Source: Pseudomonadota bacterium
GTDB lineage: Bacteria; Myxococcota_A; UBA796; GCA-2862545
Length of the DNA stretch: 64,000 nt
Direction of reading: 5' to 3'
Assembly: GCA_947475315.1 (NCBI GenBank)
Contig: CANJMY010000003.1
Span: 1 to 64,000 of the forward strand
In this document: positions 1 through 64,000 of the stretch, piece by piece
Position numbering within the stretch: the stretch's first letter is position 1
Layout: each line of letters starts with the position of its first letter
The notes under the pieces: generated by a model
What the model was told of the DNA's origin: nothing
Seen by the model: the letters and a program-made list of their open reading frames with translations, nothing else
Database searches by the model: none
Translations under genes and position numbers: made by a program

Positions 1-386
1 ACGTCCGGGCGGATCAGGTCGAGGCGACCGTCGCCGTCGACGTCCGCGGCGCTGATGCCACCGCCCGTGAAGCGGTTCTGCCGGTCGGGATCGAAGGGCT
101 GACTGGCCCAGTCCCCACCCTTGATGGGGTCGGAGAGCGGCGCGAGCACGCGCACCGTGGGGTCGGCGCACACCACCTCGGCGCCCAGCGTGAGGGTGAC
201 GTCGGGAGGCGGCGGGTCGGTGTCGGCAGGCGCGTCGGTGTCGTCCGTGTCCGCGGGCGTGTCGGTGTCGTCCGTGTCGACGGTGACCGCCGCGTCGTCG
301 GTGTCGTCTGGGCGCACGGGGTCGGGCACCGCAGCCGGCTGACAGGCGGCGAGCCACACGAGCGCTGCACGTCGCCACCTCGGCAA
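1..386 (-). CDS. FG-GAP/VCBS-type lipoprotein, N-terminal part (cut by window edge)
   Basis: The reading frame runs off the left edge, so only the first ~128 residues are visible. A TTG at 386 preceded by GGGAG gives a short basic start and then a lipobox LAAC, so this is probably a lipoprotein. An Asp/Thr/Pro-rich linker follows, with DTDDTDTPADTDDTD-like repeats, as is common on myxobacterial surface lipoproteins. The last visible part, GISAADVDGDGRLDLI, is a calcium-binding-like FG-GAP/VCBS motif, which suggests a beta-propeller ectodomain. An out-of-frame ORF covers the same DNA, but the lipobox and VCBS motif occur only in this frame. The substrate or partner is unknown. Confidence 0.75.
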   Translation of the reverse strand, partial: MPRWRRAALVWLAACQPAAVPDPVRPDDTDDAAVTVDTDDTDTPADTDDTDAPADTDPPPPDVTLTLGAEVVCADPTVRVLAPLSDPIKGGDWASQPFDPDRQNRFTGGGISAADVDGDGRLDLIRPD

Positions 387-492
387 GCAGGACTCCCCAC
401 GGCTGCCCAACCTAGCACACGCCCGCCGGACGCGCGCCGTGTACCCGCAAGCCGCGCGTTCGCGATAGAGGAGCGACGCCTGGGGGGGCGCG

Positions 493-1506
493 ATGGACAA
501 GGTGCGCTTCGCGCAGATCGAGCCGACGACGCGGTGCAACTTCACCTGCGGCTTCTGCGCCGGGCGCGCCATGCCGCAGGAGGACCTGACCTGGGACACC
601 TTCCAGGCTACGCTCGACGCCCTGCCCGACCTCGAGCACGTCGAGCTGCAGGGCGAGGGCGAGTCGCTCCTCCACCCGTCCTTCTTTGAGATGATCGAGG
701 CGCTGCGCGCGCGCCAGATCAAGATCTCGTTCATCTCGAACGGCTCGCTGCTGTCGGAGCGCGCGGTCGATCGGCTGCTCACGGCGGGGATCGAGAAGAT
801 CAACGTGTCGATCGAGTCGGCCGACGCCGACACCTTCCGCGACATCCGCGGCGGCAAGCTCGAGAAGGTGGTCCGCAACCTGGAGCACCTGATGGCCGAG
901 CGCAAGCGGCGCGGGCTCAGCCGCCCCGTGGTGGGCTTCTCGGTGACGGTGCTCAAGCGCACGCGCGACGCGCGCCACGGCATCTACGCGCTGTACAAGC
1001 AGCTCGGGCTGGACGGCGGGATCACGCTCCAGCCGCTTCAGACGATGAACGCCTACGCCCGCCACTACAAGCCTGAGATGGAGGCGCAGGAGCTGGACGC
1101 CGTGGACGCCGACAAGGTGCTGGCGCGCTTCTTCTCCGACCCGACGCTCCGCGCGATCGAGGGCGCGCGTCAGGCGCGCACCGGCTTCTACGACGAGATG
1201 GCGGTCGACTGGCGCGCGGGCAGCCGCACCTGCCCGTACCTGGACCACGGCCTGTACGTGCACCGCGACGGCGCGGTGAGCGCCTGCTGCATGATGAAGG
1301 ACAGCCGCGACGGCTTGGGCAAGATCGGCGTCACGCCGCTGCCCGAGCTGGTGGCGGCGCGTCAGGTGATGCGCGCGCAGCTGGCCAAGGGTGAGGTGCC
1401 GGCGCCCTGCGCGGGCTGCTCGCTCGCGCGTTTTGCGGTCATGGACCGGTTCAGCCTGCTGGGCTTCGCGCTGCGCGGCCTGCGCGATCGGGTGGTCGGC
1501 GCCTGA
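493..1506 (+). CDS. Radical SAM/SPASM domain protein
   Basis: A 337-residue radical SAM enzyme. The N-terminal cluster motif CNFTCGFC (CxxxCxxC) near residue 17 would bind the 4Fe-4S cluster that cleaves S-adenosylmethionine. LQGEGESLLHPSFF matches the usual GGEP-like and ribose-binding region. The C-terminal third has the spaced cysteines of a SPASM/twitch auxiliary-cluster domain (CPYLDHG, ACCMMKD, CAGCSLA). Such enzymes modify peptides, cofactors or sugars, but no precursor peptide or partner is evident nearby, so the substrate is unknown. The gene stands alone, divergent from the lipoprotein at the left edge. The ATG follows a G-rich stretch that can serve as ribosome binding site. Confidence 0.9.
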   Translation: MDKVRFAQIEPTTRCNFTCGFCAGRAMPQEDLTWDTFQATLDALPDLEHVELQGEGESLLHPSFFEMIEALRARQIKISFISNGSLLSERAVDRLLTAGIEKINVSIESADADTFRDIRGGKLEKVVRNLEHLMAERKRRGLSRPVVGFSVTVLKRTRDARHGIYALYKQLGLDGGITLQPLQTMNAYARHYKPEMEAQELDAVDADKVLARFFSDPTLRAIEGARQARTGFYDEMAVDWRAGSRTCPYLDHGLYVHRDGAVSACCMMKDSRDGLGKIGVTPLPELVAARQVMRAQLAKGEVPAPCAGCSLARFAVMDRFSLLGFALRGLRDRVVGA

Positions 1507-1586
1507 AGTCGCGGCGCCTGACCCAAAGGTCGGCGCCTGACGACGCGCGGTGAGCCCCCTTGCCCCACCGCGCGCCGGGGCGACGA

Positions 1587-2375
1587 CTACTGGAAGCAGA
1601 CCTGGTACGGCGAGACGTACGGGCTGCCAAACGTGGTCAGGCCCTCAAAGCAGTCCGGCGTGACGCCGCGGCCCTCGAACTCGGCGACCGTGGCGCCGGT
1701 GTCGTCGAAGTAGCGGAAGTGCAGCTGGTTGGACGTCGTCTGGACCCAGTCGCCCGTGTAGCCAGCCTGTCCGACGAACGTGATGGTGTGGTCGGCGTTG
1801 AACACCGTCTCGTGCGACGCGATCGACGACGGGAACAGCTCGCACTCAAAGAACGAGGTCAGGCCAGTGCCGGTGCAGTGGTCGTTGGTGGCCGTGAAGG
1901 TCGGGCCCACCGCGACCGCATAGTTCACCAGCGTCGGCGTACGGGTGGTGCTGTTGTTCGCCGTGCCGCCCGAGTTCTCCACCGACGTGGTGGTGATGGA
2001 CGCCGACACCGTGAGCGGGACGGAGTTCTGCGGGAGCGAGAGGTCGAACCACACGGACTTGGTGCCGTTGTTCTTGGTCACCGTGCCGAGGGCGCAGGTG
2101 ATCGTGCGGCCGGACAGCGTGCAGCTCGTGCTCTTGGCGCCCACGGTGCCCATCACGTAGACCTGCGGGCTGGTGTGGGTCTGGGGCAGCTGGATGGTGG
2201 CGACCACGCTGGCCGCGTCCTTGTTCCCGATGTTCTTGACGGTGACCGTGTAGCGACCGGCCTCGTAGACGTGCTTTCCGACCGGCGTGGTCAACGTCAC
2301 GGACGGGTCCGCGGCCGCGAAGGCGGGCGAAGCGACACACAGCAGGGAGAGCACGGCGACAGTGCGACTCAGCAT
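1587..2375 (-). CDS. Exported protein with DUF11/CARDB-like Ig-fold domain
   Basis: A 262-residue secreted protein. The ATG at 2375 starts a clear Sec signal peptide (MLSRTVAVLSLLCVASPAFA, cut after AFA). The segment YTVTVKNIGNKDAASVVATIQLP resembles DUF11/CARDB repeat domains, which are Ig-like adhesion or surface folds. The C-terminal half has paired cysteines and aromatic beta-strands (HFRYFDDTGATVAEFEGRG) and no recognised enzymatic motif. It is divergent from a TetR regulator across a 205-bp AT-richer region, so the regulator may control it. I do not recognise a specific function. Confidence 0.75.
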   Translation of the reverse strand: MLSRTVAVLSLLCVASPAFAAADPSVTLTTPVGKHVYEAGRYTVTVKNIGNKDAASVVATIQLPQTHTSPQVYVMGTVGAKSTSCTLSGRTITCALGTVTKNNGTKSVWFDLSLPQNSVPLTVSASITTTSVENSGGTANNSTTRTPTLVNYAVAVGPTFTATNDHCTGTGLTSFFECELFPSSIASHETVFNADHTITFVGQAGYTGDWVQTTSNQLHFRYFDDTGATVAEFEGRGVTPDCFEGLTTFGSPYVSPYQVCFQ

Positions 2376-2459
2376 GGAGACCCCAGACTCAAGCGACGCA
2401 GGAATTGCGCCACATGACTTATTTTGTCCTACAGACGAATTCTTGGCAAGTCCGGAATC

Positions 2460-2481
2460 TGCCGCAATCTTTGCTGTGGCA
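2460..2481. promoter_or_regulatory. Imperfect 22-bp palindrome, candidate TetR operator
   Basis: The two 7-bp arms TGCCGCA and TGTGGCA are inverted (6 of 7 positions) around an 8-bp AT-rich centre. They lie in the divergent intergenic region between the exported protein (start 2375) and the TetR gene (start 2581). Size and symmetry fit a TetR-family operator, and the site could control both genes. This is inferred from position and symmetry only. Confidence 0.3.
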
Positions 2482-2580
2482 ATATGCCTTCCATCCGCAA
2501 GAAAACCTTCTTTCCGGCGAGTGCCGACCGCCGCATCTGGCCGCTCCAAGGCCTCTTCGCGCGCGGTCTGAGGAGCCCCG

Positions 2581-3207
2581 ATGTCCCCCCGCGACAAGGA
2601 CACGCGCACCGATCTCCTGCGCGCCGCCGAGCGGCTCTTCGCGGAGCGTGGGGTGGACGCGGTGTCGCTGCGGGAGATCGCGCAGGCCGCCGGGCAGAAG
2701 AACCACTCGGCGGCGCTCTACCACTTCGGCGACAAGCGCTCGCTGCTCGACGCCCTGCTCGCGCGTCACTCGGACCCCATCCAAGCCGGGTGGCTGGTGG
2801 TCGTCGAGCACATGGCCGCCCAAGGTCGCGACGACCTGGATGAGCTGGTGGGGCTGATGGTGCGCACGCTCGTCCACAAGCTCGACGACGACGACGGCGG
2901 GCCTGAGTACCTGAACGTGGTCGCGCAGCTGATCAGCAGCCCGCACTTCCCCATCACCGAGATGGAGGCGACGAACGCGCCCGGGATCGTCGCGCTGAGC
3001 GGCGCGATGATGCGTCACATCGGTGAGATCGAGCCCAACCTCTACCCGCTGCGCATGCTGGGCGTGACGTCGCTGCTCTACGGCACCATCGCCAGCTACC
3101 AGCGCCTGGTGCGGGTCGGCTTCGACATCTCACACGAGTCGCTGATCGCCGACCTCACGCAGTCGATCGGCGGCCTGCTCCGCGGCGCGCCGCGTCGGGC
3201 GCCCTGA
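2581..3207 (+). CDS. TetR/AcrR family transcriptional regulator
   Basis: A 208-residue regulator. The N-terminal DNA-binding domain (residues ~7-52) reads RTDLLRAAERLFAERG, then VSLREIAQAAG and ALYHFGDKRSLLDALL, the classic TetR helix-turn-helix with its YxxF-type recognition helix. The variable C-terminal domain should bind a ligand that cannot be predicted. The ATG follows GAGGAG with good spacing. It is divergent from the exported DUF11-like gene, the most likely regulated neighbour besides itself, and convergent with the DUF4215 lipoprotein gene. Confidence 0.92.
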   Translation: MSPRDKDTRTDLLRAAERLFAERGVDAVSLREIAQAAGQKNHSAALYHFGDKRSLLDALLARHSDPIQAGWLVVVEHMAAQGRDDLDELVGLMVRTLVHKLDDDDGGPEYLNVVAQLISSPHFPITEMEATNAPGIVALSGAMMRHIGEIEPNLYPLRMLGVTSLLYGTIASYQRLVRVGFDISHESLIADLTQSIGGLLRGAPRRAP

Positions 3208-3277
3208 CGGCGCAGACCGCTCGACGGTCGGGACTCAACGCCAAGCCGCGAACACGCGGAGCGCGCCCAGGCCCGGA

Positions 3278-4192
3278 CTAGGGCAGGACCTCGATGTTGC
3301 AGTTCGGATCGCAGCCGTCGTTGTAGTCCGGGTTGCCGTCATCACACTGCTCGTAGCCCTCGGTCACGAGGTTGCCGCAGGACCACGTAGGGCCCCAGTG
3401 GCAGGACGCGTCGCAGCCGTCGCCATCCTGGGTGCCGCCATCGTCGCAGTCCTCGCCGTACTCGACCTGCCAGTTGCCGCAGGAAGCGGTCACGATCTGG
3501 CAGTTGGAGCAGCCGTCGAAGTCGTCGTAGTTGCCGTCGTCGCACTGCTCGAGGTCTTCGGTGTAGCCGTTGCCGCAGTAGCCGACGTAGCCCCAGCGGC
3601 AGTCCGACGCGCAGCCGTCGCCGTCCATCAGGCCGCCGTCGTCGCACTCCTCGCCCATCTCGACGATGCTGTTGCCACACTGCGCCTGCTCGATCTGGCA
3701 CCCGGAGTCGCAGCCATCGTAGCCCCAGTCGTTGCCGTCATCGCAGGACTCGTTGGGGTCGATGACGCTGTCACCGCAGTACGGCACCTCGAGCGCGACG
3801 ATGTGGCTCACCGAGCCGCGGACGTGCGGCAGCCACACGCGGGCGGTGGATCCCCGCACCAGCGTGTAGGGCCAGGTGAGCGAGCAGGTGGCGGTGCCGT
3901 TCGGGCCAACCAAGCACGCGCCGCCGCCCGGCGCGGTCAGGGCGACGGACAGGCAGGACGCGGTCGAGAAGCAGGTCTCATTGCCCGGATCGGCCAGGCC
4001 AACCTTCACGCGCGCGCCAGGAGGAGCGCGTCGGACCGTGATCGTCCCGACCTCGCCCAACGCCACGCGCCCCGTGCTCATCGTGACGTTCAGCGCGCGC
4101 CGATCGTCCTCGAGCGCGTCCGCGGAGGGCGCCCCCAGCTCCTGTTGAGCACACCCGACCAGACCCAGCACTGCCACCCACGCTGCGCGCAT
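3278..4192 (-). CDS. DUF4215 cysteine-rich repeat lipoprotein
   Basis: A 304-residue lipoprotein with signal peptide and lipobox LVGC (Cys14). Residues ~40-135 form a beta-rich domain. From ~140 to the end there are five tandem DUF4215 repeats of about 32 residues, each built as CGN/CGD...C-DDG...DGC...C. The spacing is nearly constant: the second cysteine sits in QCDDGN or ECDDGG and the third in DGCD or DGCS. These repeats are abundant in Myxococcota surface proteins and are thought to be disulfide-stabilised, possibly calcium-binding. Repeats 2 and 4 share the GGxxDGDGC variant and 1, 3 and 5 the GNxxxxDGC variant, so the array alternates. Function unknown. Confidence 0.88.
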   Translation of the reverse strand: MRAAWVAVLGLVGCAQQELGAPSADALEDDRRALNVTMSTGRVALGEVGTITVRRAPPGARVKVGLADPGNETCFSTASCLSVALTAPGGGACLVGPNGTATCSLTWPYTLVRGSTARVWLPHVRGSVSHIVALEVPYCGDSVIDPNESCDDGNDWGYDGCDSGCQIEQAQCGNSIVEMGEECDDGGLMDGDGCASDCRWGYVGYCGNGYTEDLEQCDDGNYDDFDGCSNCQIVTASCGNWQVEYGEDCDDGGTQDGDGCDASCHWGPTWSCGNLVTEGYEQCDDGNPDYNDGCDPNCNIEVLP

Positions 4193-4264
4193 GCGAACCT
4201 CACTTCACACAGCCTAGCCCGCCCAAATCCGACTCATGCAAGAAATTCCCCCCGGGGGGGACGG

Positions 4265-4816
4265 TCACGCCGCCAGCGCGACCCGCGCCGCGCGGGCCAG
4301 GAAGTGCCCCAGATCCGGCGTGCTGGCGCCGGCGGTCTTGGCCAGATCGTCCCAGCGCCGCAGCCGCACGGCCTCCTCGGCGCCGACCTGCTGGATGAAG
4401 GCGTCGGCCTCCTGGGGGGTGAACGGCCCGCCCTGGAGCGCGAGGCTGCGCACCGAGTCCTCCGACAGCGTGTCGAAGTAGCCGGGCTCGGCGGTGCACA
4501 GGTAGCGCTTGGCGTCGACATGCAGCTGGATCGCACGCACGACGCGCTGGTCGAACCGGCCGCGGAGGAAGCGAACGACGCGGTGCTGGTGCACGTCGTC
4601 CACGCCGTGGAGCGTGGGCGTGGCGCCCAGGTCGTGGACCAGGTGCCCAAGGTCGTGCAGGAGCGCGGCGGTCACCAGGCCATCGTCCGCGCCCTCCCGC
4701 TCGGCGAGCCAGGCGGACTGAAGCGCGTGCTCCAGCTGCGTCACGGGCTCCCCCGCGTACTGCTCGCCGCCGCGCGCGCGGAGCAGCCCCTCGATCTCCA
4801 CCAGCGTCAGCGGCAT
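4265..4816 (-). CDS. PhnZ-type HD-domain mixed-valent diiron oxygenase homologue
   Basis: A 183-residue HD-domain protein resembling the phosphonate-degradation oxygenases PhnZ and TmpB, which oxidatively cleave hydroxylated phosphonates. Candidate metal ligands are His30 (LEHALQSA), His54-Asp55 (LLHDLGH), His76 (DDVHQH), His99 (QLHVDAKRYL) and Asp156 or Asp157 (RRWDDLAK). Their spacing closely follows what I recall for PhnZ (34, 58, 59, 80, 104, 161). Tyr20 and Glu23 match the PhnZ lid pair, and LALQGGPFTPQEADAF is family-typical. No phnY hydroxylase or phosphonate transporter is visible. It follows the alpha/beta hydrolase by 24 bp on the same strand and is probably co-transcribed. The family is clear; the substrate is not. 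Confidence 0.82.
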   Translation of the reverse strand: MPLTLVEIEGLLRARGGEQYAGEPVTQLEHALQSAWLAEREGADDGLVTAALLHDLGHLVHDLGATPTLHGVDDVHQHRVVRFLRGRFDQRVVRAIQLHVDAKRYLCTAEPGYFDTLSEDSVRSLALQGGPFTPQEADAFIQQVGAEEAVRLRRWDDLAKTAGASTPDLGHFLARAARVALAA

Positions 4817-4840
4817 CGCACCCTCGGTCGCGCCGCTCCC

Positions 4841-5725
4841 CTAGCGCTTTGGGACCGCGTCGCTCAACCAGTCGGCGACCGCGCGGTGCGCGGGCACACA
4901 GGCCGACGACGTCACCAGGCCCACGTGCGTCGGGTCGCCGGCCACGCCGCTGTGGCCCTGGCCGACGCGCCATGACGTGAGGTTGGGGAGCGGCCGGGCC
5001 CAGGCGCGCGCGCCCGCCTCCGCGCCCAGCAGGCCGTCACCGGTGGCGTGCAGCTGAAGCGCCCGCGCCTGCACGCGCCGCAGGCCCGCCGACCAATCCG
5101 CCGACCCGTCGCGCGGGGTCCACGCGTCCGACGTCCAGAAGCGCGCGAGGTCCGCGCAGTACGGCTCCGCCTCCTCCGCCGGGCCCTGCCCCAGCCGCCG
5201 CGTGGGGTAGCGACCGAACGCCCGCGCGGTGGCGGCGAACCCGCGGATCGCCAAGCCCTTGGCCAGACGCAGCCTGCGCGACGGCTCCAGCGACGGGCGC
5301 CAGATGTTCGCGGCGAGCAGCACCAGCGCGTCCACCTCGGTCAGGCCCGCGGCGAGCGTGGCGGCGCTGACGTGCCCGCCCAGGCTGTGCCCCAGGATGA
5401 CGACCGGCCCGCGCCCTGCGTCACGGGCCGCCGCGACCAGCGCGGGCACGTCGCGCATCACCAGGTCCTCGTAGGTCCAGGCGCCGCCCTCGGCGGGCGT
5501 CGGCCCGCTGCGCGCGTGGCCGCGGAAGTCGGCGATCCAGCACTCCCACCCCGCCGCCGCCAGCGTCCCTGCCAGCCCGCTGTCGCCTGCCATCAGGAAC
5601 GTGCGGCCGTCGACCATCATCGCGTGCAGCAACAGCGCCACGCCGCGGCAGGTGCCCTCCGCGGGCAGCACGTGGACCCCGAGCGACCAACCGTCCGCTG
5701 TCGTCACCGTCCGGCGCTCGTCCAC
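4841..5725 (-). CDS. Alpha/beta hydrolase
   Basis: A 294-residue cytoplasmic alpha/beta-fold hydrolase with no signal peptide. The oxyanion region is LLLHAMMVDGRTF, the nucleophile elbow GHSLGG (Ser114), the acid probably the Asp in HATGDGLLG, and the catalytic His the one in DPTHVGLVT or GQGHSG. Length and layout fit serine-aminopeptidase or monoacylglycerol-lipase-like hydrolases. It lies 24 bp upstream of the PhnZ-like oxygenase gene on the same strand, so the two may act on one pathway, but the substrate cannot be read from sequence. Confidence 0.88.
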   Translation of the reverse strand: MDERRTVTTADGWSLGVHVLPAEGTCRGVALLLHAMMVDGRTFLMAGDSGLAGTLAAAGWECWIADFRGHARSGPTPAEGGAWTYEDLVMRDVPALVAAARDAGRGPVVILGHSLGGHVSAATLAAGLTEVDALVLLAANIWRPSLEPSRRLRLAKGLAIRGFAATARAFGRYPTRRLGQGPAEEAEPYCADLARFWTSDAWTPRDGSADWSAGLRRVQARALQLHATGDGLLGAEAGARAWARPLPNLTSWRVGQGHSGVAGDPTHVGLVTSSACVPAHRAVADWLSDAVPKR

Positions 5726-5805
5726 GTCGACCTCGCCGCGCGCGGCTATCCCGCGATGCCGCCCCGGTCGCCCGGTGCTACGAGCGCGCCGTGGGGTGTG
5801 GACAC

Positions 5806-6567
5806 GTGAGGTCGCGCGCGATCGTGCTGTGGCTCGGGGTGCTCGCGTGCACCGAGCCCGAGGTGGTGGCGCCCAAGCGGGTCCCGGCCGTGGTCGCGCC
5901 GCCGCTGGACGCGCCGTGGACCGACCCGTCCCTCAAGGCGCCCAAGCCCGGCCGCTACGCGCTCCGCGAGCTGCGCGTGGCGTGGGCAGGCGTGGTCGGC
6001 GCGCCGCCGAGCGTGACGCGGTCGGAGCCCGAGGCGCGCATGCTCGCCCGGCAGCTCGCGCAGAAGCTGGCCGAAGGTGCCTCGTTCGCCGAGCTGGTGG
6101 CGACCCAGTCCGACGCGCCGACCCGCACGCGCGCTGGGTGGCTCGGCGCGTTCGAGCTGGGCACCTACGACCCCACCGTCGAGGCGGCGGTCGCGAGCGT
6201 CGATGTGGGCGCGGTGGCGACGCTGGTCCGCACCGCCGCGGGCTACCACCTGCTGCAGCGCGTGCCGGTCGACGAGGTCGTCGTGACGTACACGCTCTAC
6301 GCGTGGCGCGGCGCACGCGGCGCGAACGTCAGCCGGGACAAGGCGGCGGCGGACTTCGTCGCGGGCGAGGCGGTCGCCGGCCTGCGCGGCGGCGCCAAGC
6401 TGGAGACGCTCAAGGCGGATCGCGCGTCGCCGCCCGAGGGCGTGCGCGTCGGGCGCGACCAATGGTCGCCGTCGGTGGAGGCGACCGCGTTCGCGCTCCA
6501 GGTGGGCGCGGTGTCGGACCCGATCGAGACACCCGCTGGCTACCTCGTGGTCAAGCGCCTGCGCTGA
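5806..6567 (+). CDS. Parvulin-type (PpiC) peptidyl-prolyl isomerase lipoprotein
   Basis: About 253 residues. A GTG at 5806 gives a lipoprotein signal with lipobox GVLAC; an in-frame GTG at 5791 would add five residues. A first parvulin-like unit includes ASFAELVATQSD, GWLGAFELGTYDPTVEAAV and TAAGYHLLQRV. A second, degenerate unit ends with AFALQVGAVSDPIETPAGYLVVKRL. Such proteins assist folding of exported or outer-membrane proteins in the periplasm. The second unit looks eroded in its catalytic half, so it may only bind peptide. It converges on the TlpA-like gene with a 6-bp gap. Confidence 0.8.
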   Translation: MRSRAIVLWLGVLACTEPEVVAPKRVPAVVAPPLDAPWTDPSLKAPKPGRYALRELRVAWAGVVGAPPSVTRSEPEARMLARQLAQKLAEGASFAELVATQSDAPTRTRAGWLGAFELGTYDPTVEAAVASVDVGAVATLVRTAAGYHLLQRVPVDEVVVTYTLYAWRGARGANVSRDKAAADFVAGEAVAGLRGGAKLETLKADRASPPEGVRVGRDQWSPSVEATAFALQVGAVSDPIETPAGYLVVKRLR

Positions 6568-6573
6568 CCACGG

Positions 6574-7212
6574 CTACTTCAGCGCGGCCTCGATGCCGGC
6601 CTGGATGGTGCCTTCCGACACCGGGTCCAGGCGCTGGGCCACCTTGAGGTCACGGCCGATCACGAGCGCCGCCGGGTAGCTGCCGTTGCGCACGGCGCCG
6701 ATGCTCCCGCTGATGCCCTCGGGGTCGGCGATGATCGGGGAGGTGATCAGGTCGTACTCCCCGTCGAGGACCTGGGCGGGCAGCCCGGCCCACAGGTTCA
6801 GGTCGTCGGTCGTCGGATCGCGTCCCTCGACGTTCTCGTGGATCACGGTCAGGTACACGAAGCCCTGGTCCTTGTACTCCTGGTAGACAGACTCGGCGTG
6901 CTTGGCCAGGTCCTGGCAGGGGCCGCACCAAAGGGTGCTGATGTCGAGCAGCACGACGCTGCCGTAGAACTGCCACAGGCTGACCTCGGCCCCGAACTGG
7001 TCCGTGCCGTGCACGTCCAGCACCACCTGGCCCTCCTCCATGCCCTCGCCCACCAGCCCCTCGGGCGGCGCGGCGCTCGTCCACGAATTCACGGGGGCGG
7101 TCCACGGGTCCGTGTCGGCCGCGCCGTCGTCTCCGCCGGCCGGGCTGTAGAGGTGGGGCGCACACGCCGAGGCGAGCATCGCCCCTGCAATCCAGCCCGT
7201 CGCGCGAACCAT
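6574..7212 (-). CDS. TlpA-like thioredoxin-fold lipoprotein
   Basis: A 212-residue lipoprotein (signal peptide, lipobox ASAC, Cys17). The thioredoxin-like domain contains STLWCGPCQDLAKHAES, with the redox-active CxxC as CGPC, and the usual upstream strand VVLLDIS. VYLTVIHENVEGRDPT and a terminal VIGRDLKVAQRL strand complete a TlpA/AhpC-TSA-like fold. It should act as a membrane-anchored periplasmic thiol-disulfide oxidoreductase, for example in cytochrome c maturation or disulfide repair. No ccm genes are nearby. Confidence 0.88.
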   Translation of the reverse strand: MVRATGWIAGAMLASACAPHLYSPAGGDDGAADTDPWTAPVNSWTSAAPPEGLVGEGMEEGQVVLDVHGTDQFGAEVSLWQFYGSVVLLDISTLWCGPCQDLAKHAESVYQEYKDQGFVYLTVIHENVEGRDPTTDDLNLWAGLPAQVLDGEYDLITSPIIADPEGISGSIGAVRNGSYPAALVIGRDLKVAQRLDPVSEGTIQAGIEAALK

Positions 7213-7306
7213 TTGGCCTCCCGAGACCGCGTCCTATCCTGTCACACGCGGGCCGACCGCGCTGTCACAGGTTGACGTGCCCCCTGCGTCGGGATGGAGG
7301 GCGAGC

Positions 7307-8632
7307 ATGCAATCTCATCGCAAGCCTCTGACCCGTGATGATCTGACCCGCGCCTACGCCACCTACGGACGCCCGCGGTCCCGTTGGCTGGTGGGGGGCG
7401 AATTCGAGCGCCACCTGCTCGACGGCGAGGGGCGCCCCGCCCCCTACGAGGGCCGCCACGGCGTCCGCGAGCTGCTCCACCGCTACATCGTCGACGGCTG
7501 GATCCCCGCGCGCGAGGGCTCCGGCATCATCGCGCTGGTGAAGAACGGCGCGAGCATCACGCTTGAGCCCGGCGCCCAGTTCGAGCTGTCTGGCCGCCCG
7601 TACAAGGACGCGCAGGGCGTGCTCGCCGAGGCCCGCGCCTTCGCCACCGACCTGGACGCGCGCCTGGAAGGCACGCCCTTCCGCCAGTCGGCGCTCGGCT
7701 TCACGCCGTTCGCGGACATCGACCGCGTCGGCTGGGTGCCCAAGGGCCGCTACGCGATCATGGGCCCGTACCTGCGGTCGGTGGGCAAGCTCGGCCACCA
7801 CATGATGAAGGGCACCTGCGCCACACAGGCCTCGTACGACTTCTCCGACGAGCGCGACGCGTCCGCCAAGGTGCGCGTCGGCATCGTGCTCGCGCCCATC
7901 ATCAGCGCGGCGTTCGCCAACAGCCCGCTCACGAACGGCAAGCCGAACGGCTGGATGACCTTCCGCGGCCACATCTGGACCGACACCGACCCGGCCCGCT
8001 GCGGCTTCCCGGACGCGGCGGAGGACTTCTCGTACGCGCGGTGGATCGACTGGATGCTCGACGTCCCGATGATGTTCACCAAGTCCGGCGGCGTGTGGCG
8101 CCACGCCCACGGCCGCACGTTCCGTCAGTGGATGGAGCAGGGCGACGAGGGCCGCTTCCCCACCGAGAAGGACTGGGACCTGCACCTCACGAGCGTGTTC
8201 CCCGAGGTGCGCGTCAAGCAGCAGATCGAGGTCCGCATGGGCGACTGCGTGCCGCTGGATCTGTCGGCCGCGTTTGTCGCGCTGTGGGAGGGCCTGTTCT
8301 ACGACCGCCGCGCGCTGGATCAGGCGCTCGCGCTGTCGGGCCTGTTCGCGTCGTTCGGATCCAAGGCCGACCGCTTCCACGTCGCCTGCAAGCATGGTCT
8401 CGCCGGATCCATCGGCGGCCGTCGCCTGTCGACCTGGGCCGAGTCGGTGGTCGACATCGCCCGCGATGGCCTGACCCGCGTCGCCCCGCAGGACGTGGCG
8501 CTGCTCGCCCCGCTGGAGCGCGTGGTCGCGTCCGGCGAGAGCCCCGCGGCGCACCTGCTGCGCGCGCTCGGCGGCGACTTCTCGCCCGGCAACGTGCTGG
8601 ATCACACCCGCATCGACGGTACGATCGTCTAG
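7307..8632 (+). CDS. gshA: Glutamate-cysteine ligase, GCS2/plant type
   Basis: A 441-residue enzyme expected to join glutamate and cysteine with ATP, the first step of glutathione synthesis. GGEFERHLL, ALGFTPFADIDRVGWVPKGRY, HHMMKGTCATQASYDF and FANSPLTNGKPNGWMTFRGHIW are hallmarks of the GCS2 family of plants, alphaproteobacteria and myxobacteria, distinct from the E. coli type. The ATG follows GGAGG with 6-bp spacing; an upstream in-frame GTG is less likely. No gshB is visible. A gamma-glutamyl ligase of a related pathway such as EgtA is an alternative. It converges on the DnaA-like gene with a 7-bp gap. Confidence 0.87.
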   Translation: MQSHRKPLTRDDLTRAYATYGRPRSRWLVGGEFERHLLDGEGRPAPYEGRHGVRELLHRYIVDGWIPAREGSGIIALVKNGASITLEPGAQFELSGRPYKDAQGVLAEARAFATDLDARLEGTPFRQSALGFTPFADIDRVGWVPKGRYAIMGPYLRSVGKLGHHMMKGTCATQASYDFSDERDASAKVRVGIVLAPIISAAFANSPLTNGKPNGWMTFRGHIWTDTDPARCGFPDAAEDFSYARWIDWMLDVPMMFTKSGGVWRHAHGRTFRQWMEQGDEGRFPTEKDWDLHLTSVFPEVRVKQQIEVRMGDCVPLDLSAAFVALWEGLFYDRRALDQALALSGLFASFGSKADRFHVACKHGLAGSIGGRRLSTWAESVVDIARDGLTRVAPQDVALLAPLERVVASGESPAAHLLRALGGDFSPGNVLDHTRIDGTIV

Positions 8633-8639
8633 CGCTGGA

Positions 8640-9299
8640 TCACAGCGAGCTGGCGGCCTCGGCCTGACGATCACGGCGCTCGCGCAGCGCCACGATCACG
8701 GCGGAATAGCACCAAGGATCCAGCGAGTCGGTGCCGCTGGCCTCGGAGCGCGGCAGGCCCAGCTCGTCGCAGCAGCGGCGGGCGAAGCGCATGCGCCCGC
8801 TGCGGCTCTCAGGCACGCGCAAGCCGATGGTGGCCAGGCAGCCGTTGGGCACGCTGTCCATGAGCGCGGCGGCGGATCCATCGGCGACCTGCTCACACAC
8901 CACGGTGCGGCGGCGCGATCCGCAGCGCATGGAGAGCAGCTCGCGCAGCAGCGTGAGCGCGAGCGGGCGCGCGGGGAGCAGCTGCAGACCGTCGACCACC
9001 AGACCCGGCGTCTCGAGCACGCGCTCCGACCAGTGGCCCAGGCGCGTGCGCCGCACGACCTCGTCCTGAAAGCTGACCGCGTCGAGAACCAGCGTTCCAC
9101 GCACGGTGTCTGCGCCGCCAAGTCGGCGTGCGACGGCGCTCTTCCCAGAACCCCTCGGGCCAAGGATGAACACGATCGGGCGCTCTGCGACGATGCGACG
9201 GAGCGGTCGCTTGCCGAGGTACTCGGAGCTTGTCCCTGTCACAAAGCCGGGCGCCGGACGTCGAGCCAAAGGATCCCCCGCGAACACCGACCGCGTCAA
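8640..9299 (-). CDS. Small DnaA/Hda-like P-loop ATPase
   Basis: About 219 residues starting at a TTG (9299) preceded by GAGGA; an in-frame start further upstream would cross the palindromes. The opening FVTGTSSEYLG resembles the entry of DnaA domain III (FVxGxSNxLA). Walker A is GPRGSGKS. GLVVDGLQLLPARPLALTLL corresponds to the DnaA strand around Walker B (IDDIQFL), but the second acidic residue is replaced, so ATP hydrolysis may be weak. RTVVCEQVADG, the RVPES segment and RMRFARRCCDELGL match sensor I to sensor II order in DnaA. The DNA-binding domain IV is missing. It could be an Hda-like regulator of replication initiation or a diverged paralogue. Confidence 0.6.
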   Translation of the reverse strand: MTRSVFAGDPLARRPAPGFVTGTSSEYLGKRPLRRIVAERPIVFILGPRGSGKSAVARRLGGADTVRGTLVLDAVSFQDEVVRRTRLGHWSERVLETPGLVVDGLQLLPARPLALTLLRELLSMRCGSRRRTVVCEQVADGSAAALMDSVPNGCLATIGLRVPESRSGRMRFARRCCDELGLPRSEASGTDSLDPWCYSAVIVALRERRDRQAEAASSL

Positions 9300-9310
9300 A
9301 CGCGATCCTC

Positions 9311-9330
9311 GGAAGCTTCCACAGCTGTGG
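9311..9330. promoter_or_regulatory. Two adjoining palindromes before the DnaA-like gene
   Basis: GGAAGCTTCC (9311-9320) and CCACAGCTGTGG (9319-9330) are both perfect palindromes and overlap by two bases. CTGTGGATAT across the right edge resembles half of a DnaA box (TGTGGATAA), with an inverted match on the left (TTCCACAG). They lie between the proposed promoter and the TTG start, about 12 bp from that start, so a bound protein could repress the gene. Confidence 0.45.
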
Positions 9331-9348
9331 ATATCGTCCGCGTCCGCA

Positions 9349-9377
9349 CTTGTAGAACATCTGGCGACGCGGATCAA
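9349..9377 (-). promoter_or_regulatory. Candidate promoter of the DnaA-like gene
   Basis: On the minus strand TTGATC (9377-9372) and TACAAG (9354-9349) are separated by 17 bp, each matching the sigma-70 consensus at four of six positions. Transcription would begin about 40 bp before the TTG start and run through the palindromes. Confidence 0.4.
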
Positions 9378-9420
9378 CGTGCTGTTCGATCCCAAGTCGT
9401 CGAAAGCGCGTCACGCCCTA

Positions 9421-9457
9421 GAAACAAGATGAGCACGCCGCCGAAAGCAGCGTGCTC
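9421..9457 (-). terminator. Terminator after the acyl-CoA dehydrogenase gene
   Basis: A perfect 8-bp stem GAGCACGC/GCGTGCTC with an 11-nt loop is followed on the minus strand by the T-rich run ATCTTGTTTC. It starts 18 bp past the acyl-CoA dehydrogenase stop codon. Confidence 0.75.
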
Positions 9458-9475
9458 ACCCTGATCGTCGCTGGA

Positions 9476-10615
9476 TCAGCCGCCGAGCGTGTTTCGCGCG
9501 ATCACGACGCGCTGGATCTCGGACGTGCCTTCGTACAGCGTGGTGATGCGCGCGTCGCGGTACAGGCGCTCGACCTCGTACTCGCGGCTGAAGCCGTAGC
9601 CGCCGAAGATCTGCACCGCCTCGTAGGCGCAGAAGTTCGCGGTCTCGCTCGCGAGCAGCTTGGCCATCGCGCACTCGGCGCTGGCGGCCTCACCCTTGGA
9701 GCGCAGCGCCGCGGCCTTCCACATCATCAGGCGCGCCGACTCGATCCGGCAGCGCATGTCGGCGATCTTGAACTGGATCGCCTGGAGGTTGGAGATGGGC
9801 TTGCCGAACGCGACGCGCTGGTTGGCGTGGCCGACCGCGAGATCCAACGCGCGCTGCGCGATGCCGAGCGCCTGCGCCGCGACGCCGATGCGGCCGCCGT
9901 CGAGCGTGGCCATGGCGACGGTGAAGCCCTTGCCCTCTTCGTGGAGCATGTTCTCCGCAGGGACCTCAAGGCCCTGGAAGAGCAGCTCGGACGTGCCCGA
10001 GCAGTGGATGCCCATCTTCTCTTCGATCTTGCCGACCGAGAAGCCGGGCCAGGCCTTCTCGACGATGAACGCGCTGATGCCCTTGTGGCGCAGCGCCGGA
10101 TCCTGCGTGGCGTAGGTGACGCAGATGCCCGCCTGCGGGCCGTTCGTGATCCACATCTTGCTGCCGGTCAGCGAGAAGCCACCCGCGGTCTTGGTGGCGC
10201 GGGTCTTGAGCGCGGCGGCGTCGGAGCCGGCCTCGGGCTCGGTGAGCGCGTAGCAGCCGATGGTCTGACCCGACGCGAGCTGGGTCAGGTACTTCTCCTT
10301 CTGCGCGGCGTTGCCGAACTTCAGGATGGGCCAGCCGGCGAGGCTGTTCTGCACCGACATGATGATGCCGACGCCCGCGTCCGCGTAGCAGATCTCTTCG
10401 AGCGCGAGCACGTAGGCCAGCGTGTCCATGCCGGCGCCGCCGTACTCGACCGGGGCGAACACGCCCATCAGGCCGAGCTCGCCAAGCTTCGCGACGATGT
10501 CGACCGGGAACTGGCCCGACTGGTCGCGCGCCGTCGCGCCGGGGAGGATCTCGTTGCGCGCGAATTCACGCGCCATGTCGCGGATGGCGATCTGCTCGTC
10601 GGAGAGGTCAAACAT
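9476..10615 (-). CDS. Acyl-CoA dehydrogenase, short-chain/butyryl type
   Basis: A 379-residue FAD enzyme introducing the 2,3-double bond into acyl-CoA and passing electrons to ETF. Signatures are CYALTEPEAGSDAAALKT and KMWITNG (flavin and substrate region), QAIQFKIADM, QIFGGYGFSREYEVERLYRD, and LYEGTSEIQR. The Glu in the last motif sits where the catalytic base of butyryl-CoA and short-chain dehydrogenases lies. The downstream enoyl-CoA hydratase and nearby 3-hydroxyacyl-CoA dehydrogenase complete a C4 beta-oxidation or butyrate set. A GGGAG-type ribosome binding site precedes the ATG, 18 bp after the hydratase stop codon. Confidence 0.93.
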   Translation of the reverse strand: MFDLSDEQIAIRDMAREFARNEILPGATARDQSGQFPVDIVAKLGELGLMGVFAPVEYGGAGMDTLAYVLALEEICYADAGVGIIMSVQNSLAGWPILKFGNAAQKEKYLTQLASGQTIGCYALTEPEAGSDAAALKTRATKTAGGFSLTGSKMWITNGPQAGICVTYATQDPALRHKGISAFIVEKAWPGFSVGKIEEKMGIHCSGTSELLFQGLEVPAENMLHEEGKGFTVAMATLDGGRIGVAAQALGIAQRALDLAVGHANQRVAFGKPISNLQAIQFKIADMRCRIESARLMMWKAAALRSKGEAASAECAMAKLLASETANFCAYEAVQIFGGYGFSREYEVERLYRDARITTLYEGTSEIQRVVIARNTLGG

Positions 10616-10633
10616 CTGGGGCTCCCGTAGGGA

Positions 10634-11413
10634 TCAACGGCCGGTGTACTGGGGCTCGCGCTTCTCGACGAAGGCGGCCATGCCTTCCTTCTGGTCAGAG
10701 GTCGCGAAGCAGAGGGCGAAGAGGCTGCGCTCGGCCGCGAGGCCGGCGGCGAGCGGGGCGTCGGCGTTCTCATGCAGGGCGCGGCGCACCATACGAACGG
10801 CGAACGGGCCCTTCTTGGCGATGGTGGTGGCCATCTCGAGCGCCGCGTCGAACGCGGAGCCTTCGACCGCGCGGCTGGCGAGGCCGATCGCGTAGGCCTC
10901 CTTGGCGTCCACGATGCGCGCCGTGAGGCACAGGTCCATGGCGATGGCCAGGCCCACGCGGCGCACCAGGCGCTGCGTGCCGCCGAAGCCCGGGATGACG
11001 CCCAGGTTGACCTCGGGCTGGCCGAACTTGGCGCGCGCGCCGGCGACGATCATGTCGCAGCACAGCGCAAGCTCGCAGCCGCCGCCCAGCGCGAAGCCGT
11101 CGACCGCCGCGATCACGGGCACCGGGCAGGACTCAATGGCCGCGGCGAGGTCCTGGCCCTTGCGGGCGAAGGCCTCCGCCTGGGCGACCGTGAAGTCGCG
11201 CATGCCGGGGATGTCGGCGCCGGCCACGAAGGCCTTGCCGCCGGCGCCCGTCACCACGACGGCGCGCAGGCCCTCGCGGTGCGCGTGTGTCTGGAAGGCC
11301 AGCACGAGCGCGTCCATGACATCGGCGTTCAGGGCGTTGAGGGCCGCAGGGCGGTTGACGGTCAGGACGGCGATCGCGTCGCGGTCCTCCCACAAGACGA
11401 CGGGCTCGGACAT
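10634..11413 (-). CDS. Enoyl-CoA hydratase/crotonase
   Basis: A 259-residue crotonase-fold enzyme that hydrates 2-enoyl-CoA to 3-hydroxyacyl-CoA. KAFVAGADIPGM supplies the first oxyanion-hole strand, and IAAVDGFALGGGCELALCCD contains the second oxyanion glycine and the first catalytic Glu. PEVNLGVIPGFGGTQRLVR carries the second catalytic Glu. The ATG at 11413 has GGAG upstream. The acyl-CoA dehydrogenase gene follows 18 bp downstream, so they should form one operon. Confidence 0.93.
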   Translation of the reverse strand: MSEPVVLWEDRDAIAVLTVNRPAALNALNADVMDALVLAFQTHAHREGLRAVVVTGAGGKAFVAGADIPGMRDFTVAQAEAFARKGQDLAAAIESCPVPVIAAVDGFALGGGCELALCCDMIVAGARAKFGQPEVNLGVIPGFGGTQRLVRRVGLAIAMDLCLTARIVDAKEAYAIGLASRAVEGSAFDAALEMATTIAKKGPFAVRMVRRALHENADAPLAAGLAAERSLFALCFATSDQKEGMAAFVEKREPQYTGR

Positions 11414-11438
11414 GACGCGCTCCGGAAGGGCGCCAGCA

Positions 11439-11843
11439 CTAACGATGCGCCCCGCCTCGCGTCCACCAACCGCCACGGGCAATCCGCCACGCCCAGGCCA
11501 GCAGCACCAGCTGGAGCGGCAGCCGGGCCCACGCCGCGAACGACGACACCGGCGACTCCGGCACCGGCTGGATGTGGTTCATCGCCATGTTGAGGTTGGC
11601 CGGAAACACTGCGATGAACAACGCGAACAGGCCCCAGGCCGCCGCCACGCGCGTGCGCGGGATCAACAGCCCTACGCCCCCTGCGACCTCGAAGAAGCCG
11701 CTGATCTGGACCAGCAGCAGCGGCGCCGGGAGGTACGCCGGCACGATTCGCACGAACGGATCCGGCGAGACAAAGTGAAGCACCCCCACCGCGATCATCG
11801 CGACCGCCAGCAGCCCGATCCCTAGACGTTCTCCCCAGCTCAT
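11439..11843 (-). CDS. DoxX-like membrane protein
   Basis: A 134-residue protein with about four membrane helices (LGIGLLAVAMIAVGVLHFV, LLLVQISGFFEVAGGVGLLI, AAWGLFALFIAVFPANLNMA, and a C-terminal helix). The motif GFFEVAGGVGLLIPRTRVAAAWGL is typical of DoxX/DoxX-like quinone-associated membrane proteins. Its ATG overlaps the stop of the DUF1189 gene (ATGA), so the two are translationally coupled. It may relate to redox or sulfur metabolism, but no partner proves that. Confidence 0.75.
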   Translation of the reverse strand: MSWGERLGIGLLAVAMIAVGVLHFVSPDPFVRIVPAYLPAPLLLVQISGFFEVAGGVGLLIPRTRVAAAWGLFALFIAVFPANLNMAMNHIQPVPESPVSSFAAWARLPLQLVLLAWAWRIARGGWWTRGGAHR

Positions 11844-12661
11844 GCGCCCTCCCCAGGCTGCGGCGTCGCTGGATCCAGCAGCCCCACCTTGGTTGCCGAC
11901 AGGACCCAGCCAAGCACCGCCAGATCCAGCAGCCCCAGCGAGATCCAGGTGCCCGGCGACGTCTCGATCGCGCGGGCCGCGAACACCAGCACCGCGTCGA
12001 TCAGGATCGACGGCGTCATCGCCACCATTGCGAGCCTCCCCCGATCCGCCCAACCCACAGTGGACCCAACGATCCAGCGGGCCGGGGCGGTCAGCAGCGC
12101 GAGCACGCAAGCGAGCGCGAGGCGGAACGCGAGCGACACCAGCGTGCGGGAGACCAACACCGCCACCCCGACCAGCGCGGGGAGCCAGCGCGTCGCCCAG
12201 GCTGCCCAAGAGCGAGCCGCCATCGGGCCCATCTCGACGCGCGCGCTCGGCGGGTAGCCCGCGCTGCGCACCGATCCGTCCGGCTGCCGCACCATCAGAC
12301 GGTCCCTCAAGAAGATCACGCCCGGGCCGCTTCGCTCGCCGAAGCCCGTCGTGCGTCCGGTGGTGTCGAAGATCGCCAGCGCGCCCTGCCCGTTCGGCCC
12401 CGGGACCACGTAGGGCTGCACGGCGTCCACGGTGAGGATCCCGCCGTCGATCACCAGGTGCGGGACCTTGTCCGCCACGTCCAGGACTCCCGGCTGGGAC
12501 GTGAACGCCCACACCTGCCCAAACGCCCCCACGGCCTGGGTCAGGCTGACCAGGGTGAGGAGCACGACCAGATACGCGAGCGCGCTGCGTCTGCGGTCGA
12601 GCACGCGCCGGTAGAGGTCCATACGGAACGCCGCGGGGATGTCGCGAACGAGGTCGAGCAT
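11840..12661 (-). CDS. DUF1189-like multi-pass membrane protein
   Basis: A 273-residue protein beginning MLDLVRDIPAAFRMDLYRRVL, the amphipathic start seen in DUF1189 proteins, followed by one N-terminal membrane helix. A soluble domain of ~130 residues follows (VPHLVIDGGILTVDAVQPYV, ALAIFDTTGRT), then a bundle of about four membrane helices. The soluble part resembles the DUF1189 extracytoplasmic domain, where a displayed value is compared with an internal state; its molecular role is unknown. Coupled by a 4-bp overlap to the DoxX-like gene. Confidence 0.65.
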   Translation of the reverse strand: MLDLVRDIPAAFRMDLYRRVLDRRRSALAYLVVLLTLVSLTQAVGAFGQVWAFTSQPGVLDVADKVPHLVIDGGILTVDAVQPYVVPGPNGQGALAIFDTTGRTTGFGERSGPGVIFLRDRLMVRQPDGSVRSAGYPPSARVEMGPMAARSWAAWATRWLPALVGVAVLVSRTLVSLAFRLALACVLALLTAPARWIVGSTVGWADRGRLAMVAMTPSILIDAVLVFAARAIETSPGTWISLGLLDLAVLGWVLSATKVGLLDPATPQPGEGA

Positions 12662-12746
12662 GCAGGCTCCGCCGCGGCAGGGGCTCTTCACCGCGCGCTC
12701 TTGAACGAATTCTCTGAAGCGGTCCGGCCGCTCGCTCGACACCTAG

Positions 12747-12821
12747 CGCAGGGAACGAAAATCCCCTGCGTCAGGCCTCTCGACCGCCGGGCCCCCCCCC
12801 TCCCGTGCGGTCAGAGAGGCC
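12747..12821 (-). terminator. Tandem hairpins after the OsmC gene
   Basis: Two inverted repeats follow the OsmC stop codon. GCGGTC-AGAGAGGCC pairs with GGCCTCT-C-GACCGC (about 14 bp with one mismatch, 12774-12821). CGCAGGG pairs with CCCTGCG around an AT-rich loop (12747-12770). The T-run GATTTTCGTT lies in the second loop. This could terminate osmC transcription or insulate the DUF1189 promoter. Confidence 0.55.
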
Positions 12822-12843
12822 CGACGTCCTTTCTGGGGCCAAC

Positions 12844-13272
12844 CTAGGCCAGCGTCGCCGTCATGGTGATGACGGTGCCGGGCGCGAGCAGGCGCGAGAT
12901 GGGACAGCCGACCTTGGCGTTCGCCGCAGCGGTCTGGAACTTCTCCGCGTCCGCGTCCGGGATCACGGCGACGACGTCGAGGTGGATGCCGACCACGGTC
13001 CAGCCGGCCTCGAGGCGATCCATCGTGAGGGTCGCCTTGGTGTCGATGCTGGTGGCGGTCATGCCGGCGTTGCCGAGCTGGCCCGACAGCGCCATCGAGA
13101 AGCAGCCCGCGTGCGCGGCGGCGATCAGCTCCTCAGGGTTGGTGCCCGCCTCGTTCTCGAAGCGGGTGGTGAAGCCGTAGCGCGAGCTCGAGAGCACGCC
13201 GCTGTCCGTCGTGATCTCGCCGCGACCGTCCTTGAGTCCGCCGCTCCACTTCGCCGATGCTGCACGCTTCAT
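12844..13272 (-). CDS. osmC: OsmC family peroxiredoxin
   Basis: A 142-residue OsmC/Ohr-fold protein. The two redox cysteines are in AAHAGCFSMALSGQ and AKVGCPISRLL, as in OsmC, and NPEELIAAAHAGCF is the family signature. It reduces organic hydroperoxides using thiols or lipoylated partners. The order of the two cysteine motifs and SSRYGF favour OsmC over Ohr. It lies 27 bp downstream of the 3-hydroxyacyl-CoA dehydrogenase gene on the same strand, perhaps one transcript. Confidence 0.88.
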   Translation of the reverse strand: MKRAASAKWSGGLKDGRGEITTDSGVLSSSRYGFTTRFENEAGTNPEELIAAAHAGCFSMALSGQLGNAGMTATSIDTKATLTMDRLEAGWTVVGIHLDVVAVIPDADAEKFQTAAANAKVGCPISRLLAPGTVITMTATLA

Positions 13273-13299
13273 GTTGGCCTCCAGACCGTGATGTTGAGA

Positions 13300-14148
<849 letters not shown>

Positions 14149-14234
14149 GTGTCCTCCGGAGGGGCCCGTGTAACCGGGCCCTCGCTCCCGACGAGGGCCA
14201 GGGTGGTTACAGTCGCCACAGCGGGGAAACACAC

Positions 14235-14423
14235 GTGTCGGAAGGCAGGCAGCAAGGGGATCTGGCAACGGTGGTCATCGGCGTGGTGCTGGGGCTGGCG
14301 TGCGCGTGGATCCTGCGTCTGCCAGCCTGCATCACGGGCGAGCAGCTGCCGCCCGCCCCGCGCAATCCATGGGACATCCCCGGTCGCCAGGACTCTGACG
14401 GCGGCGTGAAGAGCCCGCGCTAG
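14235..14423 (+). CDS. Small single-pass membrane protein, hypothetical
   Basis: A 62-residue reading frame starting with GTG. It has a polar N-terminus, one hydrophobic segment (VVIGVVLGLACAWIL) and a Pro-rich tail (PPAPRNPWDIPG). A short purine stretch GGGGAAA lies about 8 bp upstream. It is divergent from the 3-hydroxybutyryl-CoA dehydrogenase gene and precedes the lipoprotein gene. I recognise no family; the clean membrane segment and isolated position make a real gene plausible. Confidence 0.45.
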   Translation: MSEGRQQGDLATVVIGVVLGLACAWILRLPACITGEQLPPAPRNPWDIPGRQDSDGGVKSPR

Positions 14424-14500
14424 GCCTGGTCGGTAGCCCACCCGGCAGAATTCGGTCACGCCGGTTCCCCGCCCGCATGGTCCGAGATAGACCGCGCGCC

Positions 14501-17500
14501 ATGCGCCACTCCTCGCCTTCGACCCGGGCGTCTGCCCTCGCCCTGCTCGCCCTCACCGCCTGCGTCCGCACGGTCCCGCTGGGCCCCGACGTGGGCGCTT
14601 GCGCCGACACGCCGGACGGCGTGTACACCTACGGCGAGATCGGGATCGGCACCTGCCTGGCCGGCCCCGCCGACGCTCAGTTCCTGGTGCGCGACGGCAC
14701 CACCTGGCTGACCGTCACCAACGCAGACCCGTTCCGCAATTTCACCAGCGGCAGCCTGCTCTCCATCGACATGTCCGGCGTCGCGCGCACCCAGGAGCGC
14801 TACAGGGTCGACGAGCTCAACGCGCACGCGCTGAAGATGGAGTCCTTCGTCGGCCGCTTCGGGCTGGACGGCTCGCAGACCAAGGCCGTGGTCGCGTCTC
14901 GCCTGTCGGACGGCAGCTACTTGCGCACCACCGACGACAAGGTGTGGATGGTCGACCTGACCGACCCCGCCCACGCGACCTACCAAGACCGCAGCTTCCT
15001 GTCGGTCGGCGCCGACCCGTTCGCCGTGGTGCCCGACAACGCGCAGGGTCGCAGCTACGTGCTCAACGCCACCGGCAATTCGGTGTCGGTGCTCAACACG
15101 TCGGTCAGCCCGCCCGTGCTGCTCGACCCGTCGCCGGACAGCCTGGTCACGGGCGGCGAACTGGCCCGCGTGTCTGGCTCGCAGGCCATCGGCGAGCTTC
15201 GCACGTCGCGCATCCTGGACGAAGAGATCGCCCGCGCAGATCAGTGGACCGTCACCTACGTCGACGGCAGCACGCGCCTCTGGGCACCCACTCCCTCGGC
15301 GGACGGCGTCGGCCTCGCACGATGGACGTCGGGCGGCGTGTCGTGGACCGAGTCCAGGCTCGGCGTCGAGCTCGACGGCGGCGTCGCAGGCCTGTCCGGC
15401 ACGTCTGACCCGTGGATCCTGGCGAGCGGCAGCGGGCTGCTCGCGTACTTCGCGGCGGACGGCAAGATCCGCAGCGCCTTCACCGACGGCGCCGCGGGCG
15501 ACTGGCTGGTCGACAGCACACCGGTGGTCGGCGGCACGGCGGCGTGGGCCGAGGTGCAGGGCGGTCCGTCGTTGATCGACGTGAACGGCCGGGCCACCAT
15601 GTACTTCGATGCCCATGAAGAAGGCGCCACGGACAGCAAGATCGGCGTCGCCACCACCCTGGACGGCACCACCTGGGTCGCCAAGTCTGCGCCTTCGATC
15701 GAGCCCCCGCCCGGCTTTGAGCGCGTGACGCAGCCGAGCGCGCTGGTCGATCCGAACAACCTCGCGGTGCGGGTGTGGTCGAGCGCGTGGGACGGCAGCC
15801 ACTGGGTGGTCGCGCTCGCGCAGAGCACGGACGACGGCCTCACCTTCGCCCCGTCCGAGGTCGTGCTGGACCTGGGCGTCGAGTCGGCTGCGGCGCCCGT
15901 TGTCGTGGTGTCCGGCGGTCGCTACCGCATGTGGCTCACGGTGTCCGAGGGCGGCGGGTGGTCGCACGCTACGTCGTGGTCCTGGGACGGCGTCAACTGG
16001 TCTGCCCCCGAGACGGTCATCGACTCCGAGGTGCCGTTCGACGTGGCCGCTCCGCCGCGCGTCGGCATCCAGCACGCAGCCGAGATCTCCTGGCGCGTCG
16101 CCGGCGCCAACGTGGGCACGCTCGGCGACTCCGCGTTCACGGGCGAGCCCTACTCTGCGACCGGTCGCGGCTTCGCGCTGTCCGTCGCCGCGGGTCAGGT
16201 GACCGGCACCGACGTCGGCTATGACCTGGGCGGCGGCATCGAGCCCGGCGGCCTAGCCGACACCGACGGCGTGCAGACGCTCTATGCCACGGGCTGGTCG
16301 GATCTGGGCGTGCCGCGCCTGATCGCCATGCGCCTGGTCGCGGGCCGCTGGATGATCACGCGCGACGATCTGATGCCCGCGGGCTCGGGCGGCAACGCCG
16401 AGGGCGTGCGCAGCCCGGTCGTGTTCCGCACCGGCACCACCTGGACCATGCTCTACGCCGCGGGCCACGACTCGCTCTGGACCATGCGCCGCGCCACCAG
16501 CCCCGACGGCCTGGACTGGACGCCCGCGGGCAAGGACCTGCTGCCGAACCCGGCGTCGTGGGAGGCGGCCGAGGAGCTCCCCCACTCCGTCACCGTCGAC
16601 GGCGACACGCTGACCGCATGGTACTCGGGCGGCGACGGCAACCGCTGGCGCATGGGCCAGGCCACCAGCACCGACGGCGGCGTCACCTGGGCCCGCGTGG
16701 GCGGCCGCACCGAGCTCTGGACGATGGACGTCGGCGATCCCGGCACGTTCGACGACTCCGGCGTGCGCGACCCGTTCGTCGTGGTCGACGGCGAGGTGAC
16801 CAAGGTCTGGTACAGCGGCTTTGACGGCGCCATCTGGTCGATCGGCTACGCGGAGCGCACCGGCGCCGGCGCGTTCGTCCGTCGCACGCCGCCCACCGCG
16901 CTCGTGCCCGCAGCGTCGTTGTCTGGCGCCGGCCGCACCTTCTCCGCCCTCGGCGTGCGCAGCCCGGTCCTGCTCAACGACGGCGTCGAGACGACGATGT
17001 GGTACTCGGGCACCGACGGCGTCGCGTGGCGCGTCGGCGAGGCCGCCGCGCACGACGGCGAGTTGTTCCCGCGCCAGCGCTTCCCGCTCGCGGGCGACTC
17101 GTTCACGTTTGACACGCACCCCGGCGAGCCCGGTCGCAGCCAGATCAAGCTCGGCCGTCAGGTCGGTCGCCTGCTGCTCCCCGGCGCGCCCGGCGGCCCC
17201 ACGGCGGACGGCCCGTCCGCGGGCGTGCTCGACGCGTCGCGCGGCATCCTGTGGATCGTCAGCCACACGTTCCCCGGCCTGATCGCCGTCGACGTGCGCG
17301 ACGACTCCACGTCCACGTTCGACGATCGCAACTACCTGGACATCGAGGCGGCGGTCCGCGTCAGCACGACCACCGGCCTGCTGGGCTTTCAGGACGTCGC
17401 GGTCGGGCCGGACGGCAAGCTCTACCTGGCCGCCACGCAGCCGGACTCGGTGCTGGTGATCGACCCGTCCAACTTGGTCGACGACGCCGACGACGACGTC

Positions 17501-17881
17501 ATCGACGCGCGTGTGGTCGGCGTGCTCCCCATGCACGACGCCACCGACGATCAGGGCGAGACGACGTTCGCGTTCGTCGGCGTGTCGGGGCTGGCCTTCG
17601 TGCCCGCCCAGAACCTGTTGATCGCCACGCACTTCCGCGACAACAGCCTGTCGATCTTCGACCTGTCGCTCGGCACCGCCGGCGAAGAGATCCGCTACGT
17701 GCCCAACGTCGGCGAGAACCCGAGCGTGGTGCGCGTGTCGCCGGACGGCCGATCCGCGGTCATCACGAACTACCTGGGCGAGGCCGACGGCGACGTGGCC
17801 GACTCCTCGCTCTCCCTGCTGGATCTGTCGCCGGCCAGCCCGACCTACCTCCAGATCACCACCCGGATCTCCAACCGATGA
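14501..17881 (+). CDS. Large beta-propeller lipoprotein
   Basis: About 1126 residues with a lipoprotein signal (lipobox LTAC). An ATG at 14477 would add eight residues. The central part contains repeated blades with the core WYSGxDGxxWRxGxAxSxDGxxW (for example AWYSGGDGNRWRMGQATSTDG and MWYSGTDGVAWRVGEAAAHDG), like the propeller of GH32/GH43/GH68-type proteins, but I see no catalytic triad. The C-terminal ~250 residues look like a YncE/NHL-type propeller (DGKLYLAATQPDSVLVIDPS, VSPDGRSAVITNYLGE). It is exported and membrane-anchored with unknown ligand. The next lipoprotein start overlaps its stop (ATGA). Confidence 0.75.
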   Translation: MRHSSPSTRASALALLALTACVRTVPLGPDVGACADTPDGVYTYGEIGIGTCLAGPADAQFLVRDGTTWLTVTNADPFRNFTSGSLLSIDMSGVARTQERYRVDELNAHALKMESFVGRFGLDGSQTKAVVASRLSDGSYLRTTDDKVWMVDLTDPAHATYQDRSFLSVGADPFAVVPDNAQGRSYVLNATGNSVSVLNTSVSPPVLLDPSPDSLVTGGELARVSGSQAIGELRTSRILDEEIARADQWTVTYVDGSTRLWAPTPSADGVGLARWTSGGVSWTESRLGVELDGGVAGLSGTSDPWILASGSGLLAYFAADGKIRSAFTDGAAGDWLVDSTPVVGGTAAWAEVQGGPSLIDVNGRATMYFDAHEEGATDSKIGVATTLDGTTWVAKSAPSIEPPPGFERVTQPSALVDPNNLAVRVWSSAWDGSHWVVALAQSTDDGLTFAPSEVVLDLGVESAAAPVVVVSGGRYRMWLTVSEGGGWSHATSWSWDGVNWSAPETVIDSEVPFDVAAPPRVGIQHAAEISWRVAGANVGTLGDSAFTGEPYSATGRGFALSVAAGQVTGTDVGYDLGGGIEPGGLADTDGVQTLYATGWSDLGVPRLIAMRLVAGRWMITRDDLMPAGSGGNAEGVRSPVVFRTGTTWTMLYAAGHDSLWTMRRATSPDGLDWTPAGKDLLPNPASWEAAEELPHSVTVDGDTLTAWYSGGDGNRWRMGQATSTDGGVTWARVGGRTELWTMDVGDPGTFDDSGVRDPFVVVDGEVTKVWYSGFDGAIWSIGYAERTGAGAFVRRTPPTALVPAASLSGAGRTFSALGVRSPVLLNDGVETTMWYSGTDGVAWRVGEAAAHDGELFPRQRFPLAGDSFTFDTHPGEPGRSQIKLGRQVGRLLLPGAPGGPTADGPSAGVLDASRGILWIVSHTFPGLIAVDVRDDSTSTFDDRNYLDIEAAVRVSTTTGLLGFQDVAVGPDGKLYLAATQPDSVLVIDPSNLVDDADDDVIDARVVGVLPMHDATDDQGETTFAFVGVSGLAFVPAQNLLIATHFRDNSLSIFDLSLGTAGEEIRYVPNVGENPSVVRVSPDGRSAVITNYLGEADGDVADSSLSLLDLSPASPTYLQITTRISNR

Positions 17882-19695
17882 AGCCGACTCTGGCGATCCT
17901 GCTGGTCGGGCTCACCGCCTGCGCCACCGACGACACCTTCTCCGGCTCGCTCAACACGCCCTCTCCGGTCGGCGTGCTCGACCCGAGCCTGGGCGGCCCG
18001 TTCAGCCACGCGGTCGGGTACGTCGGCGACCGCCATGGCGGCCGGATCCGCACGCTGGATCTGACCACCGGTCGGTACCTGACCGACGATCCCTTCGCGA
18101 GCTTCTTCCGCGGCAATGGCTTGGCTACCGGCTCCGAGCGCGAGCTCGCGGGCGTCGCCGCCTACGCGCCGGACGCGGACCACGCCTACGCCTTCGCGAT
18201 CGACAAGCGCTTCAACCAGCTGCTGCGCGTGCCGCATGTGGTCGGGCGCGCCAAGGACGGCTCCCCTGAGGAGGCCGTCGCCACCGTCGCCTCGACCGAC
18301 TTCACGGACGCGGACTCGAGCGGCGAGTCGCCCAAGCTTGAGTCGGTGAAGCTCGACGGCGACACCGCCGCCGCAGAGACCTGGACGCTGACCAGCCACG
18401 GCGCGTGGTGGGAGGTCGTCGGCAGCCGCTCGGGCCTGCAGCCGCGCGCGTACGCGGACCAGCCCTTCCTCTCGACCGGCGGCGCGCTGAGCTTCGTGAT
18501 CCGCGGCGCGGCCACCTCGGGCGACAGCTTCGCGATCGTGGCGGACAACGGCCAGACCGAGACCGACCTCGCCGGGACGCCGACCGAGCTGCTGATGGCG
18601 CCCGATCAGTCCTCGCTCGCGCTCCTCGTTCGTGAGGGCGCGGTTGACGTCCTCCGCCTCGTGGACCCCGCCACCAGCGCGCTCGGCGAGCCGATCGCGC
18701 TCGCCGTCGACTCGTTGCCCAACCGGGTCGCGTGGTCGTCGGACAGCAAGACGCTGTGGGTCGCGGACCGCGCGACGAGCGCGCTGTGGTCGGTCGACGT
18801 GGCGTCTGGCGTGGCCACCGCGCACGTCACGCCCTGGCCCACGCAGGACGTGGCCGTGCTCGACGGCGACACCGGCACCACCGCGTACGTGGTGCCCGTC
18901 GGCGGGCAGGAGGTGTGGGTGATGGACGCCGACGCCGACACGCTGCTCGACGTGAACCCGTCCACGCCCGCGGTCGACCCGATGTCCCTGCGCTCGCCGA
19001 TCAGCGGCCTCGCCGCCATCCGCGAGCCCTACCCGTTCCCGACCGACAACGAGGACCTCGACCCGACCGGGCGCAGCGTCGCTGTGTCGCTGGCCAGCGG
19101 CAAGGTCGTGTGGATGATCGAGCGCAGCGGGTGCCTGGTCACCGACGGCCTGGGCCCGCGCACCGAGATCGTGTCGTCGACCAACTCGCTCGTCGACTAC
19201 TCCCCGGACTTCACGGTCGCCGTGCCCGGCACCGCCTACCTCGACGTGATCGAGGACGGCTCGCGCCACGTGAACGTGAACCCCTGCGGCGGCGTGGCCC
19301 CCGCCGAGTCGTGGATCCTGCGCTTCGACTCCGTGAGCCAGGCCTGGACGGTCGAGGGCACCGTCAGCGGCAAGCAGTCGGCGCGCGCGTTCGAGGACGC
19401 GCGCTACGTGTCGGACAAGGCGCAGGTCCACTTCGCGATGCGCGCGGGCGCGCAGCCAAGCCTGGATGGTTGGTCGCTGTCGTTCAACGTGCTCGACGGC
19501 GTGCTCGACGCCGAGGGCGACAACAACGAGGACGGCGTCCGCGAGCTGGCGATGGACCTTCCGGGTCGCCCCTCGATCTTCTGGAAGACCGTCGAAGGCG
19601 AGCCGCGCCCCTACGTGGTCGCCGCGGCCGAGGCGAGCGACGTGGTGGTCAAGATCGACAGCGCGACCGGGATCGTCGACTCCCTCTGGGAGTGA
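17878..19695 (+). CDS. YncE-like propeller lipoprotein with duplicated module
   Basis: About 605 residues with lipobox LTAC at Cys15. Propeller-like blades include TLWVADRATSALWSVDVASG and TTAYVVPVGGQEVWVMDADA. A ~60-residue module occurs twice, encoded near 18370-18540 and 19300-19490. Each copy has AExWxL, then WxVxGxxSGxQxxxA, then an FxxRxG segment. The first lipoprotein shows looser versions. Translation is coupled to the upstream gene by the ATGA overlap, so the two proteins are probably made together and may form one surface complex. No enzymatic motif was found. Confidence 0.75.
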   Translation: MKPTLAILLVGLTACATDDTFSGSLNTPSPVGVLDPSLGGPFSHAVGYVGDRHGGRIRTLDLTTGRYLTDDPFASFFRGNGLATGSERELAGVAAYAPDADHAYAFAIDKRFNQLLRVPHVVGRAKDGSPEEAVATVASTDFTDADSSGESPKLESVKLDGDTAAAETWTLTSHGAWWEVVGSRSGLQPRAYADQPFLSTGGALSFVIRGAATSGDSFAIVADNGQTETDLAGTPTELLMAPDQSSLALLVREGAVDVLRLVDPATSALGEPIALAVDSLPNRVAWSSDSKTLWVADRATSALWSVDVASGVATAHVTPWPTQDVAVLDGDTGTTAYVVPVGGQEVWVMDADADTLLDVNPSTPAVDPMSLRSPISGLAAIREPYPFPTDNEDLDPTGRSVAVSLASGKVVWMIERSGCLVTDGLGPRTEIVSSTNSLVDYSPDFTVAVPGTAYLDVIEDGSRHVNVNPCGGVAPAESWILRFDSVSQAWTVEGTVSGKQSARAFEDARYVSDKAQVHFAMRAGAQPSLDGWSLSFNVLDGVLDAEGDNNEDGVRELAMDLPGRPSIFWKTVEGEPRPYVVAAAEASDVVVKIDSATGIVDSLWE

Positions 19696-19697
19696 GG

Positions 19698-20780
19698 CTA
19701 CGGCGCGCCGGGTGAGTCGGTCGGCGCGGCCGCGGACGGCGCGATGGACGTGGCAGGCTGCGCATCCGGCGAGGACGCCGCGTCGACGCTCCGCGGTCGC
19801 GCGTCCGGCGGCAGCACCACCTGCGTGAGCCAGTCGACCATCGGTCCGGTCAGGCGCGCGAAGCCCTCTGGGTTCAGGTGGCCCGCCGGGTCCAGCGCCA
19901 CGTCCGCGACCTCGCTGTCCTTGAGCACCTCCGCAAAGCGCAGCAACGGGACGTGGTTGTCGCGGATCCAGCGGCCCGCGCGCATCTCAGGCATGGAGGG
20001 GGACTTCACCAGCTCCGCCAGCGGCGCGTCCATGCGCGTGGGCGCGTAGAGCGCGAACCGCCCTCCGCCCTGCTCCACGGTCTGGACGAGGCGCGGCAGC
20101 AGCTCCGTGGGGTAGCGCGCCCAGCGCTCGCGGTCAGGGACCTGCCGTCCGAGCGTCAGGACCGTGTATTGGTAGAGACGCGAGCGCTCAAACAGCCACT
20201 GCTCCAACGGGATCGGCATGGGGATCACGCGCGGCAGACCGCCAGGGCCCAACACCATGGGGCCGAAGCTGTACGCGTTGGCGCCGACCATCGTGGTGCG
20301 ATCGGGGTCATTGCCCCACATCTCCCACAGCACGACGTCCAGGTGTTGGCGGGCCATCGCGCGGTGCAGCTCGGCCTCCTTCTGCGCGCCGCCGTAGGCA
20401 GGCTCTGCCGCGGACAAGACACACCATCGTCCCGGCTCACGCGCGTCCAGCTCCGCCTGCATGCGCGGTCCGAGCGCGAGCTCGGGCGGCAGCGTCACGC
20501 CGTAGGTTACCGACGTGCCGAGCAGGAGCACGTTGATCGTCCCCGGCTTGGGGCAGGCCTCGTTGCGTCGATTCCCACCTTCGTAGTCGGGCCACAGCGG
20601 CTGCCCATCGACGAACTCGAAGCCGTGCGGCAGCCCCATCACCTCGGGTCGGGTGACCTGCAGACGAGGCGCGGGGCGGGCCAAGCGAAAGAGCGCCTCG
20701 GACACGACGAGCGTCGCGGCGGCCACGAGCGCGATCTCGACGACCTTCCCGACCATGGTCGCCCCGGACCGACCTGCCAT
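19698..20780 (-). CDS. SGNH/GDSL-family hydrolase, membrane-anchored
   Basis: About 360 residues. The start (ATG 20780, or 20756) leads into one hydrophobic segment (EIALVAAATLVVSEALFRLA), so the catalytic part should lie outside the cytoplasmic membrane. VLLLGTSVTYG replaces the GDS block; its Ser would be the nucleophile. WEMWGNDPDR gives the block III Asn, and DPAGHLNPEGFARL the Asp/His pair. It could act as an esterase or acyltransferase on envelope polysaccharides. The Pro/Ala/Ser-rich tail is disordered. It converges on the propeller lipoprotein gene with a 2-bp gap. Confidence 0.75.
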   Translation of the reverse strand: MAGRSGATMVGKVVEIALVAAATLVVSEALFRLARPAPRLQVTRPEVMGLPHGFEFVDGQPLWPDYEGGNRRNEACPKPGTINVLLLGTSVTYGVTLPPELALGPRMQAELDAREPGRWCVLSAAEPAYGGAQKEAELHRAMARQHLDVVLWEMWGNDPDRTTMVGANAYSFGPMVLGPGGLPRVIPMPIPLEQWLFERSRLYQYTVLTLGRQVPDRERWARYPTELLPRLVQTVEQGGGRFALYAPTRMDAPLAELVKSPSMPEMRAGRWIRDNHVPLLRFAEVLKDSEVADVALDPAGHLNPEGFARLTGPMVDWLTQVVLPPDARPRSVDAASSPDAQPATSIAPSAAAPTDSPGAP

Positions 20781-20914
20781 GGTCGCACCCCCTGCCCCGC
20801 GCTGTAACACGAGGAGGAAGCCAGCCTGTCCGGCCCTTGGGAGGCCCGTCGACGTCACCGAGGTCCGCGGATACGCCGCCTCCCGGCTACCTCCCGCCGA
20901 CCGCGAGCAAGAAC

Positions 20915-21883
20915 GTGAGCGATCACCCGAAGTCCATCCCCGCCCACGCCTCCCGCCGTGCCTTCCTCCGCGACGCGCTGGGGATCGGCGCCGCCGTCGG
21001 CCTCGGCTCGGTGGTCGGAGGGTGCGCCGACGGCGCAAAGGCCACCGTGTCCGATCCGACCGGCGAGCGACTGGATCCGGAGGCGCTGGGCCTGCCCTAC
21101 CGCCAGGATGACCCCACCTGGGGCGGCGACCTGATGTGGGATCGGGACCTGGTGATCCAGGCCGCCACCGAGCTGGAGGGCATGTCCGCGGCTGCCGCCG
21201 ACGCCCTGCTGCGCAAGTTCAAGACCGGGAATTCCATCGGCAACGAGGGCTGCCAGCTCACCTGCTTCGCCATGATCCTGGCGCTGCTGGCGCCCTACCC
21301 CAGCGATCCGTGGACGCCGCGCAACCTCAACGTGTGGGCGCACAAGCTCCTCTACTACACTAAGTCCGGCCTCTCGATGACCACGCTCTTCGCCGACCTG
21401 CTGGCAGAGGTCACCGACGGCGACGTGCAACTGTGCCTGAAAGAGGAGTACCTGCCGGGCGTGGCGGGCTGGCCCCAGATGTTCTGCGACACGTCCGCGC
21501 TCGTGCGCGCGTACCGCAGCCTTGCGCCCGAGGCGCGCAGCCGGTTCCTGGTGATGATCAAGATGGGCACGTACGACGACACCGTCGCGTCCCACTACGC
21601 GCTCTTACACCCGAACGAGGCGCCCGCGGCCGACGACGGTGACCCGCTCATCCTCGACCCCGCCAAGCCGCTCGACAACAGCGACCCCTGGCACATGTCG
21701 GACTGCGCCGCCACCATCAAGGGCGACCGCGCGATCGCCAACGCGTGGGCGCGCGATGGCATCGCCGACACGCAGCTGGGCGGCGTGTGGGTGTTCAGCC
21801 GGTGGAGCGACGGGCACGCGGGCTCCTCGCTCGACCCGCTCATTCGTGCGTGGGCAGATCAGCTGGCGCAGCTCGCCCGCTAG
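20915..21883 (+). CDS. Tat-exported C39-like peptidase-fold protein
   Basis: About 322 residues starting with GTG. The twin-arginine motif SRRAFLRDALG is followed by a hydrophobic stretch and then GGC (VVGGCADG), suggesting Tat export and possibly a lipid anchor. The candidate Cys is in NEGCQLTCFAMILAL, the His in VASHYALLHPNE and the Asp in DPLILDPAK, in the order of papain-like C39 peptidases and their inactive relatives. The second half (DPWHMSDCAATIKG) is unfamiliar. The gene overlaps the convergent flavoprotein gene by 44 bp at its 3' end. Confidence 0.65.
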   Translation: MSDHPKSIPAHASRRAFLRDALGIGAAVGLGSVVGGCADGAKATVSDPTGERLDPEALGLPYRQDDPTWGGDLMWDRDLVIQAATELEGMSAAAADALLRKFKTGNSIGNEGCQLTCFAMILALLAPYPSDPWTPRNLNVWAHKLLYYTKSGLSMTTLFADLLAEVTDGDVQLCLKEEYLPGVAGWPQMFCDTSALVRAYRSLAPEARSRFLVMIKMGTYDDTVASHYALLHPNEAPAADDGDPLILDPAKPLDNSDPWHMSDCAATIKGDRAIANAWARDGIADTQLGGVWVFSRWSDGHAGSSLDPLIRAWADQLAQLAR

Positions 21884-23468
21884 GGTCGAGGATGTGTTGC
21901 GCGATGCGGATGCCGTCGATCGCGCAGCTCACGATCCCGCCGCCAAAGCCGCAGCCCTCGCCCGCCGGGTAGAGGCCGCGGATGGACGTGGACTCTCCGC
22001 CTTCAGTGCGCAGGAAGCGGATCGGCGACGTGGTCCGCGTCTCGGGCGCGATCAGCAGCGCGTCGTCGCAGATGTAGCCGGGCAGCTTGCGGTTGAACTC
22101 GCGGATCGCGCCGCTCATGCTCGCCAGGATGTCGCCCGGGAGCACGGACGTCAGGTCGGTCGCCTTCACGCCGAGCGGGTAGCTGGTCTTGGGCGCGTCT
22201 TTGCTCGGCCGCTTGGCGAACAGGTCGACCACGCGCTGGGCGGGCGCTGAGTAGTCGCCGCCGCCGGCGTCGAACGCGCGCCGCTCGATCTCGTCCTGCC
22301 ACGCGTAGCCGGCGAGCGGGCCGGTGCCGCCGTACTGCTCGGGCTGCACCTCGACGATGATCGCGGCGTTCGCCCAGTAGGCGCGCTGCGCCGCGAAGGA
22401 CATGCCGTTCACGACGACGTGGCCGGGGTGGTTGATCGCGGGCACGACCATGCCGCCGGGGCACATGCAGAAGGTGCGCGCGGTGGCGCCGACGGGCGGG
22501 TTGTAGGCCAGCCGGTAGCTGGCGGGCGGCAGCTCGCCGCGCTTGGCGGCGCCGTAGCGGGCGGCGTCGATCACGGACTGCGGGTGCTCGATGCGGGCGC
22601 CGATCGCGATCGGCCGCGCGACGGCGTCCGCGCCGCGCTTCACCAGCATGGTCAGCGTATCGCGCGCGGAGTGACCGGGGGCCGCGAGCACGTGGGTGGC
22701 GCGCTCGACCGATCCGTCGGCCATGACCACCCCGCGCACGCGCCCGTCCTCGACGATCAGATCGTCGACACGCGCGTTGTAGCGGACGTCGACGCCGAGC
22801 TCCATCAGGCGCGCGCGGAACACGGGCAGGATGCCGCGCACCTTGTCGGTGCCCAGGTGCGCCCAGCCCTCTTCGAGGATGTCGCTGCGGGCGCCGAAGT
22901 CGACGAAGCGCCGCAGCACGTAGCCGATCTCGCCGTCGCGGCGGCGCGTGTAGATCTTGGCGTCGGAGAAGGTGCCCGCGCCGCCCTCGCCGAACACGAG
23001 GTTGTTCTCGGGGTCGAGTTCGCGCATCCGGCGCCAGAACCCGTTGACCGCCTCCACGCGCTCGGCGGTGGCGCCGCCGCGCTCGAGCAACACCACCGAC
23101 GCGCCCGCCTCGGCCAGGAACAGCGACGCGAACAGGCCCGCGGGCCCCGCGCCGATCACGATCACCCGCGCGCCCTCGGGCCACACGACCTTCGCGGGCG
23201 CCGCGCCGTCGCTCACGCCGTAGCGGACCTCGTCTTTCTCGGTCCACAGGCGCACGCCGGGCGCCACGCCCACCAGGGCCGCCTCGTTGTCCACCTCGAC
23301 CCGGTAGACGGCGCGCCAGTTCTGCTTGCCGTGGCGGGCGTCCAGGCTCTTACGGATCAGGTGGGTCGCGTGGATGGCGGTGACGCGCACGCCCAACATG
23401 GCCGCGACGGCCTCCAAGACCTTGTCCTCCGACGCAGGCATCGGCACGTTCGGGACGAGCAGCGCCAA
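21840..23468 (-). CDS. COG2509-type FAD-dependent dehydrogenase
   Basis: About 542 residues. After an ~85-residue N-terminal domain (HLIRKSLDARHGKQNWRAVY) comes the dinucleotide fold VIVIGAGPAGLFASLFLAEAG with LLERG. The block NLVFGEGGAGTFSDAKIYTR and the C-terminal GLYPAGEGCGFGGGIVSCAIDG are hallmarks of uncharacterised COG2509 flavoproteins. The start is uncertain: a TTG at 23468 has GGAG five bases upstream. Its substrate is unknown. It lies convergent with the Tat protein and divergent from the glycolytic operon. Confidence 0.85.
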   Translation of the reverse strand: MALLVPNVPMPASEDKVLEAVAAMLGVRVTAIHATHLIRKSLDARHGKQNWRAVYRVEVDNEAALVGVAPGVRLWTEKDEVRYGVSDGAAPAKVVWPEGARVIVIGAGPAGLFASLFLAEAGASVVLLERGGATAERVEAVNGFWRRMRELDPENNLVFGEGGAGTFSDAKIYTRRRDGEIGYVLRRFVDFGARSDILEEGWAHLGTDKVRGILPVFRARLMELGVDVRYNARVDDLIVEDGRVRGVVMADGSVERATHVLAAPGHSARDTLTMLVKRGADAVARPIAIGARIEHPQSVIDAARYGAAKRGELPPASYRLAYNPPVGATARTFCMCPGGMVVPAINHPGHVVVNGMSFAAQRAYWANAAIIVEVQPEQYGGTGPLAGYAWQDEIERRAFDAGGGDYSAPAQRVVDLFAKRPSKDAPKTSYPLGVKATDLTSVLPGDILASMSGAIREFNRKLPGYICDDALLIAPETRTTSPIRFLRTEGGESTSIRGLYPAGEGCGFGGGIVSCAIDGIRIAQHILDPSGRAAPADLPTHE

Positions 23469-23572
23469 GACGACTCCAGATCCGTGCCCGCGTGGCATAC
23501 GGGCTGCAAGGAAAACAGCGTGCGGTCGGATCCTCGACCGCGACCCGGTTAGCACCGGCGGGAGGTCTTTGC

Positions 23573-24580
23573 ATGCGCGTCGCCATCAACGGTTTCGGAC
23601 GGATAGGTCGGGCGGTCACCCGGCTCATCGAGGCCCGCGAAGGCATCGAGCTTGTTCACATCAACGACCTCGCCCCCACAGACATGCTCGCCTACCTCCT
23701 GCGGCGCGACTCCGTGCACGGCAGCTGGGACGTGCCGGTGGTCGCGGTGGCAGACGGCATCCAGATCGCGGGACGCCTGATCCCGGTCACCAAGGAGAAG
23801 GACCCGTCCAAGCTCCCCTGGGCCGCGCTCGACGTGGACGTGGTGCTGGAGTGCACCGGCGCCTTCACCACCCGTGAGCAGTGCGCGGTGCACCTGGCGG
23901 CGGGCGCCAAGCGGGTGTTGCTGTCGGCCCCGGCCAAGGGCCCGGTCGACGCCACGATCGTGGTCGGCGTGAACGACGACACCTTCGACCCCTCCCAGCA
24001 CTTCGTCGTGTCCTGCGCGTCCTGCACCACGAACTGCCTGGCGCCGCTGGTCAAGGCCCTGCACGAGGCCTTCGGGATCCTGCGCGGCACCATGACGACC
24101 ATCCACGCCTACACCATGGACCAAGCGCTGCTGGACTCCCCGCACCGCAAGGGCGACTTCACGCGCGGCCGCGCGGCGGCGATCAACATCGTCCCCACGT
24201 CCACCGGCGCCGCCAAGGCGATCGGCCTGGTCTACCCGCCGCTCGCGGGCAAGTTGGACGGCCTGGCCATTCGCGTGCCGGTGCCGGACGGCAGCCTCAC
24301 CGATCTGGACGTCGACGTGGCCCGCGAGGTCACCCTCGAAGAGGTCAAGGCCGCCCTGCACGCCGCCGCGCTCGGCCCGATGCGCGGCGTGCTCGAGGTC
24401 AGCGATGACCCTCTCGTCTCCAGCGACATCGTCGGAAACCCCCACTCCTGCATCGTGGACGCGCACCAGACCTACGTCATTGATGGACGCATGGTGAAGG
24501 TGCTCGCCTGGTACGACAACGAGTGGGGCTTCGCGAACCGCATGGTCGATCTCGCACTCATCCTCGGAGGAACCCCGTGA
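23573..24580 (+). CDS. gap: Glyceraldehyde-3-phosphate dehydrogenase
   Basis: A 335-residue type I GAPDH that oxidises and phosphorylates glyceraldehyde 3-phosphate to 1,3-bisphosphoglycerate with NAD. The Rossmann start RVAINGFGRIGRAV, the catalytic Cys in SCASCTTNCLAP, the NIVPTSTGAAKA loop and the C-terminal WYDNEWGFANRMVDL are all intact. GGGAGG lies before the ATG. The stop overlaps the GTG start of pgk (GTGA), so the glycolytic genes are translationally coupled. Confidence 0.97.
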   Translation: MRVAINGFGRIGRAVTRLIEAREGIELVHINDLAPTDMLAYLLRRDSVHGSWDVPVVAVADGIQIAGRLIPVTKEKDPSKLPWAALDVDVVLECTGAFTTREQCAVHLAAGAKRVLLSAPAKGPVDATIVVGVNDDTFDPSQHFVVSCASCTTNCLAPLVKALHEAFGILRGTMTTIHAYTMDQALLDSPHRKGDFTRGRAAAINIVPTSTGAAKAIGLVYPPLAGKLDGLAIRVPVPDGSLTDLDVDVAREVTLEEVKAALHAAALGPMRGVLEVSDDPLVSSDIVGNPHSCIVDAHQTYVIDGRMVKVLAWYDNEWGFANRMVDLALILGGTP

Positions 24581-25764
24581 CGCCCCCCGCCCCCAAGACC
24601 CTCGACGATCTGGACTTCGAAAACAAGACCGTGCTCTGCCGCGTGGACTTCAACGTCCCGCTCGACGGCGAGACGATCACGGACGACAACCGGATCCGCG
24701 AAGCCTTGCCCACGATCCGCAAGCTGATGGACAAGGCCAGCAAGGTCGTGCTGTGCAGCCACCTCGGCCGCCCCAAGGACGCGCCGGACCCCAAGTACAG
24801 CCTGCTGCCCGCGGCGGCCTGCCTGGCCGAGCTGCTCGCCGTCGACGTCACGTTCGCGCACGACACCGTGGGCGACGAGGTCCAAAAGCTCATCGCCGAC
24901 GCGCCCGCGGGCTCGGTGTTCGTGCTCGAGAACCTGCGCTTCTTCCCCGGCGAGAAGAACAACGACCCGGAGTTCGCGGCCCAGCTCGCGGCCCTGGCCG
25001 ACGTCTACGTCGACGACGCGTTCGGCACGATGCACCGTGAGGACGCCAGCATCGTCGGCGTCCCGGCCATCCTCGAGGGCGCCATCGGCCTGCTCGTCCA
25101 GAAGGAGGTCGAGGCGATCGGCCGCCTGCTGACCCGCCCCGAGCGCCCGTTCGGCGCGGTGCTTGGCGGCGCCAAGGTCTCCGACAAGATCGAGGTCATC
25201 GACCGCCTGAGCCAGAAGGTGGACCACCTGTTCATCGGCGGCGCCATGGCCTACACCTTCCTGGCCGCTCAGGGCGTGCCGGTCGGCACCTCGCGCGTCG
25301 AGGCGGACCACCTCGAGTTCGCCAAGAAGATGATCACGGACCTCGCCGCCCGCGGCTGCGCCCTGCACCTCCCCGTCGACCACGTGGTCGCCGAGAAGTT
25401 CGCCGAGGACGCCCCCCCGACCGTCGTGGACACCATCCCCGACGGCCAGATGGGCCTCGACATCGGCCCCAAGACCGCCAAGGCCTGGACCGAGATCCTG
25501 CTCGGCTGCAAGTCGCTGCTGTGGAACGGCCCGATGGGCGTGTTCGAGTGGGACGCCTTCTCCGGCGGCACCAAGGCGATCGCCGAGGCCTTCGCCAACG
25601 CGCCCGGCTTCACGGTCGTGGGCGGCGGCGACAGCGCGGCGGCGGTGGCCAAGTTCCACCTGGCCGACCGCATCAAGCACGTGTCGACCGGCGGCGGCGC
25701 GTCGCTGGAGTACCTGAAGGCCGGTGAACTTGTGGGCCTTGAGGCCCTGCGGAGGCGCAAGTGA
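24577..25764 (+). CDS. pgk: Phosphoglycerate kinase
   Basis: A 395-residue cytoplasmic kinase that transfers a phosphate from 1,3-bisphosphoglycerate to ADP. CRVDFNVPLDG and SHLGRPKD form the substrate-binding N-domain, VYVDDAFGTMHREDASIVG is conserved, and GGAKVSDKIEVI, WNGPMGVFEW and GGGDSAAAVAKF form the nucleotide site. It begins with a GTG inside the stop of gap and ends inside the GTG start of tpiA, so gap-pgk-tpiA is one operon. Confidence 0.97.
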   Translation: MTPPAPKTLDDLDFENKTVLCRVDFNVPLDGETITDDNRIREALPTIRKLMDKASKVVLCSHLGRPKDAPDPKYSLLPAAACLAELLAVDVTFAHDTVGDEVQKLIADAPAGSVFVLENLRFFPGEKNNDPEFAAQLAALADVYVDDAFGTMHREDASIVGVPAILEGAIGLLVQKEVEAIGRLLTRPERPFGAVLGGAKVSDKIEVIDRLSQKVDHLFIGGAMAYTFLAAQGVPVGTSRVEADHLEFAKKMITDLAARGCALHLPVDHVVAEKFAEDAPPTVVDTIPDGQMGLDIGPKTAKAWTEILLGCKSLLWNGPMGVFEWDAFSGGTKAIAEAFANAPGFTVVGGGDSAAAVAKFHLADRIKHVSTGGGASLEYLKAGELVGLEALRRRK

Positions 25765-26534
25765 GTCCCACGCGCGGTCGGCGACGGCTCATCGCAGGCA
25801 ACTGGAAGCTCCAGCTCGGCCCTGCCAAGGCCGCGGCCCACGCGGCGGCGCTGCGGGATCGCGTGCTCGCCGTGGAGGACGTCGATCTCGCCGTCTTCCC
25901 CACGGCGATGTCCATCCCGGCCGTCGTTGACACGCTCAAGCGCAGCAACCTGCGCGTGGGCGTCCAGTGGACCAGCGCCCACGCCGAGGGCGCCTATACG
26001 GGCGCCAACTCCCCCGCCATGGCCCGCGAGGTCGGCTGTGGCTGGGTGCTCTGCGGCCACTCCGAGGTCCGCGGTGACTTTGGTGAGACCGACTCCCGCG
26101 TCCACGCCGCCATCCGCGGCGGCTTGAAGCATGGCCTGCTGCCCATGCTATGCGTGGGCGAGTCCGTGGAGGAGCGCGCCGCAGGACGTCTGCGTGAGGT
26201 CCTGGAGCGCCAGCTGGAGGTCGCCTACGGCAGCCTGCACGCGGACGAGGCCGCCACCATCACGATCGCCTACGAGCCCCTCTGGGCTATCGGCACGGGC
26301 GTGACGGCCACGCCGGACAAGGCCCAGGAGGCGCACGCCGTCCTTCGCAAGTGGCTGCTCGGCCGCTTCCCGGAGTTCGTCGCCGCCCAGACGCGCGTGC
26401 TCTACGGCGGCAGCGTGAAGGCCTCCAACATCGCCGGCCTACTGGCCTGCCCGGACGTGGACGGCGCCCTGGTGGGCGGCGCCAGCCTGGACGTGGACGC
26501 GTTCTGCGCCATCGTGGACGCGGCGCGGCGGTAG
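25761..26534 (+). CDS. tpiA: Triose-phosphate isomerase
   Basis: A 257-residue TIM-barrel enzyme interconverting dihydroxyacetone phosphate and glyceraldehyde 3-phosphate. The catalytic Lys lies in GNWKLQL, where the usual following MN is LQ. The electrophilic His is in LCGHSEVRGDFGETD, the catalytic Glu in AYEPLWAIGTG, and the phosphate loop is LYGGSVKASN. The GTG start overlaps the pgk stop. It is the last gene of the glycolytic operon and converges on secG. Confidence 0.96.
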   Translation: MSPTRGRRRLIAGNWKLQLGPAKAAAHAAALRDRVLAVEDVDLAVFPTAMSIPAVVDTLKRSNLRVGVQWTSAHAEGAYTGANSPAMAREVGCGWVLCGHSEVRGDFGETDSRVHAAIRGGLKHGLLPMLCVGESVEERAAGRLREVLERQLEVAYGSLHADEAATITIAYEPLWAIGTGVTATPDKAQEAHAVLRKWLLGRFPEFVAAQTRVLYGGSVKASNIAGLLACPDVDGALVGGASLDVDAFCAIVDAARR

Positions 26535-26631
26535 AGTGCAGCGCCGCCCGCCGACGCGGCGCGCCGACCGAAGAGCGACCGAGGCGTCCGCGCACCGGGC
26601 ACAAACGCGGTGCGGGACGACCGAACGGCGA

Positions 26632-27063
26632 CTACGGCGCGGGCGCCGGGGTGGCGGGAGCCGCCGGGTCAGTCGAACCGGCAGGCGGGGGCTCGGGGAC
26701 GGCGGGCGCGGTCGGGACCGGCGCCATCGTCTCGTCGAGCTTCTTCTGCGCCTCTTCGGCCGCCTTCGCGTCCTTGTCCTTCTGCTTCTGCTGGACCTGG
26801 TCGATCTCGTCCATCACGTTGCTGTTCGCCAGGATGTCCTTGTTGGAGAACCAGGCCAACGTGACTGAGGTCACCATGAACATGACGGCCACGATCGTGG
26901 TGACGCGGGCCAACAGGCTGGTGGGACCGCGCGGGCCGAAGATGTTGCCACCTGAGCCGCCGAACGACGCGCCGACGTCCCCGTTCTTTCCCGGCTGCAG
27001 CAGGATCACGAAGACGAGGACGACGCACAGGATGATGTGGAGGGCGACGACGGCCAAGTACAC
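26632..27063 (-). CDS. secG: Preprotein translocase subunit SecG
   Basis: A 143-residue protein with two membrane helices. LHIILCVVLVFVILLQPGKNGDVGASFGG carries the SecG signature at the first helix end, and LLARVTTIVAVMFMVTSVTLAWF is the second. A GTG at 27063 follows CAGGAG. Compared with the usual ~75-110 residues it carries a long C-terminal extension: a charged coiled coil (MDEIDQVQQKQKDKDAKAAEEAQKK) and a Pro/Ala-rich tail. It works with SecYE at the inner membrane. Confidence 0.93.
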   Translation of the reverse strand: MYLAVVALHIILCVVLVFVILLQPGKNGDVGASFGGSGGNIFGPRGPTSLLARVTTIVAVMFMVTSVTLAWFSNKDILANSNVMDEIDQVQQKQKDKDAKAAEEAQKKLDETMAPVPTAPAVPEPPPAGSTDPAAPATPAPAP

Positions 27064-27293
27064 GGGAACTCCTGGACAAGCGACCGCGCCACGTAACATG
27101 GCGTGCAATCTAGTCCACGTCTTGCCCGGCGAGGCCGGGTTGGGCCGCGACCGACGCGCCACGTGAGGGCGCTCCGCTTCGGCTCGACCGCCGCGTCCGA
27201 TTCAGGTGCGTGCACCGACGGGGCCCGTCGGGACCGGTATGCGCACGTCCACCGACGGCGCCCGCTGCACCGCAAGGTGACACGACGTGGCCA

Positions 27294-27755
27294 TTAGCTG
27301 CGGGCACCACCGGGACGGCGGCACCTGCCCGGGACGCATTTCACGTACACCTCGTGCTTGTGCGACACAACCGAGAAGCCGTTCGCCGCGGCGTGCTTCT
27401 CCTGCTGCTTCTCAACCTCGTCGTCCTCGAACTCCACGATGATGCCGCAGTCCAGGCAGATGAGGTGGTCGTGGTGTTCGCCGTCGATGGCCGGCTCGTA
27501 ACGGGCCTGGTTCTCGCCGAACTTGTGCTCGGTCGCGAGCCCACCTTCGGTCAGCAGCCGCATGGTCCGATAGACGGTGGCGTACCCGATGCCGCGCTGG
27601 ATCGCCTTGGACTGGTCCAGGATCTCAAGCAGCGAGAGGTGCTTGTCACCCGCGAAGAAGACCTCTGCGATGGCCTTGCGCTGGGACGTGAGCTTGAGCC
27701 CCTGCGTCGCCAAGTGATCGCGAAAGCGCTTCATCGCCAGGGGGGAGATCGCCAT
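27294..27755 (-). CDS. Fur family metal-responsive repressor
   Basis: A 153-residue regulator. The winged-helix part includes GLKLTSQRKAIAEVFF and GYATVYRTMRLLTEGGLA. The dimerisation and metal domain has GEHHDHLICLDCGIIVEF, with the HHDHLIC metal site and first zinc Cys pair, and a terminal CVPGRC that could give a second pair. It most resembles Fur proper, but PerR and Zur cannot be excluded from sequence alone. It lies just downstream of the ribosomal cluster terminator with its own start at 27755. Confidence 0.9.
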   Translation of the reverse strand: MAISPLAMKRFRDHLATQGLKLTSQRKAIAEVFFAGDKHLSLLEILDQSKAIQRGIGYATVYRTMRLLTEGGLATEHKFGENQARYEPAIDGEHHDHLICLDCGIIVEFEDDEVEKQQEKHAAANGFSVVSHKHEVYVKCVPGRCRRPGGARS

Positions 27756-27800
27756 GTCCGCACTCCGTGGTTCGGGTAGCCCGTCCTAACAGATCGCCGA

Positions 27801-27845
27801 GCCCAGAAACGACAACGGCGCCCGCACCAGAACAGTGCGGACGCC
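27801..27845 (-). terminator. Terminator of the ribosomal super-cluster
   Basis: About 65 bp past the rplQ stop, GGCGTCCGCAC pairs with GTGCGGGCGCC across a 7-nt loop (11 bp with one G-T pair). The minus strand then reads GTTGTCGTTTCT. The stem and T-rich run make a convincing intrinsic terminator, upstream of fur. Confidence 0.75.
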
Positions 27846-27911
27846 GGTCGCCTGGGCCTGCAGCCCGGCTTAACCCTCACCCGCGGTGACGCGGGCCAGG
27901 GGCGCGCTCGA

Positions 27912-28355
27912 TCACGCCGAAGCGGTCTCGGACGCGGCACGAGCGGGGTTGTCCACCCACTCAATGACCGCCATCGCCGCGTCGTCGCCCGGGCGGAAGC
28001 CCGCCTTGACGATGCGCGTGTAGCCGCCCTGACGAGCCGCGAAGCGAATCGCGTACTCGGTGAACAGCTTGCCGAGCGCGTCGGCGTCCAAGACCCAGCG
28101 ACGCGCGCGACGGAACGCGTGCACCCGCTTGGCCTGGGCCACCTGCAACTCGTCGCCCGACAGGCCGTCGGTCGAAGCCGGGGCGCGCTTGGCGATGGTG
28201 ACCACGCGCTCGGCGAAGCGACGAAGCTCCTTCGCGCGGGCCTCCGTGGTGCGAATGCTGCCATGGATCACGAGAGACGTGACCATGTTGCGGAACATAG
28301 CCTTCCGCTCAGTCGAGTCCATGTTGAGCTTGCGCCCACCCTTCCGGTGCCGCAT
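27912..28355 (-). CDS. rplQ: Ribosomal protein L17 (bL17)
   Basis: A 147-residue large-subunit protein at the peptide exit region. RHRKGGRKLNMDSTERKAMFRNMVTSL and IRTTEARAKELRRFAERVVTIAKR are the L17 core; GGYTRIVKAGFRPGDDAAMAVIEW closes the domain. A ~30-residue insert sits between core halves. It is the last gene of the alpha operon, 33 bp after rpoA, and is followed by a terminator. Confidence 0.98.
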   Translation of the reverse strand: MRHRKGGRKLNMDSTERKAMFRNMVTSLVIHGSIRTTEARAKELRRFAERVVTIAKRAPASTDGLSGDELQVAQAKRVHAFRRARRWVLDADALGKLFTEYAIRFAARQGGYTRIVKAGFRPGDDAAMAVIEWVDNPARAASETASA

Positions 28356-28388
28356 TGGGAAACTCCTATGGCCAATCAGGCCAGACGC

Positions 28389-29396
28389 TTAGCCGAGGCG
28401 GTGCCGCGGGAAGTTGTGGATCTTCATGCCGAGCGACAGACCGAGGTCGGAGAGGATCTCCTTGATCTCGTTCAGCGACTTACGACCGAAGTTCTTGGTC
28501 TTGAGCATCTCTGCTTCGGTCTTCTCAACCAGCTGGTAGATGTACTCGATGCCGGCGTTCTGCAGGCAGTTCTGCGAGCGAACCGAGAGCTCGAGCTCGT
28601 CGACGCGCTTGAAGAGGTTCTCATTGAACTCGGGCGACTCCTCCTCGGAGTGCTGGACCTCGGGCTCCTCCTCCTCGGCGAAGTTGATGAAGACCTGGAG
28701 CTGCTCCTTCAGGATCTTCGCCGAGAACGCCACCGCGTCCTCAGGGCGGACCGAACCGTCGGTCCAGACCTCAAGGGTCAGCTTGTCGTAGTCGGTGCGC
28801 TGGCCGACGCGGGCGTTCGTCACGAGGTAACGGACGCGCTTGATCGGGGAGAAGATGGCATCGACGGCGATGGTGCCCAGGGGATCCGACGGATCCTTGT
28901 TGAGCGAGGCGGGGACGTAGCCCTTGCCCATCTTCACGGTGAGGTCGGCCTCGAAGGTGGCCTCGTCCGTGATGGTGGCGATGGCGTGGTCGGGGTTGAG
29001 GACCTCGCACGCCGCGTCGAAGGTGATGTCACCGGCGCGGATGACGACGGTCTCGCCAGCGCGGCCCTTGGCCTTGAGGTGGCCCTTCACGGTCGCCGTC
29101 GCCGACGTGCGGAGGAGGACGCCCTTGATGTTGAGGATGATGTCCGTCACATCCTCGACGATGCCCGGGATGTAGGCGAACTCATGGTCCACACCGACGA
29201 TCTGGATCGCGGTGATGGCGGCGCCCTGCAGCGAAGACAGCAGGATGCGACGGAGCGAGTTGCCGATCGTCGTACCAAAGCCGCGCTCAAGCGGACGCAC
29301 CACGAACTTGCCGTAGCGATCGTTCGACTTGGAATCGCGCTCGACGCGACGCGGCTTGATCAGCGTGCGCCAATTGGCGTAGACGTGCTCATCCAT
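28389..29396 (-). CDS. rpoA: RNA polymerase subunit alpha
   Basis: A 335-residue assembly platform of RNA polymerase. The N-terminal domain has [25 protein letters not shown] (dimer and beta contact). The C-terminal domain has [25 protein letters not shown] and [22 protein letters not shown], which contacts UP elements and activators. The linker is acidic ([21 protein letters not shown]). It follows rpsK directly after a 105-bp gap where rpsD is expected in most bacteria. Confidence 0.98.
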
Positions 29397-29501
29397 GGGA
29401 GAACCTCAGGGACCGCCCCTTCTTTGCGGAACTAAGCCGCAACACGGGATCGGTCGGGTGGAAGCCAGCGAGGAGTAAAGAACGAGGACGCGCCCACGTA
29501 C

Positions 29502-29894
29502 TCAGACGCGGCGCTTCTTCGGGGGACGGCACCCGTTGTGCGGGATCGGCGTCACGTCGCGGATCAGCGTGATCTTCAGACCGGAGTTCGCGATGGCGCG
29601 GAGCGCCGACTCACGACCGGTACCGGGGCCCTTCACGCAGACGCCGAGCGCCTTCATGCCGTGCTCCTGAGCCTTGCGGGCCGCGTCTTCCGCAACCAGC
29701 TGCGCCGCGAACGGCGTGCTCTTGCGCGAGCCCTTGAAGCCGAGGACACCAGCCGCCGACCAGGCGACGGTGTTGCCCGCAGGATCCGTGATGGTCACGA
29801 TCGTGTTGTTGAACGTGGCCTGGATGTGCGCGACACCGGCAGGGACGTTCTTCTTGGTACGGCGCTTGGGCGCCTTGTTCGCAGGAGTAGCCAT
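29502..29894 (-). CDS. rpsK: Ribosomal protein S11 (uS11)
   Basis: A 130-residue small-subunit platform protein. [48 protein letters not shown] and [18 protein letters not shown] are diagnostic. It follows rpsM by 17 bp. rpsD, which normally comes next, is absent; the 105-bp gap to rpoA has no coding potential for it. Confidence 0.98.
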
Positions 29895-29911
29895 AATTTA
29901 ATTCCGCCCAA

Positions 29912-30289
29912 TCACTTGGTTGCGATCTTCTTGCCGGCGACAGTCTTGCGCGGACCCTTGCGGGTACGAGCGTTCGTGTGCGTCCGCTGTCCACGGGCCG
30001 GCAGTCCGCGACGATGCCGCGAGCCACGGTACGAGCCCATGTCGATGAGCCGCTTGATGTTCTGGGAGACCTCCTTGCGGAGCTCACCTTCCACCCGGCA
30101 CTTGGTCTGGATGATCTCGCGGAGGCGCGCGACCTGGTGATCCGTGAGGTGCGTGACGCGAGTGGTCGGGTCAATGCCCAACGTCTCGACGATCTCGCGC
30201 GCCGTGGTCTGACCAATCCCGTAGATGTAGGTCAACGCGATCCAGACCAGCTTGTTGCGGGGCAGGTCAACGCCTTCGATACGTGCCAC
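29912..30289 (-). CDS. rpsM: Ribosomal protein S13 (uS13)
   Basis: A 125-residue small-subunit head protein. I start it at a GTG (30289) because [12 protein letters not shown] is the family N-terminus and AGAGGAA precedes it. A longer in-frame TTG at 30409 would add 40 unrelated residues. [16 protein letters not shown] and [30 protein letters not shown] confirm identity. Upstream, a 152-bp spacer separates it from secY; adk, map, infA and rpmJ, often found there, are absent. Confidence 0.97.
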
Positions 30290-30441
30290 TGTGTTCCTCT
30301 CGTTCCCAGGGACCTTGCGGCCCCCCAAATTCCGTTGCTGTCGACCTTTTGGAGCAAAGCCCCGAAAGGTTGCGACGCGGCCGGGCGCTCTTATCCGGTT
30401 CCACGTCAAGTCTCAAGCCAGAATCGCTCTGGCCAGGGTTT

Positions 30442-31791
30442 CTACACGAAGGGCCCCTGCCCTCCGAGCCTGCGCCGCCTGTTGCGGACGCGATCTCCCT
30501 CGGGTTGAGGGCCACTCAAAGTCGAGTAGTGCTTCGTCGAGAGCTTCGCCTGGATCTGGCCGACCGTGTCCAGGGTGACGCCCACGAGGATGAGCACGCT
30601 AGTGCCGCCGAACGTGAACGGGAGGTTCAGGTCCTTGCCCAGGATGGTCGGGAGCACGCAGAGCACCGCGAGGTACACCGCACCGCCGGCCGTCAGTCGG
30701 GTCAGCAGCCAATCGAGGTACGCCGCCGTCTCACGGCCCGGGCGCACCCGCGGGATGAAGCCACCCTGCTTCTTGAGGTTGTCGGCGACATCCTCAGGGT
30801 TGAACTGCATCGCCGTGTAGAAGTACGCGAAGAAGATGATCAACGCGACGTACGAGAAGTTGTAGAGCCAAGCGCCTGGGTAGAAGGCCTGGCTGATCCA
30901 CTGCAGCGCAGTGGCCTGTGGGAAGAACTGCATCGCGGTCGACGGCAGCATCAGCAGCGACGACGCGAAGATAGGCGGCACGACGCCCGAGTTGTTGATC
31001 TTGAGCGGGAGGTAGGTCGTCTCCCCCTCATAGATGTTGGCGCCCATCACGCGGCGGGCGTGCTGCAACGGGACCCGGCGCTGACCACGCTCGATGAACA
31101 CGATGCCGTAAATCACGGCGAACATGCCCACGAGGACCAGCGAGACCTCGAGCAGGTTGATCTGGCCCTTCTGGATGAGCGTGTACGCCTGGAAGACCGA
31201 GGACGGACCGCGCGCCAAGATGCCGGTGGAGATGATGATCGACGAGCCGTTGCCGATGCCGTGCTCGGTGATGCGCTCGCCGAGCCACATGATAAAGCAC
31301 GAGCCCGCGGTCATCGTCAGCGCGGTCATGGCCCGGAAGGCCCAGCCAGGCTCGAGGACGACAGTGGACTGCCCCACCACCATCTGCTCCAGCCCCGTGG
31401 CGATCGCGAGCGACTGCACCACGGAGATGATGATGGTCAGGTAGCGGGTGTACTGATTCAGCGTCGCTCGACCCGCCTGCCCTTCGTCCTTGAGACGCTT
31501 GAGCCGGGGCTCCATCTCAGCGAGGAGCTGAACGATGATCGACGCCGTGATGTACGGCATGATGCCGAGCACGAACACGCTGAACTGGTCCAGCGCGCCG
31601 CCCGAGAACATGTTGTACAGCCCGAACAGCGTGTTCGACTGGTTGTCAAACCAGTGCGCCAACGCGATCCGGTCGATACCAGGCGCGGGCACGAAGATGC
31701 CCATGCGGTAGACGCCGAGCATGCCCAACGTGAACAGGACCCGCTTACGCAGGTCCTCCATCTCCCAGATCTCGGAGAAGATATTCGCCAA
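30442..31791 (-). CDS. secY: Protein translocase channel subunit SecY
   Basis: A 449-residue, ten-helix membrane channel. LGVYRMGIFVPAPGIDR (TM1 and plug region), FVLGIMPYITASIIVQLL (TM2), and the conserved QRRVPLQHARR loop plus KINNSGVVPPIFASSLLMLP (C4 to TM7) are typical. PEDVADNLKKQGGFIPRVRPG is the C5 loop that binds SecA and the ribosome. It works with SecE (53.9 kb) and SecG (26.6 kb), and sits in its usual place after rplO. Confidence 0.98.
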   Translation of the reverse strand: MANIFSEIWEMEDLRKRVLFTLGMLGVYRMGIFVPAPGIDRIALAHWFDNQSNTLFGLYNMFSGGALDQFSVFVLGIMPYITASIIVQLLAEMEPRLKRLKDEGQAGRATLNQYTRYLTIIISVVQSLAIATGLEQMVVGQSTVVLEPGWAFRAMTALTMTAGSCFIMWLGERITEHGIGNGSSIIISTGILARGPSSVFQAYTLIQKGQINLLEVSLVLVGMFAVIYGIVFIERGQRRVPLQHARRVMGANIYEGETTYLPLKINNSGVVPPIFASSLLMLPSTAMQFFPQATALQWISQAFYPGAWLYNFSYVALIIFFAYFYTAMQFNPEDVADNLKKQGGFIPRVRPGRETAAYLDWLLTRLTAGGAVYLAVLCVLPTILGKDLNLPFTFGGTSVLILVGVTLDTVGQIQAKLSTKHYSTLSGPQPEGDRVRNRRRRLGGQGPFV

Positions 31792-31834
31792 GTTCTCCCC
31801 GGGGGGTGTTCAGGTTGCGCTGAACCGCGAGTCT

Positions 31835-32305
31835 TTACTCGGCGGCCGCGACGTCAGAAGGAGTCTCGACCGTGCCGCCGGCGGCGACGATCTTCGCACG
31901 AGCGCTGTCGGACACCTTGGCGAGCTTCACGTGCAGGGCCACCGTGATCTCACCGCGGCCGAGCAGCTTGACGCCATCCTTGCCCACGCGGCTGATGATG
32001 CCAGCGTCAGCGAGGAAGTCCGCAGTCACCTGCGTTCCCGCTTCCACGTCTCCAAGCTTCTCAAGGTTCACAACCTCGAAGTCCTTGGAGAACTGGTTGA
32101 AGAAGCCGCGCTTCGGCAGACGGCGATGCAGAGGCATCTGGCCGCCCTCGAAGTAGGCGCGCACCTTATGGCCCGAGCGCGACTTGTCGCCCTTGGTACC
32201 ACGACCGGCATTGCGACCCTTGCCGGATCCCTCACCACGGCCAACGCGCATGCGCGTCTTGCGGGAGCCGGGATTCGGAGCAAGGTTGGAAAGTTCGTTC
32301 GCCAT
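31835..32305 (-). CDS. rplO: Ribosomal protein L15 (uL15)
   Basis: A 156-residue large-subunit protein. LSNLAPNPGSRKTRMRVGRGEGSGKGRNAGRGTKGDKSRSG is the extended N-terminal arm threading through 23S rRNA, and FEGGQMPLHRRLPKRGF is the family signature. Gene order is secY-rplO-rpmD as usual. It starts at ATG 32305, 54 bp past rpmD. Confidence 0.98.
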   Translation of the reverse strand: MANELSNLAPNPGSRKTRMRVGRGEGSGKGRNAGRGTKGDKSRSGHKVRAYFEGGQMPLHRRLPKRGFFNQFSKDFEVVNLEKLGDVEAGTQVTADFLADAGIISRVGKDGVKLLGRGEITVALHVKLAKVSDSARAKIVAAGGTVETPSDVAAAE

Positions 32306-32359
32306 GAATCACCTAAGAGTTGGCACCGAAGCCAGTGACGTCAAGAGGAGGCCGAAGCC

Positions 32360-32542
32360 TCACTCCGCCTCAACCGCATCGACCAGGTGGATGACCTTCT
32401 TGACCATGCCGCGAACGGCAGGCGTGTTCTCGAGCACGCGGGACTGCCCGATCTTGCGGAGACCGAGACCGCGCACGGTCTCCATCACGCGTTCCGGGTG
32501 TCCGATCGTGCTGCGCTTGAGCGTGACCTTGAGATGCTTCAT
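32360..32542 (-). CDS. rpmD: Ribosomal protein L30 (uL30)
   Basis: A 60-residue large-subunit protein. [45 protein letters not shown] covers the typical L30 sheet-helix motif. I start at ATG 32542 (MKHLKV); an ATG 12 bp upstream overlaps the end of rpsE. The gap to rpsE is 8 bp. Confidence 0.96.
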
Positions 32543-32550
32543 CGTCAGCC

Positions 32551-33123
32551 TCACAGCGCCGCGGGGGCGACCGAGTGGTGCACGGTGTAGTTGCGACGAA
32601 CGCCGTCGACGTCGGCGCCGAGGCGCGCGGCGTACTGCTCAGCGCTCTCGAGCTGGGACAGCGCGGCGAACGTGGCACGAACCACGTTGTGCGGATTGGA
32701 GGAGCGCAGCGACTTCGTGAGCGCATCGGTCACGCCGATGGCCTCGAGGATCGCGCGAACCGCCGGACCAGCGATAACGCCGGTACCAGGCGAGGCGGGC
32801 TTGAGCAGCACTGTACCGGCGCCGAAGCGACCGAGAACGTCGTGCGGAATCGTGCCACCGACGAGCGGGATAGACCGCATCGTCTTCTTGGCGCGTTCCA
32901 TGCCCTTGCGGATCGCCTCGGGCACCTCGTTCGCCTTGCCGAATCCGACTCCGACAGAGCCGTTTCCGTCACCAACGACGATGATCGCCGCGAAGCTGAA
33001 GCGCTTGCCGCCCTTGACGACCTTCGCGACGCGATTGATGAAGATCACCTTCTCGATGAGGTTCGAATCTTCTTCATCACGACGCGGCTTGTCATCGCGG
33101 CGGGGCTTGCTGGACTTGGCCAT
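32551..33123 (-). CDS. rpsE: Ribosomal protein S5 (uS5)
   Basis: A 190-residue small-subunit protein near the mRNA entry. [23 protein letters not shown] is the double-stranded RNA binding domain, and [21 protein letters not shown] is the family helix. [32 protein letters not shown] is the C-terminal domain. The Lys/Arg-rich N-tail ([14 protein letters not shown]) is lineage-specific. Confidence 0.98.
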
Positions 33124-33146
33124 GGAGTCTCCTGGCTCGAAACCGT

Positions 33147-33512
33147 TCAGAAGTCGAGGCCGCCCTCGCGAGCGCCGTCAGCCAGCGCCGCGACGCGGCC
33201 GTGGTACAGGTAGCCGCCGCGGTCAAAAACCACGGCAGAGATGTCAGCGGCCTTGGCCTTCTCGGCGAGCAGCTTGCCCACCGCGACGGACGCAGCCTTC
33301 TTGTCGTCGAACGACTGGCCCTTGAGCTCCGGCGACAGCGTGGAAGCGGCCACGAGGGTCTTTCCAGCGATGTCGTCGATGATCTGGGCGTAGATGTGCA
33401 CCGTAGAACGGTAGACCGCCACGCGAGGGCGCTCGGCCGTCCCGCGGAGGTGCTTCCGGATGCCCTGGCGGCGCTTGCTGCGGGCCGCGATCTTCGGATT
33501 CTTGGTCGTCAT
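33147..33512 (-). CDS. rplR: Ribosomal protein L18 (uL18)
   Basis: A 121-residue protein that binds 5S rRNA in the central protuberance. [34 protein letters not shown] and [28 protein letters not shown] are the diagnostic N- and C-terminal segments. It lies between rplF and rpsE as usual, with short gaps. Confidence 0.98.
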
Positions 33513-33534
33513 GAACGAACTCCGTAGCGGCGCA

Positions 33535-34068
33535 CTAGGCGCTCTTGCCGGCCTTCAGCGAAACGTGCTCACCCTCGTGGCGGATGCCCTTGCCCTTGTA
33601 ACGATCCGGCGGACGGTAGGCGCGGAGATTAGCCGCGACCTGGCCGACGCGCGCACGGTCGATACCGGCGAGCAGGAGCTTCCCATCCTTGTCCACAGCG
33701 ATGGTGACATCGCCAGGGATCGGGAACTCGATGGGATGCGAGTAGCCGAGATTCATCACGAGCGTCTTACCCTTGACCTCGGCCTTGTAGCCGATGCCCT
33801 GGATTTCGAGCTTGCGAGCGAACCCGGTGGTGACGCCAACAACCATGTTGTTGACGAGCGCCCGCATGAGGCCATGGTTGGCACGGGTCGAAGTCAGCTC
33901 GTCGGCGCGCGTAAACGAGAGGGTGTTGCCCTCCAGGTGCGCAGTGATGCCGTCGATGACGTTGAGCCCGAGCTCGCCCTTGGGCCCCTTGATCGTCACG
34001 GACGCGCCGGAGAGGCTAGCCGTGACGTTCGCGGGAAGCGAAATGATCTTCTTACCGATGCGCGACAT
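33535..34068 (-). CDS. rplF: Ribosomal protein L6 (uL6)
   Basis: A 177-residue protein next to the sarcin-ricin loop. It has two homologous RNA-binding folds: [33 protein letters not shown] first, then [56 protein letters not shown] is the conserved C-terminal rRNA contact. Confidence 0.98.
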
Positions 34069-34076
34069 GGGTCACC

Positions 34077-34469
34077 TTACCAGACGTGGCAGAGGACTTC
34101 GCCACCGACGCCGGCGATACGCGCCTGGCTATCCGTGAGGAGCCCCTTCGGGGTGGTGAGGATGGCGATCCCGAGACCGTTGCGGACGCGGGGAATGTCT
34201 TCCTTCCCGACGTAGACGCGACGGCCGGGCTTGCTCACGCGGGTGATGCCACGAATGGTGCCCGCGGCACCCGCGTACTTCAGGAAGACCTTGATCTGAC
34301 CCTGCGCGTCCGCATCGACGTCGTCGATGAAACCCTCGAGGAAGCCTTCCAGCTTGAGGATCTTGACGACCTCGAGCTTGAGCTTCGAGCGGGGCACCAG
34401 CAAGCTGGCATGGCCAGCCGCCTGGGCGTTGCGAATGCGAGTCAAAAGGTCAGCGATGGGATCGGTCAT
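34077..34469 (-). CDS. rpsH: Ribosomal protein S8 (uS8)
   Basis: A 130-residue small-subunit protein. TDPIADLLTRIRNA is the N-terminus; an ATG nine bases upstream is less likely. RVSKPGRRVYVGKEDIPRV and GLGIAILTTPKGLLTDSQARIAGVGGEVLC are the C-terminal rRNA-binding signature. In E. coli S8 also represses the spc operon at rplE. rpsN (S14), normally between rplE and rpsH, is absent; only 37 bp separate the genes. Confidence 0.98.
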   Translation of the reverse strand: MTDPIADLLTRIRNAQAAGHASLLVPRSKLKLEVVKILKLEGFLEGFIDDVDADAQGQIKVFLKYAGAAGTIRGITRVSKPGRRVYVGKEDIPRVRNGLGIAILTTPKGLLTDSQARIAGVGGEVLCHVW

Positions 34470-34506
34470 CGACCACACTCCACGAATTCAGTCCGCCGGA
34501 GACAGT

Positions 34507-35061
34507 TCACTTGGAAAAAGGCATGCCGAGCTTGGTGAGAAGCGCACGCCCTTCGTCGTCGGTCTTCGCGGTGGTCACGAAGATGATGTTCATGCCGTTG
34601 ACGCGAGTGACCTTGTCGTAGTCGATCTCAGGGAAGATGATCTGCTCAGACAGGCCCATCGAGTAGTTACCACGGCCGTCAAACGCCTTGGGGTTGACGC
34701 CGCGAAAGTCACGGATGCGAGGAATCGACAGCGAGATGAGGCGGTCGAAGAACTCCCACATCCGATCGCCGCGCAGAGTGACCCGCGCACCGATGGGGAG
34801 GTTCTCGCGAATCTTGAAGTTGGCCACCGACTTGCGGGTGCGCGTCACGACGGCCTTCTGGCCAGCGATCAACGAAACCTCGTCGACGATCGACTCAAGA
34901 ATCTTCTGGTTCTGAACCACGTCCTTGGAGGTCGTGTTGATCACGACCTTCATGAGACGAGGAACTTCCATCACATTGCCGTAGTTGAACTCAGACTGAA
35001 GCGCGCCCGCGACGGAGTCGCGGTACTTCACCTTGAGACGGGGCACATAGGTAGACGTCAT
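34507..35061 (-). CDS. rplE: Ribosomal protein L5 (uL5)
   Basis: A 184-residue protein that binds 5S rRNA and P-site t[71 protein letters not shown] and [31 protein letters not shown] are diagnostic. It ends 8 bp before... rplX lies 8 bp upstream, and rpsH follows directly without rpsN. Confidence 0.98.
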
Positions 35062-35069
35062 CGCTTACC

Positions 35070-35396
35070 TCACTCCTTGTCGATCGGCGTGCCGGTCTTG
35101 CGATCGACCCGCACCTTCTTGCCGTCGACGATCTGGTACCCAACCTTGATGCGCCGCTTCGCGTCGGCGTCCCACAGGGCCACGTTGGACACGTCCATCA
35201 ACGCTTCCTTGTGGATGATTCCGCCGGCCTGCTCGCCGACGCCCTTCTGGTGGCGAGTCACCACGCGAGCGCCTTCGACGGCCACATGGCGCGTCTCCGG
35301 ATCAACGCGGAGCACCTTGCCGACCTTGCCCCGGTCCTTGCCCGCGATAACGACCACGGAGTCGCCTCGACGGATGCGCAGCTTGTTCTTGGACAT
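35070..35396 (-). CDS. rplX: Ribosomal protein L24 (uL24)
   Basis: A 108-residue assembly-initiating large-subunit protein. The KOW motif [28 protein letters not shown] is clear, followed by [35 protein letters not shown]. It follows rplN by 13 bp, in the standard rplN-rplX-rplE order. Confidence 0.98.
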
Positions 35397-35409
35397 GGAG
35401 ACTCCGACC

Positions 35410-35778
35410 TTACAGGACTTCAGGAGCGAGGGAGACGATCTTCATGAACCCGCGGGCACGCAGCTCGCGCGCCACCGGCCCGAAGATACGGCTGCCGATC
35501 GGCTCGTCGTCCTTGTTGATGAGCACGGCGCTGTTCGTGTCGAACCGGACGTAGGTCCCGTCCGCACGACGGCACTCTTTGGCCGTGCGCACGACAACGG
35601 CGCGGGCGATTTCGCCCTTCTTGACCTTACCGTTCGGGATCGCATCGCGAACCGCGACGATGATGATGTCGCCAAGATGCGCGTAGCGGCGCTTCGAGCC
35701 GCCGATCACCTTGACACACTTGACTTTCTTGGCGCCGGAGTTGTCTGCGACATCCAGCACGGTCTCCATCTGAATCAT
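35410..35778 (-). CDS. rplN: Ribosomal protein L14 (uL14)
   Basis: A 122-residue protein at the intersubunit interface. [44 protein letters not shown] and [18 protein letters not shown] are diagnostic. It forms the L3-L14 neighbourhood on the 50S surface, yet the L3 gene itself is missing from this cluster. Confidence 0.98.
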
Positions 35779-35802
35779 GGCACGCCTCCGTGAGCTTCTG
35801 GA

Positions 35803-36069
35803 CTAGTTCGCAATCGGCGAGCGACGGTCGATCACCGACCAGCGCTTGTTCTTCGAGATGGGCGGAACTTCCCGGATCACGACGGTGTCGTTCTCCTGGC
35901 AGACGTTCGCGTCATCGTGAGCCTTGTAGGTCTTGGTCCGCGTGATGTACTTGTGGTACCGCGGATGCTTGACCAGGCGCGTCACTTCGACGGTCACCGT
36001 CTTGTCCATCTTGGACGACACGACGCGGCCTTCGAGCACGCGACCGCGCTGGGTAGTCTCCTCGCTCAT
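35803..36069 (-). CDS. rpsQ: Ribosomal protein S17 (uS17)
   Basis: An 88-residue OB-fold small-subunit protein. [42 protein letters not shown] and [18 protein letters not shown]-like segments are diagnostic. It is separated from rpmC by 160 bp, unusual for a pair that normally overlaps or nearly touches; that spacer carries hairpins. Confidence 0.97.
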
Positions 36070-36099
36070 GATGGCACGACTCCTAGACCGCGTTTACGC

Positions 36100-36229
36100 G
36101 ATCTCTTGCGACGAATCAGGTGACGATGGGACCCGAGGGTCTCCCGCAAGATGCGGGACTCGACGGTTCCATGGACACCTACCGGCCGTCGACCGGTTGG
36201 TGTCACTTGAGCGCCCGCGCTATTAACGC
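36100..36229 (-). promoter_or_regulatory. Structured rpmC-rpsQ spacer
   Basis: In the 160-bp spacer the strongest inverted repeat pairs GACACC-T-ACCGG (36174-36185) with CCGGT-T-GGTGTC (36193-36204): eleven pairs, one mismatch, a 7-nt loop. A second stem TCCCGC/GCGGGA lies near 36140-36157. A third, AGCGCC (36210-36215) with GGCGCT (36234-36239), would enclose the rpmC stop. No T-run follows, so it looks like a regulatory or processing element rather than a plain terminator. Confidence 0.5.
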
Positions 36230-36553
36230 TTAAGGCGCTATCTTGTCAACAACACCCTGAAGAAAACCACCGGTCGCCGCAGCAGCGGCAGGCTTAACGC
36301 CCGCCAACGTGCGAAGATCGACGTGGTGCTTCGCGGCGAGCGCGGCCTTGGGGAGGCCCGCAGCGATCTCACGACGGCGGATCTCCGTGTGGATGCGCGC
36401 GATGTCCTTGCGAGCCTGGCTCAGCACGGACGTGTTCTGGAGGCGGCTGCTCGCGAGCTGGAACCGCATGCGGACGAGCTCGCGCTCGCGCAAGGCCAGT
36501 TCACGAACGAGGGCCGCGTCATCCAAACCAGTGATGGTCTCGGTGCCGGACAT
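36230..36553 (-). CDS. rpmC: Ribosomal protein L29 (uL29) with C-terminal extension
   Basis: A 107-residue protein; L29 is usually 60 to 75 residues. The L29 core (LDDAALVRELALRERELVRMRFQLAS then NTSVLSQARKDIARIHTEIRRREI) ends near residue 64. The remaining ~40 residues (LPKAALAAKHHVDLRTLAGVKPAAAAATGGFLQGVVDKIAP) are an Ala-rich, partly hydrophobic extension. L29 lies at the tunnel exit, where trigger factor and SRP dock. Its start overlaps the rplP stop by one base (TGATG). Confidence 0.9.
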   Translation of the reverse strand: MSGTETITGLDDAALVRELALRERELVRMRFQLASSRLQNTSVLSQARKDIARIHTEIRRREIAAGLPKAALAAKHHVDLRTLAGVKPAAAAATGGFLQGVVDKIAP

Positions 36554-36972
36554 CAGATCACCTCGTCGGCGCGCGCGATCACGCGCGTCGGAATGCCGAG
36601 CTTGGTCGAAGCAAGGCGAAGAGCCGCCTTCGCGGTCTCCGCGTCGACGCCGTCGAGCTCGTAGAGAATGCGACCGGCCTTGACCACGGCGACCCAGCCC
36701 TCGACCGCGCCCTTACCGGTACCCATTCGGGTTTCGGCCGGCTTCTTGGTCACGGACTTGTCCGGGAAGATCCGGATGAAGACCTTACCGCCACGCTTGA
36801 TGTGGCGGGTGAGAGCGACACGAGCCGCCTCGATCTGGCGGGCCGTGACCCAACCAGGCGCAGTGGCCTGAAGGGCGTAGTCGCCGAACGACACGTCGCT
36901 GCCGCGCCAGGCAAAGCCGTTCATACGGCCCTTCTGCATCTTGCGATGCTTGACGCGCTTGGGGGAAAGCAT
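36553..36972 (-). CDS. rplP: Ribosomal protein L16 (uL16)
   Basis: A 139-residue protein near the A-site. [93 protein letters not shown] are diagnostic. It is preceded by an 86-bp hairpin-rich spacer after rpsC and overlaps rpmC by one base. Confidence 0.98.
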
Positions 36973-36990
36973 GTGAACTCCGAACCGAAA

Positions 36991-37058
36991 GTGCTACAGC
37001 GAATTCGTTTTCACCACCCAGGTGGTGGTCACACCACCACCGTGGGTGGTCACAGGTG
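36991..37058 (-). promoter_or_regulatory. Mutually exclusive hairpins between rpsC and rplP
   Basis: The spacer holds alternating CACC- and GGTG-rich segments. ACCACC (37036-37041) can pair with GGTGGT (37045-37050). GGTGGTGGT (37021-37029) pairs perfectly with ACCACCACC (37033-37041) over a 3-nt loop. CACCACC (37012-37018) pairs with GGTGGTG (37021-37027). Because segments are shared, the stems compete, as in an attenuator. GTGCTAC occurs as a direct repeat at both edges (36991-36997 and 37056-37062). No U-tract follows. Confidence 0.5.
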
Positions 37059-37703
37059 CTACGCCTGGGCTTCGTCGCCCAGGAGCTCGCCCTTGAAGAT
37101 CCACACCTTGCAGCCGATGACGCCGTAGGTGGTCTTAGCTTCGGCGATGCCGAAGTCGATGTCCGCGCGCAGGGTGTGAAGAGGCACGCGCCCCTCCATG
37201 TACCACTCGAGTCGCGCGAGCTCGGCGCCGCCGAGGCGACCCGCGCACATGACCTTGATGCCCTTCGCGCCAGCGCGACGCGTCTGCTGCATCGCCTTCT
37301 TCATGGCGCGACGGAAGGACACGCGCTTCTCGAGCTGAGCCGCGATGTTCTCGGCCACGAGGAGAGCGTCGAGCTCAACCTTGCGGACCTCGATGATGTT
37401 CACGAAGACTTCCGACGTCGTGAGCGTCTGGAGCTCAGCGCGGAGCGCATCGAGTCCCGTCGCGCGCTTGCCAAGGATGTACCCGGGCTTTGCGGCGTGG
37501 ATGAACACCTTGGCCTTATTGGCCGCGGTGCGCTCGATGATGATCTTCGCGATACCCGCGTTGAAGAGCTTCTTGCGGACGTGGGCGCGGATCTTCAGAT
37601 CCTCTTCCACGAACTGCCGGTAGTTCTTCTCAGCGTACCAGCGGGAATCCCAGCCGGTCGTGATGCCAACGCGGAACCCAATCGGATGAACTTTCTGGCC
37701 CAT
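37059..37703 (-). CDS. rpsC: Ribosomal protein S3 (uS3)
   Basis: A 214-residue small-subunit protein at the mRNA entry with helicase function. [23 protein letters not shown] is the start, the KH domain contains [18 protein letters not shown], and [31 protein letters not shown] is the C-terminal signature. It follows rplV by 8 bp and is followed by the hairpin-rich spacer. Confidence 0.98.
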
Positions 37704-37711
37704 GACGTCTC

Positions 37712-38059
37712 CTACCGGGTGCCGAGCACGACGAAGATATTCGCGGTCTTCTTCAGGATCTTGGTCGCGCGGCCCTGGGCACGCGGACGGAACCGGCGAA
37801 GCGCGGGACCCGCATCGACGTAGATGGTCTGGACGTAGAGATCGTCGACGTCGAGGTCAGCGTTTGCACGCTTCGCCTCGTGTTCGGCGTTCGCTACGGC
37901 GGACTCGATGAGCTTCTTGACGATCGACGCGCTGCCCTTGCGGGTGAACGCGAGCGCCTCGATGGCCTCAGGGACGTCCATGCCGCGTACCAGATCCGCC
38001 ACGAGGCGGGTCTTGCGGGGCGACAGGCGGACGTTCCGAAGAACAGCCTTGCTTTCCAT
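37712..38059 (-). CDS. rplV: Ribosomal protein L22 (uL22)
   Basis: A 115-residue protein lining the exit tunnel. [30 protein letters not shown] and [39 protein letters not shown] match the L22 signature, with the tunnel-loop residues around [13 protein letters not shown]. It lies 9 bp after rpsS. Confidence 0.98.
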
Positions 38060-38068
38060 CGTGGGCTC

Positions 38069-38350
38069 CTACTTCTTCACGGCGGCCTTCCGATCGGCCG
38101 CATGGCCACGGAAGGTGCGCGTGGGCGCGAATTCGCCGAGCTTATGACTGATCATCTGCTCGTTGACGTAGACCGAGACAAACTCCTTGCCGTTGTGGAC
38201 GGCAAAGGTCAGGCCGATCATCTCCGGAGTGATCGTGGAACGCCGGCTCCACGTCTTGATGACGCGGTTACCAGAACCCTCACGAGCAGCGCGAACCTTG
38301 CTGCGAAGATGACCGTCGACAAACGGGCCCTTCTTGACGGACCGTGCCAT
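38069..38350 (-). CDS. rpsS: Ribosomal protein S19 (uS19)
   Basis: A 93-residue small-subunit head protein. [50 protein letters not shown] and [21 protein letters not shown] are diagnostic. It lies between rplB and rplV, as in all S10 operons. Confidence 0.98.
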
Positions 38351-38369
38351 GCGAAATCCCTATGACGGA

Positions 38370-39197
38370 CTACTTGGAGTAGCGCCGCTTGACGATGAAC
38401 TTGCTGGAAGCCTTCTTCTTGGCGCGCGTACGGTAACCCTTGGTCGGGAGACCCCACGGGGTGTGCGGGTGACGGCCCTTGGCCTTACCCTCACCACCGC
38501 CGTGCGGATGGTCGACGGGGTTCATCGCGATACCACGAACGGTAGGACGAATGCCGAGCCAGCGGTTGCGGCCGGCCTTGCCGATCACGATATTCTCGTG
38601 ATCCGCATTGCCAACCTGGCCGATGGTGGCGCGGTTCTTGCCCCACACCTTGCGGAGCTCACCCGAGGGCAGGCGGAGGAGGACGTAGCCGCCTTCCTTG
38701 GCCATGACCTGGGCGAAGCTGCCCGCAGAGCGGCAGAGCTGACCACCACGACCGAGCGAGAGCTCGACGTTGTGGACGAACGTACCGAGCGGGATGAACT
38801 CAAGCTTCAGGCAGTTGCCCGGCTTGATGTCCGCCTTGTCCGACGTGATGACAGTGTCACCGACGCCGAGGCCGATCGGGTGGATGATGTAGCGCTTCTC
38901 GCCGTCCGCGAAGTGGACGAGGCTGATGCGCGCAGTGCGGTTCGGGTCGTACTCGACCGAAACCACCTTGCCCGGCACTTCAGCCTTGTCGCGACGGAAG
39001 TCGACGAGGCGGTAACGCCGCTTGTGACCACCGCCCTGATGACGGACGGTGATGCGGCCCCGGTTGTTGCGTCCACCAACCTGGTAGATTCGCTCGATGA
39101 GGCTGCGCTCAGGCTTCGAGGTGGTGATTTCCGCGAAGTCGTAGCCAGTCATCTGGCGCCGGGCCGGAGATGTCGGCTTGTAGGTCTTGATGCCCAT
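38370..39197 (-). CDS. rplB: Ribosomal protein L2 (uL2)
   Basis: A 275-residue protein needed for peptidyl-transferase assembly. [47 protein letters not shown] and the C-terminal [41 protein letters not shown] contain the conserved His of the active-site region (HPHGGGEG). Gap to rplW is 4 bp. Confidence 0.99.
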
Positions 39198-39201
39198 GGC
39201 T

Positions 39202-39486
39202 TTAGTTGACCTCGTGCACGTTGATCGACTCGCCTTCGGCGAGGCGAACGTACGCCTTCTTCCAGTTGGAGCGCTTCCCTGAGAAGCGACCCGACCGCTT
39301 GATCTTGCCGCGGACGACGAGCGTGCGAACGCCGTCGACCTTGACGCCGTAGAACTGCTCCACGGCTTCCTTGATCTGGATCTTGTTCGCGCCGAGGTTC
39401 ACTTCGAAGACGACGTCGTTGAGCCCGTTGAGCTGCGACGTGGTCTTCTCGGTCACGATGGGGCGGACGAGGATGGAGATGCTCAC
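39202..39486 (-). CDS. rplW: Ribosomal protein L23 (uL23)
   Basis: A 94-residue protein at the tunnel exit, a docking site for trigger factor and [58 protein letters not shown] is typical. It overlaps rplD by 4 bp, so L4 and L23 are translationally coupled. Confidence 0.97.
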
Positions 39487-40112
39487 GACTGACCTCCGAG
39501 CCGCGCCGTGATCGCCTGGACCGCCGACGTGGTGAGGACCAACCGGCTGCGCTTCAGAACGTCGTAGACGTTCACGCCGACCGGCGGGAGAAGGGTGACG
39601 TTCTGAAGGTTACGCGCAGACAACTTGACGTTGCCCGACACGTCCGTGACCACGACCACCGCGTCCTTCAGTTCGAAGCGCGCGAGGAATTCCGTGAAGT
39701 TCTTGGTCTTGGCCGTGTCGAAGGAGAGATCGTCGAGAACGACGAAAGCCCCCTCCTCCACCCGACGGGAGATCGCTGAGCGCAGTGCGGCAGCCATCTC
39801 CTTCTTGTTGACCTTGAAGTCGTAGCTGCGCGGCGTCGGCCCGAAGACCACGCCACCGCCACGCCACTGGGCCGCACGGGTGGTACCGGCGCGAGCGCGA
39901 CCGGTGCCCTTCTGCTTGAAGGGCTTCTTGCCGCCGCCTCTGACTTCAGCGCGGTGCTTCACGGAGGCAGTGCCTGCGCGACGCTTGGCAAGCTGCTTGC
40001 GTACGACGAGGTGCAGCAGATGCTGCTTGAACTCGGCGCCGAAGACGTGCGGGTCGAGTTCGATCTCGCCCACAGGCTGCTTCTGGAGGTTGTAGACGTT
40101 GACCTTGGTCAT
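39483..40112 (-). CDS. rplD: Ribosomal protein L4 (uL4)
   Basis: A 209-residue protein lining the tunnel constriction; in E. coli it also represses the S10 operon. RAEVRGGGKKPFKQKGTGRARAGTTRAAQWRGGGVVFGPTPR is the extended tunnel loop, and SAISRRVEEGAFVVLDDLSF a conserved helix-strand. It starts 13 bp after rpsJ; L3, normally between them, is missing. Confidence 0.98.
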   Translation of the reverse strand: MTKVNVYNLQKQPVGEIELDPHVFGAEFKQHLLHLVVRKQLAKRRAGTASVKHRAEVRGGGKKPFKQKGTGRARAGTTRAAQWRGGGVVFGPTPRSYDFKVNKKEMAAALRSAISRRVEEGAFVVLDDLSFDTAKTKNFTEFLARFELKDAVVVVTDVSGNVKLSARNLQNVTLLPPVGVNVYDVLKRSRLVLTTSAVQAITARLGGQS

Positions 40113-40125
40113 GACTTAAGTCCTG

Positions 40126-40440
40126 TCAGCCGAGCTTGATGTCGACGTGCACGCCGGCGGCGAGGTCGAGCTTCATGAGCGCGTCCACCGTCTGCTGCGT
40201 CGGTTCGATGATGTCGAGGAGACGCTGATGCGTGCGGCGCTCGAACTGCTCACGCGACTTCTTGTCGATGTGCGGGCCGCGCAGGACCGTCCAACGGCTG
40301 ATCTTCGTGGGAAGCGGGAACGGGCCACGCACATCCACACCAGTCCGCTTCGCCGTCTCCACGATCTCGTGGGCCGACTTGTCGAGCAGCTTGTGGTCGT
40401 ACGCCTTGAGGCGGATCCGGATCTTGTCGTTCGAGGTCAT
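40126..40440 (-). CDS. rpsJ: Ribosomal protein S10 (uS10)
   Basis: A 104-residue protein that is also NusE in antitermination. [73 protein letters not shown] is diagnostic. ATG 40440 fits the family N-terminus; an in-frame upstream start would run into the promoter region. It begins the S10 operon after a 227-bp spacer. Confidence 0.98.
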
Positions 40441-40488
40441 TTTGGTTCCGTTCGTGGTCCGTGGGGACGACACAAAAAGCCCGGGCCT

Positions 40489-40515
40489 ATTAATGGATCG
40501 GCGACCCGAGTGCAA
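40489..40515 (-). promoter_or_regulatory. Candidate S10 operon promoter
   Basis: On the minus strand TTGCAC (40515-40510) is a 5-of-6 match to a -35 box. ATTAAT (40494-40489), 15 bp away, or the overlapping TAATAG 17 bp away could be the -10 box. Transcription would start about 40 to 45 bp before rpsJ. GCCCGGGC then TTTTT follows, a weak hairpin with a T-run that might be a leader pause site. Confidence 0.4.
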
Positions 40516-40589
40516 GTGCTGCCGCGCGGGCGCGCGCCGAATTGGAGTTACGCTGCCGAAGCGAGCGCCTCCGCCATCGGGGGGCGGGG

Positions 40590-40660
40590 TTGTGAACTCC
40601 GCCCGAGGCGGAGGGTGTCCGCCTGAAGCGGACGTCGAGCGCCCCGTGAAGGGCGCTCGG
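40590..40660 (-). promoter_or_regulatory. Three tandem perfect hairpins after rpsG
   Basis: GAGCGCCC/GGGCGCTC (8 bp, 40637-40658, 6-nt loop), GTCCGC/GCGGAC (6 bp, 40617-40633) and CTCCGCC/GGCGGAG (7 bp, 40597-40613, 3-nt loop) follow one another right after the rpsG stop codon. None is followed by a T-run. They could slow 3' exonucleases, mark a processing site, or terminate in a factor-assisted way between the str and S10 groups. Confidence 0.55.
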
Positions 40661-40667
40661 GTCGGTC

Positions 40668-41138
40668 CTAGAACCGGTAGTGCGCGAAGGCCTTGTTGGC
40701 CTCGGCCATACGATGGACATCTTCCTTCTTGCGGACCGCGCCACCACGATTGTGGGCGGCCTCGATCAGCTCGTTGGCGAGCTTCTCATCCATCGAACGA
40801 CCGCTGCGAGCGCGGGAGTTCTGGATGATCCAGCGAATGGAGAGCGCCTCGCGGCGCTCGGGGCGAACCTCAACCGGGACCTGGTAGTTCGAGCCACCGA
40901 CGCGGCGCGACTTGACCTCGACCTTGGGCTTGCAGTTCTCGATGGCGGTGCGGAACACCATCACCGGGTTCTCACGGGTGCGCTCCTCGATGAGGGCGAA
41001 AGCACCGTAGACGACGGCTTCCGCCTTCGCCTTCTTGCCTTCACTCATCAGGACGTTCGTGAACTTCGTGACCACCGGCTCGCCGTAGCGAGGATCGGGG
41101 AGCACAGGACGCTTGGGAACTACACCACGACGCGGCAT
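40668..41138 (-). CDS. rpsG: Ribosomal protein S7 (uS7)
   Basis: A 156-residue protein that nucleates the 30S head. [39 protein letters not shown] and [76 protein letters not shown] are diagnostic. It is 9 bp after rpsL. fusA, usually next, is absent; three hairpins follow instead. Confidence 0.98.
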
Positions 41139-41147
41139 GGGCTTACC

Positions 41148-41522
41148 TTACTTCTTCGGGCGCTTGGCGCCGTACTTGGAACGGCCCTGACGGCGGGCGT
41201 TGACGCCCTGCGCATCGAGGGTACCGCGGATGATGTGGTAACGGACGCCGGGAAGATCCTTCACACGGCCGCCGCGGATGAGCACCGAGCTGTGCTCCTG
41301 AAGGTTGTGCCCCTCACCCGGGATGTACGAGGTGACCTCGATCCCATTGGTGAGACGGACACGCGCGACCTTACGGAGCGCGGAGTTCGGCTTCTTCGGC
41401 GTGGTGGCGTACACGCGAGTGCACACGCCGCGCTTCTGGGGGCTGCCGCGGAGAGCCGGAGCGCTCGACTTGCGAGCGATCTTCTTGCGGCCGTTCCGGA
41501 TGAGCTGGTTGATCGTCGGCAT
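41148..41522 (-). CDS. rpsL: Ribosomal protein S12 (uS12)
   Basis: A 124-residue protein of the decoding centre. [44 protein letters not shown] and [40 protein letters not shown] are diagnostic. The Lys in [11 protein letters not shown] and the KDLPG loop are of the streptomycin-sensitive type. It starts the str group with its own candidate promoter. Confidence 0.98.
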
Positions 41523-41575
41523 CCAAATCCTCTACACTCTGTCTTGCGCCTGTGGGGGCGAGCAAAGGGCCCCGC

Positions 41576-41604
41576 CACCTATGGCAGCAGAGCCCCTATG
41601 TCAA
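41576..41604 (-). promoter_or_regulatory. Candidate rpsL promoter
   Basis: In the rpoC-rpsL spacer the minus strand reads TTGACA (41604-41599), a perfect -35 box, then 17 bp, then TAGGTG (41581-41576). The -10 box is weak, but the pattern TAGG also appears before secE. Transcription would start about 45 bp before rpsL. Confidence 0.5.
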
Positions 41605-41614
41605 GCGGTCGCGC

Positions 41615-46438
<4,824 letters not shown>

Positions 46439-46549
46439 GGTGGGCTCCAGGGACGAGAGACAGGAACGGAAACTGAGGGGAAAAGGTAGGAGGGACGGAG
46501 CGCGTCGCGCCGGGACGATCGGTCACCCGATCGCCCCAGCGGCGGCGCG

Positions 46550-50737
<4,188 letters not shown>

Positions 50738-50740
50738 CAA

Positions 50741-51046
50741 CGAACCCCGTATAGGTGGGAAGCCGGTTCGGGCGTACGACCCGAGGACGACCCGCGAGGA
50801 GGAAAACGAGGATCAAACGTGCGACCGCCGAAGCGATCGGACCCGATCCCGGAGGACCGGGTCAGGCTTGGCGGTGAGCCAAACCCGTGGAACACGCCGT
50901 ACTCAACGGCACGACACCGGACGGGCGCGCCCCCGAGTTCACACCGCCGCGAGCGACGGTGGAGATCGGGAGCGGCCCGCCCGGTGCCTTACACCACAGC
51001 GGCAGAACCGAGGTGGTGTGGCCGAGCGCGGCGGGTAGGGTTCAAG
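50741..51046 (-). promoter_or_regulatory. rplL-rpoB leader with hairpins
   Basis: This 306-bp spacer has no credible gene. ACACCAC/GTGGTGT (50993-51021) lies just after rplL, and GACCCG/CGGGTC (50840-50863) lies nearer rpoB, with more GC-rich symmetry between. In E. coli the same junction holds an attenuator and an RNase III site that set the ratio of L7/L12 to RNA polymerase. A similar role here is an inference from position and structure. Confidence 0.45.
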
Positions 51047-51421
51047 CTACTTGAGCTCGACCTTGGCGCCGGCATCGTCGAGCTTCTTCTTGGCGGCGTC
51101 GGCGTCAGCCTTGGACACGCCTTCCTTGACCTTGGACGGAGCGGCCTCGACGAGGTCCTTGGCCTCCTTGAGGCCGAGACCCGTCAGCTCGCGGACGGCC
51201 TTGATGACGTTGATCTTGTTGGCGCCGGCCTCAACCAGCACCACGTCGAACTCCGTCTTCTCTTCGACCGGGGCGGCCGCGGCGGCGGGGCCAGCGGCGA
51301 CGGCGACGGCGGCCTGAGCCTTCACGCCGAGCTCGGCCTCGAGCGTCTCGATGAGGGACTTGACCTCTCCGAGCTTGAGGTTCTTGATGTAGTCGACGAC
51401 CTGATCCTGAGTGACGGACAT
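51047..51421 (-). CDS. rplL: Ribosomal protein L7/L12 (bL12)
   Basis: A 124-residue stalk protein. The N-terminal dimer domain ([27 protein letters not shown]) is followed by an Ala-rich hinge ([14 protein letters not shown]). The C-terminal domain ([67 protein letters not shown]) recruits translation factors. Gap of 92 bp to rplJ. Confidence 0.98.
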
Positions 51422-51513
51422 GACTTCCTCCGATGCGAATTGATTGAACTGAAGTTGGGATTGGAAACGGCTCGTGGTGCGGGCGGAGGCCGAGGCCCCC
51501 TAGGCCATGTGGC

Positions 51514-52038
51514 CTACTCCCCTTCCTCGAGCTTCGTGGCGTAGTTGGACAGCAGGTTCATGAGGTCGCGGCCAGGGGCCCCGATGACTCCGAGCACCGA
51601 CTGCGGCGCGGACAGAACTGTCGCGAGCAGGCTGCTGAGGAGCTCCTCACGGCTGGGCAGAGAAGCGACGGCCTCGACGCCCTTGACGTCGAGCACAGTG
51701 CCCTCGAAGAAGCCCGCGCGAATGGCGAGCTTGTCGTTCTCCTTGCGGAGGTCGAGGAAGACCTTGACCGCAGCGGAGGGATCCTCGCCCGCGAAGACGA
51801 CGCCGATGTTGCCCTTGAAGTGCGAGGACAGCGAGGCCGTGTCGGACTCAGCGATGGCCTTGCGGGCGAGCGTGTTCTTCACGATGCGGAACTTGGCACC
51901 GGCCTTCTCGACGCCCCTGCGGACCTTGTCGAGCTGGAACGGCGTCGAGCCCTTGTAGTCGGTGAGGATCAGGAGCGGCGCCTTAGCGAACGCGCCCTTG
52001 ATTTCCTCGATGAACTCGGCCTTTTCGGAACGGTCCAT
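51514..52038 (-). CDS. rplJ: Ribosomal protein L10 (uL10)
   Basis: A 174-residue stalk base that carries L7/L12 dimers. KAEFIEEIKGAFAKAPLLILTDYKG, RRGVEKAGAKFRIVKNTLARKAI and IGAPGRDLMNLLSNYATKLEEGE are diagnostic. In E. coli the L10-L12 complex represses this operon. It lies 9 bp after rplA. Confidence 0.97.
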   Translation of the reverse strand: MDRSEKAEFIEEIKGAFAKAPLLILTDYKGSTPFQLDKVRRGVEKAGAKFRIVKNTLARKAIAESDTASLSSHFKGNIGVVFAGEDPSAAVKVFLDLRKENDKLAIRAGFFEGTVLDVKGVEAVASLPSREELLSSLLATVLSAPQSVLGVIGAPGRDLMNLLSNYATKLEEGE

Positions 52039-52047
52039 GGTTTACCT

Positions 52048-52767
52048 CTACCGGAGCTCGGTCGCGAGGCGCGCGACCTCGTTGGCGTCGACGCGGATAC
52101 CGGGTCCCATCGTCGTCGAAATCGAGAAACCACGGAGGTAGGTACCCTTCGCGGACGACGGCTTAAGGCGCATGACTTCCTTGATCAAGGTGAGGATGTT
52201 CTCCTTGAGCTTCTCGGAACCCATGCTGGCCTTGCCGACGGATGCCTGGATGATGCCGGCCTTCTCGACGCGGAACTCAACGCGACCGGCCTTGATCTCG
52301 CGAACGGCGTTCGCGATCTCCTCGGGGCCGACAACGGTGCCGCTCTTCGGGTTGGGCATCAAGCCACGCGGGCCCAGGACGCGACCGAGACGGCCGACCT
52401 TGGCCATCAGGTGACGAACGGAGACGGCGCTGTCGAAGTCCGTCCAGCCGCCGTTCACCTTCTCAATCAGATCGTCAACACCGACCACGTCGGCGCCGGC
52501 CTCAATGGCCGCCTTGGCCGCATCGCCGTCCGCGAAGACGATGACGCGAACGGTCCTGCCCACGCCATGCGGGAGGCTGATCGCACCACGAACCATCTGA
52601 TCTGCCTGCTTGGGATCCACGCCGAGACGGAGGGAAACTTCGACGGACTCGTCGAACTTCGCCTTCGCGATCTGCGGGATCAGCTCCAGGCCCTGATCGA
52701 TTCCGTACCTGACGGCCGGGTCGACCAAAGCGCGGACGGCAGCGTATCGCTTGCCTACCTTCGCCAC
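52048..52767 (-). CDS. rplA: Ribosomal protein L1 (uL1)
   Basis: A 239-residue protein of the mobile L1 stalk. [61 protein letters not shown] and [24 protein letters not shown] are diagnostic. A 100-bp gap separates it from rplK, longer than usual. In E. coli L1 represses the rplKA mRNA. Confidence 0.98.
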
Positions 52768-52867
52768 GTTTCCTGTCTATGCGGCCACAAGGGCCGCGCG
52801 GAGCCGGATGGGGTGATGGCGGGTTTCCCCTCCCCCAGAGCCGTGTCCGCCGGTTGCGGTTGAATTC

Positions 52868-53296
52868 TCAGACGACGGTCAGGCCCATGGAACGGGCCGT
52901 GCCCTTCACCTGAGAGATGGCCGACTCCAACGAAGTGCAGTTGAGGTCGGGAAGCTTGGTCTTCGCGATGTCCGACACCTGGTCCACGGTGACCTGGCCG
53001 ACCTTGTCGCGGTTCGGGACGCCGGAGCCCTTCTTGATCTTGGCGGCCTTGATCAGGAGGACGGGCACGGGTGGCGTCTTGGTGATGAACGTGAACGAGC
53101 GATCCGCGTAGACCGTGATGACCACCGGGATGGTCAGGCCTTCCGCCGCGAGGGGCTTGGTGGCCTCGTTGAACTGGTCGCAGAACTGCTTGATGTTCAC
53201 GCCGGCCTGACCAAGCGCGGGACCAACCGGGGGGGCCGGACGGGCCGCACCAGCTGGGATCTGAAGCTTGATGTAACCGGTGATCTTCTTGGCCAT
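52868..53296 (-). CDS. rplK: Ribosomal protein L11 (uL11)
   Basis: A 142-residue protein of the GTPase-associated centre. [35 protein letters not shown] is the N-terminal domain. [30 protein letters not shown] and [25 protein letters not shown] form the rRNA-binding C-domain. It follows nusG by 59 bp. Confidence 0.98.
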
Positions 53297-53355
53297 TGAA
53301 GGCTCCTAAAGGCGAGTCAGAGGCGGGTGAGGACGTGCGCTGGGGCGCGACCGTT

Positions 53356-53880
53356 TCAGGAGAGCTTCTCAACCTGATGGAACGAGAGCTCGGTGGGGAC
53401 AGGACGTCCGAACATGTTGATGATGACGCGCAGCTTGCCGCGAGTCTCATTGATCTCGTCGATGGTGCCGCGCATGGAGGCGTAGCGACCCTCGGTGAGG
53501 CGGACCTCCTCACCCAGCTCGAAGTCGACGACGGGACGCGGCTCTTCCTCATTGGAGAGCAGGCGCGTGATCTTCTCAACCTCCGCCTCGGGGACGGGCG
53601 GCGGGTTGCGGAGACCACCGACGAAGCCGGTGATCTTCGGGGTGTTCTTCACGAGGTGGTAGGTCTCGTTGTCGAGCTCCATCTCCACGAGGATGTACCC
53701 GGGAAAGAACCGGCGGGTCTGCTTGCGCTTGGTCTTGGGGTCAACGACGACCTCCGACGGCACGAGCACCCGACCGAAGCGATCAGCCAGGTTGTGCATC
53801 TCCATGCGCTGCTTGAGGCCGAGGACTGCCTTTTCCTCGGACCCGGACAGCGTGTGGATGGCATACCAGCGCTTGGACAT
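53356..53880 (-). CDS. nusG: Transcription antitermination protein NusG
   Basis: A 174-residue transcription factor. The NGN domain (KRWYAIHTLSGSEEKAVLGLKQRMEMHNL and FFPGYILVEMELDNETYHLVKNTPKITGFVGG) binds the RNA polymerase clamp. The C-terminal KOW domain (FELGEEVRLTEGRYASMRGTIDEINETRGKLRVIINMFGRPVPTELSFHQVEK) binds S10 or Rho. ATG 53880 fits; a longer in-frame start is not family-like. Confidence 0.98.
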   Translation of the reverse strand: MSKRWYAIHTLSGSEEKAVLGLKQRMEMHNLADRFGRVLVPSEVVVDPKTKRKQTRRFFPGYILVEMELDNETYHLVKNTPKITGFVGGLRNPPPVPEAEVEKITRLLSNEEEPRPVVDFELGEEVRLTEGRYASMRGTIDEINETRGKLRVIINMFGRPVPTELSFHQVEKLS

Positions 53881-53921
53881 TGCGGGAGTCTCCCGTTCCG
53901 CGTGCCGTGCACGCGGGACGA

Positions 53922-54308
53922 TCAGCCTTCGGTGTAGAGAACGAAATCCGCGACGGTCTTCCAGAACAGGTCGAACACACCCATCAGCAAGGCGATGCCG
54001 ATGGCCGTGAGGATGACGGTGGTGGAGGCACGCACCGTCTCTTCGCGGGTAGGCCAAGTCACCTTGGCCAGTTCGGTCACAACCTCGCCCGTGAAGCGGA
54101 CGGCGTTCTGATTGCGGATCAGCAAGAAGAAGGAGGCGATGCCAGACAGCGCCGCAGCGAGGCTGCTGGTGCTGAACAGGCCGGCTGCCCACACGTCGTC
54201 CGGGAGCGCGAACTGGAGCAGCGCAGACACCACGGCCTGATGAACGAACACTCCTGCAAGCAGGGCGCCGATCAAGAAGACGAGCATGACGTAACGCTGA
54301 TGGTTCAT
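53922..54308 (-). CDS. secE: Protein translocase subunit SecE
   Basis: A 128-residue membrane protein with three helices, like E. coli SecE rather than the short Gram-positive type. VVTELAKVTWPTREETVRASTTVILTAIGIALLMGVFDLFWK is the essential amphipathic helix and third membrane helix. secE-nusG is the universal order. It lies 41 bp before nusG. Confidence 0.95.
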   Translation of the reverse strand: MNHQRYVMLVFLIGALLAGVFVHQAVVSALLQFALPDDVWAAGLFSTSSLAAALSGIASFFLLIRNQNAVRFTGEVVTELAKVTWPTREETVRASTTVILTAIGIALLMGVFDLFWKTVADFVLYTEG

Positions 54309-54347
54309 GTTCTAGCCCGGAACGTGGGGCACAAAATGGGGCGGGCC

Positions 54348-54376
54348 AGCCTAGCGCAGCGAGCGCCAGTTGACAA
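54348..54376 (-). promoter_or_regulatory. Candidate secE-nusG promoter
   Basis: TTGTCA (54376-54371) and TAGGCT (54353-54348) on the minus strand are 17 bp apart. This repeats the pattern seen before rpsL (TTGACA, 17 bp, TAGGTG). It lies between the tuf terminator and secE. Confidence 0.5.
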
Positions 54377-54387
54377 GTCCCGCTCAG

Positions 54388-54440
54388 CAAAACGGCGCCC
54401 CGGAGGGCGCCGCTGGCCGGAACTGCGCCCCGAAAGGCGC
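54388..54440 (-). terminator. tuf terminator, tandem hairpins
   Basis: Downstream of tuf come a short GCGCC/GGCGC hairpin (54425-54440) and a perfect 8-bp CGGCGCCC/GGGCGCCG hairpin with a 4-nt loop (54393-54412) followed by TTTT on the minus strand. The two hairpins share sequence, as if duplicated. Confidence 0.75.
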
Positions 54441-54482
54441 CGTTCACAGAGTCTCATCGGCCAGAGCGACCGACGAGCGAAA

Positions 54483-55673
54483 TCAGGCGACGATCGTGCC
54501 GACGACACCGGCGCCGACGGTGCGACCGCCCTCGCGGATGGCGAAGCGCAGACCGGCTTCCATGGCGATCGGCATGATCAGCGTCACTTCCATCTCGACC
54601 GAGTCACCCGGCATGACCATCTCGCGGCCATCAGGCAGCGTGATCTCACCGGTGACGTCCGTCGTGCGGAAGTAGAACTGGGGGCGGTAGCCCTTGAAGA
54701 ACGGCTTGTGACGGCCGCCCTCCTCCTTCTTCAGGATGTACACGTTCGCCTTGAACTTGGTGTGGGGCTTGACCGAGCCGGGCTTGGCGAAGACCTGGCC
54801 GCGCTCGATGTCCTCACGCTTCAGACCGCGGATCAGCAGACCGACGTTGTCGCCAGCCCGGCCCTCGTCGAGGAGCTTGCGGAACATCTCGACGCCGGTG
54901 ATCGTGGAGGTCTGCGTGTCCCGCATGCCGAGGACTTCGACCGACTCGCCGACCTTGATGATGCCGCGCTCGATGCGGCCGGTGGCGACGGTGCCACGAC
55001 CGGAGATCGAGAAGACGTCCTCAACGGGCATCAGGAAGGGCTTTTCCGTCTCGCGCACGGGGGTCGGGATGAACGAGTCAACCGCCTCCATGAGCTTGAT
55101 GACGGAGGGACGACCGTACTCGCTGGCGTCACCCTGCATGGCGAGGAGCGCGGAGCCGCGGATGACGGGAGTGTCGTCGCCGGGGAACTCGTACGCGGAG
55201 AGGAGCTCGCGAACTTCCATGTCGACGAGGTCGAGGAGCTCGGTGTCGTCGACCATGTCGCACTTGTTCATGAACACGACCATCGAGGGGACCTGCACCT
55301 GGCGGGCCAGGAGCACGTGCTCGCGGGTCTGGGGCATCGGGCCGTCGGTGGCGGCGACGACGAGGATCGCGCCGTCCATCTGGGCGGCGCCCGTGATCAT
55401 GTTCTTGATGTAGTCAGCGTGACCAGGACAGTCGACGTGAGCGTAGTGACGGTTGACCGTCTCGTACTCGACGTGCGAGGTGTTGATCGTGATGCCGCGG
55501 GCCTTCTCTTCCGGGGCCTTGTCGATGTCCTCGTACTTCATGGCCTTGCCGCCCGAAGCGATCGCCATGGTCATGGTGATGGCGGCGGTCAACGTGGTCT
55601 TGCCGTGATCGACGTGGCCGATCGTACCGATGTTGACGTGCGGCTTGTTGCGCGAGAACTTTTCCTTGGCCAT
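54483..55673 (-). CDS. tuf: Elongation factor Tu
   Basis: A 396-residue GTPase that brings aminoacyl-tRNA to the ribosome. [15 protein letters not shown] is the P-loop, [27 protein letters not shown] the G3 region, and [10 protein letters not shown] the G4. Domains II and III follow ([26 protein letters not shown]). It lies directly downstream of four tRNA genes, as tufB does in E. coli. fusA is not nearby. Confidence 0.99.
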
Positions 55674-55827
55674 GGGGCTTCTCCCTTCTGGAGATTCCGG
55701 GCCGGTGGACCGGCGCGGGTGGATTGTCGATTGGGTATTGGGACCGGCACCGTGTAACCGGCCACCGGACAGACGACGAAGCGAGAAGACAGGCTGGCCC
55801 AGAGCGTGGGCGCGGAACCAGCGAGAA

Positions 55828-55902
<75 letters not shown>

Positions 55903-55912
55903 GTACGGAACG

Positions 55913-55988
<76 letters not shown>

Positions 55989-56008
55989 CCGGTGCCATCC
56001 TCTGACCA

Positions 56009-56094
56009 GCGGTGGTCTTGCTCTGCCTTCCTTACGACGACCCACCGGAGACCGGACTGGTACGTCACGAGGACGGGCGAACTAAGACCACCGC
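56009..56094 (-). repeat. Long-range inverted repeat between tRNA-Gly and tRNA-Tyr
   Basis: GCGGTGGTCTT (56009-56019) and AAGACCACCGC (56084-56094) form a perfect 11-bp inverted repeat with 64 bases between. It fills the 131-bp spacer between the two tRNAs and may fold the precursor for RNase processing. Confidence 0.5.
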
Positions 56095-56119
56095 CGGGCA
56101 CGCGTGCGCGTGCGAGGTG

Positions 56120-56203
56120 TGGTGGGGGAGGTAGGGTTCGAACCTACGTAGCGTTAGCGTCCGGTTTACAGCCGGATCCCATTGACCACTCGGGCACTCC
56201 CCC
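56120..56203 (-). tRNA. tRNA-Tyr (GTA)
   Basis: An 84-nt gene starting GGGGGAGTGCCCGAG with a long variable arm, as expected for tRNA-Tyr. The anticodon GTA is in CTGTAAACC, the T-arm is GGTTCGAACC, and CCA is encoded. It corresponds to tyrU. Confidence 0.95.
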
Positions 56204-56230
56204 GAATTCGAATGTGAAAAGAGCGACGCG

Positions 56231-56303
56231 TGCTGGCGAAGGGACTTGAACCCGCAACCGCCTGATTACAAATCAGGTGCTCTACCAATTGAGCTACGCC
56301 AGC
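56231..56303 (-). tRNA. tRNA-Thr (TGT)
   Basis: A 73-nt gene starting GCTGGCGTAGCTCAA. The anticodon TGT is in TTTGTAA and the T-arm is GGGTTCAAGTCCC. The 3' end reads GCCAGCA then CGC, so CCA is not encoded, unlike the other three. It is the first transcribed tRNA, matching thrU. Confidence 0.94.
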
Positions 56304-56347
56304 TGATTGAGCAACGCCAGCTTTGGGCGACCCGACCAGCGCGGCCC

Positions 56348-56377
56348 CGCATATGGCGATCTGGCCGTCTCTGTCAA
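56348..56377 (-). promoter_or_regulatory. Candidate tRNA-tuf promoter
   Basis: TTGACA (56377-56372) on the minus strand is a perfect -35 box; TATGCG (56353-56348) lies 18 bp on. Transcription would start roughly 40 bp before the first tRNA-Thr. Confidence 0.5.
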
Positions 56378-56445
56378 GCCGTCGACGAGGGAAAATCCGC
56401 GATCGCTATCCCGCCTATCCGCGGCGCAGCTTCAAGCCCTAGGGA

Positions 56446-57501
56446 TCACGGCAGCGGCGGGGCGAACCACTCCGGGGGCAGCGTCGGAGAGAGCTCGAGG
56501 TCCCGCAGCTCGATCGTGTCGATCGTCTCCGTCCCTCGCGACACGACGACGCGGTCCGGGCGAAGCGCGCCGTCCTCCAGCTCGCGCCACCCCTCGAAGG
56601 TCCAGCGCATGGACGCGCCCGGTGCTCCGTGCTCCACCCCCAGCAAGCGCCAGGTGTCGCCGTCGATGATCAGGCGGGTGGGCGCGGAGTCCGAGTCCCC
56701 CTCGCTCGCGAGCTCGACCATCGGGTGTCCTGACACCATGCGGACGGCGTCGACGTGCAGGTCGCCCGCGTCGGGCAGGTTGAGCTTGCCCGCGCCCAGG
56801 TCGATCGCGATCTGCAGCACGGACTCCGGGGAGAACCGGTCGATCTGTTCGCGCACCAGAGACGCGTCGAGCTTCTTGGTGGAGCCTTCCAGCCACGCGA
56901 GCTGGCCGACGATGCCGGACTTGCTGTCGCGACCGTCGCCGGCAAGCACGTCGATGGACAGGTAGCGATCATCCCCGCGACGGACGAACACGTGGCGGAT
57001 GCGTCCGCCGGACGGGGTGACGCGGTCAAAGCGGAACAGCACCGTCGGCGCGTTCGCGGCCCCACCCGAGGCCCCTGCGTGCGCCCGCTCCATGCGCGAC
57101 ACGATCTCGCTGGCGTCGGTCGGGATCTTGGCGAGGCGGGGGTCCTGTGGGGGCGCCTGCGGCTCCACCGTCGCGCCGTCGCTTGGCCAAACACCGATCA
57201 CGCGGCGTCGGTCCTCATCCTGCTCGACGAGCCGGACGACCACACCCTGGGGCAGCGCCAGGGCCGCCACGCAGCCGCGAGCCAGCTCCACGTCCTGCAC
57301 GGTGGTGGAGCGGAACAGGAAGCGCCACCCCTCCCCCTGCACGTAGCGACGCACGACAGCGCCTGGACAGCGCGCGCCGGTGGCCGCGTCCGAGAGATCG
57401 TCCGCCACTTCGCGCGTGGCGACCGGATCAGACTCCAGGTAGTAGCCTTGAGCTCGCGCGAACGTCGATGCGACGAGCCACGAAGCGAACCACGTCGACA
57501 A
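56446..57501 (-). CDS. Exported LolA/LolB-like fold protein, hypothetical
   Basis: About 351 residues from a TTG at 57501 that has GGAGG upstream. STWFASWLVASTFARAQG is a signal peptide cleaved after ARA. The C-terminal ~150 residues (WRLLGVEHG, WTFEGWRELEDGALRPDRVVV, LELSPTLPPEWFAPP) resemble LolA/LolB or RseB-type lipid-binding beta sheets. I cannot assign the protein firmly. Its start is 18 bp from the divergent RqcH start, so the two genes' promoters must lie within each other's coding regions. Confidence 0.6.
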   Translation of the reverse strand: MSTWFASWLVASTFARAQGYYLESDPVATREVADDLSDAATGARCPGAVVRRYVQGEGWRFLFRSTTVQDVELARGCVAALALPQGVVVRLVEQDEDRRRVIGVWPSDGATVEPQAPPQDPRLAKIPTDASEIVSRMERAHAGASGGAANAPTVLFRFDRVTPSGGRIRHVFVRRGDDRYLSIDVLAGDGRDSKSGIVGQLAWLEGSTKKLDASLVREQIDRFSPESVLQIAIDLGAGKLNLPDAGDLHVDAVRMVSGHPMVELASEGDSDSAPTRLIIDGDTWRLLGVEHGAPGASMRWTFEGWRELEDGALRPDRVVVSRGTETIDTIELRDLELSPTLPPEWFAPPLP

Positions 57502-57519
57502 CTGGTGCCTCCACGCGCG

Positions 57520-58878
57520 ATGCGCGACCCCGACGCCGGTATCCTCGCCTCCGAGCTCCGACACGTCGTCGGATGCCTTCAGCGCCTGATCGGGGCGCCG
57601 CTGCATGACGCGTGGATGTCGTCGACCGGTCAGGTTGTGCTGGCGGTGGGCCACGATTTGGTGCTGATCGAGCACGATCCGGTACCTCGCCTGCACACGA
57701 TCGCGGGGCGTCCCCGCAACCCCATCAACCCGTTCAGCTTCCAGGGCCTGCTGCGCGCGCGCGTCCAAGGCCCCCTCACCGCCCTGCGAACGGTCAACGA
57801 CGATCGCGTGGTGGAGCTGGTGTTCGGGGCACACACGCTGCACGCCCGCTTGTTCGGGAAGGGCGGCGGGATCTGGCTGGTGGAGGGCGAACGCGTCATC
57901 GGGAGCGCAGGCGGACCAGCCCCGGAGGCGCTCCCTCCCCTGCCCGCCGGCTCCCCACGCGCGACCCCGCCTCGCTTCGCACCGATTGAAGGTGACTGGG
58001 ACCGGGCTGCGCGAGACTTCCTGGGTCCGATCGCGGCGCGCGTGGCCTTGGACAGCGCGCGTCGGCGCGTTCGAGTGCACCTGGGCACACTGCTCGCTCG
58101 CGAGCGACGTCTGGTCGCCAACCTGTCTGAGGATCTGGGCCGGGCTGACCGTTCGGACCAGCTCCGCGCTTCGGCGGACGCTCTCGCGGCGATGCTGCAC
58201 ACCATCCCGCGCGGCGCGCGCGCGGTCGACCTGCCCAATCTGTCGGACCCCGAGCGCACGCTCCACATCGAGCTCGACCCGTCCAAGCCGGCGTCGGCGA
58301 CCATGGGCCGACTCTACGACAAGGCTGGGCGCCTGGACCGTGCCTCGGGTGGCATCTTGGAGCGTCTGGACACGGCCGAGCGCAAGGTCGCATCCCTCGA
58401 CGAGGCCCGCGCCAGCCTGGACACCGCCGACCGCGACGCGCTGGCCGCGATCTTGGCGCGATGGCCCCTCCCCCAGCCCAAGCCCAAGCAGGACGCGCCC
58501 GCCGCGCCCTTTCGCACCTGGACGGGGCCTCAGGGGCAGGTCGTGTACGTCGGGCGCAACGACAAGGGGAACCACGCGCTGGTCTTTCGCCACTCGCGCG
58601 GGCGGGACTGGTGGCTGCACGTCCGCGATCGTCCAGGCGCGCACGTGGTGCTGCCCATGGCGAACACCGGCTCGGCGCCGTCGCTCGAGCAGCTGCTGGT
58701 CGCGGCGAATATCGCGCTGGCGGCGTCTGGTGCCAAGCCCGGCGAGGCCTACGACGTGGTGTACGCGCGCGTGGCCGATCTGCGCCCGATCAAGAGCGCG
58801 CCCGGCAAGGTGCTGGTGCGCGACGAGCGTGTGCTGCACGTGCGTCGCGAGGCGCTCGAAGGCTGGACGATCACCTAG
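57520..58878 (+). CDS. rqcH: RqcH/NFACT ribosome quality-control protein
   Basis: About 452 residues, shorter than the 560-600 of typical RqcH. The N-terminal NFACT-N part has SELRHVVGCLQRLIGAPLHDAW, with the DR pair in NDDRVVELVF. Next come basic helices and a short coiled coil, then NFACT-R (GQVVYVGRNDKGNHALVFRHSRGRDWWLHVRDRPGAHVVLP). RqcH binds stalled 50S-peptidyl-tRNA complexes and adds alanine tails for degradation. The middle helical region looks shortened, which might affect tailing. Confidence 0.8.
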   Translation: MRDPDAGILASELRHVVGCLQRLIGAPLHDAWMSSTGQVVLAVGHDLVLIEHDPVPRLHTIAGRPRNPINPFSFQGLLRARVQGPLTALRTVNDDRVVELVFGAHTLHARLFGKGGGIWLVEGERVIGSAGGPAPEALPPLPAGSPRATPPRFAPIEGDWDRAARDFLGPIAARVALDSARRRVRVHLGTLLARERRLVANLSEDLGRADRSDQLRASADALAAMLHTIPRGARAVDLPNLSDPERTLHIELDPSKPASATMGRLYDKAGRLDRASGGILERLDTAERKVASLDEARASLDTADRDALAAILARWPLPQPKPKQDAPAAPFRTWTGPQGQVVYVGRNDKGNHALVFRHSRGRDWWLHVRDRPGAHVVLPMANTGSAPSLEQLLVAANIALAASGAKPGEAYDVVYARVADLRPIKSAPGKVLVRDERVLHVRREALEGWTIT

Positions 58879-58888
58879 CGACAGATCG

Positions 58889-59599
58889 CTACGCGGGCCC
58901 GATCAGCAGCTTCATCACGGTCTTGCCGACGCCCAGCGTGTCGCCCGCGTGCAGGCGCGCCACCTGGACGCGCCGACCGTTGTGGTAGGTGCCGTTGGTG
59001 CTGCCCAGGTCGCGAAGGAACAGCATGGAGGCGCCGAAAACCTCGACGTAGGCGTGGCGACGGCTGACCTCAGCGTCGGACAGCGGGACCTCGCCCTGGC
59101 CGCGGCCGATCGCGAGCGAGCCGCGGGGGAAAGGGTACTCCTTGCCCTTGTCCGGACCCGCCAGCACCTTGACTCGAGCCTCGAAGCCCGAGGGGACCCG
59201 GAGGGTCTGGGCCAAGCCGTCGCTGTGGTCCGACGAGCCGGAGAGCTCCTCGTCGAGCAGCCAGGCGACGCCCTCCTCCGCGTTGCCCGAGGCCTCGACC
59301 TCGTCCTCATTGCCGAAGAGCAGCAGCTTGGTGGTGCCGACCACGATCTCGCTGCCGGGGCGCAGGACCACGTCTTGGATGCGGCGGCCGTCGACCATCG
59401 TGCCGTTGGTGCTGCCCAGGTCCTGAAGGACGAAGTGTCCGTTGCGGAACACGACTCGGCAGTGCGCGCCGCTGACCAGCACGTCGTCGAGGCGCACGTC
59501 ACCGCGCACGCGGCCGATCAGCAGGGGCTGATCTTCACGGAGCGGGATGGTGAGGCCCTGCTTGGGGCCGCCGACGACTCGAAGGAAGGCTCTGGCCAA
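58889..59599 (-). CDS. Twin FHA-domain protein
   Basis: A 236-residue protein with two FHA domains. The first has LLIGRVRGDVRLDD, VSGAHCRV and LQDLGSTNGTMVDGRRI. The second has LAIGRGQGEVPLSDAEVSRRHAYVEV and LRDLGSTNGTYHNGRRV. An acidic linker (~95-150) lies between. FHA domains bind phosphothreonine peptides, so this is a signalling adaptor, probably with Ser/Thr kinases. The start is a TTG at 59599 directly after the HMG-CoA lyase stop. Confidence 0.88.
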   Translation of the reverse strand: MARAFLRVVGGPKQGLTIPLREDQPLLIGRVRGDVRLDDVLVSGAHCRVVFRNGHFVLQDLGSTNGTMVDGRRIQDVVLRPGSEIVVGTTKLLLFGNEDEVEASGNAEEGVAWLLDEELSGSSDHSDGLAQTLRVPSGFEARVKVLAGPDKGKEYPFPRGSLAIGRGQGEVPLSDAEVSRRHAYVEVFGASMLFLRDLGSTNGTYHNGRRVQVARLHAGDTLGVGKTVMKLLIGPA

Positions 59600-60520
59600 C
59601 TACGCGCTCTTGCGTGCGGGGACAGCTGCGCCAAGGGTGGCGCGGTGCACACGCCCTGGTAGCTCGCGCCCGAGCAGGCGCGCCATCTCGTGCCCGGCGA
59701 TCGCCAGACGATCGAGGTCCACGCCGGTCTCTACGCCGAGGCCTCGGAACAGGTAGACGAGGTCCTCTGTGGCCGCGTTGCCCGCAGCACCGGGCGCGTA
59801 GGGGCAGCCACCGATGCCGGCCACCGAGCCGTCGAACCGACGGATACCCGCGTTGAAGGCAGCGAAGACGTTGGCCGCGGCCATGCCGTGCGTGTCATGC
59901 GTGTGCAGCGCGAGGCGCTCAATCGGGGCGCCGGAGTCCACCAGCAGCTTGATCAGCGCGGCGACCTGACCGGGCGTGCCGATCCCGGTGGTGTCGCCGA
60001 GCGCGACCTCCTGCGCGCCCAGGTCGAGCATGGTCAGCACCAGATCGCGCACCTTCTCCGGGGCGACGTATCCCTCGTAGGGGCAGCCGAACACGGTGGA
60101 GACATAGGCGCGGACCGACATGCCCTCGTCGAGCGCGGTGCCCATGACGCGGCGGAGGTCCGCGACGCTCTCGCGCACGGTGCGGTTCACGTTCTTGGCG
60201 TTGTGCGTCTCGCTGGAGGACAGGAACGTGCAGATGTGCCGGATGCCCGAGGAGAAGGCGCGGTCCAGGCCCACCGGGTTGGGGACCAGCGCCCAGAAGC
60301 GCGCGCCGGTGTCGGTGGGGAGCGCGGCCACCACGTCCGCGGCGTCCGCGAGCGCAGGGATGCGATCGGCGCGGACGAACGAGGTGACCTCGATGTCCGT
60401 CAGCCCCGCCGCCAATAGGCGATGCAGGTGCGCGATCTTGTCGGCCGTGGGGACGACGATCGGCTCGTTTTGCAGGCCGTCTCGCATGGAGACTTCGAAG
60501 AGGCTGACCTGGTCCGGCAT
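59600..60520 (-). CDS. Hydroxymethylglutaryl-CoA lyase
   Basis: A 306-residue TIM-barrel lyase that splits HMG-CoA into acetoacetate and acetyl-CoA, the last step of leucine degradation. SMRDGLQNE holds the catalytic Arg and Asp, LHTHDTHGMAAAN two metal-binding His, and GIGGCPYAPGAAGNAATEDLVY the catalytic Cys loop. It is followed without a gap by the twin-FHA gene. Confidence 0.93.
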   Translation of the reverse strand: MPDQVSLFEVSMRDGLQNEPIVVPTADKIAHLHRLLAAGLTDIEVTSFVRADRIPALADAADVVAALPTDTGARFWALVPNPVGLDRAFSSGIRHICTFLSSSETHNAKNVNRTVRESVADLRRVMGTALDEGMSVRAYVSTVFGCPYEGYVAPEKVRDLVLTMLDLGAQEVALGDTTGIGTPGQVAALIKLLVDSGAPIERLALHTHDTHGMAAANVFAAFNAGIRRFDGSVAGIGGCPYAPGAAGNAATEDLVYLFRGLGVETGVDLDRLAIAGHEMARLLGRELPGRVHRATLGAAVPARKSA

Positions 60521-60735
60521 GGACGCTCCTCACCCCGGGATTGTATCGCGTGCGACGGGGTTGTCACGCTTCATCCACTCGGCATGCATCGGCGTTCCTG
60601 CTGGTGGATTCCACCCTACCGCATGGCATGCAGAACCCGTACGCCTGCACAGCACTGCCTTACCGCACGGAAAGCAACTTCCCCCGTCGACGAAGCGGCC
60701 CGCCGTGTGCAGGAAAGCGGCCTGGAGGCGCGGCC

Positions 60736-61788
60736 ATGATGTTCCGCCAGCTCTACGACGCAGCGAGCAGCACCTACACCTACCTCCTCGCGGATCCGAC
60801 GACGCGAGAAGCCGTGCTCATCGACCCGGTCTTTGAGCAGCACGCGAGGGACGCGTCGCTGTTGCGCGAGCTTGGCCTCACCCTGCTCGCCACGGTGGAC
60901 ACGCACTGCCACGCGGATCACGTGACCGGCGCGTGGCTGATGCACGCCGCGCTCGGCAGCCGCATCGGGCTCTCCCCCATGTATGGCGCAGCGAACGTCG
61001 ATCTCCCGCTGGCGAACGGCGACCTCATCCGGTTCGGCGCCCACGCGCTGCGGGTGGCCACCACGCCCGGCCACACCGACGGCTGCCTCACGTTCGTCCT
61101 CGACGACGGCGTGATGGCGTTCACCGGCGACGCGCTGTTGATCCGCGCGGCCGGCCGCACCGACTTCCAGCACGGTGATCCAGCCAGCCTCTACCAGTCG
61201 ATCCAGCAGCAGATCTTCACGCTGCCGGACACCTGCCAGGTGTGGCCCGCCCACGACTACGAGGGCCGGACCTGCAGCACGGTCGGCGAGGAGAAGGCGT
61301 TCAACCCACGGATCGGCGGCGGCGCCAAGGTGGAGGACTTCGTTGGGTACATGCGCAACATGGCCCTGCCCCACCCCAAGCAGATCGACATCGCGCTGCC
61401 TGCGAACATGCGCTCAGGCTGCCCCGAGGACGGGCAGTACCCGCACAAGATCACCTGGGGCCCGGTCACCCGCTCCTACGCCGGCGTGCCGGAGGTCGAC
61501 CCGACGTGGGTGGCGACCCACAGGGGCGAGCTGACGCTGATCGACGTGCGAAGCGCCGACGAGCTGCACGGCGAGCTCGGCTCGCTGTCCGACGCCCGAA
61601 ACATCCCGCTCGACGCCCTGCGCGACCGCCTCGGCGAGATCGCGGACGACCGCCCGATCGTCACCGTCTGCCAGACCGGGAAGCGCTCCGCGATGGCCGC
61701 CCAGATCTTGACCAAGGCCGGCCGCTCACGCGTCGCCAACGCCGCAGGCGGCATGGTCCGCTGGCGCGCGCTTGGCCTCCCCTCCTGA
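60736..61788 (+). CDS. Persulfide dioxygenase-rhodanese fusion
   Basis: About 350 residues starting at an ATG after GGAGG. The N-terminal ETHE1-like metallo-beta-lactamase domain has TVDTHCHADHVTGA (iron ligands), TTPGHTDGCLTFVLDD, FTGDALLI and WPAHDYEGRTCSTVGEEKAFNPR. The C-terminal rhodanese domain ends with VTVCQTGKRSAMAAQIL, the Cys being the persulfide carrier. The fusion oxidises glutathione persulfide to sulfite and can pass sulfur on to thiosulfate. It is divergent from HMG-CoA lyase. Confidence 0.9.
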   Translation: MMFRQLYDAASSTYTYLLADPTTREAVLIDPVFEQHARDASLLRELGLTLLATVDTHCHADHVTGAWLMHAALGSRIGLSPMYGAANVDLPLANGDLIRFGAHALRVATTPGHTDGCLTFVLDDGVMAFTGDALLIRAAGRTDFQHGDPASLYQSIQQQIFTLPDTCQVWPAHDYEGRTCSTVGEEKAFNPRIGGGAKVEDFVGYMRNMALPHPKQIDIALPANMRSGCPEDGQYPHKITWGPVTRSYAGVPEVDPTWVATHRGELTLIDVRSADELHGELGSLSDARNIPLDALRDRLGEIADDRPIVTVCQTGKRSAMAAQILTKAGRSRVANAAGGMVRWRALGLPS

Positions 61789-61827
61789 ACCTCTCGACGC
61801 TCGCCACACGGCCCTCCTGGAGCCCCG

Positions 61828-63027
61828 ATGCCTGATTCACTCCCCACGGCTGGACAGCTCGAAGAGGTGCTGGAGAAAGCACCCCGACGCGCGCGCCGAC
61901 GCCGCTGGATCATCGGGCTAGGCATCGCGACCACGCTGGTGGTTGGACTGGGCGTCACGATCTGGTCGCTCACGCGCGGCGGTGACCCCGTCTGGCGCAC
62001 AGAGCCCGCCACCATCGAGGACCTGTCGGTGCGGATCACCGCCGTGGGCACCATCGCCCCGCGTCTGGTGGTGGACGTGGGCTCCGAGCAGTCCGGCGTC
62101 GTGTCTGACGTGTTCGTCGACGCGAACGATCCGGTCACCAAAGGCCAGGCGCTGGCCGAGTTGGACCAGCGCGTCCTGTCCCTGCAGGACCGCGAAGCGC
62201 ACGCGCAGATGGCGTCGCTGGTGGCGTCGCTGGAGCAGAGCAAGACCGCGGTGGCCGCGGCTGAGCTGGACTGGTCGCGCACAAAGGCGCTCGACCGCGC
62301 AGGCGCGCTGGCCCCGGCAGACCGCGACCGGGTGTCCCAGGCGCTGGAAAACGCCCGCGGCGCCAAGTCCGCCGCCGAGGCGCAGCTGTCTGCGGCCCGC
62401 GCGCGGCTCGACATGACGAACACCAACCTGAAGAAGGCCGTGATCCGCTCGCCGATCGACGGCGTGGTGCTGGTCCGGAACATCGACCCCGGACAGTCGG
62501 TCGTGGCGTCGTTCCAAGCGGTGACGTTGTTCCAGGTGGCGCAGGGCTTGGAGGACCTGGAGGTCGACGTCGACATCGACGAGGCGGACGTGCCGCGTGT
62601 GGCGCCCGGTCAGACCGCGACCTTCACGGTGCCTGCCTGGCCCGATCGCGAGTTCACCGCGGAGGTGTCCAAGCTGCACCTGGCCCCCCAGACGACCAGC
62701 GGCGTGGTCACCTACCGGGCGGAGCTGCTCGCCAAGAACATCGACGGCGCGCTGCGCGTGGGCATGACCGCCACCGCCCGCATCGAGGCCGCGCGCACGC
62801 CAGGCGCCCTCACCGTCTCGCTCGCGGCGCTCCGCTGGGCGCCGACCGTGCTCCGGGAAGACCTGGCGCCGACCGCCGCTGGGCAGGGCCGGGTGTGGGT
62901 GCTGGAAGGCGAGACGCCCAAGCCCGTGCTGGTGACGCTGGGGCCCTCCGACGGCCTCCGTCAGGCGGTGACCGGCACGCTCAAGGAGAAGGACCTGCTC
63001 ATCGTGGGCCAGGACGAGGCGAAGTGA
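61828..63027 (+). CDS. MacA-like periplasmic adaptor
   Basis: A 399-residue HlyD/RND-type adaptor. A basic N-terminus and a membrane anchor (WIIGLGIATTLVVGLGVTIW) precede a lipoyl half (GVVSDVFVDANDPVTKGQALAELD). The long alpha-hairpin (~105-200) is followed by the second half IRSPIDGVVLVRNIDPGQSV and beta-barrel domains. It links an inner-membrane ABC exporter to an outer-membrane channel. The stop overlaps the next GTG (GTGA). Confidence 0.88.
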   Translation: MPDSLPTAGQLEEVLEKAPRRARRRRWIIGLGIATTLVVGLGVTIWSLTRGGDPVWRTEPATIEDLSVRITAVGTIAPRLVVDVGSEQSGVVSDVFVDANDPVTKGQALAELDQRVLSLQDREAHAQMASLVASLEQSKTAVAAAELDWSRTKALDRAGALAPADRDRVSQALENARGAKSAAEAQLSAARARLDMTNTNLKKAVIRSPIDGVVLVRNIDPGQSVVASFQAVTLFQVAQGLEDLEVDVDIDEADVPRVAPGQTATFTVPAWPDREFTAEVSKLHLAPQTTSGVVTYRAELLAKNIDGALRVGMTATARIEAARTPGALTVSLAALRWAPTVLREDLAPTAAGQGRVWVLEGETPKPVLVTLGPSDGLRQAVTGTLKEKDLLIVGQDEAK

Positions 63028-63728
63028 TCGAAGCCCCGCCAGTCGTGCTGTCGCTGCGCTCCGTCCACCGTGAGTACGGGGACGGCGACGCGACCGTGAA
63101 GGCGCTCGACGGCGTCAGCCTGGACATCAGCCAGGGCGAGTTCGTCGCGTTCATGGGCCCATCTGGGTCGGGCAAGTCCACCTGTCTCAACGTGCTGGGC
63201 TGCTTGGACCAGCCGACCGCCGGCACCTACTCTTTCCTGGGCCGCGACGTGAGCAAGCTCAACGCCGAGCAGCGCGCCCTGCTGCGCAGGCACTGGCTGG
63301 GCTTCGTGTTCCAGTCGTTCAACCTGCTGCCGCGGACGAGCGCGCTGGAGAACGTGGAGCTGCCGCTGGTCTACCAGGGCGTGGGCGCGATCGAGCGAAC
63401 CAAGCGCGCCCGGGAGGCGCTCGCCGTAGTTGGGCTCGCCGCGTGGGCACACCACCTGCCCAACGAGCTCTCCGGCGGTCAACAGCAGCGCGTGGCGATG
63501 GCGCGCGCGATCGTCGCGCAGCCCGCCGTGCTGTTCGCGGACGAGCCGACCGGGAACCTGGACACCACCAAGAGCCACGAGATCGGCAAGCTGCTGAGTG
63601 ACTTGAACCAGACGCGCGGCCTGACGATCGTGATGGTCACCCACGAGGAGGAGATGGCGGCGTACGCGTCGCGCATCGTCCGCTTCCGAGACGGGCGCAT
63701 CGAGCGCGACGAGGCGCGAACCGCATGA
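63024..63728 (+). CDS. MacB/LolD-like ABC transporter ATPase
   Basis: A 234-residue ATPase starting with GTG overlapping the adaptor stop. Walker A is GPSGSGKST, the Q-loop FVFQSFNLLPR, the signature LSGGQQQRVAMARAI, Walker B VLFADEPTGNLD, and the switch His is in MVTHEEEMAAYA. It powers MacAB-type export of drugs, toxins, siderophores or lipids. Its stop overlaps the permease ATG (ATGA). Confidence 0.92.
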   Translation: MIEAPPVVLSLRSVHREYGDGDATVKALDGVSLDISQGEFVAFMGPSGSGKSTCLNVLGCLDQPTAGTYSFLGRDVSKLNAEQRALLRRHWLGFVFQSFNLLPRTSALENVELPLVYQGVGAIERTKRAREALAVVGLAAWAHHLPNELSGGQQQRVAMARAIVAQPAVLFADEPTGNLDTTKSHEIGKLLSDLNQTRGLTIVMVTHEEEMAAYASRIVRFRDGRIERDEARTA

Positions 63729-64000
63729 TCCTCAACGCCTTCCGCCTCGCGCTCCGTCAGCTCAACCGCAACCGTGTGCGCACCTTCCTCACGTCGTTGG
63801 GCATCCTGATCGGCGTGGCTGCCGTCATCTGCCTCGTGGCGCTGGGTCGAGGCGCGACTGCGCGCATCCAAGGAGACCTCCAGAGCTTCGGGAACAACCT
63901 GCTCTTTGTGGTGCCGGGCACCGAAGGACCGGGCGGTCGTGGCAGCGCGGCGCCGCTGCGCGAAGAGGACGGACAAGCGCTGGCCGCCGCGGTGAACGGG
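63725..64000 (+). CDS. MacB-type ABC permease, N-terminal part (cut by window end)
   Basis: Only the first 92 residues are visible. They show the cytoplasmic amphipathic start LNAFRLALRQLNRNRVRTFLTSLG and the first membrane helix (ILIGVAAVICLVALG), then GATARIQGDLQSFGNNLLFVVPG, the signature of MacB periplasmic-core entry. It forms the membrane part of the tripartite exporter with the two upstream genes. Confidence 0.88.
   Translation, partial: MILNAFRLALRQLNRNRVRTFLTSLGILIGVAAVICLVALGRGATARIQGDLQSFGNNLLFVVPGTEGPGGRGSAAPLREEDGQALAAAVNG

Follow-up and report, generated by a model that had tools for sequence, protein, structure and literature searches.

A predicted DnaA domain III-like AAA+ protein without a DNA-binding domain, encoded behind an acyl-CoA dehydrogenase gene in one bacterial order

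Introduction

AAA+ proteins of the DnaA branch act on DNA, on helicases or on DnaA itself, and to our knowledge no metabolic use of the initiator branch has been described before. The window, by which we mean the whole stretch of 64,000 nucleotides that was analysed, contains a gene that a sequence-only reading took to encode a DnaA domain III-like ATPase without a DNA-binding domain. A tuning of replication initiation in the manner of Hda was suggested for it, with the proviso that diverged paralogues could have other roles. The locus thus raises the question of whether an initiator-type domain on its own serves replication or something else. The original observation largely holds, and the interpretation that came with it is supported in part: of the two roles offered, that of a diverged paralogue with another function fits best.

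The gene and its distribution

8640..9299, minus strand: AAA+ gene encoding protein P0002 of 219 aa; open frame with order-wide orthologues, under purifying selection; TTG start assumed

The gene lies on contig C3 of a 3.48 Mb genome rated 85% complete. With TTG 9299 as its start, the open frame has 219 codons and its stop is at 8640-8642. TTG 9395 and GTG 9287 are candidate starts as well, and conservation in the family sets in near residue 17. The plus-strand frame at 8640-9299 is likewise open, and the family was defined from the minus-strand protein, not from that frame. Comparison with the same-genus (nearest) orthologue shows 31 synonymous and 13 non-synonymous codon changes, which gives a dN of 0.031, a dS of 0.216 and a dN/dS of 0.14. 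This ratio and the presence of orthologues throughout the order indicate a real gene, more than a chance frame, that is under purifying selection.

With a single sequence as query, relatives turned up in 53 of 58 genomes. With A1, a profile and alignment of 53 sequences on which the family-wide residue counts are based (n=53), a near-full-length orthologue was found in 58 of the 63 genomes of the same order; the gene is missing from G011, G019, G024, G033 and G042. The genomes of the relatives are partly incomplete, and their gene calls rest on homology, not on annotation. Among the eight genomes from the rest of the class, six have weak partial matches to the A1 profile and two have nothing. 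In a sample of 282 genomes from the phylum, the profile found no full-length member outside the order with an E of 1e-8 or below. The gene is confined to one order as far as searched, the profile search having covered one phylum. A scan of genome contigs for the gene returned the same-genus record only, plasmids gave no match to the protein, and defence and phage models gave only weak matches in the P-loop region. The family has no curated model, and no paper was recognised, by title and abstract, as describing it.

The sole hits of the family profile below 1e-8 outside the order, again among the 282 genomes of the phylum, are three proteins of one other family in the phylum, f13, that were read as DnaA from their sequence:

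L103 1719-3482: protein read as DnaA
L104 1642-3357: protein read as DnaA
L105 1560-3296: protein read as DnaA

Motifs of the ATPase core

9138..9161, minus strand: Walker A GPRGSGKS, residues 47-54; G47 and G52 invariant
8976..9002, minus strand: degenerate Walker B LVVDGLQLL, residues 100-108; second acid not in the window protein
8811..8822, minus strand: LRVP, end of the last core strand, residues 160-163; L160 and P163 invariant
8706..8714, minus strand: W-x-Y of the C-terminal lid, residues 196-198; W196 and Y198 invariant in 53/53

The Walker A motif had been called intact, and it is: the pattern GxxxxGK[ST] is present, and position 53 is K in 50 of the 53 sequences and R in three. The loss of one acidic residue from Walker B, noticed in the window protein (D103-G104), proves to be nearly family-wide. 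The first acid is D or E in 51/53, while the second, which completes the pattern hhhhD[DE], is found in 4/53. Further along the core, T occupies position 132 in 52/53 and Q or E position 136 in 44/53; these positions could serve as sensor 1. The box VII arginine is not conserved, R being present in at most 4/53 at any of columns 147-152, which would be the box VII columns by our own registration of the last core strand on DnaA. At column 155, 31/53 members have R and the window protein has L. R125 is invariant in A1, as are L160, P163, W196 and Y198. What is lost in Walker B and box VII may be made up for elsewhere.

The protein ends after the lid, and no DNA-binding domain IV was found, its Pfam hits including no domain IV family. 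The core is basic, with a mean net charge of +4.8 per 100 residues (range -3.9 to +9.4), compared with -0.8 for DnaA domain III and -0.6 for RuvB from the same order (30 sequences each). In four f4 members (L013, L016, L018 and L019) the C-terminal lid segment occurs twice, and arginine-rich tails are present.

Predicted fold and sequence kinship

Two AlphaFold2 models were compared with known structures. Model 1, from A1, has a pLDDT of 93.3; model 2, from A2 (a member with 39% identity to the window protein), has a pLDDT of 94.8 and is not fully independent of the first because most of the alignment is common to both. In Foldseek, DnaA chains (2z4r, E 6.4e-6) take the first six ranks among the PDB hits of model 1 and Hda the eighth; DnaA again ranks first for model 2. 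In VIA-align, model 1 matches DnaA domain III (2z4r) with Z 13.1 (rmsd 3.1, 188 aligned), ahead of p97, the best non-DnaA structure, with Z 11.5 and Hda with Z 11.2 (rmsd 5.3, 180 aligned). For model 2, DnaA domain III is again first (Z 12.1, rmsd 4.3, 183 aligned), followed by Hda as the best non-DnaA structure (Z 10.7) and FtsH (Z 10.2). DnaA thus leads the best AAA+ protein other than DnaA and Hda by 1.6 and 1.9 Z units in models 1 and 2, respectively. Hda is tied with other AAA+ proteins, since its Z values lie within 1 of those of p97 and FtsH. The 50 VIA-align matches listed for each model are all AAA+ proteins, clamp loaders included, under class names that are in part our assumption.

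The predicted order of strands and helices is that of DnaA domain III, and the alignment of model 1 to 2z4r, a domain III structure, extends to model residue 217 of 219. The statement that the later motifs follow the DnaA order is borne out by this predicted order and fails at the box VII arginine and at the lid, which ends in the invariant W-x-Y. Both models have two predicted helices after the second strand and before that of Walker B, a place where other AAA+ proteins can have helices too. An extra helix at this place, the ISM, belongs to the initiator/loader clade according to the part of the source consulted (PMC4887207). A DnaA domain III-like AAA+ protein is the best but not an overwhelming placement of the predicted models, and both support the domain III-like fold without a DNA-binding domain that had been read from the sequence. 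AAA+ domains of the DnaC/IstB helicase-loader type are a weaker match than DnaA in both structure searches, although IstB 5bq5 aligns (Foldseek E 4.6e-4; VIA-align Z 9.6) and the IstB Pfam model weakly matches 6/53 members. A P-loop kinase is dismissed, as kinase structures reach a Foldseek TM of about 0.3 vs 0.63 for DnaA and no kinase is among the 50 VIA-align matches listed for either model. Adenylate kinase and AAA_33 models match the window protein and the 53 members weakly.

Sequence profiles alone do not single out DnaA, and their evidence on kinship is mixed. The window protein reaches the cut-off of no family in Pfam or NCBIfam; across the 53 members, general AAA models give weak matches. 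PF00308 (Bac_DnaA) is absent from the hits of the window protein at E up to 1, and it is not among the 25 commonest of the 32 families matched by the 53 members. The RuvB profile scores more members than the DnaA profile (16/53 vs 2/53 at E<0.01); hhalign with the family profile points the other way, with 31.5 for DnaA and 26.0 for RuvB, as do the three f13 proteins read as DnaA. For the most part, the top hits of the family profile among PDB sequences are other NTPases that match at Walker A, and none of the best 60 of 430 is a DnaA. A 198-column profile alignment with DnaA has the N-terminal box (FVTGTSSEYLG against FVVGECNRLVH), Walker A and Walker B in register. A better match to an unrelated P-loop family is ambiguous by sequence, given the larger number of members that the RuvB profile scores; by structure, where DnaA domain III comes first in both models, there is none.

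The acyl-CoA neighbourhood

9476..10615, minus strand: acyl-CoA dehydrogenase gene, the constant upstream partner (Pfam; synteny)
10634..11482, minus strand: enoyl-CoA hydratase-type gene (ECH; synteny, name read from the sequence, no family search)
13300..14268, minus strand: 3-hydroxyacyl-CoA dehydrogenase-type gene (HBD; synteny, name read from the sequence, no family search)

An acyl-CoA dehydrogenase gene ends within 1 kb upstream of the AAA+ gene, on the same strand, in 49 of the 51 informative genomes, those that have 900 nt or more upstream (which leaves out G032 and G036, with 2 and 26 nt). The two exceptions are G013, where a B12-binding subunit gene and the dehydrogenase gene adjoin the AAA+ gene in opposite orientation, and G034, where the dehydrogenase is missing and HBD, ECH and the B12 subunit lie upstream. 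HBD- and ECH-type genes are found further upstream in 27 of the 41 genomes with at least 4.5 kb there; in the other 14 they are not both present, so that the dehydrogenase is the sole near-constant partner. Downstream, 40 genomes offer 2.5 kb or more, and the best-shared gene family occurs in 16 of them (18/53 overall), a rough control only, because the clustering was rougher. In 31/53 genomes the kilobase upstream also encodes, on the same strand, a short B12-binding subunit, of the methylmalonyl-CoA mutase type by a name read from the sequence with no family search; such a subunit gene often stands between the dehydrogenase gene and the AAA+ gene. No helicase or transposase gene was seen beside the AAA+ gene in the window. 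Convergent with it, at 7277-8632, is a plant-type glutamate-cysteine ligase-like gene (Pfam GCS2, E 7.8e-49; below NCBIfam cut-offs).

The cluster also exists without the AAA+ gene. G011 and G019 have kept it with the B12 gene, and G033 has kept dehydrogenase, ECH and HBD, which means that the dehydrogenase can do without the AAA+ protein. G064, from another order of the same class, has HBD, ECH, dehydrogenase and B12 genes and no AAA+ gene. G024 and G042 lack the AAA+ gene and likewise have no match to the dehydrogenase at E up to 1e-100. A 27-residue match in G011, near the expected place and in a different frame from the B12 gene that it overlaps, was taken as noise. Most simply, the cluster would be the older of the two, and the AAA+ gene would have been added to it in the order's ancestor.

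The gaps between the AAA+ gene and its upstream gene are short in several genomes (G023, G029, G034 and G048), which suits a single transcript there. In the window, the intergenic stretch of 176 nt behind the dehydrogenase gene contains a hairpin, and the AAA+ gene may therefore have a promoter of its own. The hairpin, at 9431-9457 after the dehydrogenase stop, has a perfect 8-bp stem (GAGCACGC/GCGTGCTC) and an 11-base loop. Promoter and terminator scans returned 0 sites, the terminator scan admitting loops of up to 8 bases.

A proposed switch or scaffold for acyl-CoA enzymes

From the computed gene, fold prediction, residue losses, distribution and synteny, we tentatively prefer to see here an initiator-type AAA+ protein that binds ATP, hydrolyses it poorly and acts as a switch or scaffold for a short-chain acyl-CoA module, not in replication. 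The protein would be a single-domain P-loop protein of initiator-type fold, without the N-terminal and DNA-binding domains of DnaA. It most likely binds ATP; hydrolysis would be weak or nil, and the protein would probably have a regulatory role as a nucleotide-dependent switch or scaffold. The partner is most likely an enzyme of the short-chain acyl-CoA module, the dehydrogenase first, because the AAA+ gene is fixed behind the dehydrogenase gene in nearly all informative genomes and because in many it lies behind the B12-binding mutase-type subunit. Against this stands that synteny is no proof of shared function. A bolder version, in which a DnaA-type AAA+ domain has left replication throughout the order and become an ATP-sensing regulator or chaperone of the acyl-CoA dehydrogenase and its B12-mutase partner, seems to us unlikely. 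An AAA+ family locked to an acyl-CoA dehydrogenase gene would widen the DnaA branch to metabolism; alternatively, it would show initiator-type domains linking metabolic state to another process.

A serious but doubtful alternative is that this is a lineage-specific gene whose role is unrelated to its neighbours, for example that of a basic AAA+ protein that binds nucleic acid or membranes, and that the gene order is merely stable. The basic core and the arginine-rich tails of several members suit such a role, as do the 176 nt and hairpin in the window and the inverted position of the AAA+ gene relative to the cluster in G013. Against it stands the imbalance between the two sides of the gene (49/51 upstream vs 16/40 at best downstream).

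A possible role in replication

That the protein regulates replication, as Hda does or by otherwise modulating DnaA through AAA+ contacts, is improbable. DnaA domain III is its nearest structure, and DnaA itself is encoded in 62/63 genomes of the order. With DnaA domain III it shares strand and helix order, the aligned N-terminal box and Walker A and B; unlike DnaA, it has no domains I, II and IV, lacks the second Walker B acid and a conserved box VII arginine, ends its lid in W-x-Y and is encoded in an acyl-CoA cluster. As a stand-alone DnaA-type AAA+ domain of similar length it also resembles Hda and HdaA. Both of these need a clamp hexapeptide and the box VII arginine, according to the part of the source consulted (PMC3836487). 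A clamp-binding hexapeptide of the QLSLPL type before the P-loop was found in 0/53 members with a strict pattern, 1/53 (L008) with a relaxed one and 10/53 with a very loose one; the window protein has none under any of the three, and the start codons of the members are uncertain.

TIGR03420 (DnaA_homol_Hda) is absent from the hits of the window protein at E up to 1, and a search of its own genome with this model did not list the AAA+ gene. No locus in that genome exceeds the Hda model cut-off, which favours a replication regulator; the missing TIGR03420 and PF00308 matches and the acyl-CoA neighbours speak against the AAA+ gene being one. Since the window protein lacks the clamp hexapeptide, the box VII arginine and any Hda or DnaA model match, and the family conserves neither the hexapeptide nor the arginine, we reject membership of Hda or DnaA; the suggested Hda-like role is not supported.

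The PF00308 search of the same genome found C60 and C24 and not the AAA+ gene. The dnaA gene is on C60, so that, as far as the assembly shows, the remark that no dnaA lies nearby was right. Besides the normal DnaA, a second DnaA-type (PF00308) match occurs in three f2 genomes:

G021:C35:16768-17238: second PF00308 match
G054:C49:141408-141860: second PF00308 match
G061:C1:11730-12212: second PF00308 match

Just upstream of the assumed start of the AAA+ gene, at 9318-9331, is a perfect 14-bp palindrome, TCCACAGCTGTGGA. It consists of two DnaA-box-like halves, head-to-head. One-mismatch DnaA-box-like sites adjoin the AAA+ gene in 4/61 loci, all from its own genus; L024 and L054 have such a site 500-600 nt upstream, and the remaining loci have none within 700 nt (L018 and L035 offer only 32 and 2 nt). 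Sites next to the gene in its own genus only are not a family feature, and this too counts against a replication regulator.

A possible mutase accessory factor

MeaB is a known chaperone of the mutase, and its genes are often near mutase genes. Quite improbable, in our judgement, is that the AAA+ protein is likewise an accessory factor, for assembly or reactivation, of a split B12-dependent acyl-CoA mutase whose small subunit is often encoded just before it. The frequent B12 subunit upstream (31/53) and the close spacing in G034 and G029 favour this, and like MeaB the protein is a P-loop protein whose gene is often beside a mutase-type subunit. The B12 subunit is, however, missing upstream in the window's own genus, in five more f1 genomes (G002, G003, G006, G014 and G015), in G037 and in the informative f3, f4 and f5 genomes. 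Nor do the profiles suggest kinship, comparison with MeaB giving nothing (hhalign score 3.3, probability 0.1) and a MeaB profile from 10 sequences of the order matching 0/53 members at E<0.01. The simple form of the idea, a replacement of MeaB, is ruled out by MeaB matches over the cut-off in 63/63 genomes of the order and by mutase matches in 62/63. The matches to MeaB, the GTPase chaperone of methylmalonyl-CoA mutase, lie elsewhere in these genomes than the AAA+ gene. The MeaB match is weak in G044, and in several genomes, the window's own included, the best one is part of a fused frame, about 1,100 aa long, that matches mutase as well.
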